From: a virus
Virus record (IMG/VR): IMGVR_UViG_3300050015_000058
Location: 1 to 38,700 of that record
DNA length: 38,700 nt
Strand: one strand, 5' to 3'
Position 1 is the stretch's first letter; each line of letters begins with the position of its first letter. The position numbers and the translations under genes were made by a program. The notes below the pieces were generated by a model. It had not been told where the DNA came from, searched no databases, and worked only from the letters and a program-made list of their open reading frames with translations. Positions 1 to 38,700 of this stretch are shown piece by piece.

Positions 1-2
1 GT

Positions 3-239
3 CTAGCTGGCTGTAACTATTATGACCATGATGAAATGGTAGAAACTTATCTTGAAGCCAAACAATCTATCCTAGCCCTAATCGTGCAGTCTAATAATAG
101 GGCAAGAATGAATGAATTAGAAAAATTGCTAGTAAGGGCTGAATTAACTGATAACATGATTGACCCAATTAGTCTAAAAAAAGATTTAAAGTATGCTATC
201 AACCAATTGCAAACTATATTAAACAAGGGAGGGAAATAA
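3..239 (+). CDS. Hypothetical phage protein, 5' end outside window
   Basis: The frame is open from base 3 with no stop, so the gene probably starts before the window; the first ATG in frame is at 36 and has no clear SD. The visible part is charged and helical. It is a paralogue of the gene at 1243: both hold a block beginning QSNNRARMNE and end with QTILNKGGK, while the middle differs. The DNA of the shared parts is nearly identical (86-115 vs 1389-1418; 203-240 vs 1506-1543). The terminal GGGAGGGAAATAATAATG also supplies the SD of the next gene. Function unknown. Confidence 0.6.
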   Translation, partial: LAGCNYYDHDEMVETYLEAKQSILALIVQSNNRARMNELEKLLVRAELTDNMIDPISLKKDLKYAINQLQTILNKGGK

Positions 240-241
240 TA

Positions 242-469
242 ATGGGCGTATTTGATACATATGGCGAAAGGCAGATGAAAATTGGTGAACCTTGGTGCAA
301 ATATTTTAAGGTAGGTGATAATGTATCTGTTTCAGAGGTTGATGATGGCGTTTATATTGACGATGATGGTAAAGCCATAGTTATAAAAGGCAAAATATTT
401 ATTGGTGAATTTGACTGTTTTGATTGCTACGGAGATAAATATAACTTTGAAGTTGAGAAACAGTTATGA
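242..469 (+). CDS. Hypothetical acidic small protein
   Basis: 75 residues, rich in Asp, Gly and Val, with beta-prone alternation (for example VSEVDDGVYIDDDGKAIVIKG). Translation is supported by the SD (gggaggg) at the end of the preceding gene. Its stop overlaps the ATG of a 24-codon ORF at 466 in the ATGA style. It could be a small beta-barrel or SH3-like protein, but I do not recognise a family. It lies in the accessory block at the left end. Confidence 0.6.
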   Translation: MGVFDTYGERQMKIGEPWCKYFKVGDNVSVSEVDDGVYIDDDGKAIVIKGKIFIGEFDCFDCYGDKYNFEVEKQL

Positions 470-540
470 CATCTAACCCTCTAACCCCACAGATAGTAGA
501 TAAACCAGTTATGATTAACGAACAAACAAAGGAACAATAA
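466..540 (+). CDS. Possible short ORF carrying dispersed repeat
   Basis: A 24-residue ORF whose ATG overlaps the preceding stop (ATGA). Its first half is a 30-nt exact repeat (475-504) found again at 3072-3101, where it also begins a short ORF (NPLTPQIVDK in both). Its second half (PVMINEQTKEQ) recurs in altered form at about 2290-2320 and at about 38463-38495. The repeat sits in the same reading frame at both ends, which favours a translated leader or degraded gene start over random DNA. Low certainty as a working gene. Confidence 0.35.
   Translation: MTSNPLTPQIVDKPVMINEQTKEQ
475..504 (+). repeat. 30-nt exact direct repeat, copy 1 of 2
   Basis: Begins AACCCTCTAACC and ends GTAGATAAA; identical to 3072-3101. 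Each copy lies at the start of a short ORF just before a larger accessory gene. It is one of several short shuffled modules in this end of the genome. Confidence 0.85.
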
Positions 541-559
541 TAATAAGGAGGACAGGGCA

Positions 560-1243
560 ATGGCAACAAATAATACAGGCACAGATAATACTGGCTACAG
601 GAACTCAGGCGACTGTAACTCAGGCTACTGGAACTCAGGCAACTGGAACTCAGGCTACTGGAACTCAGGCTACTGGAACTCAGGCAACAGGAACTCAGGC
701 TACGGGAACTCAGGCTACAGGAACTCAGGCAACTGGAACTCAGGCAACGGGAACTCAGGCAACTGGAACTCAGGCAACTGGAACTCAGGCAACTGGAACT
801 CAGGCTACTGGAACTCAGGCTACGGGAACTCGACCAGTCGAGAGAGTGGTATATTCTGCACAACCGAGGGGACTGTAAGGCTATTTAATAAAGACACTAA
901 TCTTAAATGGGATGAAATTGACCACCCTGATTTTGATGAGTTCTATCTAAATAAGTGGATACCAGAATCAGACATGACCGACGGGGAAAAGAAAGTTGAC
1001 CCACAATTCTTTGTGCGAGAAGGTTATCTAAAAACCTACACTTGGGAAGAAGCGTGGGCTAACTACTGGAAAAATAGCGATGAAGAAGAACGCCAGAAAG
1101 TATTAAATCTACCCAACTTCGACTCTACTATATTCCGAGAAATCACTGGTATAGACGTAGAAGTTAAAGACGATGACGTTCAGAAAGCAATAGACCTACT
1201 TATTTCTAAGGGCAAACTGAAAGACGGAAAGATATTAAACTAA
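560..1243 (+). CDS. Pentapeptide (NSGxx) repeat protein with acidic C-terminal domain
   Basis: 227 residues, with a strong SD (aaggagg) 12 nt before the ATG. Residues about 5-92 are tandem five-residue units N-S-G-[Y/N]-[W/R/G], encoded by a 15-nt DNA repeat. This resembles the Asn/Gly pentapeptide repeats of the type grouped in Pfam as Pentapeptide_2. The remaining ~130 residues form a separate, non-repetitive acidic domain (RLFNKDTNLKWDEI, EEAWANYWKNS) of a kind I recall behind NSG repeats in other phage proteins; its role is unknown to me. The stop overlaps the next ATG. Variation inside the repeat is confined to the first bases of two codons (see findings). Confidence 0.75.
   Translation: MATNNTGTDNTGYRNSGDCNSGYWNSGNWNSGYWNSGYWNSGNRNSGYGNSGYRNSGNWNSGNGNSGNWNSGNWNSGNWNSGYWNSGYGNSTSRESGIFCTTEGTVRLFNKDTNLKWDEIDHPDFDEFYLNKWIPESDMTDGEKKVDPQFFVREGYLKTYTWEEAWANYWKNSDEEERQKVLNLPNFDSTIFREITGIDVEVKDDDVQKAIDLLISKGKLKDGKILN
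574..833 (+). repeat. 15-nt tandem repeat, variable at two bases
   Basis: Unit GGC-[T/A]AC-[T/A/G]GG-AAC-TCA repeated about 15 times, almost without synonymous change, inside the NSG repeat gene. Only the first bases of the second and third codons vary. One early unit is exceptional (GAC-TGT). Confidence 0.9.
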
Positions 1244-1542
1244 TGACCGACACTACCAACTCACAAACAAACGATATATTAGATGAACAGATAGACGATA
1301 TGTTTGAAACATTTGCCTGTGATTTACATAATCTTTTACCTGATGAAGCTATGAAATATGGCAAAGAAACTGTTTTTGCTATTCTAGAGCAGTCTAATAA
1401 TAGGGCAAGAATGAATGAAGCCGAACTATTTTTAGTTAATCTTCACGATAATAAAAGTTGCTCAACTTGTTATGGAAATTATTGTAGATTTAGAGACCAT
1501 CTTAGCCAATTACAAACTATATTAAACAAGGGAGGGAAATAA
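1243..1542 (+). CDS. Hypothetical protein, paralogue of the gene at the window start
   Basis: 99 residues; the ATG overlaps the stop of the NSG repeat gene (TAATG). The N-terminus (MTDTTNSQTND) uses the ACCAACTCACAAACAAA module also seen at about 2301 and, altered, at 38471. A middle segment (QSNNRARMNE) and the C-terminus (QTILNKGGK) match the gene at the left edge at near-identical DNA, with an unrelated insert between them that holds a Cys cluster (CSTCYGNYC). It looks like a mosaic assembled from repeated modules. Function unknown. Confidence 0.65.
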   Translation: MTDTTNSQTNDILDEQIDDMFETFACDLHNLLPDEAMKYGKETVFAILEQSNNRARMNEAELFLVNLHDNKSCSTCYGNYCRFRDHLSQLQTILNKGGK

Positions 1543-1754
1543 TGGGAAAAGTTATAGATAGTAAACCTATATTCACTATTGGGGTATTAAATAATGGAGT
1601 AATATTTACCTATAAAACTAATATGGGGACAGATAAGAAAGCATTATTCTCATCGACTGCTAAGGCACGAGAATGTATTGACCGCTATCTTCAAAAACAA
1701 TATCCAGATAAAGTATTTTTTATAAATGCTATAGGACAGAGGACAAAACTATGA
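1542..1754 (+). CDS. Hypothetical small protein
   Basis: 70 residues, start overlapping the previous stop (TAATG) with the gggaggg SD inside the upstream gene. Lys-rich, with a hydrophobic beta-like start (FTIGVLNNGVIFTY) and a helical second half. Its end overlaps the start of the Cys-rich gene at 1751. No family recognised. Confidence 0.6.
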   Translation: MGKVIDSKPIFTIGVLNNGVIFTYKTNMGTDKKALFSSTAKARECIDRYLQKQYPDKVFFINAIGQRTKL

Positions 1755-1963
1755 TACACAAAGCCCTAGAAGCTATATGCGACCATTGTGGTGCATCTAT
1801 CTTATATACTCGGTCCAACACTGTACCTGAGACTAGAAAACGTGTTAAAGATTTAGGACATCTTATATGCAAGGACAAGTGTTTCTGTGACCAAGGTTGT
1901 TGCGACAAATGGTGGATTAGTAAAACTAAAGGTATCCTAGACCAATATAAGGAGGAATTATGA
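1751..1963 (+). CDS. Cys-rich, probable zinc-binding small protein
   Basis: 70 residues in an ATGA overlap with the previous gene. It contains CDHC (residues 10-13) and a later cluster CKDKCFCDQGCCDKWW, eight Cys in all, arranged like a zinc ribbon or treble-clef site. Such small proteins often bind nucleic acid or act as host-takeover factors, but the specific role here is unknown. Its last codons (aaggaggaatt) carry the SD of the next gene. Confidence 0.65.
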   Translation: MIHKALEAICDHCGASILYTRSNTVPETRKRVKDLGHLICKDKCFCDQGCCDKWWISKTKGILDQYKEEL

Positions 1964-2382
1964 ATCCAATGAACCCAGACCGAGATTTTACTCATTATGA
2001 ACCTGAAACTACTCCACTAGATAAAGACACTAGTTTAGATAGTAAGATAGATGGAATCCTAGACCGTTTCTGGTCGAGAACTCCTATAGGTGAAGTTGGT
2101 GCGTGTCGAGAACGAACCGTACAGCATATATTGGATATTATCAACCAAGAGAGACTAAAAGAGCTAGATTCAATGAACGGCTATTTAAACGAAATTAATG
2201 AAGAGCATCTTTGTTATGGAGATATTACTATTATTGGCGAGCAAATCGCTGACCATATAAACGAACTCACTCAACAATCTAATGGAGGTAAACCAGTTAT
2301 GACCAACTCACAAACAAAGGATAATAACAAAGGAGAGCAAGTAATGATTAGACACCGTGCAGATATTAATAATAATTTATAG
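1960..2382 (+). CDS. Hypothetical acidic protein with mosaic C-terminus
   Basis: 140 residues, ATGA overlap, good SD (aaggagg). The main part is acidic and helical (DSKIDGILDRFWSR, HILDIINQERLKELD). The last ~35 residues include PVMTNSQTKDNN, the shuffled module also present near 513 and 38463, and internal SD-plus-ATG combinations at about 2333-2346. The C-terminal part may therefore be a fused or degraded gene start. Function unknown. Confidence 0.6.
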   Translation: MNPMNPDRDFTHYEPETTPLDKDTSLDSKIDGILDRFWSRTPIGEVGACRERTVQHILDIINQERLKELDSMNGYLNEINEEHLCYGDITIIGEQIADHINELTQQSNGGKPVMTNSQTKDNNKGEQVMIRHRADINNNL

Positions 2383-2392
2383 GAGCAATAAA

Positions 2393-2716
2393 ATGTCAAA
2401 GCAAGAAACAATCACATTAAACGGTAAAACTTATATTGAATACATCGAAGGTAATGAGGTTAAACCAGCAGTTGAAACCGACCACATAATCGTGATAGCC
2501 CAAAGGGGTTGGATATTTGAAGGATTGAAAGATAAGAAAGTCAAAGATAAAATCCAATTACTAAATGCTAGCGTAGTTCGTTCTTGGACAAACGGAAAAG
2601 GTATCGGTGGATTGTGTAATAAAAGTAATAAATCAGATTACAAACTTGACCCAGTTGGGACAGTATCATTTCCTAATGAGGGTGTAATCTGCACAGTCGA
2701 TATTACGGAGTGGTAG
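2393..2716 (+). CDS. Conserved phage small protein (DUF6948-like)
   Basis: 107 residues from the ATG at 2393, chosen because aggag lies 8 nt upstream; an in-frame ATG at 2357 has no SD and would add an unlikely hydrophobic leader. The core (VIAQRGWIFEG, then NASVVRSWTNGKGIGGL) matches a small family I know from phage genomes in which an [A/D]RGW motif is followed by a [R/S]W...G[K/R]G[I/L]G motif; I recall it as DUF6948, not checked. Probably a compact beta-rich domain. Function unknown. Confidence 0.65.
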   Translation: MSKQETITLNGKTYIEYIEGNEVKPAVETDHIIVIAQRGWIFEGLKDKKVKDKIQLLNASVVRSWTNGKGIGGLCNKSNKSDYKLDPVGTVSFPNEGVICTVDITEW

Positions 2717-2720
2717 TCTT

Positions 2721-3068
2721 ATGAACTACAATAGAAACCCTAATACAGCTGACGAAGCACAGCCAATAGCATTACACGCTAACGGCAACGGCGACGGCTA
2801 CGGCTACGGCAACGGCTACGGCGACGGCTACGGCTACGGCAACGGCTACGGCAACGGCTACGGCGACGGCTACGGCTACGGCAACGGCTACGGCAACGGC
2901 TACGGCAACGGCTACGGCTACGGCAACGGCGACGGCTACGGCTACGGCTACGGCAACGGCTACGGCAACGGCTACGGCTACGGCAACGGCGACGGCAACG
3001 GCTACGGCAACGGCGACGGCGACGGCGACGGCTACGGCGACGGCTACGGCTACGGCGGTATATTATAA
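2721..3068 (+). CDS. Gly-[Tyr/Asn/Asp] dipeptide-repeat protein
   Basis: 115 residues: a ~20-residue non-repetitive start, then 46 Gly-X dipeptides and a short GGIL end. X is Tyr 23 times, Asn 14 times and Asp 9 times, never His. All Gly codons in the array are GGC and all X codons are NAC. SD ggag lies 11-14 nt before the ATG. The composition suggests a disordered, sticky or gel-forming protein, or one whose number of repeats changes quickly. The reverse strand is also open (Arg/Ser) but that is a by-product of the repeat. Confidence 0.65.
   Translation: MNYNRNPNTADEAQPIALHANGNGDGYGYGNGYGDGYGYGNGYGNGYGDGYGYGNGYGNGYGNGYGYGNGDGYGYGYGNGYGNGYGYGNGDGNGYGNGDGDGDGYGDGYGYGGIL
2779..3056 (+). repeat. 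Hexanucleotide array GGC-NAC (N = T, A or G)
   Basis: About 46 uninterrupted six-base units with the order of T, A and G varying irregularly. C is absent from the variable position. It encodes the dipeptide array of the gene at 2721. Confidence 0.95.
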
Positions 3069-3125
3069 ATGAACCCTCTAACCCCACAGATAGTAGATAA
3101 AGTAAAAGGAGAAATACTATGTTAA
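3069..3125 (+). CDS. Possible short ORF with the 30-nt repeat
   Basis: 18 codons starting at the second copy of the 30-nt repeat (NPLTPQIVDK) and ending 7 nt inside the next gene; it contains the aaaggag SD of that gene. Probably a translated leader or a remnant of a shuffled gene start; kept because the same frame is preserved in the copy at 466. Confidence 0.3.
   Translation: MNPLTPQIVDKVKGEILC
3072..3101 (+). repeat. 30-nt exact direct repeat, copy 2 of 2
   Basis: Identical to 475-504, in the same reading frame and in the same position relative to a following SD. Confidence 0.85.
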
Positions 3126-3373
3126 ATGCTGAACAAGCAGTTAAAGATGATATTACTGCCTATAAGTCAACTATGAAATTATCAGAAATAGTTAAAAAGG
3201 TAAATACTATAAGCAAACAGCCATTTGATTGGTCAGAATTAGATGAGATTATGGTCGAACTACACGCTAAACTTACCGAACATGAATGGGTGATTAAAGA
3301 TGAAAAAATACGAGATGAGTACGAAAGATTATTTATTAACCACGTCGTCAAAAGATTTAAGGAGCAATTATGA
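3119..3373 (+). CDS. Hypothetical helical protein
   Basis: 84 residues with SD aaaggag 9 nt upstream. Charged and almost wholly helical (LSEIVKKVNTISKQ, EWVIKDEKIRDEYERLF). ATGA overlap at its end. No family recognised. Confidence 0.6.
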   Translation: MLNAEQAVKDDITAYKSTMKLSEIVKKVNTISKQPFDWSELDEIMVELHAKLTEHEWVIKDEKIRDEYERLFINHVVKRFKEQL

Positions 3374-3417
3374 CCGATAAGACACCACAGGGGGATGAAA
3401 AGGTAATTGGATTATGA
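3370..3417 (+). CDS. Possible 15-residue coupling peptide
   Basis: A 16-codon ORF that overlaps the stop of the previous gene (ATGA, SD aaggagc) and whose own stop overlaps the next ATG at 3414. Double overlap suggests it is read at least as a translational bridge. Its N-terminus (MTDKT) resembles those of neighbouring accessory genes. Too short to call a gene with confidence. Confidence 0.25.
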   Translation: MTDKTPQGDEKVIGL

Positions 3418-3602
3418 CAGACGAAAACAAGGTAGCTAAGTATGGCAGTATAGCCGCTTATAACCAACATATGAGGGACATTGCCCGCAAGCCACGTCCT
3501 AACAGCAAAGGCGGCTCATTCAAGAACAATAGTAAGTTAGCATCTGAGATGGCTAAGAAATCATGGCAAGTTAGGAGGGCTAGTAATGAACAAACAAGAT
3601 GA
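3414..3602 (+). CDS. Basic small protein, possible nucleic-acid binder
   Basis: 62 residues, strongly basic, with RKPRPNSKGGSFKNNSKLA and a C-terminal Arg/Gln-rich end. Similar in style to the KGG/RGG-containing protein encoded at 32135-32353. The end overlaps a small membrane-protein gene, and its codons around 3573 (taggaggg) provide that gene's SD. Function unknown; RNA or DNA binding is an inference from charge. Confidence 0.55.
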   Translation: MTDENKVAKYGSIAAYNQHMRDIARKPRPNSKGGSFKNNSKLASEMAKKSWQVRRASNEQTR

Positions 3603-3693
3603 GATTATGATACTAATCTGCGGTGTTATATCTCTAGTAGGTATAGCGTTTATAGCCTACTTTTACGGTACAGTATTGGCAATGGTAGTATAA
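3586..3693 (+). CDS. 35-residue single-span membrane protein
   Basis: Strong SD (aggaggg) about 8 nt before the ATG. After a charged start (MNKQDEI) the protein is one transmembrane segment (MILICGVISLVGIAFIAYF) followed by a few residues. It overlaps the preceding gene by 17 nt. It could be a small holin-like, superinfection-exclusion or regulatory membrane peptide; the sequence alone does not say. Confidence 0.55.
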   Translation: MNKQDEIMILICGVISLVGIAFIAYFYGTVLAMVV

Positions 3694-3694
3694 T
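3689..3694 (+). promoter_or_regulatory. Isolated -10 (TATAAT) before the tRNA region
   Basis: Perfect TATAAT, overlapping the stop of the 35-residue ORF, about 18 nt before the rod hairpin at 3712. No good -35 at 16-18 nt, so the promoter is only possible. Confidence 0.3.
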
Positions 3695-3711
3695 CAGAGC
3701 AGTACATTAAA

Positions 3712-3799
3712 AATTCATACAGTTATAAGTGGCTAGTAGTGTCATAAGAGTTTTCCAGAGCTTACTGGTGGCTTTTAGCTACGTACGGCTGTATGAATT
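3712..3799 (+). ncRNA. Rod-like structured RNA upstream of tRNA-Phe
   Basis: Nested pairings in register: an 11-bp perfect stem (3712-3722 with 3789-3799), a 7-bp stem with one G-U (GTGGCTA 3729-3735 with TAGCTAC 3776-3782), then AAGAG/CTTTT (3746-3750 with 3772-3776, sharing one base with the previous stem) and CCAG/CTGG (3755-3758 with 3765-3768). No ORF or terminator U-run. It lies 25 nt before the tRNA, so it may be a precursor leader, a processing signal or an independent RNA. Confidence 0.5.
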
Positions 3800-3823
3800 A
3801 GCACAATACATCTCAGTCACAAT

Positions 3824-3898
3824 GTCTTCATAGCATAACGGTTAATGCATCGGTGTGAAGCTCCGAGGAACACAGTTCAACTCTGTGTGTTGACACCA
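3824..3898 (+). tRNA. tRNA-Phe (GAA), CCA encoded
   Basis: Complete cloverleaf: D arm GCAT/ATGC with loop AACGGTTA, anticodon loop GTGAAGC (anticodon 3857-3859, GAA, after T33), 4-nt variable loop, T arm CACAG/CTGTG with loop TTCAACT, discriminator A and genomic CCA at 3896-3898. Two adjacent U-U oppositions occur in the acceptor stem (3827/3091-style positions 27 and 28 opposite 3891 and 3890) and one at the bottom of the anticodon stem (3854/3862). It would decode UUC/UUU. The mismatches are unusual for a working tRNA. Confidence 0.82.
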
Positions 3899-3917
3899 AA
3901 CTTAACAAAGGATAAAT

Positions 3918-4007
3918 ACGAGTAAACTATCAAAGTTTCCAATATCATTTGAATTTGATCGAACGCTACGAGATATTAAAAAGGATATTAAGGATAGGAC
4001 TGTGTGA
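3918..4007 (+). CDS. Possible 29-residue ORF with ACG start
   Basis: The spacing AAAGGATAAAT-ACG-AGT-AAA looks exactly like a normal gene start with ACG in place of ATG. The frame then runs SKLSKFPISFEFDRTLRDIK and on to a TGA that overlaps the GTG start of the next gene (GTGTGA). The amphipathic, charged composition is protein-like. Either a rare ACG start, a mutated start, or a non-translated remnant. Confidence 0.3.
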   Translation, partial: TSKLSKFPISFEFDRTLRDIKKDIKDRTV

Positions 4008-4348
4008 TTATTAAATTTATTACCAATTTTTTAAATAAACTATTTAAACGTAAAACATCTTATGAATTATTAGTTGATGAATACAATAAATATAGTAATG
4101 ATATTAATAATATTATAGGTGTACCAGAAGAATTTAAGGGAAAAGGAGAATATATGAAACAAATATATTATTGGTTTAAATGGCACTTTATTGTAAATCG
4201 AGTATTAAAGAATAAAATGAATGACGCTGTAGAAAAAATCAAAGGTAAAATTGGTGATGAAATGGACAAACAAATTAGAGAGTTATTTAGCCATGAATTT
4301 AATGGTTTAGATTGCATCATTAATAATGACAATAAGTCAGTTAAGTGA
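4004..4348 (+). CDS. Hypothetical Lys-rich protein
   Basis: 114 residues from a GTG at 4004, with SD aaggatagg upstream and a GTGTGA overlap with the short ORF before it. Lys/Asn-rich, very AT-rich coding DNA, N-terminus IIKFITNFLNKLFKRKTSYE amphipathic, middle part helical with aromatic residues (YYWFKWHFIVNRVLKN). No family recognised. It is the last gene before the strong promoter at 4371. Confidence 0.55.
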   Translation: MIIKFITNFLNKLFKRKTSYELLVDEYNKYSNDINNIIGVPEEFKGKGEYMKQIYYWFKWHFIVNRVLKNKMNDAVEKIKGKIGDEMDKQIRELFSHEFNGLDCIINNDNKSVK

Positions 4349-4370
4349 TATAGTTAAACTATAAATACCC

Positions 4371-4399
4371 TTGACAAATAACGTAAAGTTTGCTATAAT
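4371..4399 (+). promoter_or_regulatory. Strong sigma70-type promoter
   Basis: Consensus -35 TTGACA (4371-4376), 17-nt spacer, extended -10 TGC-TATAAT (4394-4399). Predicted start about 4406, exactly at the first base of a hairpin. Its spacer and -10 (CGTAAAGTTTGCTATAAT) resemble those of the promoter at 32691. Confidence 0.85.
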
Positions 4400-4405
4400 A
4401 TATAC

Positions 4406-4545
4406 AGAATTGATTGAGAAGTTAATTCTAAAATCGAAGCGTAACATTATGACACTATAAGGGCAAGTCGGAACACTCCTACCCACGATAGAGTAACAGC
4501 TAGCCTCTCGTACAGCACTCCATATACAAAGTGGGGTGTTTTTGT
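4406..4545 (+). ncRNA. ~140-nt non-coding transcript upstream of terminase
   Basis: Lies between a consensus promoter and a terminator, with no ORF longer than a few codons. It opens with a 5'-terminal hairpin AGAATT/AATTCT (4406-4411, 4424-4429), may hold further stems (ACGA..GAG with CTC..CGT near 4476-4510), and ends with the CACTCC/GGGGTG terminator. Could be a small regulatory RNA or a transcribed part of the packaging-site region, since pac/cos sites often lie beside the small terminase gene. Confidence 0.5.
4516..4543 (+). terminator. Rho-independent terminator before terminase
   Basis: Stem CACTCC (4516-4521) with GGGGTG (4533-4538), one U-G pair, followed by a run of T (4539-4543). 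It would end the 4406 transcript. Confidence 0.65.
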
Positions 4546-4551
4546 TATAAT
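4543..4551 (+). promoter_or_regulatory. Extended -10 immediately before terminase small subunit
   Basis: TGT-TATAAT with a weak TATACA 17 nt upstream. The predicted start (about 4558) falls 3 nt before the ATG at 4561, so the terminase mRNA may be leaderless. Confidence 0.45.
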
Positions 4552-4560
4552 ATGGATATT

Positions 4561-5067
4561 ATGGAAGCTGAAACTCTGAAAAATAATTCAGTTGATGGAT
4601 CAAATAAGAATGGCGGAGCTAGACCTGGTGCTGGCCGTCCAAAAGGTGGTATGAACGAAGATACTAAAATACGGATGATAGCTAAAAAGCATTTCATTGA
4701 TCGTGTTGCCAAGAATACGGATAAACTATTCAATGCTCAACTTAACAAAGCTATAGGTGAAACATATCTAATGCGTGTTACAACTATCGGCAAGGTTAAA
4801 GAAACAGAAGTAGTAACAAATCAAGAAACTATCAAAGCGTATTTAGACGACACATTAGAAGCTGATGATAATGAATATTATTACATATCTACTAAGCCAA
4901 CTGATAACATGGCTATACAAGGATTATTAGACAGGGCATTTGGTCGTGCAGCTGAAAAAGTTACTATAGATGGTGAGATGAAGAATACACACAGCCTAAT
5001 CGAAGCCAGTGACGAGGAGTTAAATGAGCGAATACAGCAACATCTCCGACGGCATCTCAATAGTTGA
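4561..5067 (+). CDS. terS: Terminase small subunit
   Basis: 168 residues from ATG 4561 (an in-frame ATG at 4552 and a GTG at 4531 are alternatives; none has a good SD). Near the N-terminus it carries NGGARPGAGRPKGG, the basic Gly/Arg/Pro motif common at the start of small terminase subunits, followed by a helical DNA-binding type region and an acidic C-terminal part. It should recognise the packaging site and recruit the large subunit. It overlaps terL by 44 nt, which supports the pairing and translational coupling. Confidence 0.8.
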   Translation: MEAETLKNNSVDGSNKNGGARPGAGRPKGGMNEDTKIRMIAKKHFIDRVAKNTDKLFNAQLNKAIGETYLMRVTTIGKVKETEVVTNQETIKAYLDDTLEADDNEYYYISTKPTDNMAIQGLLDRAFGRAAEKVTIDGEMKNTHSLIEASDEELNERIQQHLRRHLNS

Positions 5068-6595
5068 GCTTCTTGATGAGGCTGATAGACGTTATGCACG
5101 TAAAGATTGTGTGTTCTTTATAGAGCATTACCTAATGACTTATGATCCACGCCCTGAAGCAGCACCATATAATCTAGATTTTATATTGTATGATTTCCAA
5201 AAAGACTATGTCAATGGGTTAGTATATGCTATTAGAAATGGGTATGATTTATTTGATGAGAAGTCTCGCGATATGGGTGTATCATGGCTTGCTCTAGCAG
5301 TAAGATTCTGGATGTGGCTATTTGAAGACGGTTATCAAGGGTTACTCGGCTCACGTAAAGAGGAGTATGTAGATGATGGTACTTTAGCTTCGCTATTCGG
5401 TAAGTTAGATTATTACATTCAAAACATTAAAGACCAGTTGTTATTACCTGAAGGCTTTGACATTAAAAAGCACCGGACATATATGAAGCTAACTAATCCG
5501 GTAAATGGTAACGTCGTAAAAGGTGAATCATCGAATAAAAACTTCTCACGTGGCGGACGTTACAAAGATGTATTCTTTGATGAGTTGGGATTTTGGCCTG
5601 ATGCTAGAAACTCATGGACTGCAGCAGGTGATGCCACGAGATGTAGGCATGGCGTTACTACTCCGCCAGATACTCCAAGCTACGCTAAGGTTTTACGTTA
5701 TTCTGATAAAGTAAAAGTTCGTACGTGGCATTGGCGCTTACACCCCCATAAAGACGATAAATGGTATGAGTATGAAAAGACTAGACGATCAGATGAGGAA
5801 GTCCTACACGAGTTAGATATTAGTTGGGAGTATTCAAATACTGGTCGTCCATACCCAGAAATAAGCAACATAACTATCGGACAATACCCATATAACGAAA
5901 CGACACCATTATACATCTCGATTGATTTAGGGCTTGATGCTATTGCTGTTGGTTGGTATCAACCTATACCTAACACTGAATGGATAGTCCTAGTTGATGC
6001 TTATGAGGCTAATGACAAAGTGATTGATTGGTTTTTACCTTTCTTCGGTTGTGAGTTTGACCCAGCATTTACTTATACGGATAAAGATCTAGAGTTTATC
6101 AAGCAGGTCAGACACTGGAAAGACCCTATATTCTTTGGCGATCCATCTGGAAAGGCTAGGCATGTTGAGAGTGGTATCGCTCCTTACACAATCCTTTACA
6201 ATCATGGAATTAAAGTACAAGTTAATGAGTTAGAGAATGATTGGATGGCGCGTAGAGATGCAACTCGTAAATTAATCTCTCATTTATGTATGAATGACAA
6301 TGAACGCACTCGATGGTGGTTGGAATGTATCAAGAACGCTCACTATCCACGTAGAGAGGAAACATCACAGTCTACTTCCGGTATTACTAAACCAGTGCAT
6401 GACTGGACTTCACATCATCGTACTCAAACTGAATTCTTTAGTGTAAATTATAAGATAGTACCAGAACCAACCGTAAGCGAACGTCAACGTATACAATCTT
6501 CTGAACTAGCATATATGGATGATAACGGTAGAATGGTTGGCGCTGGTATTGATGTAGCTAAAATATTAAAGGATGCCAATAGGAGACGACGGTGA
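5024..6595 (+). CDS. terL: Terminase large subunit (packaging ATPase and nuclease)
   Basis: 523 residues. ATPase domain first: Walker A-like EKSRDMGVSW at about 79-88, Walker B VFFDE at 183-187, then TTPPDTPSY coupling region. Nuclease domain after ~295: ISIDLGLDAIAVGW (Asp301), FFGDPSGKARH (Asp373), and VHDWTSHHRTQTEFF near the end of the domain, the usual acidic/His cluster of the RNase H-like terminase nuclease. It pumps DNA into the prohead at the portal and cuts concatemers. SD ggag 9 nt upstream, inside the terS frame. Confidence 0.93.
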   Translation: MSEYSNISDGISIVELLDEADRRYARKDCVFFIEHYLMTYDPRPEAAPYNLDFILYDFQKDYVNGLVYAIRNGYDLFDEKSRDMGVSWLALAVRFWMWLFEDGYQGLLGSRKEEYVDDGTLASLFGKLDYYIQNIKDQLLLPEGFDIKKHRTYMKLTNPVNGNVVKGESSNKNFSRGGRYKDVFFDELGFWPDARNSWTAAGDATRCRHGVTTPPDTPSYAKVLRYSDKVKVRTWHWRLHPHKDDKWYEYEKTRRSDEEVLHELDISWEYSNTGRPYPEISNITIGQYPYNETTPLYISIDLGLDAIAVGWYQPIPNTEWIVLVDAYEANDKVIDWFLPFFGCEFDPAFTYTDKDLEFIKQVRHWKDPIFFGDPSGKARHVESGIAPYTILYNHGIKVQVNELENDWMARRDATRKLISHLCMNDNERTRWWLECIKNAHYPRREETSQSTSGITKPVHDWTSHHRTQTEFFSVNYKIVPEPTVSERQRIQSSELAYMDDNGRMVGAGIDVAKILKDANRRRR

Positions 6596-6810
6596 TAACT
6601 TCGATGATAATCTCCAAACAGGAAGTATCAACAGCCCATGCTTATTTCTGCATGAGTTGTAAGACACATTTATTTGATCTTAACGGCGACATACTATTAC
6701 TATGGACTGGTGAGGGCTATCCGCCTAAAGAAATACCGTTAAATATGTTTTGGGTTAGACAGCGTTGTCGTGGTTGTAAGAAAGACTACAATATATACTT
6801 TCAAGCATAA
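6592..6810 (+). CDS. Zinc-ribbon small protein
   Basis: 72 residues from GTG 6592, which overlaps the terL stop and has AGGAG 8 nt upstream; ATG 6604 is an alternative. CMSC (about 20-23) and CRGC (about 59-62) form a four-Cys zinc ribbon. Its place between terminase and portal suggests a virion or packaging accessory, but no function is shown. Confidence 0.6.
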   Translation: MITSMIISKQEVSTAHAYFCMSCKTHLFDLNGDILLLWTGEGYPPKEIPLNMFWVRQRCRGCKKDYNIYFQA

Positions 6811-6857
6811 ATTACAGATTAGAAATAAATTAAGTATAGTATATAATAATGAACGTG

Positions 6858-6866
6858 TGATATATT
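6858..6866 (+). promoter_or_regulatory. Extended -10 just before the portal gene
   Basis: TGA-TATATT ending 6 nt before the portal ATG, in a 62-nt gap with no SD. A TATAAT at 6842-6847 is another candidate. No convincing -35. If used, the portal mRNA would start at or next to the ATG. Confidence 0.35.
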
Positions 6867-6872
6867 GAACGC

Positions 6873-9092
6873 ATGAATCCTAGCATTTATACAACCCCAC
6901 TCTCAGACCCAGCAGTTGATGACTACTCGCATCAAGACGGGGTGATTGATACATTCCCCACTCTAGACTTAGACTTACCAGATCAACACATTATTCAGAC
7001 ATTACATGGTAGAATTGAAAGTTCTATTTCTTACTGGAATGAACTGAATGGCTTTAATCTACATGATCAGCGTATCAAGAACCTTAAAGCTTTTAAGGGT
7101 GATCCCGTACGAGAGAACCAATTATATTATCAAGAGAACCAATGGATGGATAATGAAATATTTGTTGGTGTTGATTCTATCGTTGCCTATACGACAGCTG
7201 AACCATCACGATCAGAGGTATATCCAGCCAACGACAGCGTAGAAGCTAAAGCCTATGCAGTCGATCTTGAAAAATACCATCAAGCCCACGCTAAGAAGTT
7301 CCATCTAGCTAAAAAGACCGAAATATCTGTATTAAACTTATTAACTCAGCATCTTGGAGCTATTAAGTTGTGTTGGAATCCTAATTATGGTCAGAACGGT
7401 GAGATTATACCAAGTACGGTCAATCCATCTCATCTTATTTTAGATAAGAACTTCAAGTTAGGAGAGAACCCTGAGTTTATAGCTGAAGTTATGAAAGATA
7501 GCCTCGAAGGGCTTATATCCAAGTTCCCCGATAAAGAACAAGAGATCATGCAGATGTTTGGTATTAAACGTAAAGGCGCACAAAACATTTCTCGTGAAAT
7601 AGCTTACAGAGAAGTACAGTTCACTTACTATGATAAAAAGAACAAACCGCAGGAAGCTATTGCATGGTATGTTGGCAAACTAGTACTCGATAAGAAGCGC
7701 AACCCTAACTGGCTATATGGCAATGAGGGTACTAACTTCCTAGATAACCCTATGAAATCTTACATATTCTTTAACCTTGTGAATGATGGTGAGCATGGGG
7801 TAGATCTTACTGGACCAGTTGCTCAGGCTACATCAATGCAAGAAACATTGAACCATGAAGGTCAACAAATATCCCAGAATCTACAGACAGCTAACGGATC
7901 TCGTGTTATCCGTTCTGGCGCAATGACTACAGATCAAATGGAAAATTGGGATCAACAGCCTAATCAGACCGTCGCAGCTGAAGTCAAACCTGGTGAGAAA
8001 CTCCAAGATGTTGTTATGCAGTTACCACCACAGACTGTATCCGGTGAACTCATTAATGATCTTAACAATTCCCGCAATACGATACATGGTATTCTTGGTA
8101 CTCCATCAGACTTTAGGGGCGCAGATGACGGCACTGCTCCAACAGCTAGCCAATCTAACCAGATTAAGAATCAAGCATCCGGTCGTCAAGATAAGATCAT
8201 TCGTGCTATTGATGCAGCCATGGAAGATTATTACAATCTCCTAACACAAATGATGGTAGTTTACTATACAGAAAAACACTGTCGTACTATTAATGGCGGT
8301 GATGGCAACTTCGATCATATAGAAATGCATCGAGAGAAAATCTTGAATGGCACTACCGTAACAGTCCAAGCAGGTACTACTTTACAATTTGATAAAGCTC
8401 GACAAGAGGCTGTTGCACAAAATGCCGCCGAATTAGGTTTCTTAGCACCATATGATTATTACCGATTGATGCACATGGACCAACCGCAGAAACTGTACGA
8501 TAACTTAATGAAGTTTAAGACTGATCCGCGCCAACTAGCTGTCGATCTATTAGATGATGACCAAAATAAAGATGCTATCATTGACTTCGTACAACTCATA
8601 GAGGGCAAAGAAGTAGAACAACGTGAAGATGCTGACATGAGTTATATAGAACAAATGCGTAAACTATTGTTAGATGAAATCACTAAACCGAAAAAGTCTA
8701 ATAAATACCTTCAGTTATCTAGTAAGCAACGTAACAATATTATAAAGTTTATAAACTTGACACTCGATTCAGTCGAAGTTAGAAAAGAATTAGAGGATTT
8801 GACTAAGCAAGAGGAAGAAACTCCAACCATAGTACCAATGCCAGCTGATATTCAAGCGACCATTCCTCAACAGCCAATGATGGCACAACCTCAGGGTATG
8901 CCGATGCAACAGCCAATGGTGCAACCACAAATGCAAAATCCTCAAATGCCAATGCAGCAGATGCAAGCTCCAGCTATCCCACCAGGAATACAAGGTATAA
9001 TGCAACAAGCTCAACAACCGTTGCAAGCTCCTAATTTGAACCCAAGCCAACCAATGCCACCACAGACAGTTTCATCATTGCCACCAATGTGA
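6873..9092 (+). CDS. Portal protein
   Basis: 739 residues, about the size of P22-like portals, directly after the terminase genes. The middle holds the expected mixed stem/wing pattern (YIFFNLVNDGEHGVDLTGPVAQ, then a long conserved-looking GELINDLNNSRNTIHGILG and a GTAPTASQSNQIKNQASGRQ stretch typical of portal clip/stem regions). Roughly the last 88 residues are rich in Gln, Met and Pro and probably disordered. It forms the dodecameric ring through which DNA enters and leaves. No SD precedes the ATG. Confidence 0.8.
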   Translation: MNPSIYTTPLSDPAVDDYSHQDGVIDTFPTLDLDLPDQHIIQTLHGRIESSISYWNELNGFNLHDQRIKNLKAFKGDPVRENQLYYQENQWMDNEIFVGVDSIVAYTTAEPSRSEVYPANDSVEAKAYAVDLEKYHQAHAKKFHLAKKTEISVLNLLTQHLGAIKLCWNPNYGQNGEIIPSTVNPSHLILDKNFKLGENPEFIAEVMKDSLEGLISKFPDKEQEIMQMFGIKRKGAQNISREIAYREVQFTYYDKKNKPQEAIAWYVGKLVLDKKRNPNWLYGNEGTNFLDNPMKSYIFFNLVNDGEHGVDLTGPVAQATSMQETLNHEGQQISQNLQTANGSRVIRSGAMTTDQMENWDQQPNQTVAAEVKPGEKLQDVVMQLPPQTVSGELINDLNNSRNTIHGILGTPSDFRGADDGTAPTASQSNQIKNQASGRQDKIIRAIDAAMEDYYNLLTQMMVVYYTEKHCRTINGGDGNFDHIEMHREKILNGTTVTVQAGTTLQFDKARQEAVAQNAAELGFLAPYDYYRLMHMDQPQKLYDNLMKFKTDPRQLAVDLLDDDQNKDAIIDFVQLIEGKEVEQREDADMSYIEQMRKLLLDEITKPKKSNKYLQLSSKQRNNIIKFINLTLDSVEVRKELEDLTKQEEETPTIVPMPADIQATIPQQPMMAQPQGMPMQQPMVQPQMQNPQMPMQQMQAPAIPPGIQGIMQQAQQPLQAPNLNPSQPMPPQTVSSLPPM

Positions 9093-9122
9093 TAAGATAA
9101 ACTTAATAAACGAGGTATCACA

Positions 9123-10112
9123 ATGAACCCAGAAGCTCCAGCAACAAACGAAGCTCCAGTAGCTCCAATAGTAGACACTCCAGCATTCAAAATGCCACCA
9201 CTTAATAGAGATATACCATTATCTCAACAAACTGGTAAGATTATGAAAATGATGGAAAATATGCCAGACAAGGTAGAACCAAAAAATGATAACAAAACAG
9301 ATGGTACCGATGTACATACAGATAAGACAAATACGGTTAAAACAGATGATACATCGACAACCACTACAGATAATAAGAATGAAAATCAAACCTTTGATGA
9401 AGATGACGAAGACGAACCACAAGTAACGCCATTTGAAGTTAAAACATGGCAGGAATATGTTAGTTCAAATATCCAACCTATTACTATAGTTGGTAAGGTC
9501 GGTGATGAAGTTAAAGAGTTTAAGGTATTCATAGAGGATCAACTACCAGTAGACTTCCAATTTAATAGTGATGTAGATCGTATGAAATATACTCGTGCTT
9601 TTGATAGGCTAGAACGAAAAGCTGAATCACTACAGCAAGAGTTCTTTAATAAACAACAGCAAGAAAATATTCGTCAATTTGAGATCCAAGAAGCCAAAGA
9701 TATATCTACCGACTTAAAATGGCTACAAAACCACAAGATAGTTCCTGAATTCAAATATGATGAAACTGACTCACGGTTTAACTCTGACCCAGCTGTTAAA
9801 GAAGCTAATGAAATCTATGATCTATATAAGAAGATCAATAATGACTACGCCCAAAAGTATATGAACACCAATAGATCATTCCGCATCAGTTATAAAGATG
9901 CTGCTGATAAATACTATGTTAATAAAATGCGTAATGTTCCTAAAGACACTCAAAAACCAGCCGATAAAACACCGATACAAAAGCAGCGCGATGAGATAGG
10001 GGGCAAAGTTGGTTCACCTCAAGGTGGTGAAGCACACACTATTAAGCCACGAGCCTTTGCGGGTATGTCAATGTCAGATATTAATAGATTAGCGAGAGCA
10101 GGTAAAATATGA
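9123..10112 (+). CDS. Probable capsid scaffolding protein
   Basis: 329 residues between portal and major capsid genes. Pro/Ala-rich start, then a long acidic, disordered part with DEDDEDEP, then a helical, Gln/Glu-rich middle (RLERKAESLQQEFFNKQQQ) and a short basic C-terminus (MSDINRLARAGKI). Position, charge pattern and a C-terminal basic helix match phage scaffolds that bind the coat protein. SD cgagg upstream. A head-assembly role is inferred from context. Confidence 0.7.
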   Translation: MNPEAPATNEAPVAPIVDTPAFKMPPLNRDIPLSQQTGKIMKMMENMPDKVEPKNDNKTDGTDVHTDKTNTVKTDDTSTTTTDNKNENQTFDEDDEDEPQVTPFEVKTWQEYVSSNIQPITIVGKVGDEVKEFKVFIEDQLPVDFQFNSDVDRMKYTRAFDRLERKAESLQQEFFNKQQQENIRQFEIQEAKDISTDLKWLQNHKIVPEFKYDETDSRFNSDPAVKEANEIYDLYKKINNDYAQKYMNTNRSFRISYKDAADKYYVNKMRNVPKDTQKPADKTPIQKQRDEIGGKVGSPQGGEAHTIKPRAFAGMSMSDINRLARAGKI

Positions 10113-10336
10113 GCAATGATGCAATTTTAGTGATAGCCATACTTAAAAGCCTTAAACTATTAAGTGTGAAAGAAGCCCGTAATCTGTATGATGAGCTGAA
10201 ATACAAGAATGTGTCTACTTCACTAGATGATAACCTTAAAATGATCGACGAAGCATTTAAGAAGCATTCCATTGGTAAGCAAACAGTATCATCTCAGATG
10301 ATAGTTGGTGGTAAAACAATCCGTGTATCTAAATAA
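10109..10336 (+). CDS. Hypothetical head-region small protein
   Basis: 75 residues, start overlapping the scaffold stop (ATGA). Two predicted helices (LVIAILKSLKLLSVKEARNL; LKMIDEAFKKHS) then a short beta-like end. It closes the terminase-portal-scaffold unit, just before the promoter-hairpin module of the capsid gene. Function unknown; perhaps a head-completion or assembly factor. Confidence 0.55.
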   Translation: MSNDAILVIAILKSLKLLSVKEARNLYDELKYKNVSTSLDDNLKMIDEAFKKHSIGKQTVSSQMIVGGKTIRVSK

Positions 10337-10340
10337 ACTA

Positions 10341-10398
10341 TTGCATTCATAAAAGATGTGGTATAGTTGTATTATAAAAGCCTGAGCCAACGGGCTTT
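10341..10398 (+). promoter_or_regulatory. Promoter plus AAGCCTGAGC hairpin, module 1 (capsid)
   Basis: Extended -10 TGG-TATAGT (10362-10367; TTGCAT 15 nt upstream). A 10-nt motif AAGCCTGAGC follows at 10378-10387, with GGCTTTT pairing back to AAAAGCC and a run of T. The SD and capsid ATG follow ~35 nt later. Either a 5'-end protective hairpin or a promoter-proximal terminator that must be overridden. Confidence 0.65.
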
Positions 10399-10432
10399 TT
10401 TTTATATCTAAAAAATAGGAGAAAAGAATAAT

Positions 10433-11527
10433 ATGGCAGGAACAATTTTTAGCAACCGACTGACGGATATTACTTACCAGTATATCTTGCCTGTCTTAAT
10501 TGATGGTGTGAGCAATTCTAATGTGTTCACTGCCCGTATGTTAAGCAATACGCAGGACTGGGAAGGCGTTAGTTATCAAGTACCAGTACAAATAGCATTT
10601 AGCCAAACTGGTGGCTCATTTAACGGAATGGATGCTTTCTCGACAGCTGTTACAAACAACACTCGTCAAGCTAGTTTCTATATCACAGGTTTTAATCAAC
10701 CCATCACAGTTCCAGGTATTGAAGAAGCGGTCAACTCGAATAGCGACTCACAAGCTATCAAGTTGTTCACAGCTAAAGCTGATGAAGCTCGTATCTCGGC
10801 AGCTGATGCAATTGGAACACAGTTCTACTCATTCGGTCTTGGCAAAGACTTTGACGGTCTTGGCAATATCGTAGATAGCGGTACTACTTCACCAACTTAC
10901 GGTGGTCTAGCACGCGCAACTTACCCATTCTTAGTAGCAGATGTTACTTCGGTAGCAAACAATACTATCACCCTAGATTATCTTGGTTCAGAGTTTGACA
11001 ATGCTTCGGCGGCTAGCTCGACATCAGAATCTCCAACGATGGGGCTTACAACTAAGAGCATTTGGACATTCGTCGAAGGTTTGTTAGTACCTATGATTAG
11101 CGCACGCTATGAGGCACTTGCAGTTCGAGGTTATGACCGTGTTGACGGCAAAACTCCAATGGGTACATCAGTACCATCAGGTGATGCTTCATTAAGTGGT
11201 TCAGCAGGATTTATCTCGATCACTTTCCGTGGTCGTCCAATCGTTGCTGATGACAAAGCTACAGCACAAACATTCTTCTGGATCAATGAAAAGTATCTCG
11301 CTTTCCACGTCCAAAAGAGTTCAGATACACTTCGTGAAATTAGCTCTACTGTTGAGAAAATGGAAGGCTTCTATGAAGATGTACCATTCCCATCAGCATT
11401 CCAATTCCGCGATATGATGAGTGCAATTAACCAATTCGGTAAAGTCGGTGTTCTTATTCTTCTAGGTAACTTGATTGACAAGCAACCACGACGTAACAGC
11501 AAACTAATTGCAATAACAGGTAATTAA
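10433..11527 (+). CDS. Major capsid protein
   Basis: 364 residues, with a strong SD (aggagaaaag) after the promoter-hairpin module. N-terminus MAGTIFSNRLTDITYQYILP and pattern of long E-loop-like region followed by beta-rich P-domain are typical of coat proteins with the HK97 fold in P22-like groups; no N-terminal protease or delta domain is evident, consistent with a separate scaffold. Its own transcription unit suits a gene needed in hundreds of copies. The assignment rests on position, size and composition. Confidence 0.82.
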   Translation: MAGTIFSNRLTDITYQYILPVLIDGVSNSNVFTARMLSNTQDWEGVSYQVPVQIAFSQTGGSFNGMDAFSTAVTNNTRQASFYITGFNQPITVPGIEEAVNSNSDSQAIKLFTAKADEARISAADAIGTQFYSFGLGKDFDGLGNIVDSGTTSPTYGGLARATYPFLVADVTSVANNTITLDYLGSEFDNASAASSTSESPTMGLTTKSIWTFVEGLLVPMISARYEALAVRGYDRVDGKTPMGTSVPSGDASLSGSAGFISITFRGRPIVADDKATAQTFFWINEKYLAFHVQKSSDTLREISSTVEKMEGFYEDVPFPSAFQFRDMMSAINQFGKVGVLILLGNLIDKQPRRNSKLIAITGN

Positions 11528-11553
11528 GGAAAGGTTAAGGGGAGAATAATATT

Positions 11554-12345
11554 ATGCAAACAGGTCCAATTTTTCTAACAGCATCGGACATCTATAATCT
11601 TACTACTACGCAAACACAAGCATACGGTAGTGTAGGTGTCACCCAAGATGGTCGCCGTTACCGATACGTAAGTTTCGGTGGTACGTCAACCATCACTTCA
11701 GGTAAAGTAGTCACTGCTCCAGTAATCACAGCCTCTACAGCTGGATTCCAAGGTATGACGATTACTGCAGTAGGCACAAGCACACAAGTTACTGCAAACT
11801 TAGCGCTAGGTTCAACAACTATTGTTCTATCTAATACTGGCGCAACAGCCATTACACAAGATATGTTCAAAGAAGGACATCTTGATGTCCTAGTTGGAGC
11901 ATTAGGTATTACTTCATCTTACTCATATAAGATTGTCGGTAACACTGCAGCAGCAGCTACAAGTGGTTATGTTACTATCGAACTAGATGAGGCTCTAAGG
12001 AATACTACAGCCCTTGTTCCCGGAACAGATACATGTAACATTCAAGTTAGCCCATACAGCGCGGTGAATACTTCAAGTACAGCGGCTAACGTTGTTGGTG
12101 TAACAATCATGCCAGTTCCTAACACTGCTTCAGTAACTAACTACGGTTGGGTACAGACAAGTGGTGAATCAGCAGTCATTAACGATGCAAACGTTATCAT
12201 CACGGTTGGTGGTGCATTTGCTCAAAGTACAACTACTCCAGGTGCAGTGATTACAGCAACGGCTTCAACGCTGCCTATTATTGGTCGCGCACGAGTAGCT
12301 ATGGCTCAATCGGCTGTAAGCCCAGTAGATCTCTGCATCTCTTAA
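11554..12345 (+). CDS. Probable capsid decoration or head structural protein
   Basis: 263 residues, Thr/Ser/Ala/Val-rich and almost all beta (ITVGGAFAQSTTTPG, VTIELDEALRN). SD aagggg upstream, same operon as the capsid gene. Genes in this place often encode head decoration or stabilising proteins with Ig-like or beta-tulip folds. The start (QTGPIFLTASDIYNL) is not repetitive. Specific function is inferred from position only. Confidence 0.6.
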   Translation: MQTGPIFLTASDIYNLTTTQTQAYGSVGVTQDGRRYRYVSFGGTSTITSGKVVTAPVITASTAGFQGMTITAVGTSTQVTANLALGSTTIVLSNTGATAITQDMFKEGHLDVLVGALGITSSYSYKIVGNTAAAATSGYVTIELDEALRNTTALVPGTDTCNIQVSPYSAVNTSSTAANVVGVTIMPVPNTASVTNYGWVQTSGESAVINDANVIITVGGAFAQSTTTPGAVITATASTLPIIGRARVAMAQSAVSPVDLCIS

Positions 12346-12363
12346 TTTAGAAAGGAATAGATT

Positions 12364-13119
12364 ATGGCAACACAAGATTCAGGCAAATATAGTGCAGCTA
12401 TAAAGGCAAGTGGTATTAGACTTAGCACTAATGAACCTCTTATAGCTCTAGGCACAGTCACCTTGCCAGCAGCAACTACTATCGGTGGCTCTACTGTGTC
12501 GGCACTTGGTGTGATAACATCTGCCTCAGCTACGGCTTTAGCAGTTGGTCTCGCGGGTGCAACTAACTCAGCATTCGTAGTAGACAGTTCAACCGCTACA
12601 CAAGCCGCTGGTTTGAAAGTAACTGGTGCAGTAGCCGCAGGGACAGTAGCTTTGGCTGCTATCTCATCTGGCGCGGCTGCCGGTCTTTCGATAGATGCTA
12701 AGGGAACTGGTTCATTAGTAATTGGCGGTACTTCAACTGGTACGCTATCAATTGGTAGAACTGCGAGTGGGGTAGTATTTGGTGGAACAACAAACACTAC
12801 TATAGCTACGCAAAACGGTACGCCAACAGCCGCTCAGATGCTTGGAGGTTTGATAACTCATGCCTCTACAACTGGTGTTGGTACTCTAACAATTCCAACA
12901 GGCACATTATTATCAGGAGCTATCACTGGTGTTGCAACTGGTGACAACTTCTGGGTAGTATATGCTAATACTGGTAACCAGACTGTTACTTTAACAGCTG
13001 GCGCAACTGGTGTAACTCTTACAGGTACAGTGGCGGTAGCTGCTGGTAAGAATGCTCAGATGTTCTGCGTATGTACTGGCACGAATACTTGGATAATTAA
13101 CTGTACAGTTAGTGCCTAG
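12364..13119 (+). CDS. Beta-rich virion protein with fibre-like repeats
   Basis: 251 residues, Ala/Gly/Thr-rich. The middle has LSIDAKGTGSLVIGGTSTG and SIGRTASGVVFGG, the short turns typical of beta-helical or collagen-like shaft segments in phage fibres; the C-terminal ~90 residues read as a compact beta domain (LTIPTGTLLSGAI, NFWVVYANTGNQTVTL). Likely a trimeric surface fibre or decoration attached to the head or tail. It ends at the strong terminator at 13138. Confidence 0.6.
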   Translation: MATQDSGKYSAAIKASGIRLSTNEPLIALGTVTLPAATTIGGSTVSALGVITSASATALAVGLAGATNSAFVVDSSTATQAAGLKVTGAVAAGTVALAAISSGAAAGLSIDAKGTGSLVIGGTSTGTLSIGRTASGVVFGGTTNTTIATQNGTPTAAQMLGGLITHASTTGVGTLTIPTGTLLSGAITGVATGDNFWVVYANTGNQTVTLTAGATGVTLTGTVAVAAGKNAQMFCVCTGTNTWIINCTVSA

Positions 13120-13137
13120 TTAATTAAACAAACAATT

Positions 13138-13165
13138 ATAGCCACTTCGGTGGCTATTTTGTTTT
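13138..13165 (+). terminator. Rho-independent terminator with TTCG tetraloop
   Basis: Perfect 8-bp stem ATAGCCAC/GTGGCTAT closed by TTCG, followed by a T-rich tail. Ends the capsid unit. Confidence 0.92.
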
Positions 13166-13191
13166 ATCATCATATGTGCTTTAATTAAATC

Positions 13192-13356
13192 ATGAAAGAA
13201 TCTCTACTCGAAAAACGAGCAGCCGTTGAAACTAAGTTCAGCGAATTGCAAACAGAGCAAACTAAAATAACCGAAGAACTTATTAGGTTACAAGGTGAAT
13301 ATCGAACTTTAACTACTCTTATTAATGAGCAAGAAACTAATAAAAAGGGGAAATAA
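13192..13356 (+). CDS. Small coiled-coil protein
   Basis: 54 residues (MKESLLEKRAAVETKF..., then LIRLQGEYRTLTTLI), an uninterrupted charged helix with heptad spacing. Small proteins of this kind (ELIRLQGE-type) are frequent in phage genomes. No SD; instead TGC-TTTAAT lies 6 nt before the ATG, which would give a leaderless message. The stop overlaps the next ATG (TAATG). Confidence 0.65.
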   Translation: MKESLLEKRAAVETKFSELQTEQTKITEELIRLQGEYRTLTTLINEQETNKKGK

Positions 13357-13862
13357 TGGACGAAGATTATTACGGTAAACCTGCCAAAGACAACGAACAG
13401 AAAACAGTTCAGGAGCGTTGTAGAGAATATTATGCGATAGGCGATTTTGTCGTTGTAATGAATATCGATACTAACCCGTTTGCATATCAAGTACAGCGTG
13501 TCGAAAATCAATCATTCGATCAACCAGATACTGTCCATATGAATATTACCAACGTTAAGAACCCCGAACGTATCACTATGCAACCAGGTGAAACTCGTCT
13601 AGTACCAGCTTACGAAGCCGATTTAATGATTAAGGCTCTAATGGATAAAATAGTCTATGCTAATCGGGGTAAAATTATATCTGAATCAGGTACTCCTAAA
13701 GAGTCAGTATCAGACCCAGACACTCAACGTAAATATATTTCATCTATTTATCAAGGCAAACGCGACTTCATGCAAGAATATAATGATTCACTTAAAAAGC
13801 CTGATGTGTCTGGAGACCTAGAAGATGAGCCTACAAGACCAACTAAAGTCTCTGCTAAATAA
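13356..13862 (+). CDS. Hypothetical structural-region protein
   Basis: 168 residues, SD aaaggggaaat in the upstream gene. N-terminus acidic (MDEDYYGKP), middle beta-like with MNITNVKNPERITMQPGET, end Pro/Glu-rich and disordered. Its place between head and tail genes suggests a head-tail or virion protein, but I do not recognise a family. It overlaps the coiled-coil gene by 38 nt. Confidence 0.6.
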   Translation: MDEDYYGKPAKDNEQKTVQERCREYYAIGDFVVVMNIDTNPFAYQVQRVENQSFDQPDTVHMNITNVKNPERITMQPGETRLVPAYEADLMIKALMDKIVYANRGKIISESGTPKESVSDPDTQRKYISSIYQGKRDFMQEYNDSLKKPDVSGDLEDEPTRPTKVSAK

Positions 13863-14589
13863 CGACGAGTTTTTATCTAAGATAGAAATACTCGACAAAC
13901 AAATAACTCAGAAAACGAGCATTATTAAAAGTCTTGAGAGTGATATAATAAATCTAGAATCTAAGCTACAAACCGCTTCGGATAACTCGGATAAAGAAAT
14001 ATCTAAACTAGCCGATCTCATTGATCTAAAACGCAACGAGCTAACTATTACCAAACGTGCCTTAGATAATGCTCAAGAAGATGTAAAAGAATCTAGGAAA
14101 TCTCTTAAATCTATTCGAGATGATATTAAGAATCAAACTACCTATTTTAATGAAGAACAACTAAAAATCAATGAGATAATCAATAAGTGGAACGATCAGT
14201 TACGAGAGTTTCAAGAAGCCGATAATGAGGTTAAGGTTAAGAGAGAATCAGTCAATCGAGACATTATACGGTTAGAACAGGATAAAATCGACCTAGAGAC
14301 TAGTGTTAAAACTATTGAATCTAGAAGTGTAGAACTTGATGGACAGTATCAAATTAAGGCTAAAAATTACCGAGATCAACTTCAAACTATTAAAAATAGT
14401 GTGCAACAGGGCGAACAAAATCTATTGGAGCTAGAGCTAAAAAATAAAGCACGTATTGAAGCCTTAGACACCCGCGAACAATCCATCGTAATTAGAGAAC
14501 AAGCCTTACAGCAAGGTGAACTTAATATATTATCAAGAGAGAAGCGACTTAATATGAAGTTAGGTCTATCAAAACTATCAATCGAGTGA
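13825..14589 (+). CDS. Long coiled-coil protein
   Basis: 254 residues almost entirely of heptad-patterned, charged helix (IITLESDIINLESKLQ-like stretches, many Lys/Glu/Leu), the signature of a long parallel coiled coil. It starts inside the end of the previous gene with a weak SD, implying coupled translation. It could be a tail-needle-like rod, an internal virion protein or an assembly factor; the sequence does not decide. Confidence 0.65.
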   Translation: MSLQDQLKSLLNNDEFLSKIEILDKQITQKTSIIKSLESDIINLESKLQTASDNSDKEISKLADLIDLKRNELTITKRALDNAQEDVKESRKSLKSIRDDIKNQTTYFNEEQLKINEIINKWNDQLREFQEADNEVKVKRESVNRDIIRLEQDKIDLETSVKTIESRSVELDGQYQIKAKNYRDQLQTIKNSVQQGEQNLLELELKNKARIEALDTREQSIVIREQALQQGELNILSREKRLNMKLGLSKLSIE

Positions 14590-14628
14590 TAATATGGATA
14601 TAGGAAGCCTGAGCAACAGGCTATTTTT
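14587..14628 (+). promoter_or_regulatory. Promoter plus AAGCCTGAGC hairpin, module 2
   Basis: Extended -10 TGA-TAATAT (14587-14595), then AAGCCTGAGC (14605-14614) forming the perfect stem AGCCTG/CAGGCT with loop AGCAA, followed by ATTTTTATT. The next ATG is only 9 nt after the stem and has no SD. Confidence 0.6.
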
Positions 14629-14631
14629 ATT

Positions 14632-14940
14632 ATGCAGCCAAACCATACACGAATACCATTTGACGACAACCGAAAACCATTTCTAACCGCATTATCGGCG
14701 CTTGGAGATGGTAGCGCTGTTTCATTAAAAGCTGACCCTGCAACTGGTGCATTATTGAATGTATCAATGGGGAGTCTCATCACTGAACTTTATGATTATA
14801 TTTCCGTAGCTTATCCGATCAATACTACCGAAGTTTACACGTTTAAAACGGGCGGTTCAGGCGGTACTACTGTGGCTACGATTACCGTAGTGTATACAGA
14901 CAGTACTAAAATCAATTTAAACACCGTTACGAGGTCGTAA
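14632..14940 (+). CDS. Hypothetical tail-region protein
   Basis: 102 residues. N-terminal part HTRIPFDDNRKPFLTALSAL, then a beta-rich C-terminal half with TGGSGGTTVATITVVYTD. It directly follows the promoter-hairpin module without an SD, so its translation may depend on the short leader. The stop overlaps the fibre gene start (TAATG). Probably a virion protein; no family recognised. Confidence 0.6.
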   Translation: MQPNHTRIPFDDNRKPFLTALSALGDGSAVSLKADPATGALLNVSMGSLITELYDYISVAYPINTTEVYTFKTGGSGGTTVATITVVYTDSTKINLNTVTRS

Positions 14941-17267
14941 TGCCTTTTAAGTTTAACCCAATTACCGGTGCGCTAGACTTAGTAGGTTCGAGTGGAACAA
15001 TGTCGCCACTTACTACTAAAGGTGATATTTTCACCTACTCCACAGTCAATGATAGATTACCAGTTGGTGCTAACGGAACTGTTTTAAGTGCTGACTCAAC
15101 TAAATCTACGGGTCTTAATTGGGTAGCAGCAGGTGGAACTGGGACTGTAACATCAGTAGCCGCCTTGACTATTGGCACTACTGGCACAGATCTATCGTCA
15201 ACAGTAGCTGACGGCACAACGACTCCAGTTATTACGCTTCAAGTTCCAACTGCCTCTGCTACTAATCGCGGGGCATTATCTCCGACTGATTGGTCTACAT
15301 TCAATGGGAAACAGGCAGCATTGACAAATCCTATTACAGGCACTGGGACGACAAATGAGTTATCATACTGGGCTAGTGCATCAACCCAGGGTACGTTACC
15401 AGTTGCTACTTATCCATCACTAACAGAGTTATCTTACGTAAAAGGCGTTACGTCTGGTATACAGACACAATTAAATAATAAAGCCTCAACTACTACTGCT
15501 TCAACATCTGGTGCAGGTTTAGCACCACAAGCTACTGCTCCAGCCGCAGGATTGTATAATTATCTAGGAATTACTAATGGTGAGACTGCCTATACTAACA
15601 AAGCGTTATTTGATGCTACTTCACCTACAACGCAAGCATTTAGTGATGCTGCTGTCGTAGGTACAGCGACCGTAGCCGCTAGACGTGATCATAAACATGC
15701 AATGATGGCTGCGCCCACATCAGTCACTGGTAATTCTGGTACTACAACATCAGCTAATGGTTTGACTACTGCTACTACGACTGTGTCTATAAGTTCGGCT
15801 ACAGCCCCTACTAATGGTCAGGTTCTAACCGCGACTAGCACCACCGCTGCTACTTGGCAGACTCCTAGTGGTAGTGGAAATATGAATACGGCCACTTATG
15901 ATCCTGCCGCAATTGCTCAACAACTCGTAGGTACTACCGCAACTCAAACTCTAACTAATAAAACCTTAACTAATCCAGTAATACTAGATGGCGCTAACCC
16001 ATTTGGGACATTCACAGTCCCCGGGATGTCCCAATCTAAGATAACAGCTAACACTAGCAGTGTATTAATTGTTGGTTCTGCTTCGGGGGTATCTGAAGCC
16101 CTTAGAATCGCTGATGGTACAAATACTACTAAGCTTATCTCAATAGGTTTGTCTACGGCGGCAACTGGTACGACCATGACCATAACGTCTGCTCAAACAG
16201 TTAATAGAACTCTTACACTGCCTGATGCTACAGGTACAATAGCGCTTACTAGTTCAAGTATAACTGGCAATGCGGCTACTGCTACTAGTCTCACCGGTGG
16301 GGCTGGCGGTTCAATACCATATCAGTCCTCCGCCAACACAACAGCCATGCTTGCCAATGGTTCAGTAGGCCAATTACTAAGAAGCGCTGGTACTACTGCC
16401 GCACCAGTTTGGTCTACCCCCACATATCCAAATACAGCAACATCTGGTAAACTACTAGTTGGCGACGGTACTAATATAGTCTTGTCTACCCCTACATTCC
16501 CAAATGCCAGCGCCACAACTCGCAAGATTATCGTATCTGATGGGACTAACTGGACTGCTTCAACTGAGACTTACGCGGTACCTGGAACTTCAGGTAACGT
16601 TATGCAAAGTAATGGGACTAACTGGACGAGCGTTGCTATAACATTACCTACAATCCAGAAGTTCACTTCATCTTCGGGAACTTACACGACTCCGGCTGGT
16701 GTCACGTGGATTAAGATAATCATGATCGGCGCAGGTGGCGGTGGCGGTGGTTCTGGTACTGGTGGTGGAACTGGTGGAACTGGTGGAACGACCACATTTG
16801 GAACAACCCTACTATCATGTGTAGGTGGTGCTGGTGGTGCTCCTGCAACGGCTAACGGGCCTACTGGCGGTACGGCTTCTTTAGGCACAGGTCCTATAGG
16901 TATTGCACTCACAGGTGGTCAAGGACAAATAGGCAACGGTGCTGTTGCTAACGGTTCTGGTGGTAGTGGCGCTTATACACCATTTGGTGGCGGTGGCTCT
17001 GGTGGTAACAATGGAAACCCTGGTTTTGCAGGAGTTACCAATACAGGTGCTGGTGGCGGTGGAGCTGGAGCTGGTATGGGTACGGGCAATCCAGCCGCAG
17101 GTGGAGCAAGTGGTGGGTTTATAGATGCAATAATTAACAGTCCAACTACTACATATTCTTACGCCATAGGTGCAGCGGGCACGGCTGGTTCTGCTGGAAC
17201 TAGCGGTTATGCTGGTGGCGTTGGTGGTTCTGGGGTCATAATAGTTGAAGAACATTATGGAGCTTAA
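14940..17267 (+). CDS. Tail fibre / receptor-binding type protein with Gly-rich tip
   Basis: 775 residues. N-terminus MPFKFNPITGALDLVGSSG, common for fibres attached to phage particles. The shaft holds repeats such as TQTLTNKTLTNPVI and LLVGDGTNIVLSTPTFPN. From about residue 590 (TWIKIIMIGAGGGGGGSG) the chain becomes a Gly-rich domain of the sort that forms a polyglycine sandwich and carries receptor-binding loops in some phage adhesins. Likely decides host range. SD cgagg in the previous gene. Confidence 0.8.
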   Translation: MPFKFNPITGALDLVGSSGTMSPLTTKGDIFTYSTVNDRLPVGANGTVLSADSTKSTGLNWVAAGGTGTVTSVAALTIGTTGTDLSSTVADGTTTPVITLQVPTASATNRGALSPTDWSTFNGKQAALTNPITGTGTTNELSYWASASTQGTLPVATYPSLTELSYVKGVTSGIQTQLNNKASTTTASTSGAGLAPQATAPAAGLYNYLGITNGETAYTNKALFDATSPTTQAFSDAAVVGTATVAARRDHKHAMMAAPTSVTGNSGTTTSANGLTTATTTVSISSATAPTNGQVLTATSTTAATWQTPSGSGNMNTATYDPAAIAQQLVGTTATQTLTNKTLTNPVILDGANPFGTFTVPGMSQSKITANTSSVLIVGSASGVSEALRIADGTNTTKLISIGLSTAATGTTMTITSAQTVNRTLTLPDATGTIALTSSSITGNAATATSLTGGAGGSIPYQSSANTTAMLANGSVGQLLRSAGTTAAPVWSTPTYPNTATSGKLLVGDGTNIVLSTPTFPNASATTRKIIVSDGTNWTASTETYAVPGTSGNVMQSNGTNWTSVAITLPTIQKFTSSSGTYTTPAGVTWIKIIMIGAGGGGGGSGTGGGTGGTGGTTTFGTTLLSCVGGAGGAPATANGPTGGTASLGTGPIGIALTGGQGQIGNGAVANGSGGSGAYTPFGGGGSGGNNGNPGFAGVTNTGAGGGGAGAGMGTGNPAAGGASGGFIDAIINSPTTTYSYAIGAAGTAGSAGTSGYAGGVGGSGVIIVEEHYGA

Positions 17268-17269
17268 CT

Positions 17270-17422
17270 ATGGCTAAGAATATACTCGATATAATCAAAA
17301 TGTCCAAGAAAGATCTGCTAGATGAGCATAAACATCTAGTCAAGGTTCTAAAGTCTGGTTCACAAGAGGAACGCGAAAAAGAAGCTCACGAACAATCTGA
17401 AGAAATGAAAAAATACAAGTAA
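17270..17422 (+). CDS. Small charged helical phage protein
   Basis: 50 residues (MAKNILDIIKMSKKDLLDEH, then LVKVLKSGSQEER and a Lys/Glu end). I recall short proteins with this LLDEHK.LVKVLKSG pattern beside virion genes in many phages; the function is not known to me. It starts 2 nt after the fibre stop and ends at the -35 of the next module. Confidence 0.6.
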   Translation: MAKNILDIIKMSKKDLLDEHKHLVKVLKSGSQEEREKEAHEQSEEMKKYK

Positions 17423-17490
17423 TTGTTATTAACTATGCACAATGTTATAATCGACTTGTAAGCCTGAGCAGTCAGGCTATTTTATTTTTA
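17423..17490 (+). promoter_or_regulatory. Promoter plus AAGCCTGAGC hairpin, module 3
   Basis: TTGTTA (17423-17428), 17-nt spacer, TGT-TATAAT (17446-17451): a near-consensus promoter. Predicted start about 17458; the 7-bp perfect hairpin AGCCTGA/TCAGGCT (17461-17478, loop GCAG) begins within about 3 nt of the RNA 5' end, followed by ATTTTATTTTT and the SD aaggag. Confidence 0.8.
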
Positions 17491-17500
17491 AGGAGAAAAA

Positions 17501-17902
17501 ATGTCGACATATACATTTACACAAAAGGTTTCACCAACAGAACCTGGACAATTAAATAATTTTGGTGGATTAGTTGTAGACGGAAATCATATTGGTATGA
17601 CTGGAACAACTGGTGCAGGTCCACAAACTGTTGATATTTCAGCAAGCCCAATCGTATCACCTGCTACTATATCAAATAGTGCAGTAACTACACTTACAAT
17701 ACCGCTAAACGCTGTCAGTGTGAGTTTTTACGCTACTACTAATACGGTAAATATCAGTGAGTCAAAATCTGATGTATCTAGTAACTACTTTACAATTCCA
17801 ACAGGTGTGCAGATAGATATTGATGTCGCTAGGTGCGGACTTCTTTATCTAAAAGCAAACAGTGGTTCGGCAACACTCAGCTTTTTCTTCAAGGTAATCT
17901 GA
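17501..17902 (+). CDS. Beta-rich tail-region protein
   Basis: 133 residues, strong SD (aaggag). Thr/Ser/Val-rich with alternating hydrophobic residues (ATISNSAVTTLTIPLNAVSV, LLYLKANSGSATLSFFFKVI), resembling the small beta-sandwich domains of fibre tips or tail proteins. Its stop overlaps the next ATG. Virion role inferred. Confidence 0.6.
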   Translation: MSTYTFTQKVSPTEPGQLNNFGGLVVDGNHIGMTGTTGAGPQTVDISASPIVSPATISNSAVTTLTIPLNAVSVSFYATTNTVNISESKSDVSSNYFTIPTGVQIDIDVARCGLLYLKANSGSATLSFFFKVI

Positions 17903-18075
17903 TGAAAACACCTACTAAATGGGTAACTAATCCGACTAAAAATATTACAGTTACACAGTATTCGGATGCAACGACCTTATATTCAAGCGCAACACAGGAT
18001 TATGTTAGCCCTACAGTAGGACAGAATGAACAAAATAAACCACAGACCGTTTGGACACCAACGGTAAGTGCATAG
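17902..18075 (+). CDS. Hypothetical short tail-region protein
   Basis: 57 residues from ATG 17902, which overlaps the previous stop (TGATG). Thr/Ser/Asn-rich (KNITVTQYSDATTLYSSATQ) and ending QTVWTPTVSA. Probably a small virion part; no family recognised. Its last bases (cataggag) hold the SD of the next gene. Confidence 0.55.
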   Translation: MKTPTKWVTNPTKNITVTQYSDATTLYSSATQDYVSPTVGQNEQNKPQTVWTPTVSA

Positions 18076-18083
18076 GAGCAAAT

Positions 18084-18806
18084 ATGGCATACCCAGCAGC
18101 ATTAGACACGACATCGACAATACCAAACCCAACTGGGACTAGCACGCAAGCTTCGCCAGACCACGCCGCCCTACATACCAGTACGGGTACTGCTGTCATT
18201 GCTGTTGAGACCAAACTCGGTACAGGAACAAGCACACCTACCAATAATTATTTTTTAGTAGGGACTGGGACTGGAACGAGTGCCTGGACTAAAGCCTCTC
18301 CAACTGGAGTAGTAGTTGGTACTACCGATACTCAGGTATTAACTAATAAAACTCTTACAAGTCCTACTATCAATACGGCTATCATTGCAAACCCTACTTT
18401 GACGGTCGATTCTGTGGCTGGGTACTCGGCTGCAACTACTGGAACTATCTACGGAATATCAGTAACGACAGGTTCAATTAGCAGTGCGCTAACTCTTACT
18501 AGTAGTTTATCTATAGGCACTACCCTATCAGTTACAGGAGCAACTTCATTATCTAGTACTTTAGGTACTACTGGACAACTTAGCGTACAAACATCTACTG
18601 CGCCTCCAGCGGCAGGTGCGACGACCTCTGGTATAAAAGTGTCATCAACTGCTAATTTCGGTATATTCTGGGGTGTTGGTGCGCCTACATTCACGGCTGC
18701 ACAAGGTTCTCTGTATCTGAACACGACAGGTTCTTCGACTTCTACGAGACTGTATTTGAATACGACAGGTTCTACGACATGGACAAATGTAACAACCGCC
18801 GCATAA
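18084..18806 (+). CDS. Tail fibre-like protein
   Basis: 240 residues from ATG 18084, chosen for its SD (aggag, 5 nt spacing). N-terminal PAALDTTSTIPNPTGTSTQA and DHAALH resemble attachment segments of phage fibres; the middle has the same TQVLTNKTLTSPTI motif as the large fibre at 14940; the end (LYLNTTGSSTSTRLYLNTTG) is a direct short repeat typical of fibre C-termini. Probably a second fibre or a fibre partner. Confidence 0.7.
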   Translation: MAYPAALDTTSTIPNPTGTSTQASPDHAALHTSTGTAVIAVETKLGTGTSTPTNNYFLVGTGTGTSAWTKASPTGVVVGTTDTQVLTNKTLTSPTINTAIIANPTLTVDSVAGYSAATTGTIYGISVTTGSISSALTLTSSLSIGTTLSVTGATSLSSTLGTTGQLSVQTSTAPPAAGATTSGIKVSSTANFGIFWGVGAPTFTAAQGSLYLNTTGSSTSTRLYLNTTGSTTWTNVTTAA

Positions 18807-18822
18807 CGAAAGGGGATATAGA

Positions 18823-19716
18823 ATGCTAACCTTAAACCAATTAGCCGCTAAAGCCTACGATATGTGTGGCTCGCCTAACGATAGTGGTGTTACAAAGGCT
18901 AATATTACTCAAGATATACGTCAAGGTATGGCTTTATTTAAGAATGCTGCTCGACGTTACTGGACACGTAAACAGCTCACTGCTGATCTAGTAGTAAGCC
19001 AACAAGATTACCAAATGCCAGCCGATTTCGTAAGGGCGACTGAAATAACAATCAAAGCGAATGGTATAGTTTATCCTCTAGTTGAAATACCTAGCGAGCA
19101 CAAATGGAATGAATTAAATATTATACCATCAGTCACTATCTACATACCAACTAGGTATTTTGTAAAAGGTAATAATGTAATTTCTATATGGCCTGCACCA
19201 TCTACTAATCAAGTAGGCACAATAAACGTGTCCTACGAACCTCGTATACCCGATGTAAGCGTTACAGATGTTACGGGTACGTGTACAGTCACAAATGCTT
19301 CTACAACAGTCCTAGATAGCGCTACAAGCTTCACCCAGACTATGTTAAACGCATACTTCTCAATTACTGATGGTTCAGACGGAAATTGGTATCAAATAGG
19401 TGCTTTTGATTCATCATCAAGTATTGAATTATCTAATTATTATCAAGGTATATCGGGTAGTGGTCGTCCATATATCATAGGTGCTTGTTCGGATGTACCA
19501 GAAGATTACCACTTAGCATTTGTATACTTTGCTTGTTATAACTTCTATCTAAAGAGAAAAGATGCAGCAATAGCTAATAACTTCCTAGGGTTGTTTCAAC
19601 AGTTATTAGATCAATATCGTACGACCTACGCAAGTAAGACTACGGGAGTTATACAGACACGACAAAGGGGAGCAACTTATTCAGTATTCGGGCTTCCGCC
19701 TTATAACATTCATTAG
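18823..19716 (+). CDS. Adaptor / head-to-tail connector protein
   Basis: 297 residues. Starts LTLNQLAAKAYDMCGSPND with a helical N-terminal region (IRQGMALFKNAARRYWTRKQ), a beta-rich insert, and a helical end (YHLAFVYFACYNFYLKRKDA). This helix-rich plan with an inserted beta domain is that of podovirus adaptor proteins (P22 gp4 or T7 gp11 type) that plug onto the portal. SD aaaggggatat. Confidence 0.7.
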   Translation: MLTLNQLAAKAYDMCGSPNDSGVTKANITQDIRQGMALFKNAARRYWTRKQLTADLVVSQQDYQMPADFVRATEITIKANGIVYPLVEIPSEHKWNELNIIPSVTIYIPTRYFVKGNNVISIWPAPSTNQVGTINVSYEPRIPDVSVTDVTGTCTVTNASTTVLDSATSFTQTMLNAYFSITDGSDGNWYQIGAFDSSSSIELSNYYQGISGSGRPYIIGACSDVPEDYHLAFVYFACYNFYLKRKDAAIANNFLGLFQQLLDQYRTTYASKTTGVIQTRQRGATYSVFGLPPYNIH

Positions 19717-19724
19717 GAGTAATT

Positions 19725-21773
19725 ATGGCAGGAATAAACAATTCAAAAAAGTTACTCATAAACTCAAATTTCTTTCAAGGTGGGTCTAGTATATCTACTA
19801 AGTTAGCTATAGCCAATTCTTTCTATAGTTCAAAAGGTTTAGACTTCCGATCAGACCCTGCTCAAATGTCAGTTTTGCCAGCTCCTAGTGCTTTGTCATC
19901 TAATCTACCCGACCTAATCCTGGCTATGGAACAAGATGTCAACGGTGTGCGCTGGGGTATTGGTTCAGCTGGTAATATATATAAGATCGGAACGACAAAC
20001 ATAATTTCGGTTGAGGCTACTATGGCAGAAAATGGTTCGGCTGGACTTCTTTACAATCAAGTTACAGATCAACTCTATATCCCTGGGCAAACTACCGTTT
20101 CAATGTATGGTCAAGTAACTACTGGAAATGCTGGTCAACCTAACTTTAGAAACGCTACTTTTGCACAAAACTCATCTATAAATAACGGTTGCGCACAAAT
20201 ATATGATCCTATAACAGGAAACTTTGACGGCGCATTTAGAAGTGTAGCGAGTGATGTTTATTCTATCGGTACAGTTTTATCTGAGGCGTTAGGTTCATAT
20301 TGTCTATTTTCACCAGATATTGAACCTGGGTATTCTATATCACCATTTATCGTTGCTAAAGGTACGGGTGATTGGACACTGACTCTACATGATTCGCAAA
20401 ATAACCCACTAGCCGTTAAAACTATTACAAATGCTAATCTGACATCTAACTCATTCAATGAGTTTATATTTGGCAAACAAGTTCGTGTACTAGTTGGTGG
20501 CGGTATTGCATCGGGTGCAGCCAACTATCATTTTCATCTAACTTCTACGATCGCAGATGGTACGGTTCAAGTCGTACCTGTTTCTTACGGTTCGAGTGCT
20601 ACGGGTGATATGATGTCTGTGAACTTCCTGTGGAGCGCCTACAGGCTTATGCAGACTAATAACGGTTGGCATCCAACTGCTTTATTTAGCGTTGCTACAG
20701 GCTCAGGAAATGGCATGTGTCTCTGCATAGGGAACGGACAATACTTATCGACTTATAACTTTGATAATGATAATTCACCATCTAATAACTCGTGGATACG
20801 TCATCAACTTGTCTTTAAGACTGGTTACGAGGTCTGTGGACTATCGAGTAATAATCAATACCTTGTCATTGCTGTAGAGCGCCGCAGCAAAAACTCTAGT
20901 CGTAACTTCCAAGATGGCGCTCTTTATTTCTGGGATGGGACAACTCCACAAGCTAATTTTATTATAGACATACCTATGGGCGCGCCTTATGGGCTTTATA
21001 CATTTAACAATGTAACTTATTTTTGCGTAGCTGGTTCATTATTTGCTTGGAGTGGTGGTCAAACGGTTATAAAGGTAAGAAAATTAGCCTATCAGAATAC
21101 CGATTATTTGGGTGCAGTTGATAACACTCTTATAAACCCTAATATGTTCACTTCAAGATATAATTTACTCTTAATAGGTTATCCATCATCATCCACTAAC
21201 CCCAATATAGATTATGGTAACTGGTCGTGGGGTTCAGTCGAACTTACCTACCCTAACTCGTTTGGGTATTCTTATGCTCCATCTCATGGTTATCTAAACA
21301 ACAATACCGGTGGAATAACTAATTTACAATTAGGCTGTAATGCAAACTTTGTTGATTCTCTTTACACGTCATGGTCTTACACTAAAGAGGGTGCTACCCA
21401 CTATGGACTTGACTTGCTTGATAATTTCTCAACTGCTGCTATATCAGGCACTTGGAAGTCTCTTATATTCGATGGTGGTTCTAGATATCAGTTAAAAACT
21501 GCTAATAGGGTTAAAGTCAGTTCGATGGCGCTTCCTACTGGCGTGACCGTAACTCCATTCTATATACTTGACAGAGGTTCAAAGATTACCGATCAATATT
21601 CGACAACTGGGGCTACAGATGCGCTAATAGACATCAATCAGCGAGCGCACGAAGTCCAATATGGTTTCGATTTTACTTGTCCTATTGGTTTAACCACTCC
21701 TCCTGTATTCACTGGTGTTACACTAGAAATAGACCCATTAGGTAGCGAGATAGACCTCGCACCGGACGGCTGA
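19725..21773 (+). CDS. Large tail protein, probable nozzle/beta-propeller
   Basis: 682 residues next to the adaptor gene, with repeated segments that read like propeller blades (LILAMEQDVNGVRWGIGSAG; MAENGSAGLLYNQVTDQLY; GNGMCLCIGNGQYLSTY; LSSNNQYLVIAVERR). Tail nozzle proteins of short-tailed phages (P22 gp10, T7 gp12) are of similar size, follow the adaptor and contain a beta-propeller. SD taggag. Assignment by order and repeat pattern. Confidence 0.6.
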   Translation: MAGINNSKKLLINSNFFQGGSSISTKLAIANSFYSSKGLDFRSDPAQMSVLPAPSALSSNLPDLILAMEQDVNGVRWGIGSAGNIYKIGTTNIISVEATMAENGSAGLLYNQVTDQLYIPGQTTVSMYGQVTTGNAGQPNFRNATFAQNSSINNGCAQIYDPITGNFDGAFRSVASDVYSIGTVLSEALGSYCLFSPDIEPGYSISPFIVAKGTGDWTLTLHDSQNNPLAVKTITNANLTSNSFNEFIFGKQVRVLVGGGIASGAANYHFHLTSTIADGTVQVVPVSYGSSATGDMMSVNFLWSAYRLMQTNNGWHPTALFSVATGSGNGMCLCIGNGQYLSTYNFDNDNSPSNNSWIRHQLVFKTGYEVCGLSSNNQYLVIAVERRSKNSSRNFQDGALYFWDGTTPQANFIIDIPMGAPYGLYTFNNVTYFCVAGSLFAWSGGQTVIKVRKLAYQNTDYLGAVDNTLINPNMFTSRYNLLLIGYPSSSTNPNIDYGNWSWGSVELTYPNSFGYSYAPSHGYLNNNTGGITNLQLGCNANFVDSLYTSWSYTKEGATHYGLDLLDNFSTAAISGTWKSLIFDGGSRYQLKTANRVKVSSMALPTGVTVTPFYILDRGSKITDQYSTTGATDALIDINQRAHEVQYGFDFTCPIGLTTPPVFTGVTLEIDPLGSEIDLAPDG

Positions 21774-21774
21774 T

Positions 21775-22101
21775 ATGTATCAAGAAGGAAGTTATCAATC
21801 ACAAACAGCAGAGAATGCACCAAATGCCAGTATGATGACCTTGGCTTATTCAGCTACTTTTGGAAACTTGGGTTTTATGGTTCAACCTGCTACGGCTGGC
21901 GAAATACAAGCTGGTTTCCCTACAGTCCCTTATCTATCTATTGAGGCTCTACTTTACAATCAACAGATGTCTAACCCTGTAGTCGCTACAACAAACATTA
22001 GTACTGGTTCAACTTCTGGTACGCAGAATATATCAGGTTCACAGACAGTTACCGATAACACTGGTAATATAAGGGTATCTATCGGTTCAGGGAGTTACTA
22101 A
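21775..22101 (+). CDS. Hypothetical tail-region protein
   Basis: 108 residues starting 1 nt after the nozzle-type gene, no clear SD. Gln/Ser/Thr-rich with low-complexity end (NISTGSTSGTQNISGSQ). The stop overlaps the next ATG. Probably a virion protein; function unknown. Confidence 0.55.
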   Translation: MYQEGSYQSQTAENAPNASMMTLAYSATFGNLGFMVQPATAGEIQAGFPTVPYLSIEALLYNQQMSNPVVATTNISTGSTSGTQNISGSQTVTDNTGNIRVSIGSGSY

Positions 22102-22904
22102 TGGTTAAACAAACTGCTGGGATTAAAATATCTCAACCTGGATACGACGTTAATCTAGCCGCTGATTATAATCTACTGTTTAACTCTAGCTGGGTTTCAT
22201 TACAAGTGATAAAAGAATTCACTCAAGTTATGACACCAACTTTTGATGGTACATGGTGGAACTTCTCCGATGTTGCGTTCACTCATAATTTAGGCTTTTA
22301 TGCTTTTGCAGATTTATGGGAAACTAATAACATAAATAATACCGGTTCGATCAAGACTATTCGTAATAACGGTAAGTTAGATTTAGGTAATAATGATGTT
22401 TTATGGCATGGTGATACCTTTATAACTGGTCAACCGAACCCTATCACTGTTAGTATAAAAGTCTACAATCTTGACATAAGTAAGCAATTTGAGTATGAGT
22501 ATATCCAACCTCCAACCACCAAAAGACAGTACGACCCTACATTCGGTATGAAAATAGTTAAGTATGGCAAGTCTATAGGTTCTACTGATCTAAGAGACTT
22601 CATATTACACACGAGGACACAAAGCCCTGCATTACTAACTGTTAGAACTGAAAAAGATGTTGATGCGAATGGTAATATTACTTTTACAAACTTACAAAAT
22701 TATACCAATTGGATATATGGATATTGGAAAGGTAGTCATTCGGTTCGTTACAGCTTAATACCACAACAAAGCCAGTCATATCCCAAATATACATTCGTTA
22801 ATGGCTCTACGTATACCGCTGCACTAACGGCTGGGGATAGACTTAGTCTTGTAGTGTTGAGAGACCCGCTAATAGTTGCAGAGAAAGTGAATGTGGTTTA
22901 CTAA
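22101..22904 (+). CDS. Hypothetical tail protein
   Basis: 267 residues. Aromatic and beta-rich (WWNFSDVAFTHNLGFYAFAD; WIYGYWKGSHSVRYSL). It shares the opening pattern GIK[I/V]S..G.D[V/I] with the next gene, so the two may be related virion proteins, perhaps tail-tip or spike parts. SD gggag in the previous gene; the stop overlaps the next start. Confidence 0.6.
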   Translation: MVKQTAGIKISQPGYDVNLAADYNLLFNSSWVSLQVIKEFTQVMTPTFDGTWWNFSDVAFTHNLGFYAFADLWETNNINNTGSIKTIRNNGKLDLGNNDVLWHGDTFITGQPNPITVSIKVYNLDISKQFEYEYIQPPTTKRQYDPTFGMKIVKYGKSIGSTDLRDFILHTRTQSPALLTVRTEKDVDANGNITFTNLQNYTNWIYGYWKGSHSVRYSLIPQQSQSYPKYTFVNGSTYTAALTAGDRLSLVVLRDPLIVAEKVNVVY

Positions 22905-23416
22905 TGAGTAATTTTGGTATTAAAGTATCCTCAAATGGAGTTGACATTAGCAAAGCAACGGTTTCTGAGACATTATTATCTAGCCAAAGTCCACTAATGA
23001 AATTAGATAGCACGGTCAAAACTAGTTTTCAAAACATAGTTATATTCTTTAGTAAGGAAATACCTAATCCAGGGGCTAGTCAGTCAAGTGATACTTTAAT
23101 CTACAGGTTTAAGCATACTTATACTTACACCCCATCTATATGGGCTATGTGCCAAGCAGTCGGGGTGACTATAAGAGGTACTGTACAAACTACGTACTTC
23201 ACTGATACTGGTCTAATTGGTGGCAATAACACAGCAATTAATTCATCATTTGTAACTATATCGACTGGCGCGGACGATACCTATTGTTATATATATGCTC
23301 ACAAGTTCACAAAATCGACGGGTGTAGAAGCGCCAGTAATAGGCGTATTCCTTAATTTAAGGTTTTATGCTTTTGTAAATGACCTATCTGGTAATGACGT
23401 GCCTACACATGCTTGA
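22904..23416 (+). CDS. Hypothetical tail protein, related opening to the previous gene
   Basis: 170 residues, beginning NFGIKVSSNGVDISKATV, close to the KISQPGYDV opening of the upstream protein. Beta-rich with aromatic pairs (YRFKHTYTYTPSIWAM, YCYIYAHKF). Ends the tail unit; a promoter-hairpin module follows. Function unknown. Confidence 0.6.
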   Translation: MSNFGIKVSSNGVDISKATVSETLLSSQSPLMKLDSTVKTSFQNIVIFFSKEIPNPGASQSSDTLIYRFKHTYTYTPSIWAMCQAVGVTIRGTVQTTYFTDTGLIGGNNTAINSSFVTISTGADDTYCYIYAHKFTKSTGVEAPVIGVFLNLRFYAFVNDLSGNDVPTHA

Positions 23417-23429
23417 TTTTGTAATTTTA

Positions 23430-23478
23430 TGATATACTTAATCCATAAGCCTGAGCCATGAGGCTCTTTTTTATTTAT
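23430..23478 (+). promoter_or_regulatory. Promoter plus AAGCCTGAGC hairpin, module 4
   Basis: Extended -10 TGA-TATACT (23430-23438), AAGCCTGAGC at 23447-23456, stem AGCCT/AGGCT or the alternative GAGCC/GGCTC with loop ATGA, then six T. The SD aagga and the ATG follow at 23480-23490. Confidence 0.65.
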
Positions 23479-23489
23479 AAGGATAAAAA

Positions 23490-24386
23490 ATGGATCAAAG
23501 TTTAATAGACAAAGCAAACCAAGCATATCAGCAATCGCAACAAGTTGCCGCCAATCAACAACAGCAACAGTCATCTGCTCAGTCGCAGTATGATACTTCT
23601 AAAAACACAGCCAATACTGCACAAAATCAGTTAAGCGACTTTTCTAAAAATATGCAGTCTGGTACTGATATTTATGGCAAACAGTTGACTTTAGCTAATC
23701 AAAATGCTGGGTATAATGTTAATAATCTTAATCAGGCACAACAACAAGTTGCACAACTAACTGGTATTATGGGCGGTCTGCCACGTGCTATTCAGGCTAA
23801 TAATGCTAACTACGGAGCAACTGCTGGTAATGTCGCTAATCAATACGCAACTACTACTGGTAATCTTAACCAATCTCTAGGACTGGCTAACCAGAACTCT
23901 GCTAATCAAATCGCCTTACAGCAAGCTGGATTAACTGGCGCACAGAATGCGACATCTGCTGGAGTGCAAACTCAAGCTCAACAGTTACAGGGTTTGACCG
24001 CCGCTGCTAATAATGCTCAACAGGTAATGGCAACGTCTCAAACTCAGCTACAGAGTATTAATGAGATAGTCCAACAACAAGGTTATATCACTGCTCAACA
24101 ACAACAAGCGTACGCGCTTGCTCAGCAGTCTATGGCGACTGCTAAGAATGCTCTTGCACAAATTGCTACTTACCAAGCACAGGCTCAGTTATATACTGCT
24201 CAAGCTGGTAATACTAATTATACTACTCAGGCTCAACAGGCCGCTGATGCAGCTACAACTGCCAAAAATGCAGCCGCATCCAAGGCAAACACAGTAGGTT
24301 CGTTAGGTACGGGCGCATCACTTCAAGGCGGTGTATCTAATTCATTATTACAAGGCAACGGGTTATCTTTACAAGGAGGACGTTAG
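23490..24386 (+). CDS. Gln/Ala/Asn-rich probable ejection protein
   Basis: 298 residues, extremely rich in Gln, Ala and Asn, helical with few charges (AYQQSQQVAANQQQQQSSAQ, then many AQQ/NAQ repeats). Such compositions are usual for internal virion (pilot) proteins of short-tailed phages that leave the particle with the DNA. It lies after the tail genes and just before a second candidate ejection protein. SD aaggat. Confidence 0.6.
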   Translation: MDQSLIDKANQAYQQSQQVAANQQQQQSSAQSQYDTSKNTANTAQNQLSDFSKNMQSGTDIYGKQLTLANQNAGYNVNNLNQAQQQVAQLTGIMGGLPRAIQANNANYGATAGNVANQYATTTGNLNQSLGLANQNSANQIALQQAGLTGAQNATSAGVQTQAQQLQGLTAAANNAQQVMATSQTQLQSINEIVQQQGYITAQQQQAYALAQQSMATAKNALAQIATYQAQAQLYTAQAGNTNYTTQAQQAADAATTAKNAAASKANTVGSLGTGASLQGGVSNSLLQGNGLSLQGGR

Positions 24387-24389
24387 ACA

Positions 24390-26387
24390 ATGAATAGTTA
24401 CCAAGATAGTGAACAAGCGGCATTAGATCAGACTCAAAATATGATGAATAATCTTAAAGCACAAGCCGATAATGGTTCAAGTGTTATGTCTGGGATTGAT
24501 TCATTAAACCAAAATGCTGCTACAACACCTACGGTCAGTAATGATAATAGCAACTGGTTTACTAAATTGCTACCTACCATAGGTTCTTTCGCTGGCATGG
24601 CAGCCCCTATAGCGCTCGGAGCATTAGGAGCGCCTGCAACTGGCGGATTATCTCTATTGGCGGGTCTGGGACTAGCCGGAGCTGGTGGTGGGTTAGGAAA
24701 ACTTGCTGAAAATGCGCTTGAGGGAAAACAAGACCTTTCAAAAGACGTAGGCACGTCCGCACTAGAGAGCGCTGGAGGACAATTGTTAGGAACTGGTATC
24801 GGTAAAGCTGTAGGTGCTGTTGGCGGAGCAGTCGGTAGAGTGGCTAGCAAGGGTCTAGCAGAAGAAGCGACTAGTAAGGCTGCTCAAGAAGCCGTTAATG
24901 CCGCTCAGACAACACGTAATGTGTGGGGTGGTATAAAATCATCCCTATTAAGGAAAAACGATTTAACTGCCGCTCAACAACTGGCTGAAAAAATCGGGAT
25001 CGACAAAAATATGCCGGAACAATTTTTACAATCGGGCAAGGCGGCTAATAACATATTAGGTACACAATTAGATGAAGCGTTGGGTAGAAGTGGTACTACT
25101 AACACGACTAAGATGCTTGACACTATAAAAGGCGCAATAAACGAGAATTCAGGGACTATTGGTTCATTTGATGCAATAGCTAAATCGGCTGGTCGTATGG
25201 GATTACCGAATACTCCAGCGGCTAAAATGTTAAACCAATTGCAGGACCTAACGGCTGGAATATCCAATCGGGCAGATGCTGACCCATTACAAGTGCGCGA
25301 TGTTATTAGTAAGATAGGTGCGATGGCAGCCGATGCAAAACCTGGAATATCTGCAACTACTGGGGTAGTAGACCCAGAACAAAAAGCGGTATATAATACT
25401 CTATCGACTGTTTATAACAAGTTAAAAGCATCTTTGTATAATACCCCAGCTGTCGCCAAAGAAGTTGAGAAATTAACTGGCAATATACAAGCTGGTGATG
25501 TCGGTGGAAACCAGTTGCTAGCCAGTCATATAAATGATGCGCTTAACAATTCTAAGAGCGCTCAGGATTTACTAGATCATCTTGGCAGTTTTACTAAGAT
25601 GACTAACCTAGGTAGCGCTGGTGTCGATCTAGCGAAGAACCCAGCTACTGCAGCTGCCCTAAATGCAGCTAAACAGGCGCTACCAATTGAAGAACAGGGT
25701 CTAGGATCTGAAATATCATCAGCGATTGCTAATAAAAATCCTATAGCTACAGCGACTGGAAAAGCGTTATCGCTTGGTAGAAAAGGTGGTGTCGCTGGAA
25801 CTGCTGCATTAGGATTATCAAATCTATTGCAAAGGATAGCGCCAACAGCAGGGACTATTACTGGCCAAACAATAGCTAATTCACCAAATTATGTAGCACC
25901 AGCAGGTGCGGGAGCGGCACTAAATATGCAACCACAAGGTATCGGGTCAACAGGAAACGCACTAGGCGATATATTAAACTCAAATAGTACAACAGCATTG
26001 CCATTACAGGAGTTGCTAACACTTCAAGAACATGGCGGTGGGTATAATGTGCCAACTGAAATGTCTCAATGGGCTACTCCAGCCGCTACTTCTCTAAAAC
26101 AAATGACAGCTGCGAGCTCCGCTCAAAAGCAATTGCAAGCACTTATGGCACTATATAACTCAGCTGGTGGCGCTCAAGGTACAATTGGCGGTTTATTATC
26201 ACAATTAGGTGGAGCTGTTACTGGCGGACCTGCTGGCCAATACGGCGCTCAGGCACAGCAATTAGCGCAACAAATAAGTGGTCTGACTGGTACACAAATA
26301 TCTGCACCAAGTCTAACTATGACACCAGAGACTGCTCAAGGTGTATTAGCTCAAATGCAGGCTGCTCTCAGCGCTTATGGCGGTTAA
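24390..26387 (+). CDS. Large probable ejection / internal virion protein
   Basis: 665 residues. After a helical start comes a Gly/Ala-rich hydrophobic part (about residues 65-105, including LGALGAPATGGLSLLAGLGL) that could insert into a membrane, followed by Gly/Ala-rich glycine-zipper-like repeats (GTGIGKAVGAVGGAVGRVAS), a helical middle and a Gln/Ala/Gly end. Size, hydrophobic zipper and position point to a DNA-ejection protein that forms a channel in the host envelope. SD aaggaggac. Its stop overlaps the stop of the convergent gene by 4 nt. Confidence 0.6.
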   Translation: MNSYQDSEQAALDQTQNMMNNLKAQADNGSSVMSGIDSLNQNAATTPTVSNDNSNWFTKLLPTIGSFAGMAAPIALGALGAPATGGLSLLAGLGLAGAGGGLGKLAENALEGKQDLSKDVGTSALESAGGQLLGTGIGKAVGAVGGAVGRVASKGLAEEATSKAAQEAVNAAQTTRNVWGGIKSSLLRKNDLTAAQQLAEKIGIDKNMPEQFLQSGKAANNILGTQLDEALGRSGTTNTTKMLDTIKGAINENSGTIGSFDAIAKSAGRMGLPNTPAAKMLNQLQDLTAGISNRADADPLQVRDVISKIGAMAADAKPGISATTGVVDPEQKAVYNTLSTVYNKLKASLYNTPAVAKEVEKLTGNIQAGDVGGNQLLASHINDALNNSKSAQDLLDHLGSFTKMTNLGSAGVDLAKNPATAAALNAAKQALPIEEQGLGSEISSAIANKNPIATATGKALSLGRKGGVAGTAALGLSNLLQRIAPTAGTITGQTIANSPNYVAPAGAGAALNMQPQGIGSTGNALGDILNSNSTTALPLQELLTLQEHGGGYNVPTEMSQWATPAATSLKQMTAASSAQKQLQALMALYNSAGGAQGTIGGLLSQLGGAVTGGPAGQYGAQAQQLAQQISGLTGTQISAPSLTMTPETAQGVLAQMQAALSAYGG

Positions 26388-26677
26388 TTTTTAGAAGCTA
26401 TTTTTTCTTTTTCTAATTCTGTCAATTCGTGTATAACTAGTTCTCTGGTTGTACTTTGTAGATCAATATTAAAAGTCAAATCTTGTTCTGGTTTATAACC
26501 TAGATTCAAAGATAATAACTTTAGATACTCACCTTGTATCTGCTGAATATAATAATTTACAGAGTTTTTAATCAACTCGACATTTTTAAGATACTGGAAA
26601 TCATTTACTGAGATAGTAACTTTAGTATCTGGGTTAAATGGTTTTTTGTTTAGTTTTGCTTTGGCTTTTTCGCTCAT
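26384..26677 (-). CDS. Hypothetical protein, last gene of chaperonin operon
   Basis: 97 residues. N-terminus basic, then DTKVTISVNDFQYLKNVELI and a helical end (VIHELTELEKEKI). ATGA overlap with the upstream gene; its stop shares bases (TTAA) with the convergent ejection gene, and there is no terminator between them. The coiled and beta features are compatible with a small virion or chaperone-accessory protein, but nothing specific is seen. Confidence 0.6.
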   Translation of the reverse strand: MSEKAKAKLNKKPFNPDTKVTISVNDFQYLKNVELIKNSVNYYIQQIQGEYLKLLSLNLGYKPEQDLTFNIDLQSTTRELVIHELTELEKEKIASKN

Positions 26678-26937
26678 GATAAACTCCGTTCGCTTTGTTT
26701 AATTTGCTCTTTAGTAAAATATCGTTCTGCTAATTCGCCATCATAGGCTTGTACAAAATCTCGGTTCGGTTTTCCATCTCGGTAGGGTTGGATTATATCC
26801 TTAGAGAATCGTCTACGCTGATCGGCGTGTGAATAACTTTTGAATTGTGTGTCTACGTCGTTGGGTAATGGTTTGTCGATACCTTTGTGATATTTCCCAT
26901 ACTCATCAATATAACCTATATTAGTCTTTGTCTTCAT
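26674..26937 (-). CDS. Hypothetical basic protein in chaperonin operon
   Basis: 87 residues, charged, with YHKGIDKPLPNDVDTQFKSY, HADQRRRFSKDIIQPYRDGK and AERYFTKEQIKQSER. It starts 17 nt inside the end of the GroEL frame, so it is coupled to GroEL translation. No family recognised; possibly a virion or assembly factor that needs the chaperonin. Confidence 0.6.
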   Translation of the reverse strand: MKTKTNIGYIDEYGKYHKGIDKPLPNDVDTQFKSYSHADQRRRFSKDIIQPYRDGKPNRDFVQAYDGELAERYFTKEQIKQSERSLS

Positions 26938-28447
26938 AAGATAGGATTACTCCTGCTGTTATAAGACTTGCAGCCACACTGATAGCATTACGGACTATTT
27001 CCTTAATTACTAGGCTAGCATCGACTACGCCCTCGTCTAATAGGTTCACAGGGTCTTTGGTTAGTTTCTTTAGGTTATATCCATACCAGACTTCTGATTC
27101 TTCTAGACGGGCTATATAAGCCTCTGGGTTAAGACCGACATTAGAAACCAGTAGTTTGAATGGCTCTTGAAAGGCATCATCAAACTCAGTACCTTTGATA
27201 CGGGCTAGTGTAGTACCGCCACCAGGGACTATACCCTCTTTCATGGCTGATTGGACAGAACAGACGGCATCTTGCACTCGGAGTTTGGTTTCTTCTCGCT
27301 CTAAGTCAAGTGCGCCACCAACTTTAATAATAGCCATCTTACCCGTTAAACGGGCTAGGCGGTCTTTGATAAATTGTACGCTTAGTGGGTGATCGGTTTC
27401 TTTTAACTGTTCATGTAAAGATTTAATTCTTGCTTTGACTTCCTTAGAATCGGAATCACCACCTAACATAGATGTAGCGCTCTCGCTGACGATAACTTCT
27501 TTAGCAAAACCTAGATGATCACCAAATGAAAAGTCAATACCATCGTAGACTTTTCCGCCAGTCATGACGGCACAGTCATCCAAAAATAGAGTAGTGCTAC
27601 CAGCCGCGAATGGCGGGTCAATCGGGCAAACGTGAATCTTACCTTGGCTTTTGGCGATCTTAAGTATTTCTAAAGCTACATCTCGGACTTCACCAACTAA
27701 TATTAGTTCTTTCGCACCTTGAGACACAACGGATTCTAATATAGGGGCGATATCTACCTCTGTAGATAGAACTTTAGAACTTATAAGTATAGGGATTTCC
27801 TTATGCAGAGATTGATTGAGTTGCATATCGTTAATTAGAGCAGTGTCCTTATAACCTTTGCCGAAATAAAAGCCATCAATTATCTCGTTATGTACTCCAA
27901 GACCCTCGTATTGTTCAATGATCACGCCGCCGTCTTTTGTAACTTCTCGGACAACATCGGCAATCATATGACCTAGGTTTTCATCGTTGGCACTGATCGT
28001 TGCTACTTTATCGAGCATACTATCATCAGTATCTAGTTTAATGGAATTAATATATTCGATAGCTTTTAACTCTGCATCATGCAATCGGGCGGCTATCTCC
28101 ATAGGTTTCACACCCTTACCCTCTAAGCGTTGCGCGGATTGGATTAGGTGATAAGACAGAATAGTGACAGCGGTAGTTCCATCACCGACTTTCTTATTGT
28201 TCTTTTCGGAAGCTTCACGAATAGACTGGATAATATCATCTTCGAATATATCTTGAGATCTAACCATCTTTATATTAGTAACACCATCTCTTGATAGCAT
28301 TGGTGCGCCATGTCTAAAACCTAGTATTACATTGCCAGAACCAGGCCCATATGCAGCTTTCGCAACATTATATAGAATAGTCGAAGCGCTTTTAATTTTA
28401 TCTTGTACTTGATCTCTATCGGTTATCAATTTAGGTATATGAGCCAT
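26921..28447 (-). CDS. groL: GroEL-type chaperonin (HSP60), phage-encoded
   Basis: 508 residues (about 40 fewer than E. coli GroEL). Key sites present: AYGPGSGNV at 32-40, SRDGVTNIK with Asp54, GDGTTAVTIL with Asp89 (ATP/Mg site), IKVGG at 375, and VQDAV...VPGGG with Asp393 (equivalent to the hydrolytic Asp398 of E. coli). GVVDASLV replaces the usual GI[I/L]DP.KV. The flexible Gly-Gly-Met tail is absent. SD aaggag. It should fold phage proteins, most likely capsid or tail parts, with the GroES-like gene upstream. Confidence 0.95.
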   Translation of the reverse strand: MAHIPKLITDRDQVQDKIKSASTILYNVAKAAYGPGSGNVILGFRHGAPMLSRDGVTNIKMVRSQDIFEDDIIQSIREASEKNNKKVGDGTTAVTILSYHLIQSAQRLEGKGVKPMEIAARLHDAELKAIEYINSIKLDTDDSMLDKVATISANDENLGHMIADVVREVTKDGGVIIEQYEGLGVHNEIIDGFYFGKGYKDTALINDMQLNQSLHKEIPILISSKVLSTEVDIAPILESVVSQGAKELILVGEVRDVALEILKIAKSQGKIHVCPIDPPFAAGSTTLFLDDCAVMTGGKVYDGIDFSFGDHLGFAKEVIVSESATSMLGGDSDSKEVKARIKSLHEQLKETDHPLSVQFIKDRLARLTGKMAIIKVGGALDLEREETKLRVQDAVCSVQSAMKEGIVPGGGTTLARIKGTEFDDAFQEPFKLLVSNVGLNPEAYIARLEESEVWYGYNLKKLTKDPVNLLDEGVVDASLVIKEIVRNAISVAASLITAGVILSYEDKD

Positions 28448-28449
28448 CG

Positions 28450-28704
28450 TTACTCCTTATCAGTTATAAAAATATCTTTTAATTCTATAGCAGCATAGTT
28501 GTCTGCTAAACGTAGATCATCTTTGAACTGTCTCCAGTGTCCGACACGACCAATCATATAGTTTTTATCTTTGTTAGCATCATTAATAGCTATGATAGTC
28601 CCCTCCATTATCGAATCGTAACTTTTTTCAGGTGCTTTAATACCACTATATCTCGGGATTAGTTTAACGAGTGCTATTCCTGGTTCAGGTTCATAGTTTA
28701 TCAT
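28450..28704 (-). CDS. groS: GroES-type co-chaperonin, phage-encoded
   Basis: 84 residues (E. coli GroES has 97). Opens PEPGIALVKLIPR, the first strands of the Hsp10 fold, followed by the loop YSGIKAPEKSYDSIMEGTI. The usual mobile-loop Ile-Val-Leu that docks on GroEL is not obvious. GTIIAIND corresponds to the G.V.AVG strand, and AIELKDIF to the C-terminal strand. Located 2 nt upstream of GroEL. No SD; a promoter ends 7 nt before the ATG, so the mRNA is probably leaderless. Confidence 0.85.
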   Translation of the reverse strand: MINYEPEPGIALVKLIPRYSGIKAPEKSYDSIMEGTIIAINDANKDKNYMIGRVGHWRQFKDDLRLADNYAAIELKDIFITDKE

Positions 28705-28711
28705 TACCCAT

Positions 28712-28739
28712 ATTTTAGCACATTAAATGTTGTAATCAA
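28712..28739 (-). promoter_or_regulatory. Leftward promoter of the chaperonin operon
   Basis: On the minus strand: TTGATT (28739-28734), 16-nt spacer, TGC-TAAAAT (-10 at 28717-28712). The groES ATG begins 7 nt after the -10, i.e. at the predicted start point. The -35 overlaps by 2 nt that of the rightward promoter at 28730. Confidence 0.7.
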
Positions 28740-28796
28740 TATAGAACTACGTTATAATTTTCCGTAGAAAGCCTGAGCCAATATGGCTCTTTTTTA
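28730..28796 (+). promoter_or_regulatory. Promoter plus AAGCCTGAGC hairpin, module 5
   Basis: TTGTAA (28730-28735), 17-nt spacer, TATAAT (28753-28758). AAGCCTGAGC at 28769-28778 and the perfect 6-bp hairpin GAGCCA-ATA-TGGCTC (28775-28789) with six T. SD taggag and the ATG follow. Starts the endolysin-region unit. Confidence 0.75.
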
Positions 28797-28808
28797 TTAG
28801 GAGATACA

Positions 28809-29015
28809 ATGAAAAACATCAAAGAAGTTCTAAGTAAAGCTAAACGTTCTAAAATAGTAAAGCAAGCTAAAAAAGGTCATGACTTTGGTAAAAAAGGCGC
28901 TGGGTTCAAAAAAGTTGAAGAAGAAGCCGAGAAAGAATATGGCAATGAAGAAACTGCTAAAAAAGTAGCTGGTGCGGCATTTTGGAAACAGCGAGCAAAG
29001 GCAAGTAAAAAATGA
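28809..29015 (+). CDS. Small Lys-rich phage protein
   Basis: 68 residues, highly basic (IKEVLSKAKRSKIVKQAKKG, HDFGKKGAGFKKVEEEAE, then FWKQRAKASKK). I recall similar short basic proteins near lysis and structural genes of other phages. Could bind DNA or the capsid interior. SD aggagat; its end overlaps the next ATG. Confidence 0.6.
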   Translation: MKNIKEVLSKAKRSKIVKQAKKGHDFGKKGAGFKKVEEEAEKEYGNEETAKKVAGAAFWKQRAKASKK

Positions 29016-29263
29016 GTATTAAACGAACTCTAAAAATAGCTTCCGATTATGATGATAGACCTACTATCACATTTACTACCAAAGAACTACCTGAAATTAA
29101 AAAATGGGAAGTTGGCAAAAAATACGATTTAGAAGTTGAAGTCGAGATGATCGGTATTAACAAGGATGAGTATGGCGAAAAAGGTACGACTGGACGTTTT
29201 CGAGTAACTAATGTAGAAGTTGACGATGATAGTGACGAAGACGATGAAGACGAAAAAGATTAA
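29012..29263 (+). CDS. Small beta-rich protein with acidic tail
   Basis: 83 residues. A compact beta part (WEVGKKYDLEVEVEMIGINK, then GRFRVTNVEV) and a C-terminal run of Asp/Glu (about 12 of the last 15). The layout is like small virion accessory proteins (for example capsid-staple-like ones) but this is only similarity of style. The acidic tail overlaps the start of the next gene. Confidence 0.55.
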   Translation: MSIKRTLKIASDYDDRPTITFTTKELPEIKKWEVGKKYDLEVEVEMIGINKDEYGEKGTTGRFRVTNVEVDDDSDEDDEDEKD

Positions 29264-29597
29264 ATCATTTAACAACTGGCTAGCTATCAGAATAACAAAC
29301 GGTACAGCTACGATGTACTGTGCTTATTTCTTCGCGGTATTAGCCGTGATCGGTTTTCCATATGATGCTATAACTGCTCGTAATATCGTCCAATGGTTGA
29401 GTCAGACATTTATCCAACTAACTATGCTATCTATTATATCTGTTGCGCAAAAGTTACAATCTAACAAATCAGATGACCATATAGAAAAAACTTTAAAACA
29501 CATATCATCAGATAACGACCGTTTATTACAAGAAGTTGGCGTACTACTAAAAAATAAGTCAACTGATAATCACTTTAATAAAGGAGACAAGAAATGA
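29244..29597 (+). CDS. Two-span membrane protein
   Basis: 117 residues from ATG 29244 (an earlier in-frame ATG at 29220 adds a Met/Thr/Lys stretch that is the out-of-frame acidic tail of the previous gene). WLAIRITNGTATMYCAYFFA, then FAVLAVIGF and LSQTFIQLTMLSIISVAQKL form two membrane segments, followed by a soluble helical tail. I recall this NNWLA.(R/K)ITNG...MYCAY pattern in many phage proteins of unknown role. Near the endolysin it is a holin or lysis-accessory candidate. Confidence 0.6.
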   Translation: MKTKKIKSFNNWLAIRITNGTATMYCAYFFAVLAVIGFPYDAITARNIVQWLSQTFIQLTMLSIISVAQKLQSNKSDDHIEKTLKHISSDNDRLLQEVGVLLKNKSTDNHFNKGDKK

Positions 29598-29635
29598 GTT
29601 ACTACAAAGGGATAGCCACGCTATAAAATAATACC

Positions 29636-30037
29636 ATGACAGAACTAACCCGAGAAGAAACACACCAAGAGGATTACGTAGACCGAGCGATAATCCATGA
29701 TGAAGATACTTCTCAGGTGGCCACTCTCGGCGAATCATTTTATAATCACGTGATTAAAAATGATAAACAATTCAAAGCCGTGTCTAAACGTGATGCAAAA
29801 GTATTCAAACAACTCAAAGAGATAAAAGACTCACAGATGGACACCATCAAGATAATAAATGACTGGTCTCCATATATCACAGATGGAATGAAGCGTTCAG
29901 AAGCCTACAAGTATGTGAGTAATGACCTAAAACGCAAAGGTAAAGATGTTAAATGGTGGGTTAGTTTCACAATAATTATGTTCTCCGCAATGGGGAGTAT
30001 ATATTATATTTTAGAGCGTTGTAATATCGTTAAATAA
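29636..30037 (+). CDS. Single-span membrane protein with cytoplasmic N-terminal domain
   Basis: 133 residues. Acidic N-terminal part (LTREETHQEDYVDRAIIHDE), a helical middle, and a C-terminal membrane segment (WWVSFTIIMFSAMGSIYYIL). Tail-anchored layout, just upstream of the endolysin; may be a lysis regulator or spanin-like partner. No SD; TATAAAAT lies 6 nt before the ATG. Confidence 0.55.
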   Translation: MTELTREETHQEDYVDRAIIHDEDTSQVATLGESFYNHVIKNDKQFKAVSKRDAKVFKQLKEIKDSQMDTIKIINDWSPYITDGMKRSEAYKYVSNDLKRKGKDVKWWVSFTIIMFSAMGSIYYILERCNIVK

Positions 30038-30047
30038 AGGGGGCAAT

Positions 30048-30857
30048 ATGGGATATTGGAAACAAATAGTAGATGCAAATTGGAAAGTCCCATACGAGGG
30101 CGGATGGTGCTTGAAATATGTGCAGGATGCTTTTGCGACAGACCACCCATACGGTTCAGCAATGGAAGAATGGAACGCTAACCCAGGAAACGGCAACCAT
30201 CCATGGGAACTACCCCCTGTAGGTAAAACAGTGCCAGTTTACTTCTCCCTAGGTAGTACGGGTTATGGTCATACTGCTATCTGCTTAGATGACGGTATGG
30301 TTGCATCGTCAACCCAAGAAGGTTTCCATAGTCAAGGATATATCCACCCTAATCTACAAAATATGATAGATATGTACGCTCAATATAATAACGGCTGTAC
30401 CTATCTAGGTTGGTCTGAGTTTGTCGGCAATATCCGAGTAGCTGAATATGTATCAGACAATGCCACCGCAGACCAAATTAGACAAGATTATTTAGAGATA
30501 TTAGAACGTGGTGCAGATAACGGCGGCATAGAACACTACCAAAACTTCACTAACGACTTCGTACGTGCTGATTTATACAACTCAGACGAATATAAACGGT
30601 TACAGGCTAGTAAAATAGTGCCTGTAGCTGTACCAGAACCACCTGTAGTGATTCCAGAGCCACAACCTGAACCAGAACCAGTTGTCGAAACTCCAGTCAT
30701 TGTAGAGCCTATAAAAGAGCCTACTAATATTATAATTACTAGCAAACCGTACGTGGATAACCCAACGTGGAAATACCAAACATGGTGGGAGCAAATTGGT
30801 AGTAGTATAATGAAGATTATAGATAAACTAATAAATAAATTAAGAGGTATAAAATGA
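30048..30857 (+). CDS. CHAP-domain endolysin with DUF4214-like domain
   Basis: 269 residues, strong SD (aaaggggg). CHAP domain, residues ~10-135: Cys21 in GGWCLKYVQDAF and His75 in GYGHTAICL are the expected catalytic pair; such domains cut peptidoglycan amide or peptide bonds. Residues ~153-195 (IRQDYLEILERGADNGGIEH, ADLYNSDEYKRL) match DUF4214 repeats. Then a Pro/Glu/Val-rich linker and a C-terminal amphipathic helix (SIMKIIDKLINKLRGIK). It should lyse the cell late, released by a holin from the genes around it. Confidence 0.85.
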   Translation: MGYWKQIVDANWKVPYEGGWCLKYVQDAFATDHPYGSAMEEWNANPGNGNHPWELPPVGKTVPVYFSLGSTGYGHTAICLDDGMVASSTQEGFHSQGYIHPNLQNMIDMYAQYNNGCTYLGWSEFVGNIRVAEYVSDNATADQIRQDYLEILERGADNGGIEHYQNFTNDFVRADLYNSDEYKRLQASKIVPVAVPEPPVVIPEPQPEPEPVVETPVIVEPIKEPTNIIITSKPYVDNPTWKYQTWWEQIGSSIMKIIDKLINKLRGIK

Positions 30858-31009
30858 AAACATTTTTGAAATCATTACTAAGCCGTAAGTTTATAATCGC
30901 TGTTTGTAGTGTAATTGCACTATTCGCAGCAAAACAATATGACCAAGCTATTATAGTCGCCCTAGGTTATATGGGAATTAATGTAGTTGATACTAAAGTC
31001 AGAAAATAA
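30854..31009 (+). CDS. Small holin-like membrane protein
   Basis: 51 residues, overlapping the endolysin stop (ATGA). Basic N-terminus (MKTFLKSLLSRK), a hydrophobic segment FIIAVCSVIALFAA, a second weaker one AIIVALGYMGINVV and a basic tail: the size and charge layout of a small two-span holin. The position directly after the endolysin supports this. Confidence 0.6.
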   Translation: MKTFLKSLLSRKFIIAVCSVIALFAAKQYDQAIIVALGYMGINVVDTKVRK

Positions 31010-31054
31010 TGCAATACGACCACTATGACCTACAGGAAACTCCTATAAGGTAGT

Positions 31055-31414
31055 ATGATGCGCTCTAACCTCCATCACATAATGGAAGAACGAGCGCCTT
31101 GGACATCATCACCTAACGCCATATTTCTACGGCAAAATCCTATTCTAATTCCTAGAATGGAAATACAGACACATAACGAGTTGCATAAACATTGCCCAGA
31201 AGTGCCATTATTAGGGCGCTATGCACTACAATCAGTCGTAAATGAGTTCGTACCCACTAGCGATACTCTAACGTCCTTAGACGAGCTTTTAATGTGTATA
31301 GAACACGCAACTAGACACCCTAGAGCGCACAATATAGAACGAGAGTTAGGGCAATTAACTATGAGTGCCTTAGAATTGCAGAAACCTTACCTGACCTATG
31401 GTATATTGAAGTAG
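31055..31414 (+). CDS. Conserved phage protein of unknown function
   Basis: 119 residues. Arg/His/Pro-containing core: IFLRQNPILIPRMEIQTHNE, LHKHCPEVPLLGRYALQ, LMCIEHATRHPRAHNIEREL. I recall this [R/T]NP[I/V]LIP....H.ELH....VP[L/V]LG pattern in proteins of other tailed phages, always unnamed. SD-like aagg 6 nt before the first of two ATGs. Its stop is the first base of the branched RNA below. Confidence 0.6.
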   Translation: MMRSNLHHIMEERAPWTSSPNAIFLRQNPILIPRMEIQTHNELHKHCPEVPLLGRYALQSVVNEFVPTSDTLTSLDELLMCIEHATRHPRAHNIERELGQLTMSALELQKPYLTYGILK

Positions 31415-31632
31415 CAACGGTAAAAGAGTAAATTTACGACCATAAACAGAACAAATTATGGTGGCGTGGCTAAAGCTGATTTAGCTCTCGAAGTCGGGGT
31501 TCTGCCTTAAAAAGACTTCACCGTTGCACTAAAGTCTGATATTATCCGAGTAGTTTGGTTAAGGGCATCTACGGTAGTCCTTAACTTGGCAGTATAAGCA
31601 AATAGCCTCGCATTTCAACGAGGCATTTTTGT
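31414..31632 (+). ncRNA. Branched structured RNA at the end of the late unit
   Basis: An 8-bp closing stem GCAACGGT/ACCGTTGC (31414-31421, 31520-31527) encloses three perfect hairpins: CCATAA/TTATGG (31440-31445, 31456-31461), GCTAAA/TTTAGC (31469-31474, 31480-31485) and GAAGTC/GACTTC (31490-31495, 31514-31519): a four-way junction. A second domain follows, GTTAAGG/CCTTAAC (31558-31564, 31579-31585), then a terminator. No ORF. Likely a 3'-UTR-derived or independent RNA. Confidence 0.65.
31605..31630 (+). terminator. Rho-independent terminator
   Basis: GCCTCG/CGAGGC perfect 6-bp stem, 8-nt loop, then ATTTTTG. Ends the rightward late unit just before the convergent leftward gene. Confidence 0.85.
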
Positions 31633-31636
31633 TGTA

Positions 31637-31960
31637 TTAATACCACGTATGAGGTTTAACTTTAATTGTTGGTACTTTGACCACTTTTTTAATCAAAGGA
31701 TCACAGAACGGTTCTAACGATCTCACAGGTGCAGCTATTGGGTGATTAGCTATCACTAACTTATTAGTTTCGATACTACTCTCATTCCATGATGCCCTAT
31801 TAGCCCAGAACTCTTTCTTATTACCAGAGAACAGTTTATGCCTGTTCAATTCTGGGTGGACTGGTTTGTAGTAGCAATCCTTGCATAGGTTACCATCGTA
31901 GACTTTAAATGCACCGAGTATTACTTTTTTGCAATCAGTGCAGCGTAGTTCTTTTTTCAT
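31637..31960 (-). CDS. Zinc-ribbon protein
   Basis: 107 residues. CTDC (7-10) and CKDC (25-29 region) form an N-terminal zinc ribbon; the rest is Pro/Lys-rich and basic with an HTWY end. Last gene of a three-gene leftward unit, convergent with the late unit. Possibly a nucleic-acid binding regulator; unknown. Confidence 0.6.
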   Translation of the reverse strand: MKKELRCTDCKKVILGAFKVYDGNLCKDCYYKPVHPELNRHKLFSGNKKEFWANRASWNESSIETNKLVIANHPIAAPVRSLEPFCDPLIKKVVKVPTIKVKPHTWY

Positions 31961-31962
31961 AG

Positions 31963-32142
31963 TTATTCCTGTGGTTTAACCGGTTTTATCTCAACAGCGA
32001 TATCTATATCCACCGCACCAGCCTTAATAAGCCATTTTTTAGCCTTGATAACTGTTGGGTGATCAGTGTATGTCTTACGGTTTTCCTTGCCTGTAGCATC
32101 AGTCCATCGTACTATATACTGCCCTGTATAACGCTTAGACAT
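31963..32142 (-). CDS. Hypothetical small basic protein
   Basis: 59 residues from the ATG at 32142 (MSKRYTGQYIVRWTDATGK); longer in-frame starts lie inside the upstream gene. Beta-beta-alpha pattern (QYIVRW, VIKAKKWLIKAG, AVEIKPV). It overlaps the upstream stop by 8 nt. I recall short phage proteins of this form but no function. Confidence 0.55.
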   Translation of the reverse strand: MSKRYTGQYIVRWTDATGKENRKTYTDHPTVIKAKKWLIKAGAVDIDIAVEIKPVKPQE

Positions 32143-32353
32143 TAACAACAGCTTTCCTACGGCGGCTAACAGCTCCACCACGCGCCCCAGCTACAGATGG
32201 GTCTACTTTACCATGCGCAAAAGCATAACCAGTGCTAGCTTTACCGCCTTTAGAACCGCTATCACGCTTCCATTGAAGATATGCACTCTCACTACCAAAT
32301 CTCTGTATCATTTTGATTCTAACTTTAGCATACCCTACTTTTGTGCCTGACAT
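32135..32353 (-). CDS. Small KGG/RGG-containing basic protein
   Basis: 72 residues from the ATG at 32353, preceded by a strong SD (aaggagg). Helical basic start (AKVRIKMIQRFGSESAYLQW), then SGSKGGKASTGYAF and GARGGAVSRRRKA. KGG/RGG patterns suggest RNA or DNA binding. The protein at 3414 has a similar KGG segment. First gene of the leftward unit; a TATACT -10 on this strand at 32380-32375 may drive it. Confidence 0.6.
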   Translation of the reverse strand: MSGTKVGYAKVRIKMIQRFGSESAYLQWKRDSGSKGGKASTGYAFAHGKVDPSVAGARGGAVSRRRKAVVNV

Positions 32354-32434
32354 TGTAACCTCCTTATGTTTATAAGTATAATGTACCACTCATGCTTTAT
32401 AATTGCAAGTCTATTATAATTTAGTATTTTAGAT

Positions 32435-32586
32435 AATAGCGCCCCCTTATCGTAGCTAGACTAGATCGGGACTGTTAGAACCTTTTACATATACCTAAGA
32501 CCGTTTGGCTATCGTTACCTACTAAGTGGTAATATCCCGAACTTATATGCACCGCGTTAGGCAGGTCGACGTAATAGGGGGCTATT
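32435..32586. ncRNA. Structured gene-free element
   Basis: Closing stem AATAG/CTATT plus CCCCCT/AGGGGG with a 2-nt bulge (32435-32447, 32576-32586). Inside: TCGGGA/TCCCGA (32466-32471, 32535-32540) enclosing TTACC/GGTAA (32515-32519, 32528-32532). No ORF in any frame of useful length. Strand of expression is unclear; could be an RNA, an origin or a protein-binding site. Confidence 0.4.
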
Positions 32587-32690
32587 CGATTGGTTGAAAT
32601 AAATCTCAACATTCTATCGTTGCCTGCTCTTCAGCGCTATATGTAAGTTCTATTCAGTTTTGATGACTGAGAACATTTTTGTAAAAGTAT
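32587..32690. other. Gene-free spacer
   Basis: About 100 nt between the structured element and the promoter at 32691. No ORF, clear stem or promoter noticed, apart from CAGTTTTGATGACTG, a short imperfect inverted repeat. Confidence 0.4.
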
Positions 32691-32719
32691 TTGCATAAGC
32701 GTAAGTGATTTGCTATAAT
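32691..32719 (+). promoter_or_regulatory. Strong promoter facing tandem terminators
   Basis: TTGCAT (32691-32696), 17-nt spacer, TGC-TATAAT (32714-32719). Shares CGTAA...TTTGCTATAAT with the promoter at 4371. The first 150 nt transcribed hold only two terminators. Confidence 0.8.
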
Positions 32720-32747
32720 GATAGTAATTCGTTATGACAACTAAAAA

Positions 32748-32772
32748 GGGCTACCACAACGGTGGCTCTTTT
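32748..32772 (+). terminator. Terminator in repeat copy 1
   Basis: GGGCTACC/GGTGGCTC, 8-bp stem with G-U pairs, loop ACAAC, then TTTT. Confidence 0.75.
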
Positions 32773-32821
32773 ACTTATTTGCTTATACCCCCAATTATCA
32801 ATTCGTTATGACAACTAAAAA

Positions 32822-32846
32822 GGGCTACCACAACGGTGGCTCTTTT
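32822..32846 (+). terminator. Terminator in repeat copy 2
   Basis: Identical to copy 1, 74 nt downstream. Confidence 0.75.
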
Positions 32847-32933
32847 ACTTATTTGCTTATACCCCCAATTATCAATTCGTTATGACAACTGGTTACGTAT
32901 ATAGTACACCAAAATAATGCCTATGGCAATAAA

Positions 32934-32959
32934 AATAAGCCCGGGTGGGTGGGCTTATT
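32934..32959. terminator. Perfect 9-bp hairpin, possibly bidirectional terminator
   Basis: AATAAGCCC/GGGCTTATT with loop GGGTGGGT. A-run on the 5' side and T/A on the 3' side make it usable in either direction; it isolates the 32.4-32.9 kb element from the early operon. Confidence 0.6.
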
Positions 32960-33204
32960 CTCAAAATAGAACTTGTAGTTACTGTGAGTAAATACCTGAA
33001 ATGTACGATCATCTATTCTCTATCGCCCATCGGTTTTAGCAAGTGTGATTAGTTAGATTATAGCAAAACTTAGACATAAAAAATAGATCGCCTATTACCA
33101 GTAAGGAGTTTACAATTGTCCGAAGACTAGAGTAAAAATAGACGATCTAGATTTATAGATACAGTATACACTCTGTAGGTGTAAATATCAAGACAACAAT
33201 AGTG
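32960..33204. other. Gene-free leader region of the recombination operon
   Basis: No ORF. Contains the arm pair TAGATCG/CGATCTA (about 33085 and 33143), a stray SD-plus-TTG (33101-33115, four codons to a stop) resembling the real leader at 33251, and an inverted repeat at 33167-33183. Possibly an operator region or decayed gene. Confidence 0.35.
33167..33183. promoter_or_regulatory. Inverted repeat, candidate operator
   Basis: TACAC-N7-GTGTA, 22 nt upstream of the -35 at 33205, a fitting place for an activator or repressor site. Confidence 0.35.
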
Positions 33205-33233
33205 TTGACAAGCGTTAGCATAAGGTGTAGTAT
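33205..33233 (+). promoter_or_regulatory. Promoter of the recombination operon
   Basis: Consensus TTGACA (33205-33210), 17-nt spacer, weak -10 TAGTAT (33228-33233). The spacer begins AGCGTTAGC, a 9-mer also in the spacer of the promoter at 36627. Confidence 0.65.
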
Positions 33234-33265
33234 AGAGACATAACTAATTAGTAAGGAGTTACAAA

Positions 33266-33358
33266 ATGAGCAATATACAGGACATCATACATCAAAAAGA
33301 ATTAGACATCGAGGAAGCACTAGGTGATTTCAGCGAGTGTTCTGGGAGTGAGGAATAA
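33266..33358 (+). CDS. 30-residue acidic protein
   Basis: First ORF after the 33205 promoter with a strong SD (aaggagt). Sequence IQDIIHQKELDIEEALGDF, ending in Glu/Ser/Cys. Function unknown; a helical acidic peptide. Followed at once by the next gene. Confidence 0.5.
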   Translation: MSNIQDIIHQKELDIEEALGDFSECSGSEE

Positions 33359-33359
33359 T

Positions 33360-33518
33360 ATGTCAGTATCTTTAATGGAAGCCCTAGAGAGTGCCGGATA
33401 TGAGGTTACAACCACAGTCGAAGATGCTAACTGGTTATTATCAAAGAAAAGTGAGTTTGATGAACTAATTGAAAAAGCTGAAGAATTATTAGAAGAATTA
33501 GAAAGTGATGAGGAATAA
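33360..33518 (+). CDS. 52-residue acidic helical protein
   Basis: From ATG 33360 (SD gagg). SLMEALESAGYEV then a long acidic helix ending EKAEELLEELESDEE. The last bases repeat the gag-t-gaggaata motif found at the end of the previous ORF, so the small genes may derive from duplication. DNA-mimic or regulatory role is possible but not shown. Confidence 0.55.
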   Translation: MSVSLMEALESAGYEVTTTVEDANWLLSKKSEFDELIEKAEELLEELESDEE

Positions 33519-33519
33519 A

Positions 33520-33585
33520 ATGAAAGCTACAATTAAAGTAACCTATATTGAAAATGATCAAATAGTAACGGTACGAAAGGTTTAA
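33520..33585 (+). CDS. 21-residue ORF
   Basis: SD gatgagg, then KATIKVTYIENDQIVTVRKV: a beta-hairpin-like peptide. One base before the Rad52-type gene, for which its end may serve as translational coupler. Confidence 0.35.
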   Translation: MKATIKVTYIENDQIVTVRKV

Positions 33586-33586
33586 T

Positions 33587-34276
33587 ATGACAAAATCAAC
33601 ACAAGATGCAATGTTGAAACAACTTAAAGACCCATTCGACCCAAAGTTTTTGAAATGGCGAGTTGGACAAGTAACAAAAGACAAAACTAAGGCAACTGCA
33701 CTAGCCTATTTAGATGCTCGCGAAGTGTACAAGCGGCTCGATGACGTCTGTGGGCTTGGTGGTTGGAGCAGCAAGATGGTTTCTATTGATAAAGGCTTTA
33801 TATGTGAACTGTCTATTTTAATAGACAGTCAATGGATAACTAAATCGGATAGCGCTGATTATACTGATATAGAAGCGATTAAAGGTGGTGCATCTAGCGC
33901 CCTAAAACGTGCTGCTGCTGTCTGGGGTATTGGTCGCTACCTTTATTACCTACCTAGAGTTTGGGTTGAGATCGATGAGTACAAAAACCTACGCGAAATA
34001 CCGGAATTACCAGACTGGGCTAAACCATCTCATAGTTTAGAACGTTGGGAAGATATTGCTGAGTTAGAATTAGATGCAAGTAGCGGAGTTGATGCTGATG
34101 AACAACAGGAGATTGCCGCATTAGTTATTAGGAATATTGATATCATACGTAGTTCTATAGATATAAAAGATTTGCAAGAGTTTGCTGAAACATTAGATGC
34201 TAACGACTATCTAGTATTGGCCAACGAAATTAACGCTAAAACTAAGGAACTAATCAATGGAAAAGCAACAAATTAG
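33587..34276 (+). CDS. Rad52-family single-strand annealing protein
   Basis: 229 residues. WRVGQVTKDKTKATALAYLDA (about 24-44), REVYKRLDDVCG, a TDIEAIKGGASSALKRAAAV block (93-112) and WGIGRYLYYLP (113-123) are the hallmarks of the Rad52/22 annealing fold. The C-terminal third is acidic and probably binds a partner. With the exonuclease encoded 20 nt inside its end it makes a Red-type recombination pair that anneals ends during replication and concatemer formation. SD gaaagg. Confidence 0.9.
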   Translation: MTKSTQDAMLKQLKDPFDPKFLKWRVGQVTKDKTKATALAYLDAREVYKRLDDVCGLGGWSSKMVSIDKGFICELSILIDSQWITKSDSADYTDIEAIKGGASSALKRAAAVWGIGRYLYYLPRVWVEIDEYKNLREIPELPDWAKPSHSLERWEDIAELELDASSGVDADEQQEIAALVIRNIDIIRSSIDIKDLQEFAETLDANDYLVLANEINAKTKELINGKATN

Positions 34277-35135
34277 ACCCATAATCGTTGATGCAGACCA
34301 GCGTAGTTCTAGGTGGTTTGAGGCTAGATTAGGAAAAGTCACTGGCTCACAGGTTAGCCGTACGATGAGTTATATGAAGTCATCTATTACTAAAGGTAAA
34401 TTAAAAGATGCCGAAATATATCATTTAGAACACAATATGCCAGTTGAAATACTAGAACGGTTACGCGATGAGTTCCCATTTGAGTTTATTCTACAGGCTA
34501 ATTTGTTATTAGTAGAAAGTGAAGATCGTGCTAACTATCGAAAAGGTATCGTTGCAGAACGTATTACTGGTCAGACAGCCGATCAAGACCCATTTATCAC
34601 TAAATCTATGCAGTGGGGGATATATAACGAAAATATCGCTAAAACCATGTATCAACTTAAGAGTGAGAATATAGTTACTGATTCTCCATTTATGATTCAC
34701 CCAGAATTAGCGTGTGGTGCATCACCAGACGGTAGCGTAGTAGACAAAACTACTGGAGAAATAGGTAATATAGAGATAAAATGTCTTAACTCAGTTAACC
34801 ATCTTTATAAGATCATATTACACAAGACAGTCCCTAGAGAGTATATACCTCAGATTCAGATGCAAATGTTCATAAATAGTGCTGATTGGTGTGATTTTAT
34901 AGGTTTTGATTCAAGAGTTAAAGAGGGGCTACGCCTGTTCATACAGCGTGTCGAACGAGATAACTTGTACATAAACTATGTATTAGAACCTAGTATAAAA
35001 CGATTCTTAGATGAATGTGATGCTGATTACAAACAATTCATAGCCATCATGCTAAGCAAAAAAGGCGAAAGTGAAGAAACACCAACCGAAAAAGTTCTAT
35101 CACAGTTTGCTATCGAACCACTAATAAAGGAGTAA
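34257..35135 (+). CDS. YqaJ/lambda-exonuclease-type nuclease
   Basis: 292 residues. RSSRWFEARLGKVTGSQVSR (16-35) opens the YqaJ fold; MQWGIYNENIA carries the acidic residue before the core; GASPDG (Asp158), IEIKCLN (Glu173, Lys175) and YIPQIQMQMFINSADWCDF (197-214) are the catalytic and DNA-binding motifs of 5'-3' exonucleases of this family. It supplies single strands to the annealing protein, with which it overlaps by 20 nt. Confidence 0.92.
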   Translation: MEKQQIRPIIVDADQRSSRWFEARLGKVTGSQVSRTMSYMKSSITKGKLKDAEIYHLEHNMPVEILERLRDEFPFEFILQANLLLVESEDRANYRKGIVAERITGQTADQDPFITKSMQWGIYNENIAKTMYQLKSENIVTDSPFMIHPELACGASPDGSVVDKTTGEIGNIEIKCLNSVNHLYKIILHKTVPREYIPQIQMQMFINSADWCDFIGFDSRVKEGLRLFIQRVERDNLYINYVLEPSIKRFLDECDADYKQFIAIMLSKKGESEETPTEKVLSQFAIEPLIKE

Positions 35136-35137
35136 CT

Positions 35138-35392
35138 ATGGAATATAATACGCCGAGTGATGAAATATTCAACGATATAAAAGAAAAAGCCATTGATATA
35201 TGGGAAACATATGATGATACTTATGGATACGCAAGTGAGAAAATAGATTATATTAACCGGTTAACTAATTACAGATCAAATTATGGAACGATCGTAGGAA
35301 TGTTCGATCATAAAAACCAACTTAAACTATTATTGAATGTATCATCAGAAGCACGAGATATGATTATGAAATGGCTAGGCTATAATGAGTGA
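35138..35392 (+). CDS. Hypothetical helical protein in recombination operon
   Basis: 84 residues, SD aaaggag. Acidic helical N-terminal part (EIFNDIKEKAIDIWETY), Tyr-rich (DDTYGYASEKIDYINRL), ending MIMKWLGYNE. Overlaps the next start. Function unknown. Confidence 0.55.
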   Translation: MEYNTPSDEIFNDIKEKAIDIWETYDDTYGYASEKIDYINRLTNYRSNYGTIVGMFDHKNQLKLLLNVSSEARDMIMKWLGYNE

Positions 35393-35765
35393 AATGTTTA
35401 GTGTACCAGTAAGTTTTGATTCAGCTAACCGCCGCAAAGATCGGTCAATACGTATGTCATTCTCGAGTATGTACGAAATGAATACCGAGGATTACATGGA
35501 GATCGACAAACAATTACAACAATCAGGGTGGTTAGTGTTTTCCAGCAAGGCCGTGAGTGAAGTCGACATACCAGATGAGGACTTTGATACCGATATTTCT
35601 AAGTCGCAGAGTACTCAAATAAGAGATGTGTTGTGGGTGTGGTACAGGGCTAAAGGTAATAGGCCAGAGGATAAAAACTCATGGAACGCATTCTATCGAC
35701 AAAATATGCAGGTATTTAAGAATAGAATATTAGAGGAAGTAAGAAAGTTAGAGGAGAGCAAATAA
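35385..35765 (+). CDS. Conserved phage protein next to recombinase
   Basis: 126 residues. SIRMSFSSMYEMNTEDYMEI, LQQSGWLVFSSKAVSEVDIP, and QSTQIRDVLWVWYRAKGN, then FYRQNMQVFKNRILEEVRKL. I recall this [M/L]..F.....W[L/V]VF[S/T] and SQ..R.VLW.WY pattern in unnamed proteins beside RecT/Rad52-type genes in other phages, suggesting a recombination or replication accessory. Confidence 0.6.
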   Translation: MSEMFSVPVSFDSANRRKDRSIRMSFSSMYEMNTEDYMEIDKQLQQSGWLVFSSKAVSEVDIPDEDFDTDISKSQSTQIRDVLWVWYRAKGNRPEDKNSWNAFYRQNMQVFKNRILEEVRKLEESK

Positions 35766-35767
35766 CT

Positions 35768-35830
35768 ATGGATATAAACCAAATAGAACTAGAAGAATAT
35801 AAAACCTTTAAACCTAAAGTAGAGGAATGA
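35768..35830 (+). CDS. 20-residue ORF
   Basis: INQIELEEYKTFKPKVEE between two larger genes, SD ggagag upstream; its own end (agaggaatgat) gives the SD of the next gene. May only couple translation. Confidence 0.3.
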   Translation: MDINQIELEEYKTFKPKVEE

Positions 35831-35831
35831 T

Positions 35832-36137
35832 ATGGTTAAATACAAAATTGAATATCAATGGCGTTTAGATAAGCTCGTTGATGATAACCATGAAAAGATA
35901 TATTCGCCAGAAGGTTATCCACTCATATCAGTTTCTAACGGATGGTTTAACGGTGATTTACTGTATGACCATAAAACTAAAAAAGTATATGGGCTGTGCC
36001 TAAAAGAAGTTACTGAAGCAGATAACGAATATTTAGAGCAATGCGAAGGTAAGTGGGCTAAAGAGCAAATACCATTCAATATGAATTATAAAGAAGCGAT
36101 AGAATTTCTACAATCTAAGGGTAAACTGGATAAATAA
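35832..36137 (+). CDS. Hypothetical small protein
   Basis: 101 residues. Beta-rich start with aromatics (YKIEYQWRLDKLVDDNHEKI), SNGWFNGDLLYDHKTKKVYG, then a helical end (KEAIEFLQSKGKLDK). The end recalls the ISKGKLKDGKILN end of the NSG repeat protein. SD agagg. Function unknown. Confidence 0.55.
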   Translation: MVKYKIEYQWRLDKLVDDNHEKIYSPEGYPLISVSNGWFNGDLLYDHKTKKVYGLCLKEVTEADNEYLEQCEGKWAKEQIPFNMNYKEAIEFLQSKGKLDK

Positions 36138-36139
36138 TC

Positions 36140-36244
36140 ATGCTAGACGAAATGCTACTAGATAAGCAAATATACACTCTTACGAGGGTAGGAAGACGAC
36201 ACTTAACTGCATATCAACTATGGGAGTTGTGGCTATACTCATGA
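36140..36244 (+). CDS. 34-residue ORF
   Basis: MLDEMLLDKQIYTLTRVGRR then HLTAYQLWELWLYS; ATGA overlap with the HNH-like gene. Amphipathic and aromatic at the end; a plausible small protein or coupler. No SD visible. Confidence 0.4.
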   Translation: MLDEMLLDKQIYTLTRVGRRHLTAYQLWELWLYS

Positions 36245-36615
36245 AATTAGACCCAGCTGATAGTGCATATAGTAAGTATGTACGCCTATCGCAAGGTAAG
36301 TGCCAGCGTTGCGGATCTTCGGTAAGGTTTAATGATAATGGAGATCCTGTAAGCCACCAGTTATCACATTTTCAAGGTAGGCGCAAAGAAAACACCAGAT
36401 ACGATCTTGAGAATACTGATTGCCTATGTGGAGGTTGCCACAAATACTTCACATCTATGCCATTTGAACACGTACAGTGGCAGATTAAAACTAAAGGGCA
36501 ACAAACAGTCGATTTAATAATATTAAGATCTAATCAGTACTGTAAAAAAGATCGAAAAATGCAGCAGATGATATGGGAGAAAGCCTATAAAGATCTAAAG
36601 AATGAGCAGTTTTAA
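36241..36615 (+). CDS. HNH-like / NinG-type zinc protein
   Basis: 124 residues from ATG 36241. CQRCGS (about 21-26) and CLCGGCHKYF (about 66-75) give two zinc half-sites, separated by SHQLSHFQGRRKENTRYD. This SHF.GR.KE.TR[F/Y]D...C..CH.YF pattern is that of small phage HNH-type proteins related to NinG, which act in recombination or DNA processing. The catalytic core of HNH nucleases is short here, so activity is uncertain. Confidence 0.7.
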   Translation: MKLDPADSAYSKYVRLSQGKCQRCGSSVRFNDNGDPVSHQLSHFQGRRKENTRYDLENTDCLCGGCHKYFTSMPFEHVQWQIKTKGQQTVDLIILRSNQYCKKDRKMQQMIWEKAYKDLKNEQF

Positions 36616-36626
36616 CAAAAGCACTA

Positions 36627-36655
36627 TTGACATTATCGAAGCGTTAGCGTACAAT
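36627..36655 (+). promoter_or_regulatory. Strong promoter
   Basis: TTGACA (36627-36632), 17-nt spacer, TACAAT (36650-36655). The spacer contains AGCGTTAGC as in the promoter at 33205. Drives the small-gene and lysozyme unit. Confidence 0.8.
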
Positions 36656-36688
36656 AGTAACTAGATCAAACCCAGTAGGACGAGATCG

Positions 36689-36790
36689 ATGGACGACAGG
36701 ATAGAGATAGACCTACGCCGAAACTCTGAAAAGGCACTCGACCATCTAAATAACAAAATAAACAAAGGAGAACAGCAATGTTCACAATAA
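36689..36790 (+). CDS. 33-residue charged ORF
   Basis: First ORF after the 36627 promoter, SD agga. DDRIEIDLRRNSEKALDHL then NNKINKGEQQCSQ. Helical and charged; contains the SD (aaaggag) of the next ORF, which it overlaps by 13 nt. Function unknown. Confidence 0.4.
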   Translation: MDDRIEIDLRRNSEKALDHLNNKINKGEQQCSQ

Positions 36791-36846
36791 AAGACAATAC
36801 ACAGACAGTAAAAACATCAATAAAAGTAAACTTGGAGAACAAATAA
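36778..36846 (+). CDS. 22-residue ORF
   Basis: Good SD (aaaggag, 7 nt). FTIKDNTQTVKTSIKVNLEN, a possible beta-hairpin peptide; its end (ggagaac) is the SD of the membrane-segment gene. Too short to interpret. Confidence 0.35.
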   Translation: MFTIKDNTQTVKTSIKVNLENK

Positions 36847-37029
36847 ATGAGTAAAAACGAAACACCAATCGTTAAAGAACCAAAGACAATCAAAGTACGA
36901 ACAGTAGTTATTTCACTAATCGTAGCAGCAGCTATTGCAGCATCATTCGTAGCTGGTTGGAACTATAGAAGTTACGATCAAGCACGTGTTCAAGCCGAAG
37001 CAGCAAGCCTAGTTAAAAATTTAAAATAG
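36847..37029 (+). CDS. Ala-rich membrane-anchor ORF, 0 frame of a frameshift pair
   Basis: 60 residues: a basic start, an Ala-rich membrane segment (VVISLIVAAAIAASFVAGW, about 20-38) and a charged helix (DQARVQAEAASLVKN). The segment is weakly hydrophobic, like signal-arrest-release (SAR) sequences. The stop comes two codons after A AAT TTA, and a -1 shift there continues directly into the lysozyme-like frame (total 186 residues). SD ggag upstream. Without the shift this would be just a short membrane peptide. Confidence 0.65.
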   Translation: MSKNETPIVKEPKTIKVRTVVISLIVAAAIAASFVAGWNYRSYDQARVQAEAASLVKNLK

Positions 37030-37054
37030 AGCCGTTAAAAGCACCTGTAACGGT
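37017..37054 (+). promoter_or_regulatory. Candidate programmed -1 frameshift site
   Basis: Heptamer A AAT TTA (37017-37023) in the 0 frame, 8-nt spacer, and stem CCGTTA/TAACGG (37032-37037, 37048-37053; extendable by one G-U) with a 10-nt loop. The 0-frame TAG is at 37027-37029; the -1 frame is open from 37017 to 37406. Confidence 0.65.
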
Positions 37055-37067
37055 TTCAGAAGTCAAG

Positions 37068-37406
37068 GTGGACACATTAACAACTAGTACGGTTATAGCG
37101 CCACAGAGCGATCCTAAAACACTCACAGGATGTGATCTAGTCAACAACTATGATTGGGACACTGCTACTGCGAGGGCAGTGTGCCTAGCTGAGAGTAACG
37201 GAAACGTAAACTCTTATAATGTGAATACTAACGGCACTGTGGATAAAGGTTTAATGCAGATAAACTCATGCCATGCAGACTTAATAGGTGATAAAGACCT
37301 ATACGACCCTAAAGTCAACATGGATATGGCTTATCAGATCTATAGAGGTAGTGGCTGGAGAGCATGGAGCGCTTATAATAACGGTTCGTATATAACTAAA
37401 CTGTAA
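37068..37406 (+). CDS. Lysozyme-like (transglycosylase-type) domain, -1 frame
   Basis: The frame is open from 37017; GTG 37068 is the only conventional start but has no properly spaced SD. Upstream in-frame codons read as normal protein (KIEPLKAPVTVSEVKVD), so the domain is more likely made by -1 frameshift from the gene at 36847. Domain: YDWDTATARAVCLAESNGN with the expected catalytic Glu, then GTVDKGLMQINSCH, PKVNMDMAYQIYRG, SGWRAWSAYNNGSY, the goose-type/SLT fold pattern. Cuts peptidoglycan; with the Ala-rich anchor it would be exported to the membrane. Confidence 0.75.
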   Translation: MDTLTTSTVIAPQSDPKTLTGCDLVNNYDWDTATARAVCLAESNGNVNSYNVNTNGTVDKGLMQINSCHADLIGDKDLYDPKVNMDMAYQIYRGSGWRAWSAYNNGSYITKL

Positions 37407-37417
37407 CTTAACAAATC

Positions 37418-37560
37418 GGATTGAATATCATCAGAGGCGGTCAGCATCACCTATACGATACAGTAATATCGTGGGAGTAATGCCTTACCAATCGCCCAAA
37501 CTGTTTACTGACAGGGAGGAGACAATTGACTAACTGACCATGACTGAGGGTATTCAATCC
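37418..37560 (+). ncRNA. Structured RNA closed by a 10-bp stem
   Basis: GGATTGAATA (37418-37427) pairs perfectly with TATTCAATCC (37551-37560). Inside: GGTCAG/CTGACC (37439-37444, 37534-37539), ACGATA/TATCGT (37455-37460, 37467-37472), GTAA/TTAC (37477-37488) and CTGT/ACAG (37501-37514). No ORF. Lies between the lysozyme gene and the tRNA mimic. Confidence 0.55.
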
Positions 37561-37578
37561 CCAATATAGCAACAGAGT

Positions 37579-37688
37579 TGTTGGCGATAGGAGTAATTCA
37601 GTTGGTTAGAATCCGAAGTAGTTGTAACCCATTTTATAACTTATCGGTGTCGGCGCTTCGATAACGCCCTCAATGGCTATTGCCAACA
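37579..37688 (+). ncRNA. tRNA-like structure with long acceptor stem
   Basis: A 12-bp stem with one G-U (TGTTGGCGATAG 37579-37590, CTATTGCCAACA 37677-37688) plus GAG/CTC encloses a D arm ATTC-AGTTGGTTA-GAAT (37596-37612), an elongated anticodon-like arm (CCGA/TCGG, then GTTGTAA/TTATAAC) and a T arm GGCG/CGCC with TTCGATA in the loop (37652-37668). D and T loops match tRNA consensus, but there is no normal anticodon loop. Architecture recalls bacterial Y RNAs. A T-rich tail follows, then the SD of the next gene. Confidence 0.6.
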
Positions 37689-37725
37689 GTTCTTTTGCTA
37701 TATGTAAACTAAGAAAGGATAAATA

Positions 37726-37971
37726 ATGAAATATAAAGGTTGGAGAATTATGGCTGTCGTAAATATGCCAAGAGTTTTTGAAATCAAAGACCTCTATGAA
37801 TCTGGTATTGAATATGGTTCAGAAATAAAAGTTGTACCTGCACTTAAAGTATCAGAATACAAACCATCAAAATACTTGGCTGATAAAAATGGTATAAGTT
37901 TAGATAGTTATTCGATAAGAGGTCTTAAAAAGTTAATAAAACTAGAACTTAAGGAGTCTAAATCACTATGA
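37726..37971 (+). CDS. Hypothetical basic protein
   Basis: 81 residues, SD gaaagga. Beta-alpha composition (WRIMAVVNMPRVFEIKDLYE, SIRGLKKLIKLELKESK). First gene behind the tRNA-like leader RNA, which may control it. ATGA overlap at the end. Function unknown. Confidence 0.55.
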   Translation: MKYKGWRIMAVVNMPRVFEIKDLYESGIEYGSEIKVVPALKVSEYKPSKYLADKNGISLDSYSIRGLKKLIKLELKESKSL

Positions 37972-38258
37972 ACAAAGAATTAGATAAAGACATGTACGTA
38001 CCAATCTATAATATTATCGCTGATATTGCCACCGAGTCGTATGATGATGGCTGGTGTAATAGTAATGCAGATAAGCCACATGATGGGCCAAACTACGATG
38101 AAGTTGCTACAAAAACTATAACCATTATTAAATTATTAAAATCTAATATTGAAGCGTTTTCAGCCGAATCATATAAACAAGGTTATATTGATGGAAGTAT
38201 AGAACAGGTTAATAATCATATAGGTATTGGTGTTAAAAATATAGAAAGTAAATTATGA
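37968..38258 (+). CDS. Hypothetical acidic helical protein
   Basis: 96 residues, SD aaggag. Two helical segments (VPIYNIIADIATESYDDGW, TKTITIIKLLKSNIEAF) and a Gly/Ile end. ATGA overlaps at both ends. No family recognised. Confidence 0.55.
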   Translation: MNKELDKDMYVPIYNIIADIATESYDDGWCNSNADKPHDGPNYDEVATKTITIIKLLKSNIEAFSAESYKQGYIDGSIEQVNNHIGIGVKNIESKL

Positions 38259-38428
38259 GCAAACACTTATTTGTTGATAGTAATAGCCTACATATTGGCG
38301 AACCTAAAACTAAGGAAACTGAATGGCAAAATATAACCCATTGGGAATACTTCAAAAAGCGTGTTCAGTTCTGGAAGTATAAATTGCATAGAACGATGGG
38401 ACGACCAATTTTAATGCGATGGAGGTAA
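38255..38428 (+). CDS. Hypothetical 57-residue basic protein
   Basis: ATGA overlap with the previous gene. KHLFVDSNSLHIGEPKTKE then WEYFKKRVQFWKYKLHRTMG, ending in Arg/Trp. The basic aromatic helix might associate with membrane or nucleic acid. Its end (atggagg) is the SD of the next gene. Confidence 0.5.
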   Translation: MSKHLFVDSNSLHIGEPKTKETEWQNITHWEYFKKRVQFWKYKLHRTMGRPILMRWR

Positions 38429-38436
38429 AAATAACC

Positions 38437-38691
38437 ATGCCAACCAATAAACCCAACATAGAACCAGTTATGATCAACTTACAAACAAAGGAGAGACCAG
38501 TATATAAAGGAAAGGAGTTTATGCAGGGTGAACGAGTCGGATTCGCTGGTATATTAGCATCAGAATCTAGAATAGGTACATTCAATGAATACATAAACGA
38601 CCATCTAGTTAAAGTATGGTATGGCGACCATTACGAGCAGAATCATATAAGGAATATTTTTAAGTTAAACCTAGAGGGGGAAATGAAATGA
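38437..38691 (+). CDS. Hypothetical protein with shuffled N-terminal module
   Basis: 84 residues from ATG 38437 (ggagg 11 nt upstream; ATG 38419 is an alternative). The N-terminus PTNKPNIEPVMINLQTKERP carries the module seen at 466-540 (PVMINEQTKE) and about 2290. The rest, GERVGFAGILASESRIGTFN then DHLVKVWYGDHYEQNHIRNI, looks like a small SH3/KOW-type beta domain. ATGA overlap with the last ORF. Confidence 0.55.
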   Translation: MPTNKPNIEPVMINLQTKERPVYKGKEFMQGERVGFAGILASESRIGTFNEYINDHLVKVWYGDHYEQNHIRNIFKLNLEGEMK

Positions 38692-38700
38692 GCAAACTAG
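38688..38700 (+). CDS. Gene start cut by window end
   Basis: ATGAGCAAACTAG: ATG overlapping the previous stop, four codons visible (MSKL). SD gggg/aaatgaa region upstream. Continues outside the window. Confidence 0.4.

Follow-up and report, generated by a model that had tools for sequence, protein, structure and literature searches.

Introduction

Tail chaperones and capsid proteins supply most known cases of conserved phage frameshifting. In tail assembly chaperones such as lambda G-GT, a -1 shift occurs near the 3' end of the upstream ORF with a Lys codon in the A site and yields two products with a common N-terminus, while dnaX (A_AAA_AAG) and the cassettes of IS elements (A_AAG, e.g. IS1222) combine an A_AAR core with a stem-loop a few nucleotides further 3'; all these traits recur, or are inferred, at the locus described here. 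SAR endolysins and membrane-anchored phage lysozymes resemble it in placing a lysozyme domain behind a single N-terminal transmembrane (TM) segment, and those described so far are, to our knowledge, read in one frame. Overlapping frames likewise serve lysis in the enterobacterial phage MS2 and in coupled overlapping lysis genes, and MS2 L is a separate protein made through reinitiation, not a frameshift fusion (cited in PMC5009743). The accessible part of that 2016 review does not mention endolysin, lysozyme or holin. The open-access literature searched, which excludes most subscription journals, holds no precedent for a frameshifted endolysin, holin, SAR protein or lysis gene, and describes no recoding signal in Patescibacteria-associated phages (Saccharibacteria).

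The DNA analysed here (the window) is a linear virus record of 38.7 kb that carries genes for a terminase, a portal, a major capsid protein and GroEL, and a recombination block (Rad52-like, YqaJ, HNH/NinG-like) which the lysozyme gene adjoins. Judging from the sequence and its relatives, one membrane-anchored lysozyme is very probably split over two overlapping frames of this gene, joined by a -1 slip at T_TTA_AAA that a downstream hairpin would aid.

A lysozyme-like domain in the -1 frame of a membrane ORF

The features of the locus are collected in Table 1. Upstream of the junction the -1 frame is closed by a TAA at 37014-37016 and is open from the next base, confirming the proposal of an earlier note that it opens exactly at a slippery heptamer; the two frames thus share only 37017-37029. 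The lysozyme/SLT domain that the same note had placed in the -1 frame is borne out by two Pfam families, whose scores exceed the curated cut-offs (51.7 bits against 27 for PF18896, 36.9 against 21.3 for PF01464), and the only start codon of the -1 frame ahead of it is a GTG at 37068. The profile of the domain matches solved C-type lysozymes (best 2fbd, E = 3.8e-7), and a catalytic-type Glu, found in AES at 37191-37193, is invariant, as E55-S56 are in the alignments.

Table 1. Features of the frameshift locus in the window
Feature	Position	Strand	Basis or remark
Shine-Dalgarno GGAG of the 0-frame ORF	36834..36837	+	sequence
0-frame ORF (60 aa): one TM segment between a short cytoplasmic N-terminus and a short linker; TAG stop	36847..37029	+	
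Predicted TM segment TVVISLIVAAAIAASFVAG, N-in by charge	36901..36957	+	hydropathy, charge count
Overlapping heptamer A_AAT_TTA (proposed in the earlier note)	37017..37023	+	in register; otherwise only in L029 and L030 among 38 members
-1 frame ORF: linker and lysozyme-like SLT domain, TAA stop	37017..37406	+	
Slippery heptamer T_TTA_AAA (most likely slip site), abutting the 0-frame stop; its A_AAA core is conserved	37020..37026	+	sequence; conserved as NNA_AAR in 37/38 members
0-frame stop TAG	37027..37029	+	
Hairpin 5' arm AGCCGTTA; core CCGTTA 37032-37037, 5 nt after the slip site	37030..37037	+	
Hairpin 3' arm TAACGGTT; core TAACGG 37048-37053	37048..37055	+	
SLT_3 (PF18896) / SLT (PF01464) domain	37158..37370	+	Pfam E = 1.2e-13 and 3.1e-9

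Viral contigs and genomes were scanned with the SLT sequence of the window and with alignments grown from it. Systematic reading gave 33 members, and five more were found after the prediction had been written down, for a total of 38 loci with the frameshift layout (37 besides the window) that form 25 clusters at 70% amino acid identity of the SLT half and 31 at 80%. The SLT domain lies in the -1 frame of the TM ORF in 38/38 loci; the frame screen covered both shifted frames, and all TM-bearing partner ORFs were of the -1 type. The same layout is seen in L011, on a Saccharibacteria MAG contig (57% identity), where the TM ORF ends in ELVGTLKQ before its stop and the SLT domain follows in the -1 frame with no start codon. 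The held-out loci match in frame and slip motif in all five cases and in the hairpin in four. The comparison of homologues that the earlier note had proposed accordingly finds slip site, spacer, stem and intact frames kept in the 37 further loci, including the five held-out ones, and supports its main claim that a -1 frameshift joins a membrane ORF to a lysozyme-like half. Other searches were less productive: five contigs that are 60-85% identical in the portal (L006-L010) carry no SLT gene, being partial or lacking it, a nucleotide search of annotated phages and a protein search of plasmids gave no match, and a protein search of phages returned distant Rhodococcus phage lysozymes only.

Both halves of the gene appear to be maintained as protein. 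On either side of the junction, close pairs have a dN much lower than dS, indicating purifying selection, with dN/dS values of 0.027/0.313 and 0.031/0.322 for the two halves of L091/L092, and of 0.153/0.808 and 0.151/0.660 for those of L082/L085. In 29 of 33 members, the 0-frame start is preceded by an SD-like match of 4 nt or longer. All 33 anchors contain a TM segment and 30 are N-in by charge, an orientation that, if the prediction holds, would put the SLT domain outside the cytoplasmic membrane. The Ala-rich anchor of the earlier note stands as an N-terminal TM segment (47% G/A/S in the window), and its SAR-like character, including release from the membrane, is unproven: with a KD of 2.37, within a family range of 1.6-2.7, it is by sequence an ordinary N-in, C-out segment.

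The probable slip site

From its ATG, the 0-frame ORF runs to a 3' end that reads ...GTT AAA AAT TTA AAA TAG, in which two overlapping canonical heptamers can be recognised. A_AAT_TTA, the slip site favoured in the earlier note, is indeed present and in register, and the stem does begin 8 nt after it; that reading missed T_TTA_AAA, which overlaps it and lies 5 nt upstream of the stem, the spacer being 5 nt when counted from there. It is the A_AAA of this second heptamer, and not A_AAT_TTA, that forms the conserved element. An in-frame NNA followed by AAA or AAG, located in the 0-frame overlap 0-15 nt before the stop, is found in 37 of the 38 members, with AAA as the A-site codon in 33/38, and the single exception, L030, has A_AAT_TTA and T_TTA_AAC in its place. 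Among 33 members, 32 have an in-frame NNA_AAR within the last six codons against 6.7 expected from the background of 4.4% per codon in the same ORFs, counting those of the last six codons that lie inside the open -1 frame. Since this motif, nearly always A_AAA, occupies the overlap in almost the whole family, T_TTA_AAA is most likely the slip site of the window. The site is pinned in the window and in L017, because their -1 frame opens just 10 nt before the stop; in members with two candidates, slip codon and spacer were picked member by member. A_AAT_TTA was also considered as the conserved slip site and rejected, as it occurs in only 3/38 members and is absent from L017, whose site is confined to ACAGTTAAAATAA.

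The sites are of several types, namely G_GGA_AAA (7), G_TCA_AAA (7), G_TTA_AAA (6), A_AAA_AAA/G (6), T_TTA_AAA (2, including the window) and C_CCA_AAA. A canonical heptamer X_XXY_YYZ is present in 17 of the 38, and the other 21 have the A_AAR tetramer only, which fits the minimal -1 site Z_ZZN as given in the review cited above (PMC5009743). According to the same source, a second tRNA-Lys that decodes AAG should make this codon less prone to shifting (PMC5009743). In one member-carrying Saccharibacteria genome, tRNA-Lys genes with the anticodons UUU and CUU are both present, so that AAA would be the codon to expect; this is an inference, with which the preference for AAA over AAG is consistent.

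The downstream hairpin

The perfect 6-bp stem CCGTTA/TAACGG described in the earlier note is present at the expected place, and extends to 8 bp when flanking A-T and G-T pairs are counted. On its own it is only weakly unusual (codon-shuffle p = 0.07), and the case for a signal therefore rests on conservation. In nearly all members a hairpin starts 3-9 nt past the Lys codon, mostly at 5-6 nt; over 33 members the combined codon-shuffle Fisher p is about 1e-18 and the mean fold z is -1.8. The combined p-value is overstated, the members being related and not fully independent, and the signal is not carried by a few loci, as p is below 0.05 singly in many members and in four of the five held-out ones. 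The relatives display 26 different arm pairs, every one complementary, and the arms are unrelated between groups, from CCGTTA/TAACGG in the window to GCTACA/TGTAGC in L017, CAGTAGGTA/TACCTACTG in L040, GTAGATACG/CGTATCTAC in L079 and GGCTCTACTG/CAGTAGAGCC in L089. In nine loci of the rumen group, aligned positions covary (G-C / A-U / G-U and C-G / G-C / U-A), two pairs change on both sides, and 96.7% of the cells of the helix are paired compared with 33-51% when it is slid.

Hairpins are weak or offset in L054, L100, L030 and L201. The first scan had a loop limit of 30 nt, and reading by eye suggests that L082 and L085 have a longer GGGTCGG/CCGACCC stem at 5 nt, outside its reach. A separate observation concerns L094, L098, L099, L108 and L040, in which the 0-frame stop TAG lies within the 5' arm of the hairpin (CAGTAG/CTACTG), so that stop and stimulator are the same bases.

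Proposed mechanism and alternatives

Comparison of the related sequences establishes the -1 layout, the slip motif, the covarying hairpin and the selection on both halves. On this basis, translation would begin at ATG 36847 and produce the TM anchor first; a fraction of the ribosomes would then slip back by one base at T_TTA_AAA, with tRNA-Lys re-pairing on the overlapping AAA and the hairpin 5 nt downstream aiding the slip. The shifted ribosomes would bypass the TAG and add the SLT domain, giving ...LVKNLK-IEPLKAP...SLT, an N-in, C-out anchored muralytic enzyme, and the unshifted ones would terminate and release the anchor peptide. Slippage in vivo, its efficiency, the dominant product and the nature of the fusion as an anchored muralytic enzyme are inferred, no fusion product having been measured. 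The short peptide is plausibly the main product, as the earlier note infers, although no efficiency figure exists, and the inferred purpose would be to hold a dangerous enzyme at a low level, or at a fixed ratio to the anchor peptide.

Past the shift site, the short product carries no residue, or one to five, in nearly all members, so that any function of its own must reside in the anchor. One gene could then provide a small membrane protein for lysis timing (holin-, pinholin- or inhibitor-like) together with the anchored lysozyme, at a ratio set by frameshifting, as a lysis clock of Patescibacteria phages; this extension is speculative and, for now, unlikely.

The alternative that the SLT half is a separate protein, made by ribosomes that terminate at the 0-frame stop and reinitiate there or that use an unusual start codon, could draw on the few bases that separate this stop from the -1 frame, as in coupled genes, and on the GTG at 37068 in the window, but it is very unlikely: 20 of the 33 members checked lack any ATG, GTG or TTG ahead of the domain, the ATA that frequently overlaps the stop elsewhere is missing in L029, L030 and L105, and most products would have no export signal if the anchor were absent. 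Moreover, reinitiation predicts neither A_AAA nor a hairpin at 5-6 nt. The A-run present at every shift site admits, in principle, an RNA polymerase that inserts one A and thereby brings the SLT half into frame, and one added base would give the identical protein. Polymerase slippage usually requires runs of about 8 or more, however, and the runs are just 3-4 A in 25/33 members; since a conserved downstream RNA hairpin would be unexpected as well, transcriptional slippage is hardly credible. An indel from sequencing or assembly, or gene decay, conceivable for an A/T-rich stretch on a single metagenome contig, can practically be discarded: 38 loci, drawn from different assemblies and in part from prophages on chromosomes, show a break of identical direction and codon type, and both of its flanks are under purifying selection. 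Ribosomal frameshifting remains the preferred reading, and since 37 related loci keep the slip signal, it seems to be a control device of wide distribution and not an error of sequencing.

Host, genome context and evolution

Two members lie on contigs of Saccharibacteria-class genomes, L029 on one of 578 kb and L030 on one of 164 kb, both beside terminase genes; a tRNA-Gly adjoins L029. The chromosomal neighbours of the two, recognised from their translations, we take to be an RNase HII-like gene and recG, tmk and rpoC/rpoB. Given the terminase genes and the adjoining chromosomal genes, L029 and L030 are prophages on Saccharibacteria chromosomes, and from these and the MAG relatives the host of the phage is most likely a member of the Saccharibacteria, which are tiny bacteria with a parasitic way of life.

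The capsid and GroEL families of the window are shared with a set of related phages (L081, L084, L086-L093 and, in part, L082 and L085), in which some 2 kb separate the lysozyme gene from the capsid gene; in the rumen group it is near the capsid gene. A YqaJ-type nuclease is instead its neighbour in the window, L017, L011, L054, L026 and L108. The genomic position of the gene thus differs between groups, and the frameshift cassette has been retained despite relocation.

Other phages and Saccharibacteria chromosomes carry relatives in which TM segment and SLT domain share a single frame. Relatives with one continuous frame would, according to the earlier note, refute frameshifting; those found sit on other branches of the SLT family, and the closest relatives of the window are all frameshifted. 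The frameshift state clusters in a tree of 56 rows without forming one clade, and at least four state changes are required on well-supported branches. A single origin of the frameshift was thereby rejected, and gains and losses cannot be ordered. Because the single-frame chromosomal proteins L055-L063 and L175-L178 are sister to the rumen-type phage frameshift clade (support of the joint group 100/99), an exchange between phage and host with a change of state is likely on phylogenetic grounds, its direction being undetermined.

Other features of the window were recorded in passing. The 316-nt gap after the lysozyme gene (37405-37720) has no ORF of at least 60 aa and contains two long hairpins; it folds at -98 kcal/mol (z -4.7, 0/100 shuffles as good), has no match in Rfam, and is a candidate structured RNA. 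Both arms of its second hairpin recur in L097 (5361-5391 and 5514-5537) at 96-97% identity, with a different sequence between them. The non-coding stretch 32726-32890 holds 2.2 copies, 100% identical, of a 74-bp unit, each with a small hairpin-like GGGCTACCACAACGGTGGCTC, and two repeat proteins are encoded at 560-1243 and 2721-3068, with units of 15 nt (GNWNSGY) and 12 nt (NGYGYGNG), respectively. A phage GroEL (phrog_5725; 26921-28704, - strand), of a family common to about ten frameshift phages, adjoins a small GroES-like ORF, and a single tRNA-Phe (GAA) gene lies at 3824-3898.

Comparison with known systems

The mechanism is of a known kind, and its use on a lysozyme, in a host group of the Saccharibacteria type, is without precedent in the searchable literature. 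If true, a cell-wall hydrolase behind a frameshift in a large and diverse group of phages would represent a new use of recoding, a new throttle on a self-destructive enzyme and a recoding signal in phages associated with Patescibacteria. Gene finders will miss or truncate every protein of this kind, so that annotation of the lysis genes in these phages is probably incomplete. The about 30 divergent natural cassettes are material for studies of A_AAA slippage and hairpin spacing, and the single-frame chromosomal relatives pose the question of whether the host took up a phage lysozyme with loss of the frameshift, or the reverse.

Compared with systems of the lambda G-GT type, the shift at this locus would add a lysozyme to a membrane anchor rather than extending a tail chaperone, and is accompanied by a conserved hairpin stimulator. 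With respect to dnaX and the IS cassettes, the core is mostly A_AAA and not A_AAG, and gene and purpose are different. The single-frame TM and SLT proteins of phages (L102, L109, L110) and chromosomes (L175-L178, L055-L063) have the same domain order and a related SLT domain, but theirs is one continuous frame with its own start, and they belong to other branches or to the sister of the rumen clade. Finally, in contrast to SAR endolysins, the link between the TM segment and the lysozyme domain would here require a frameshift.
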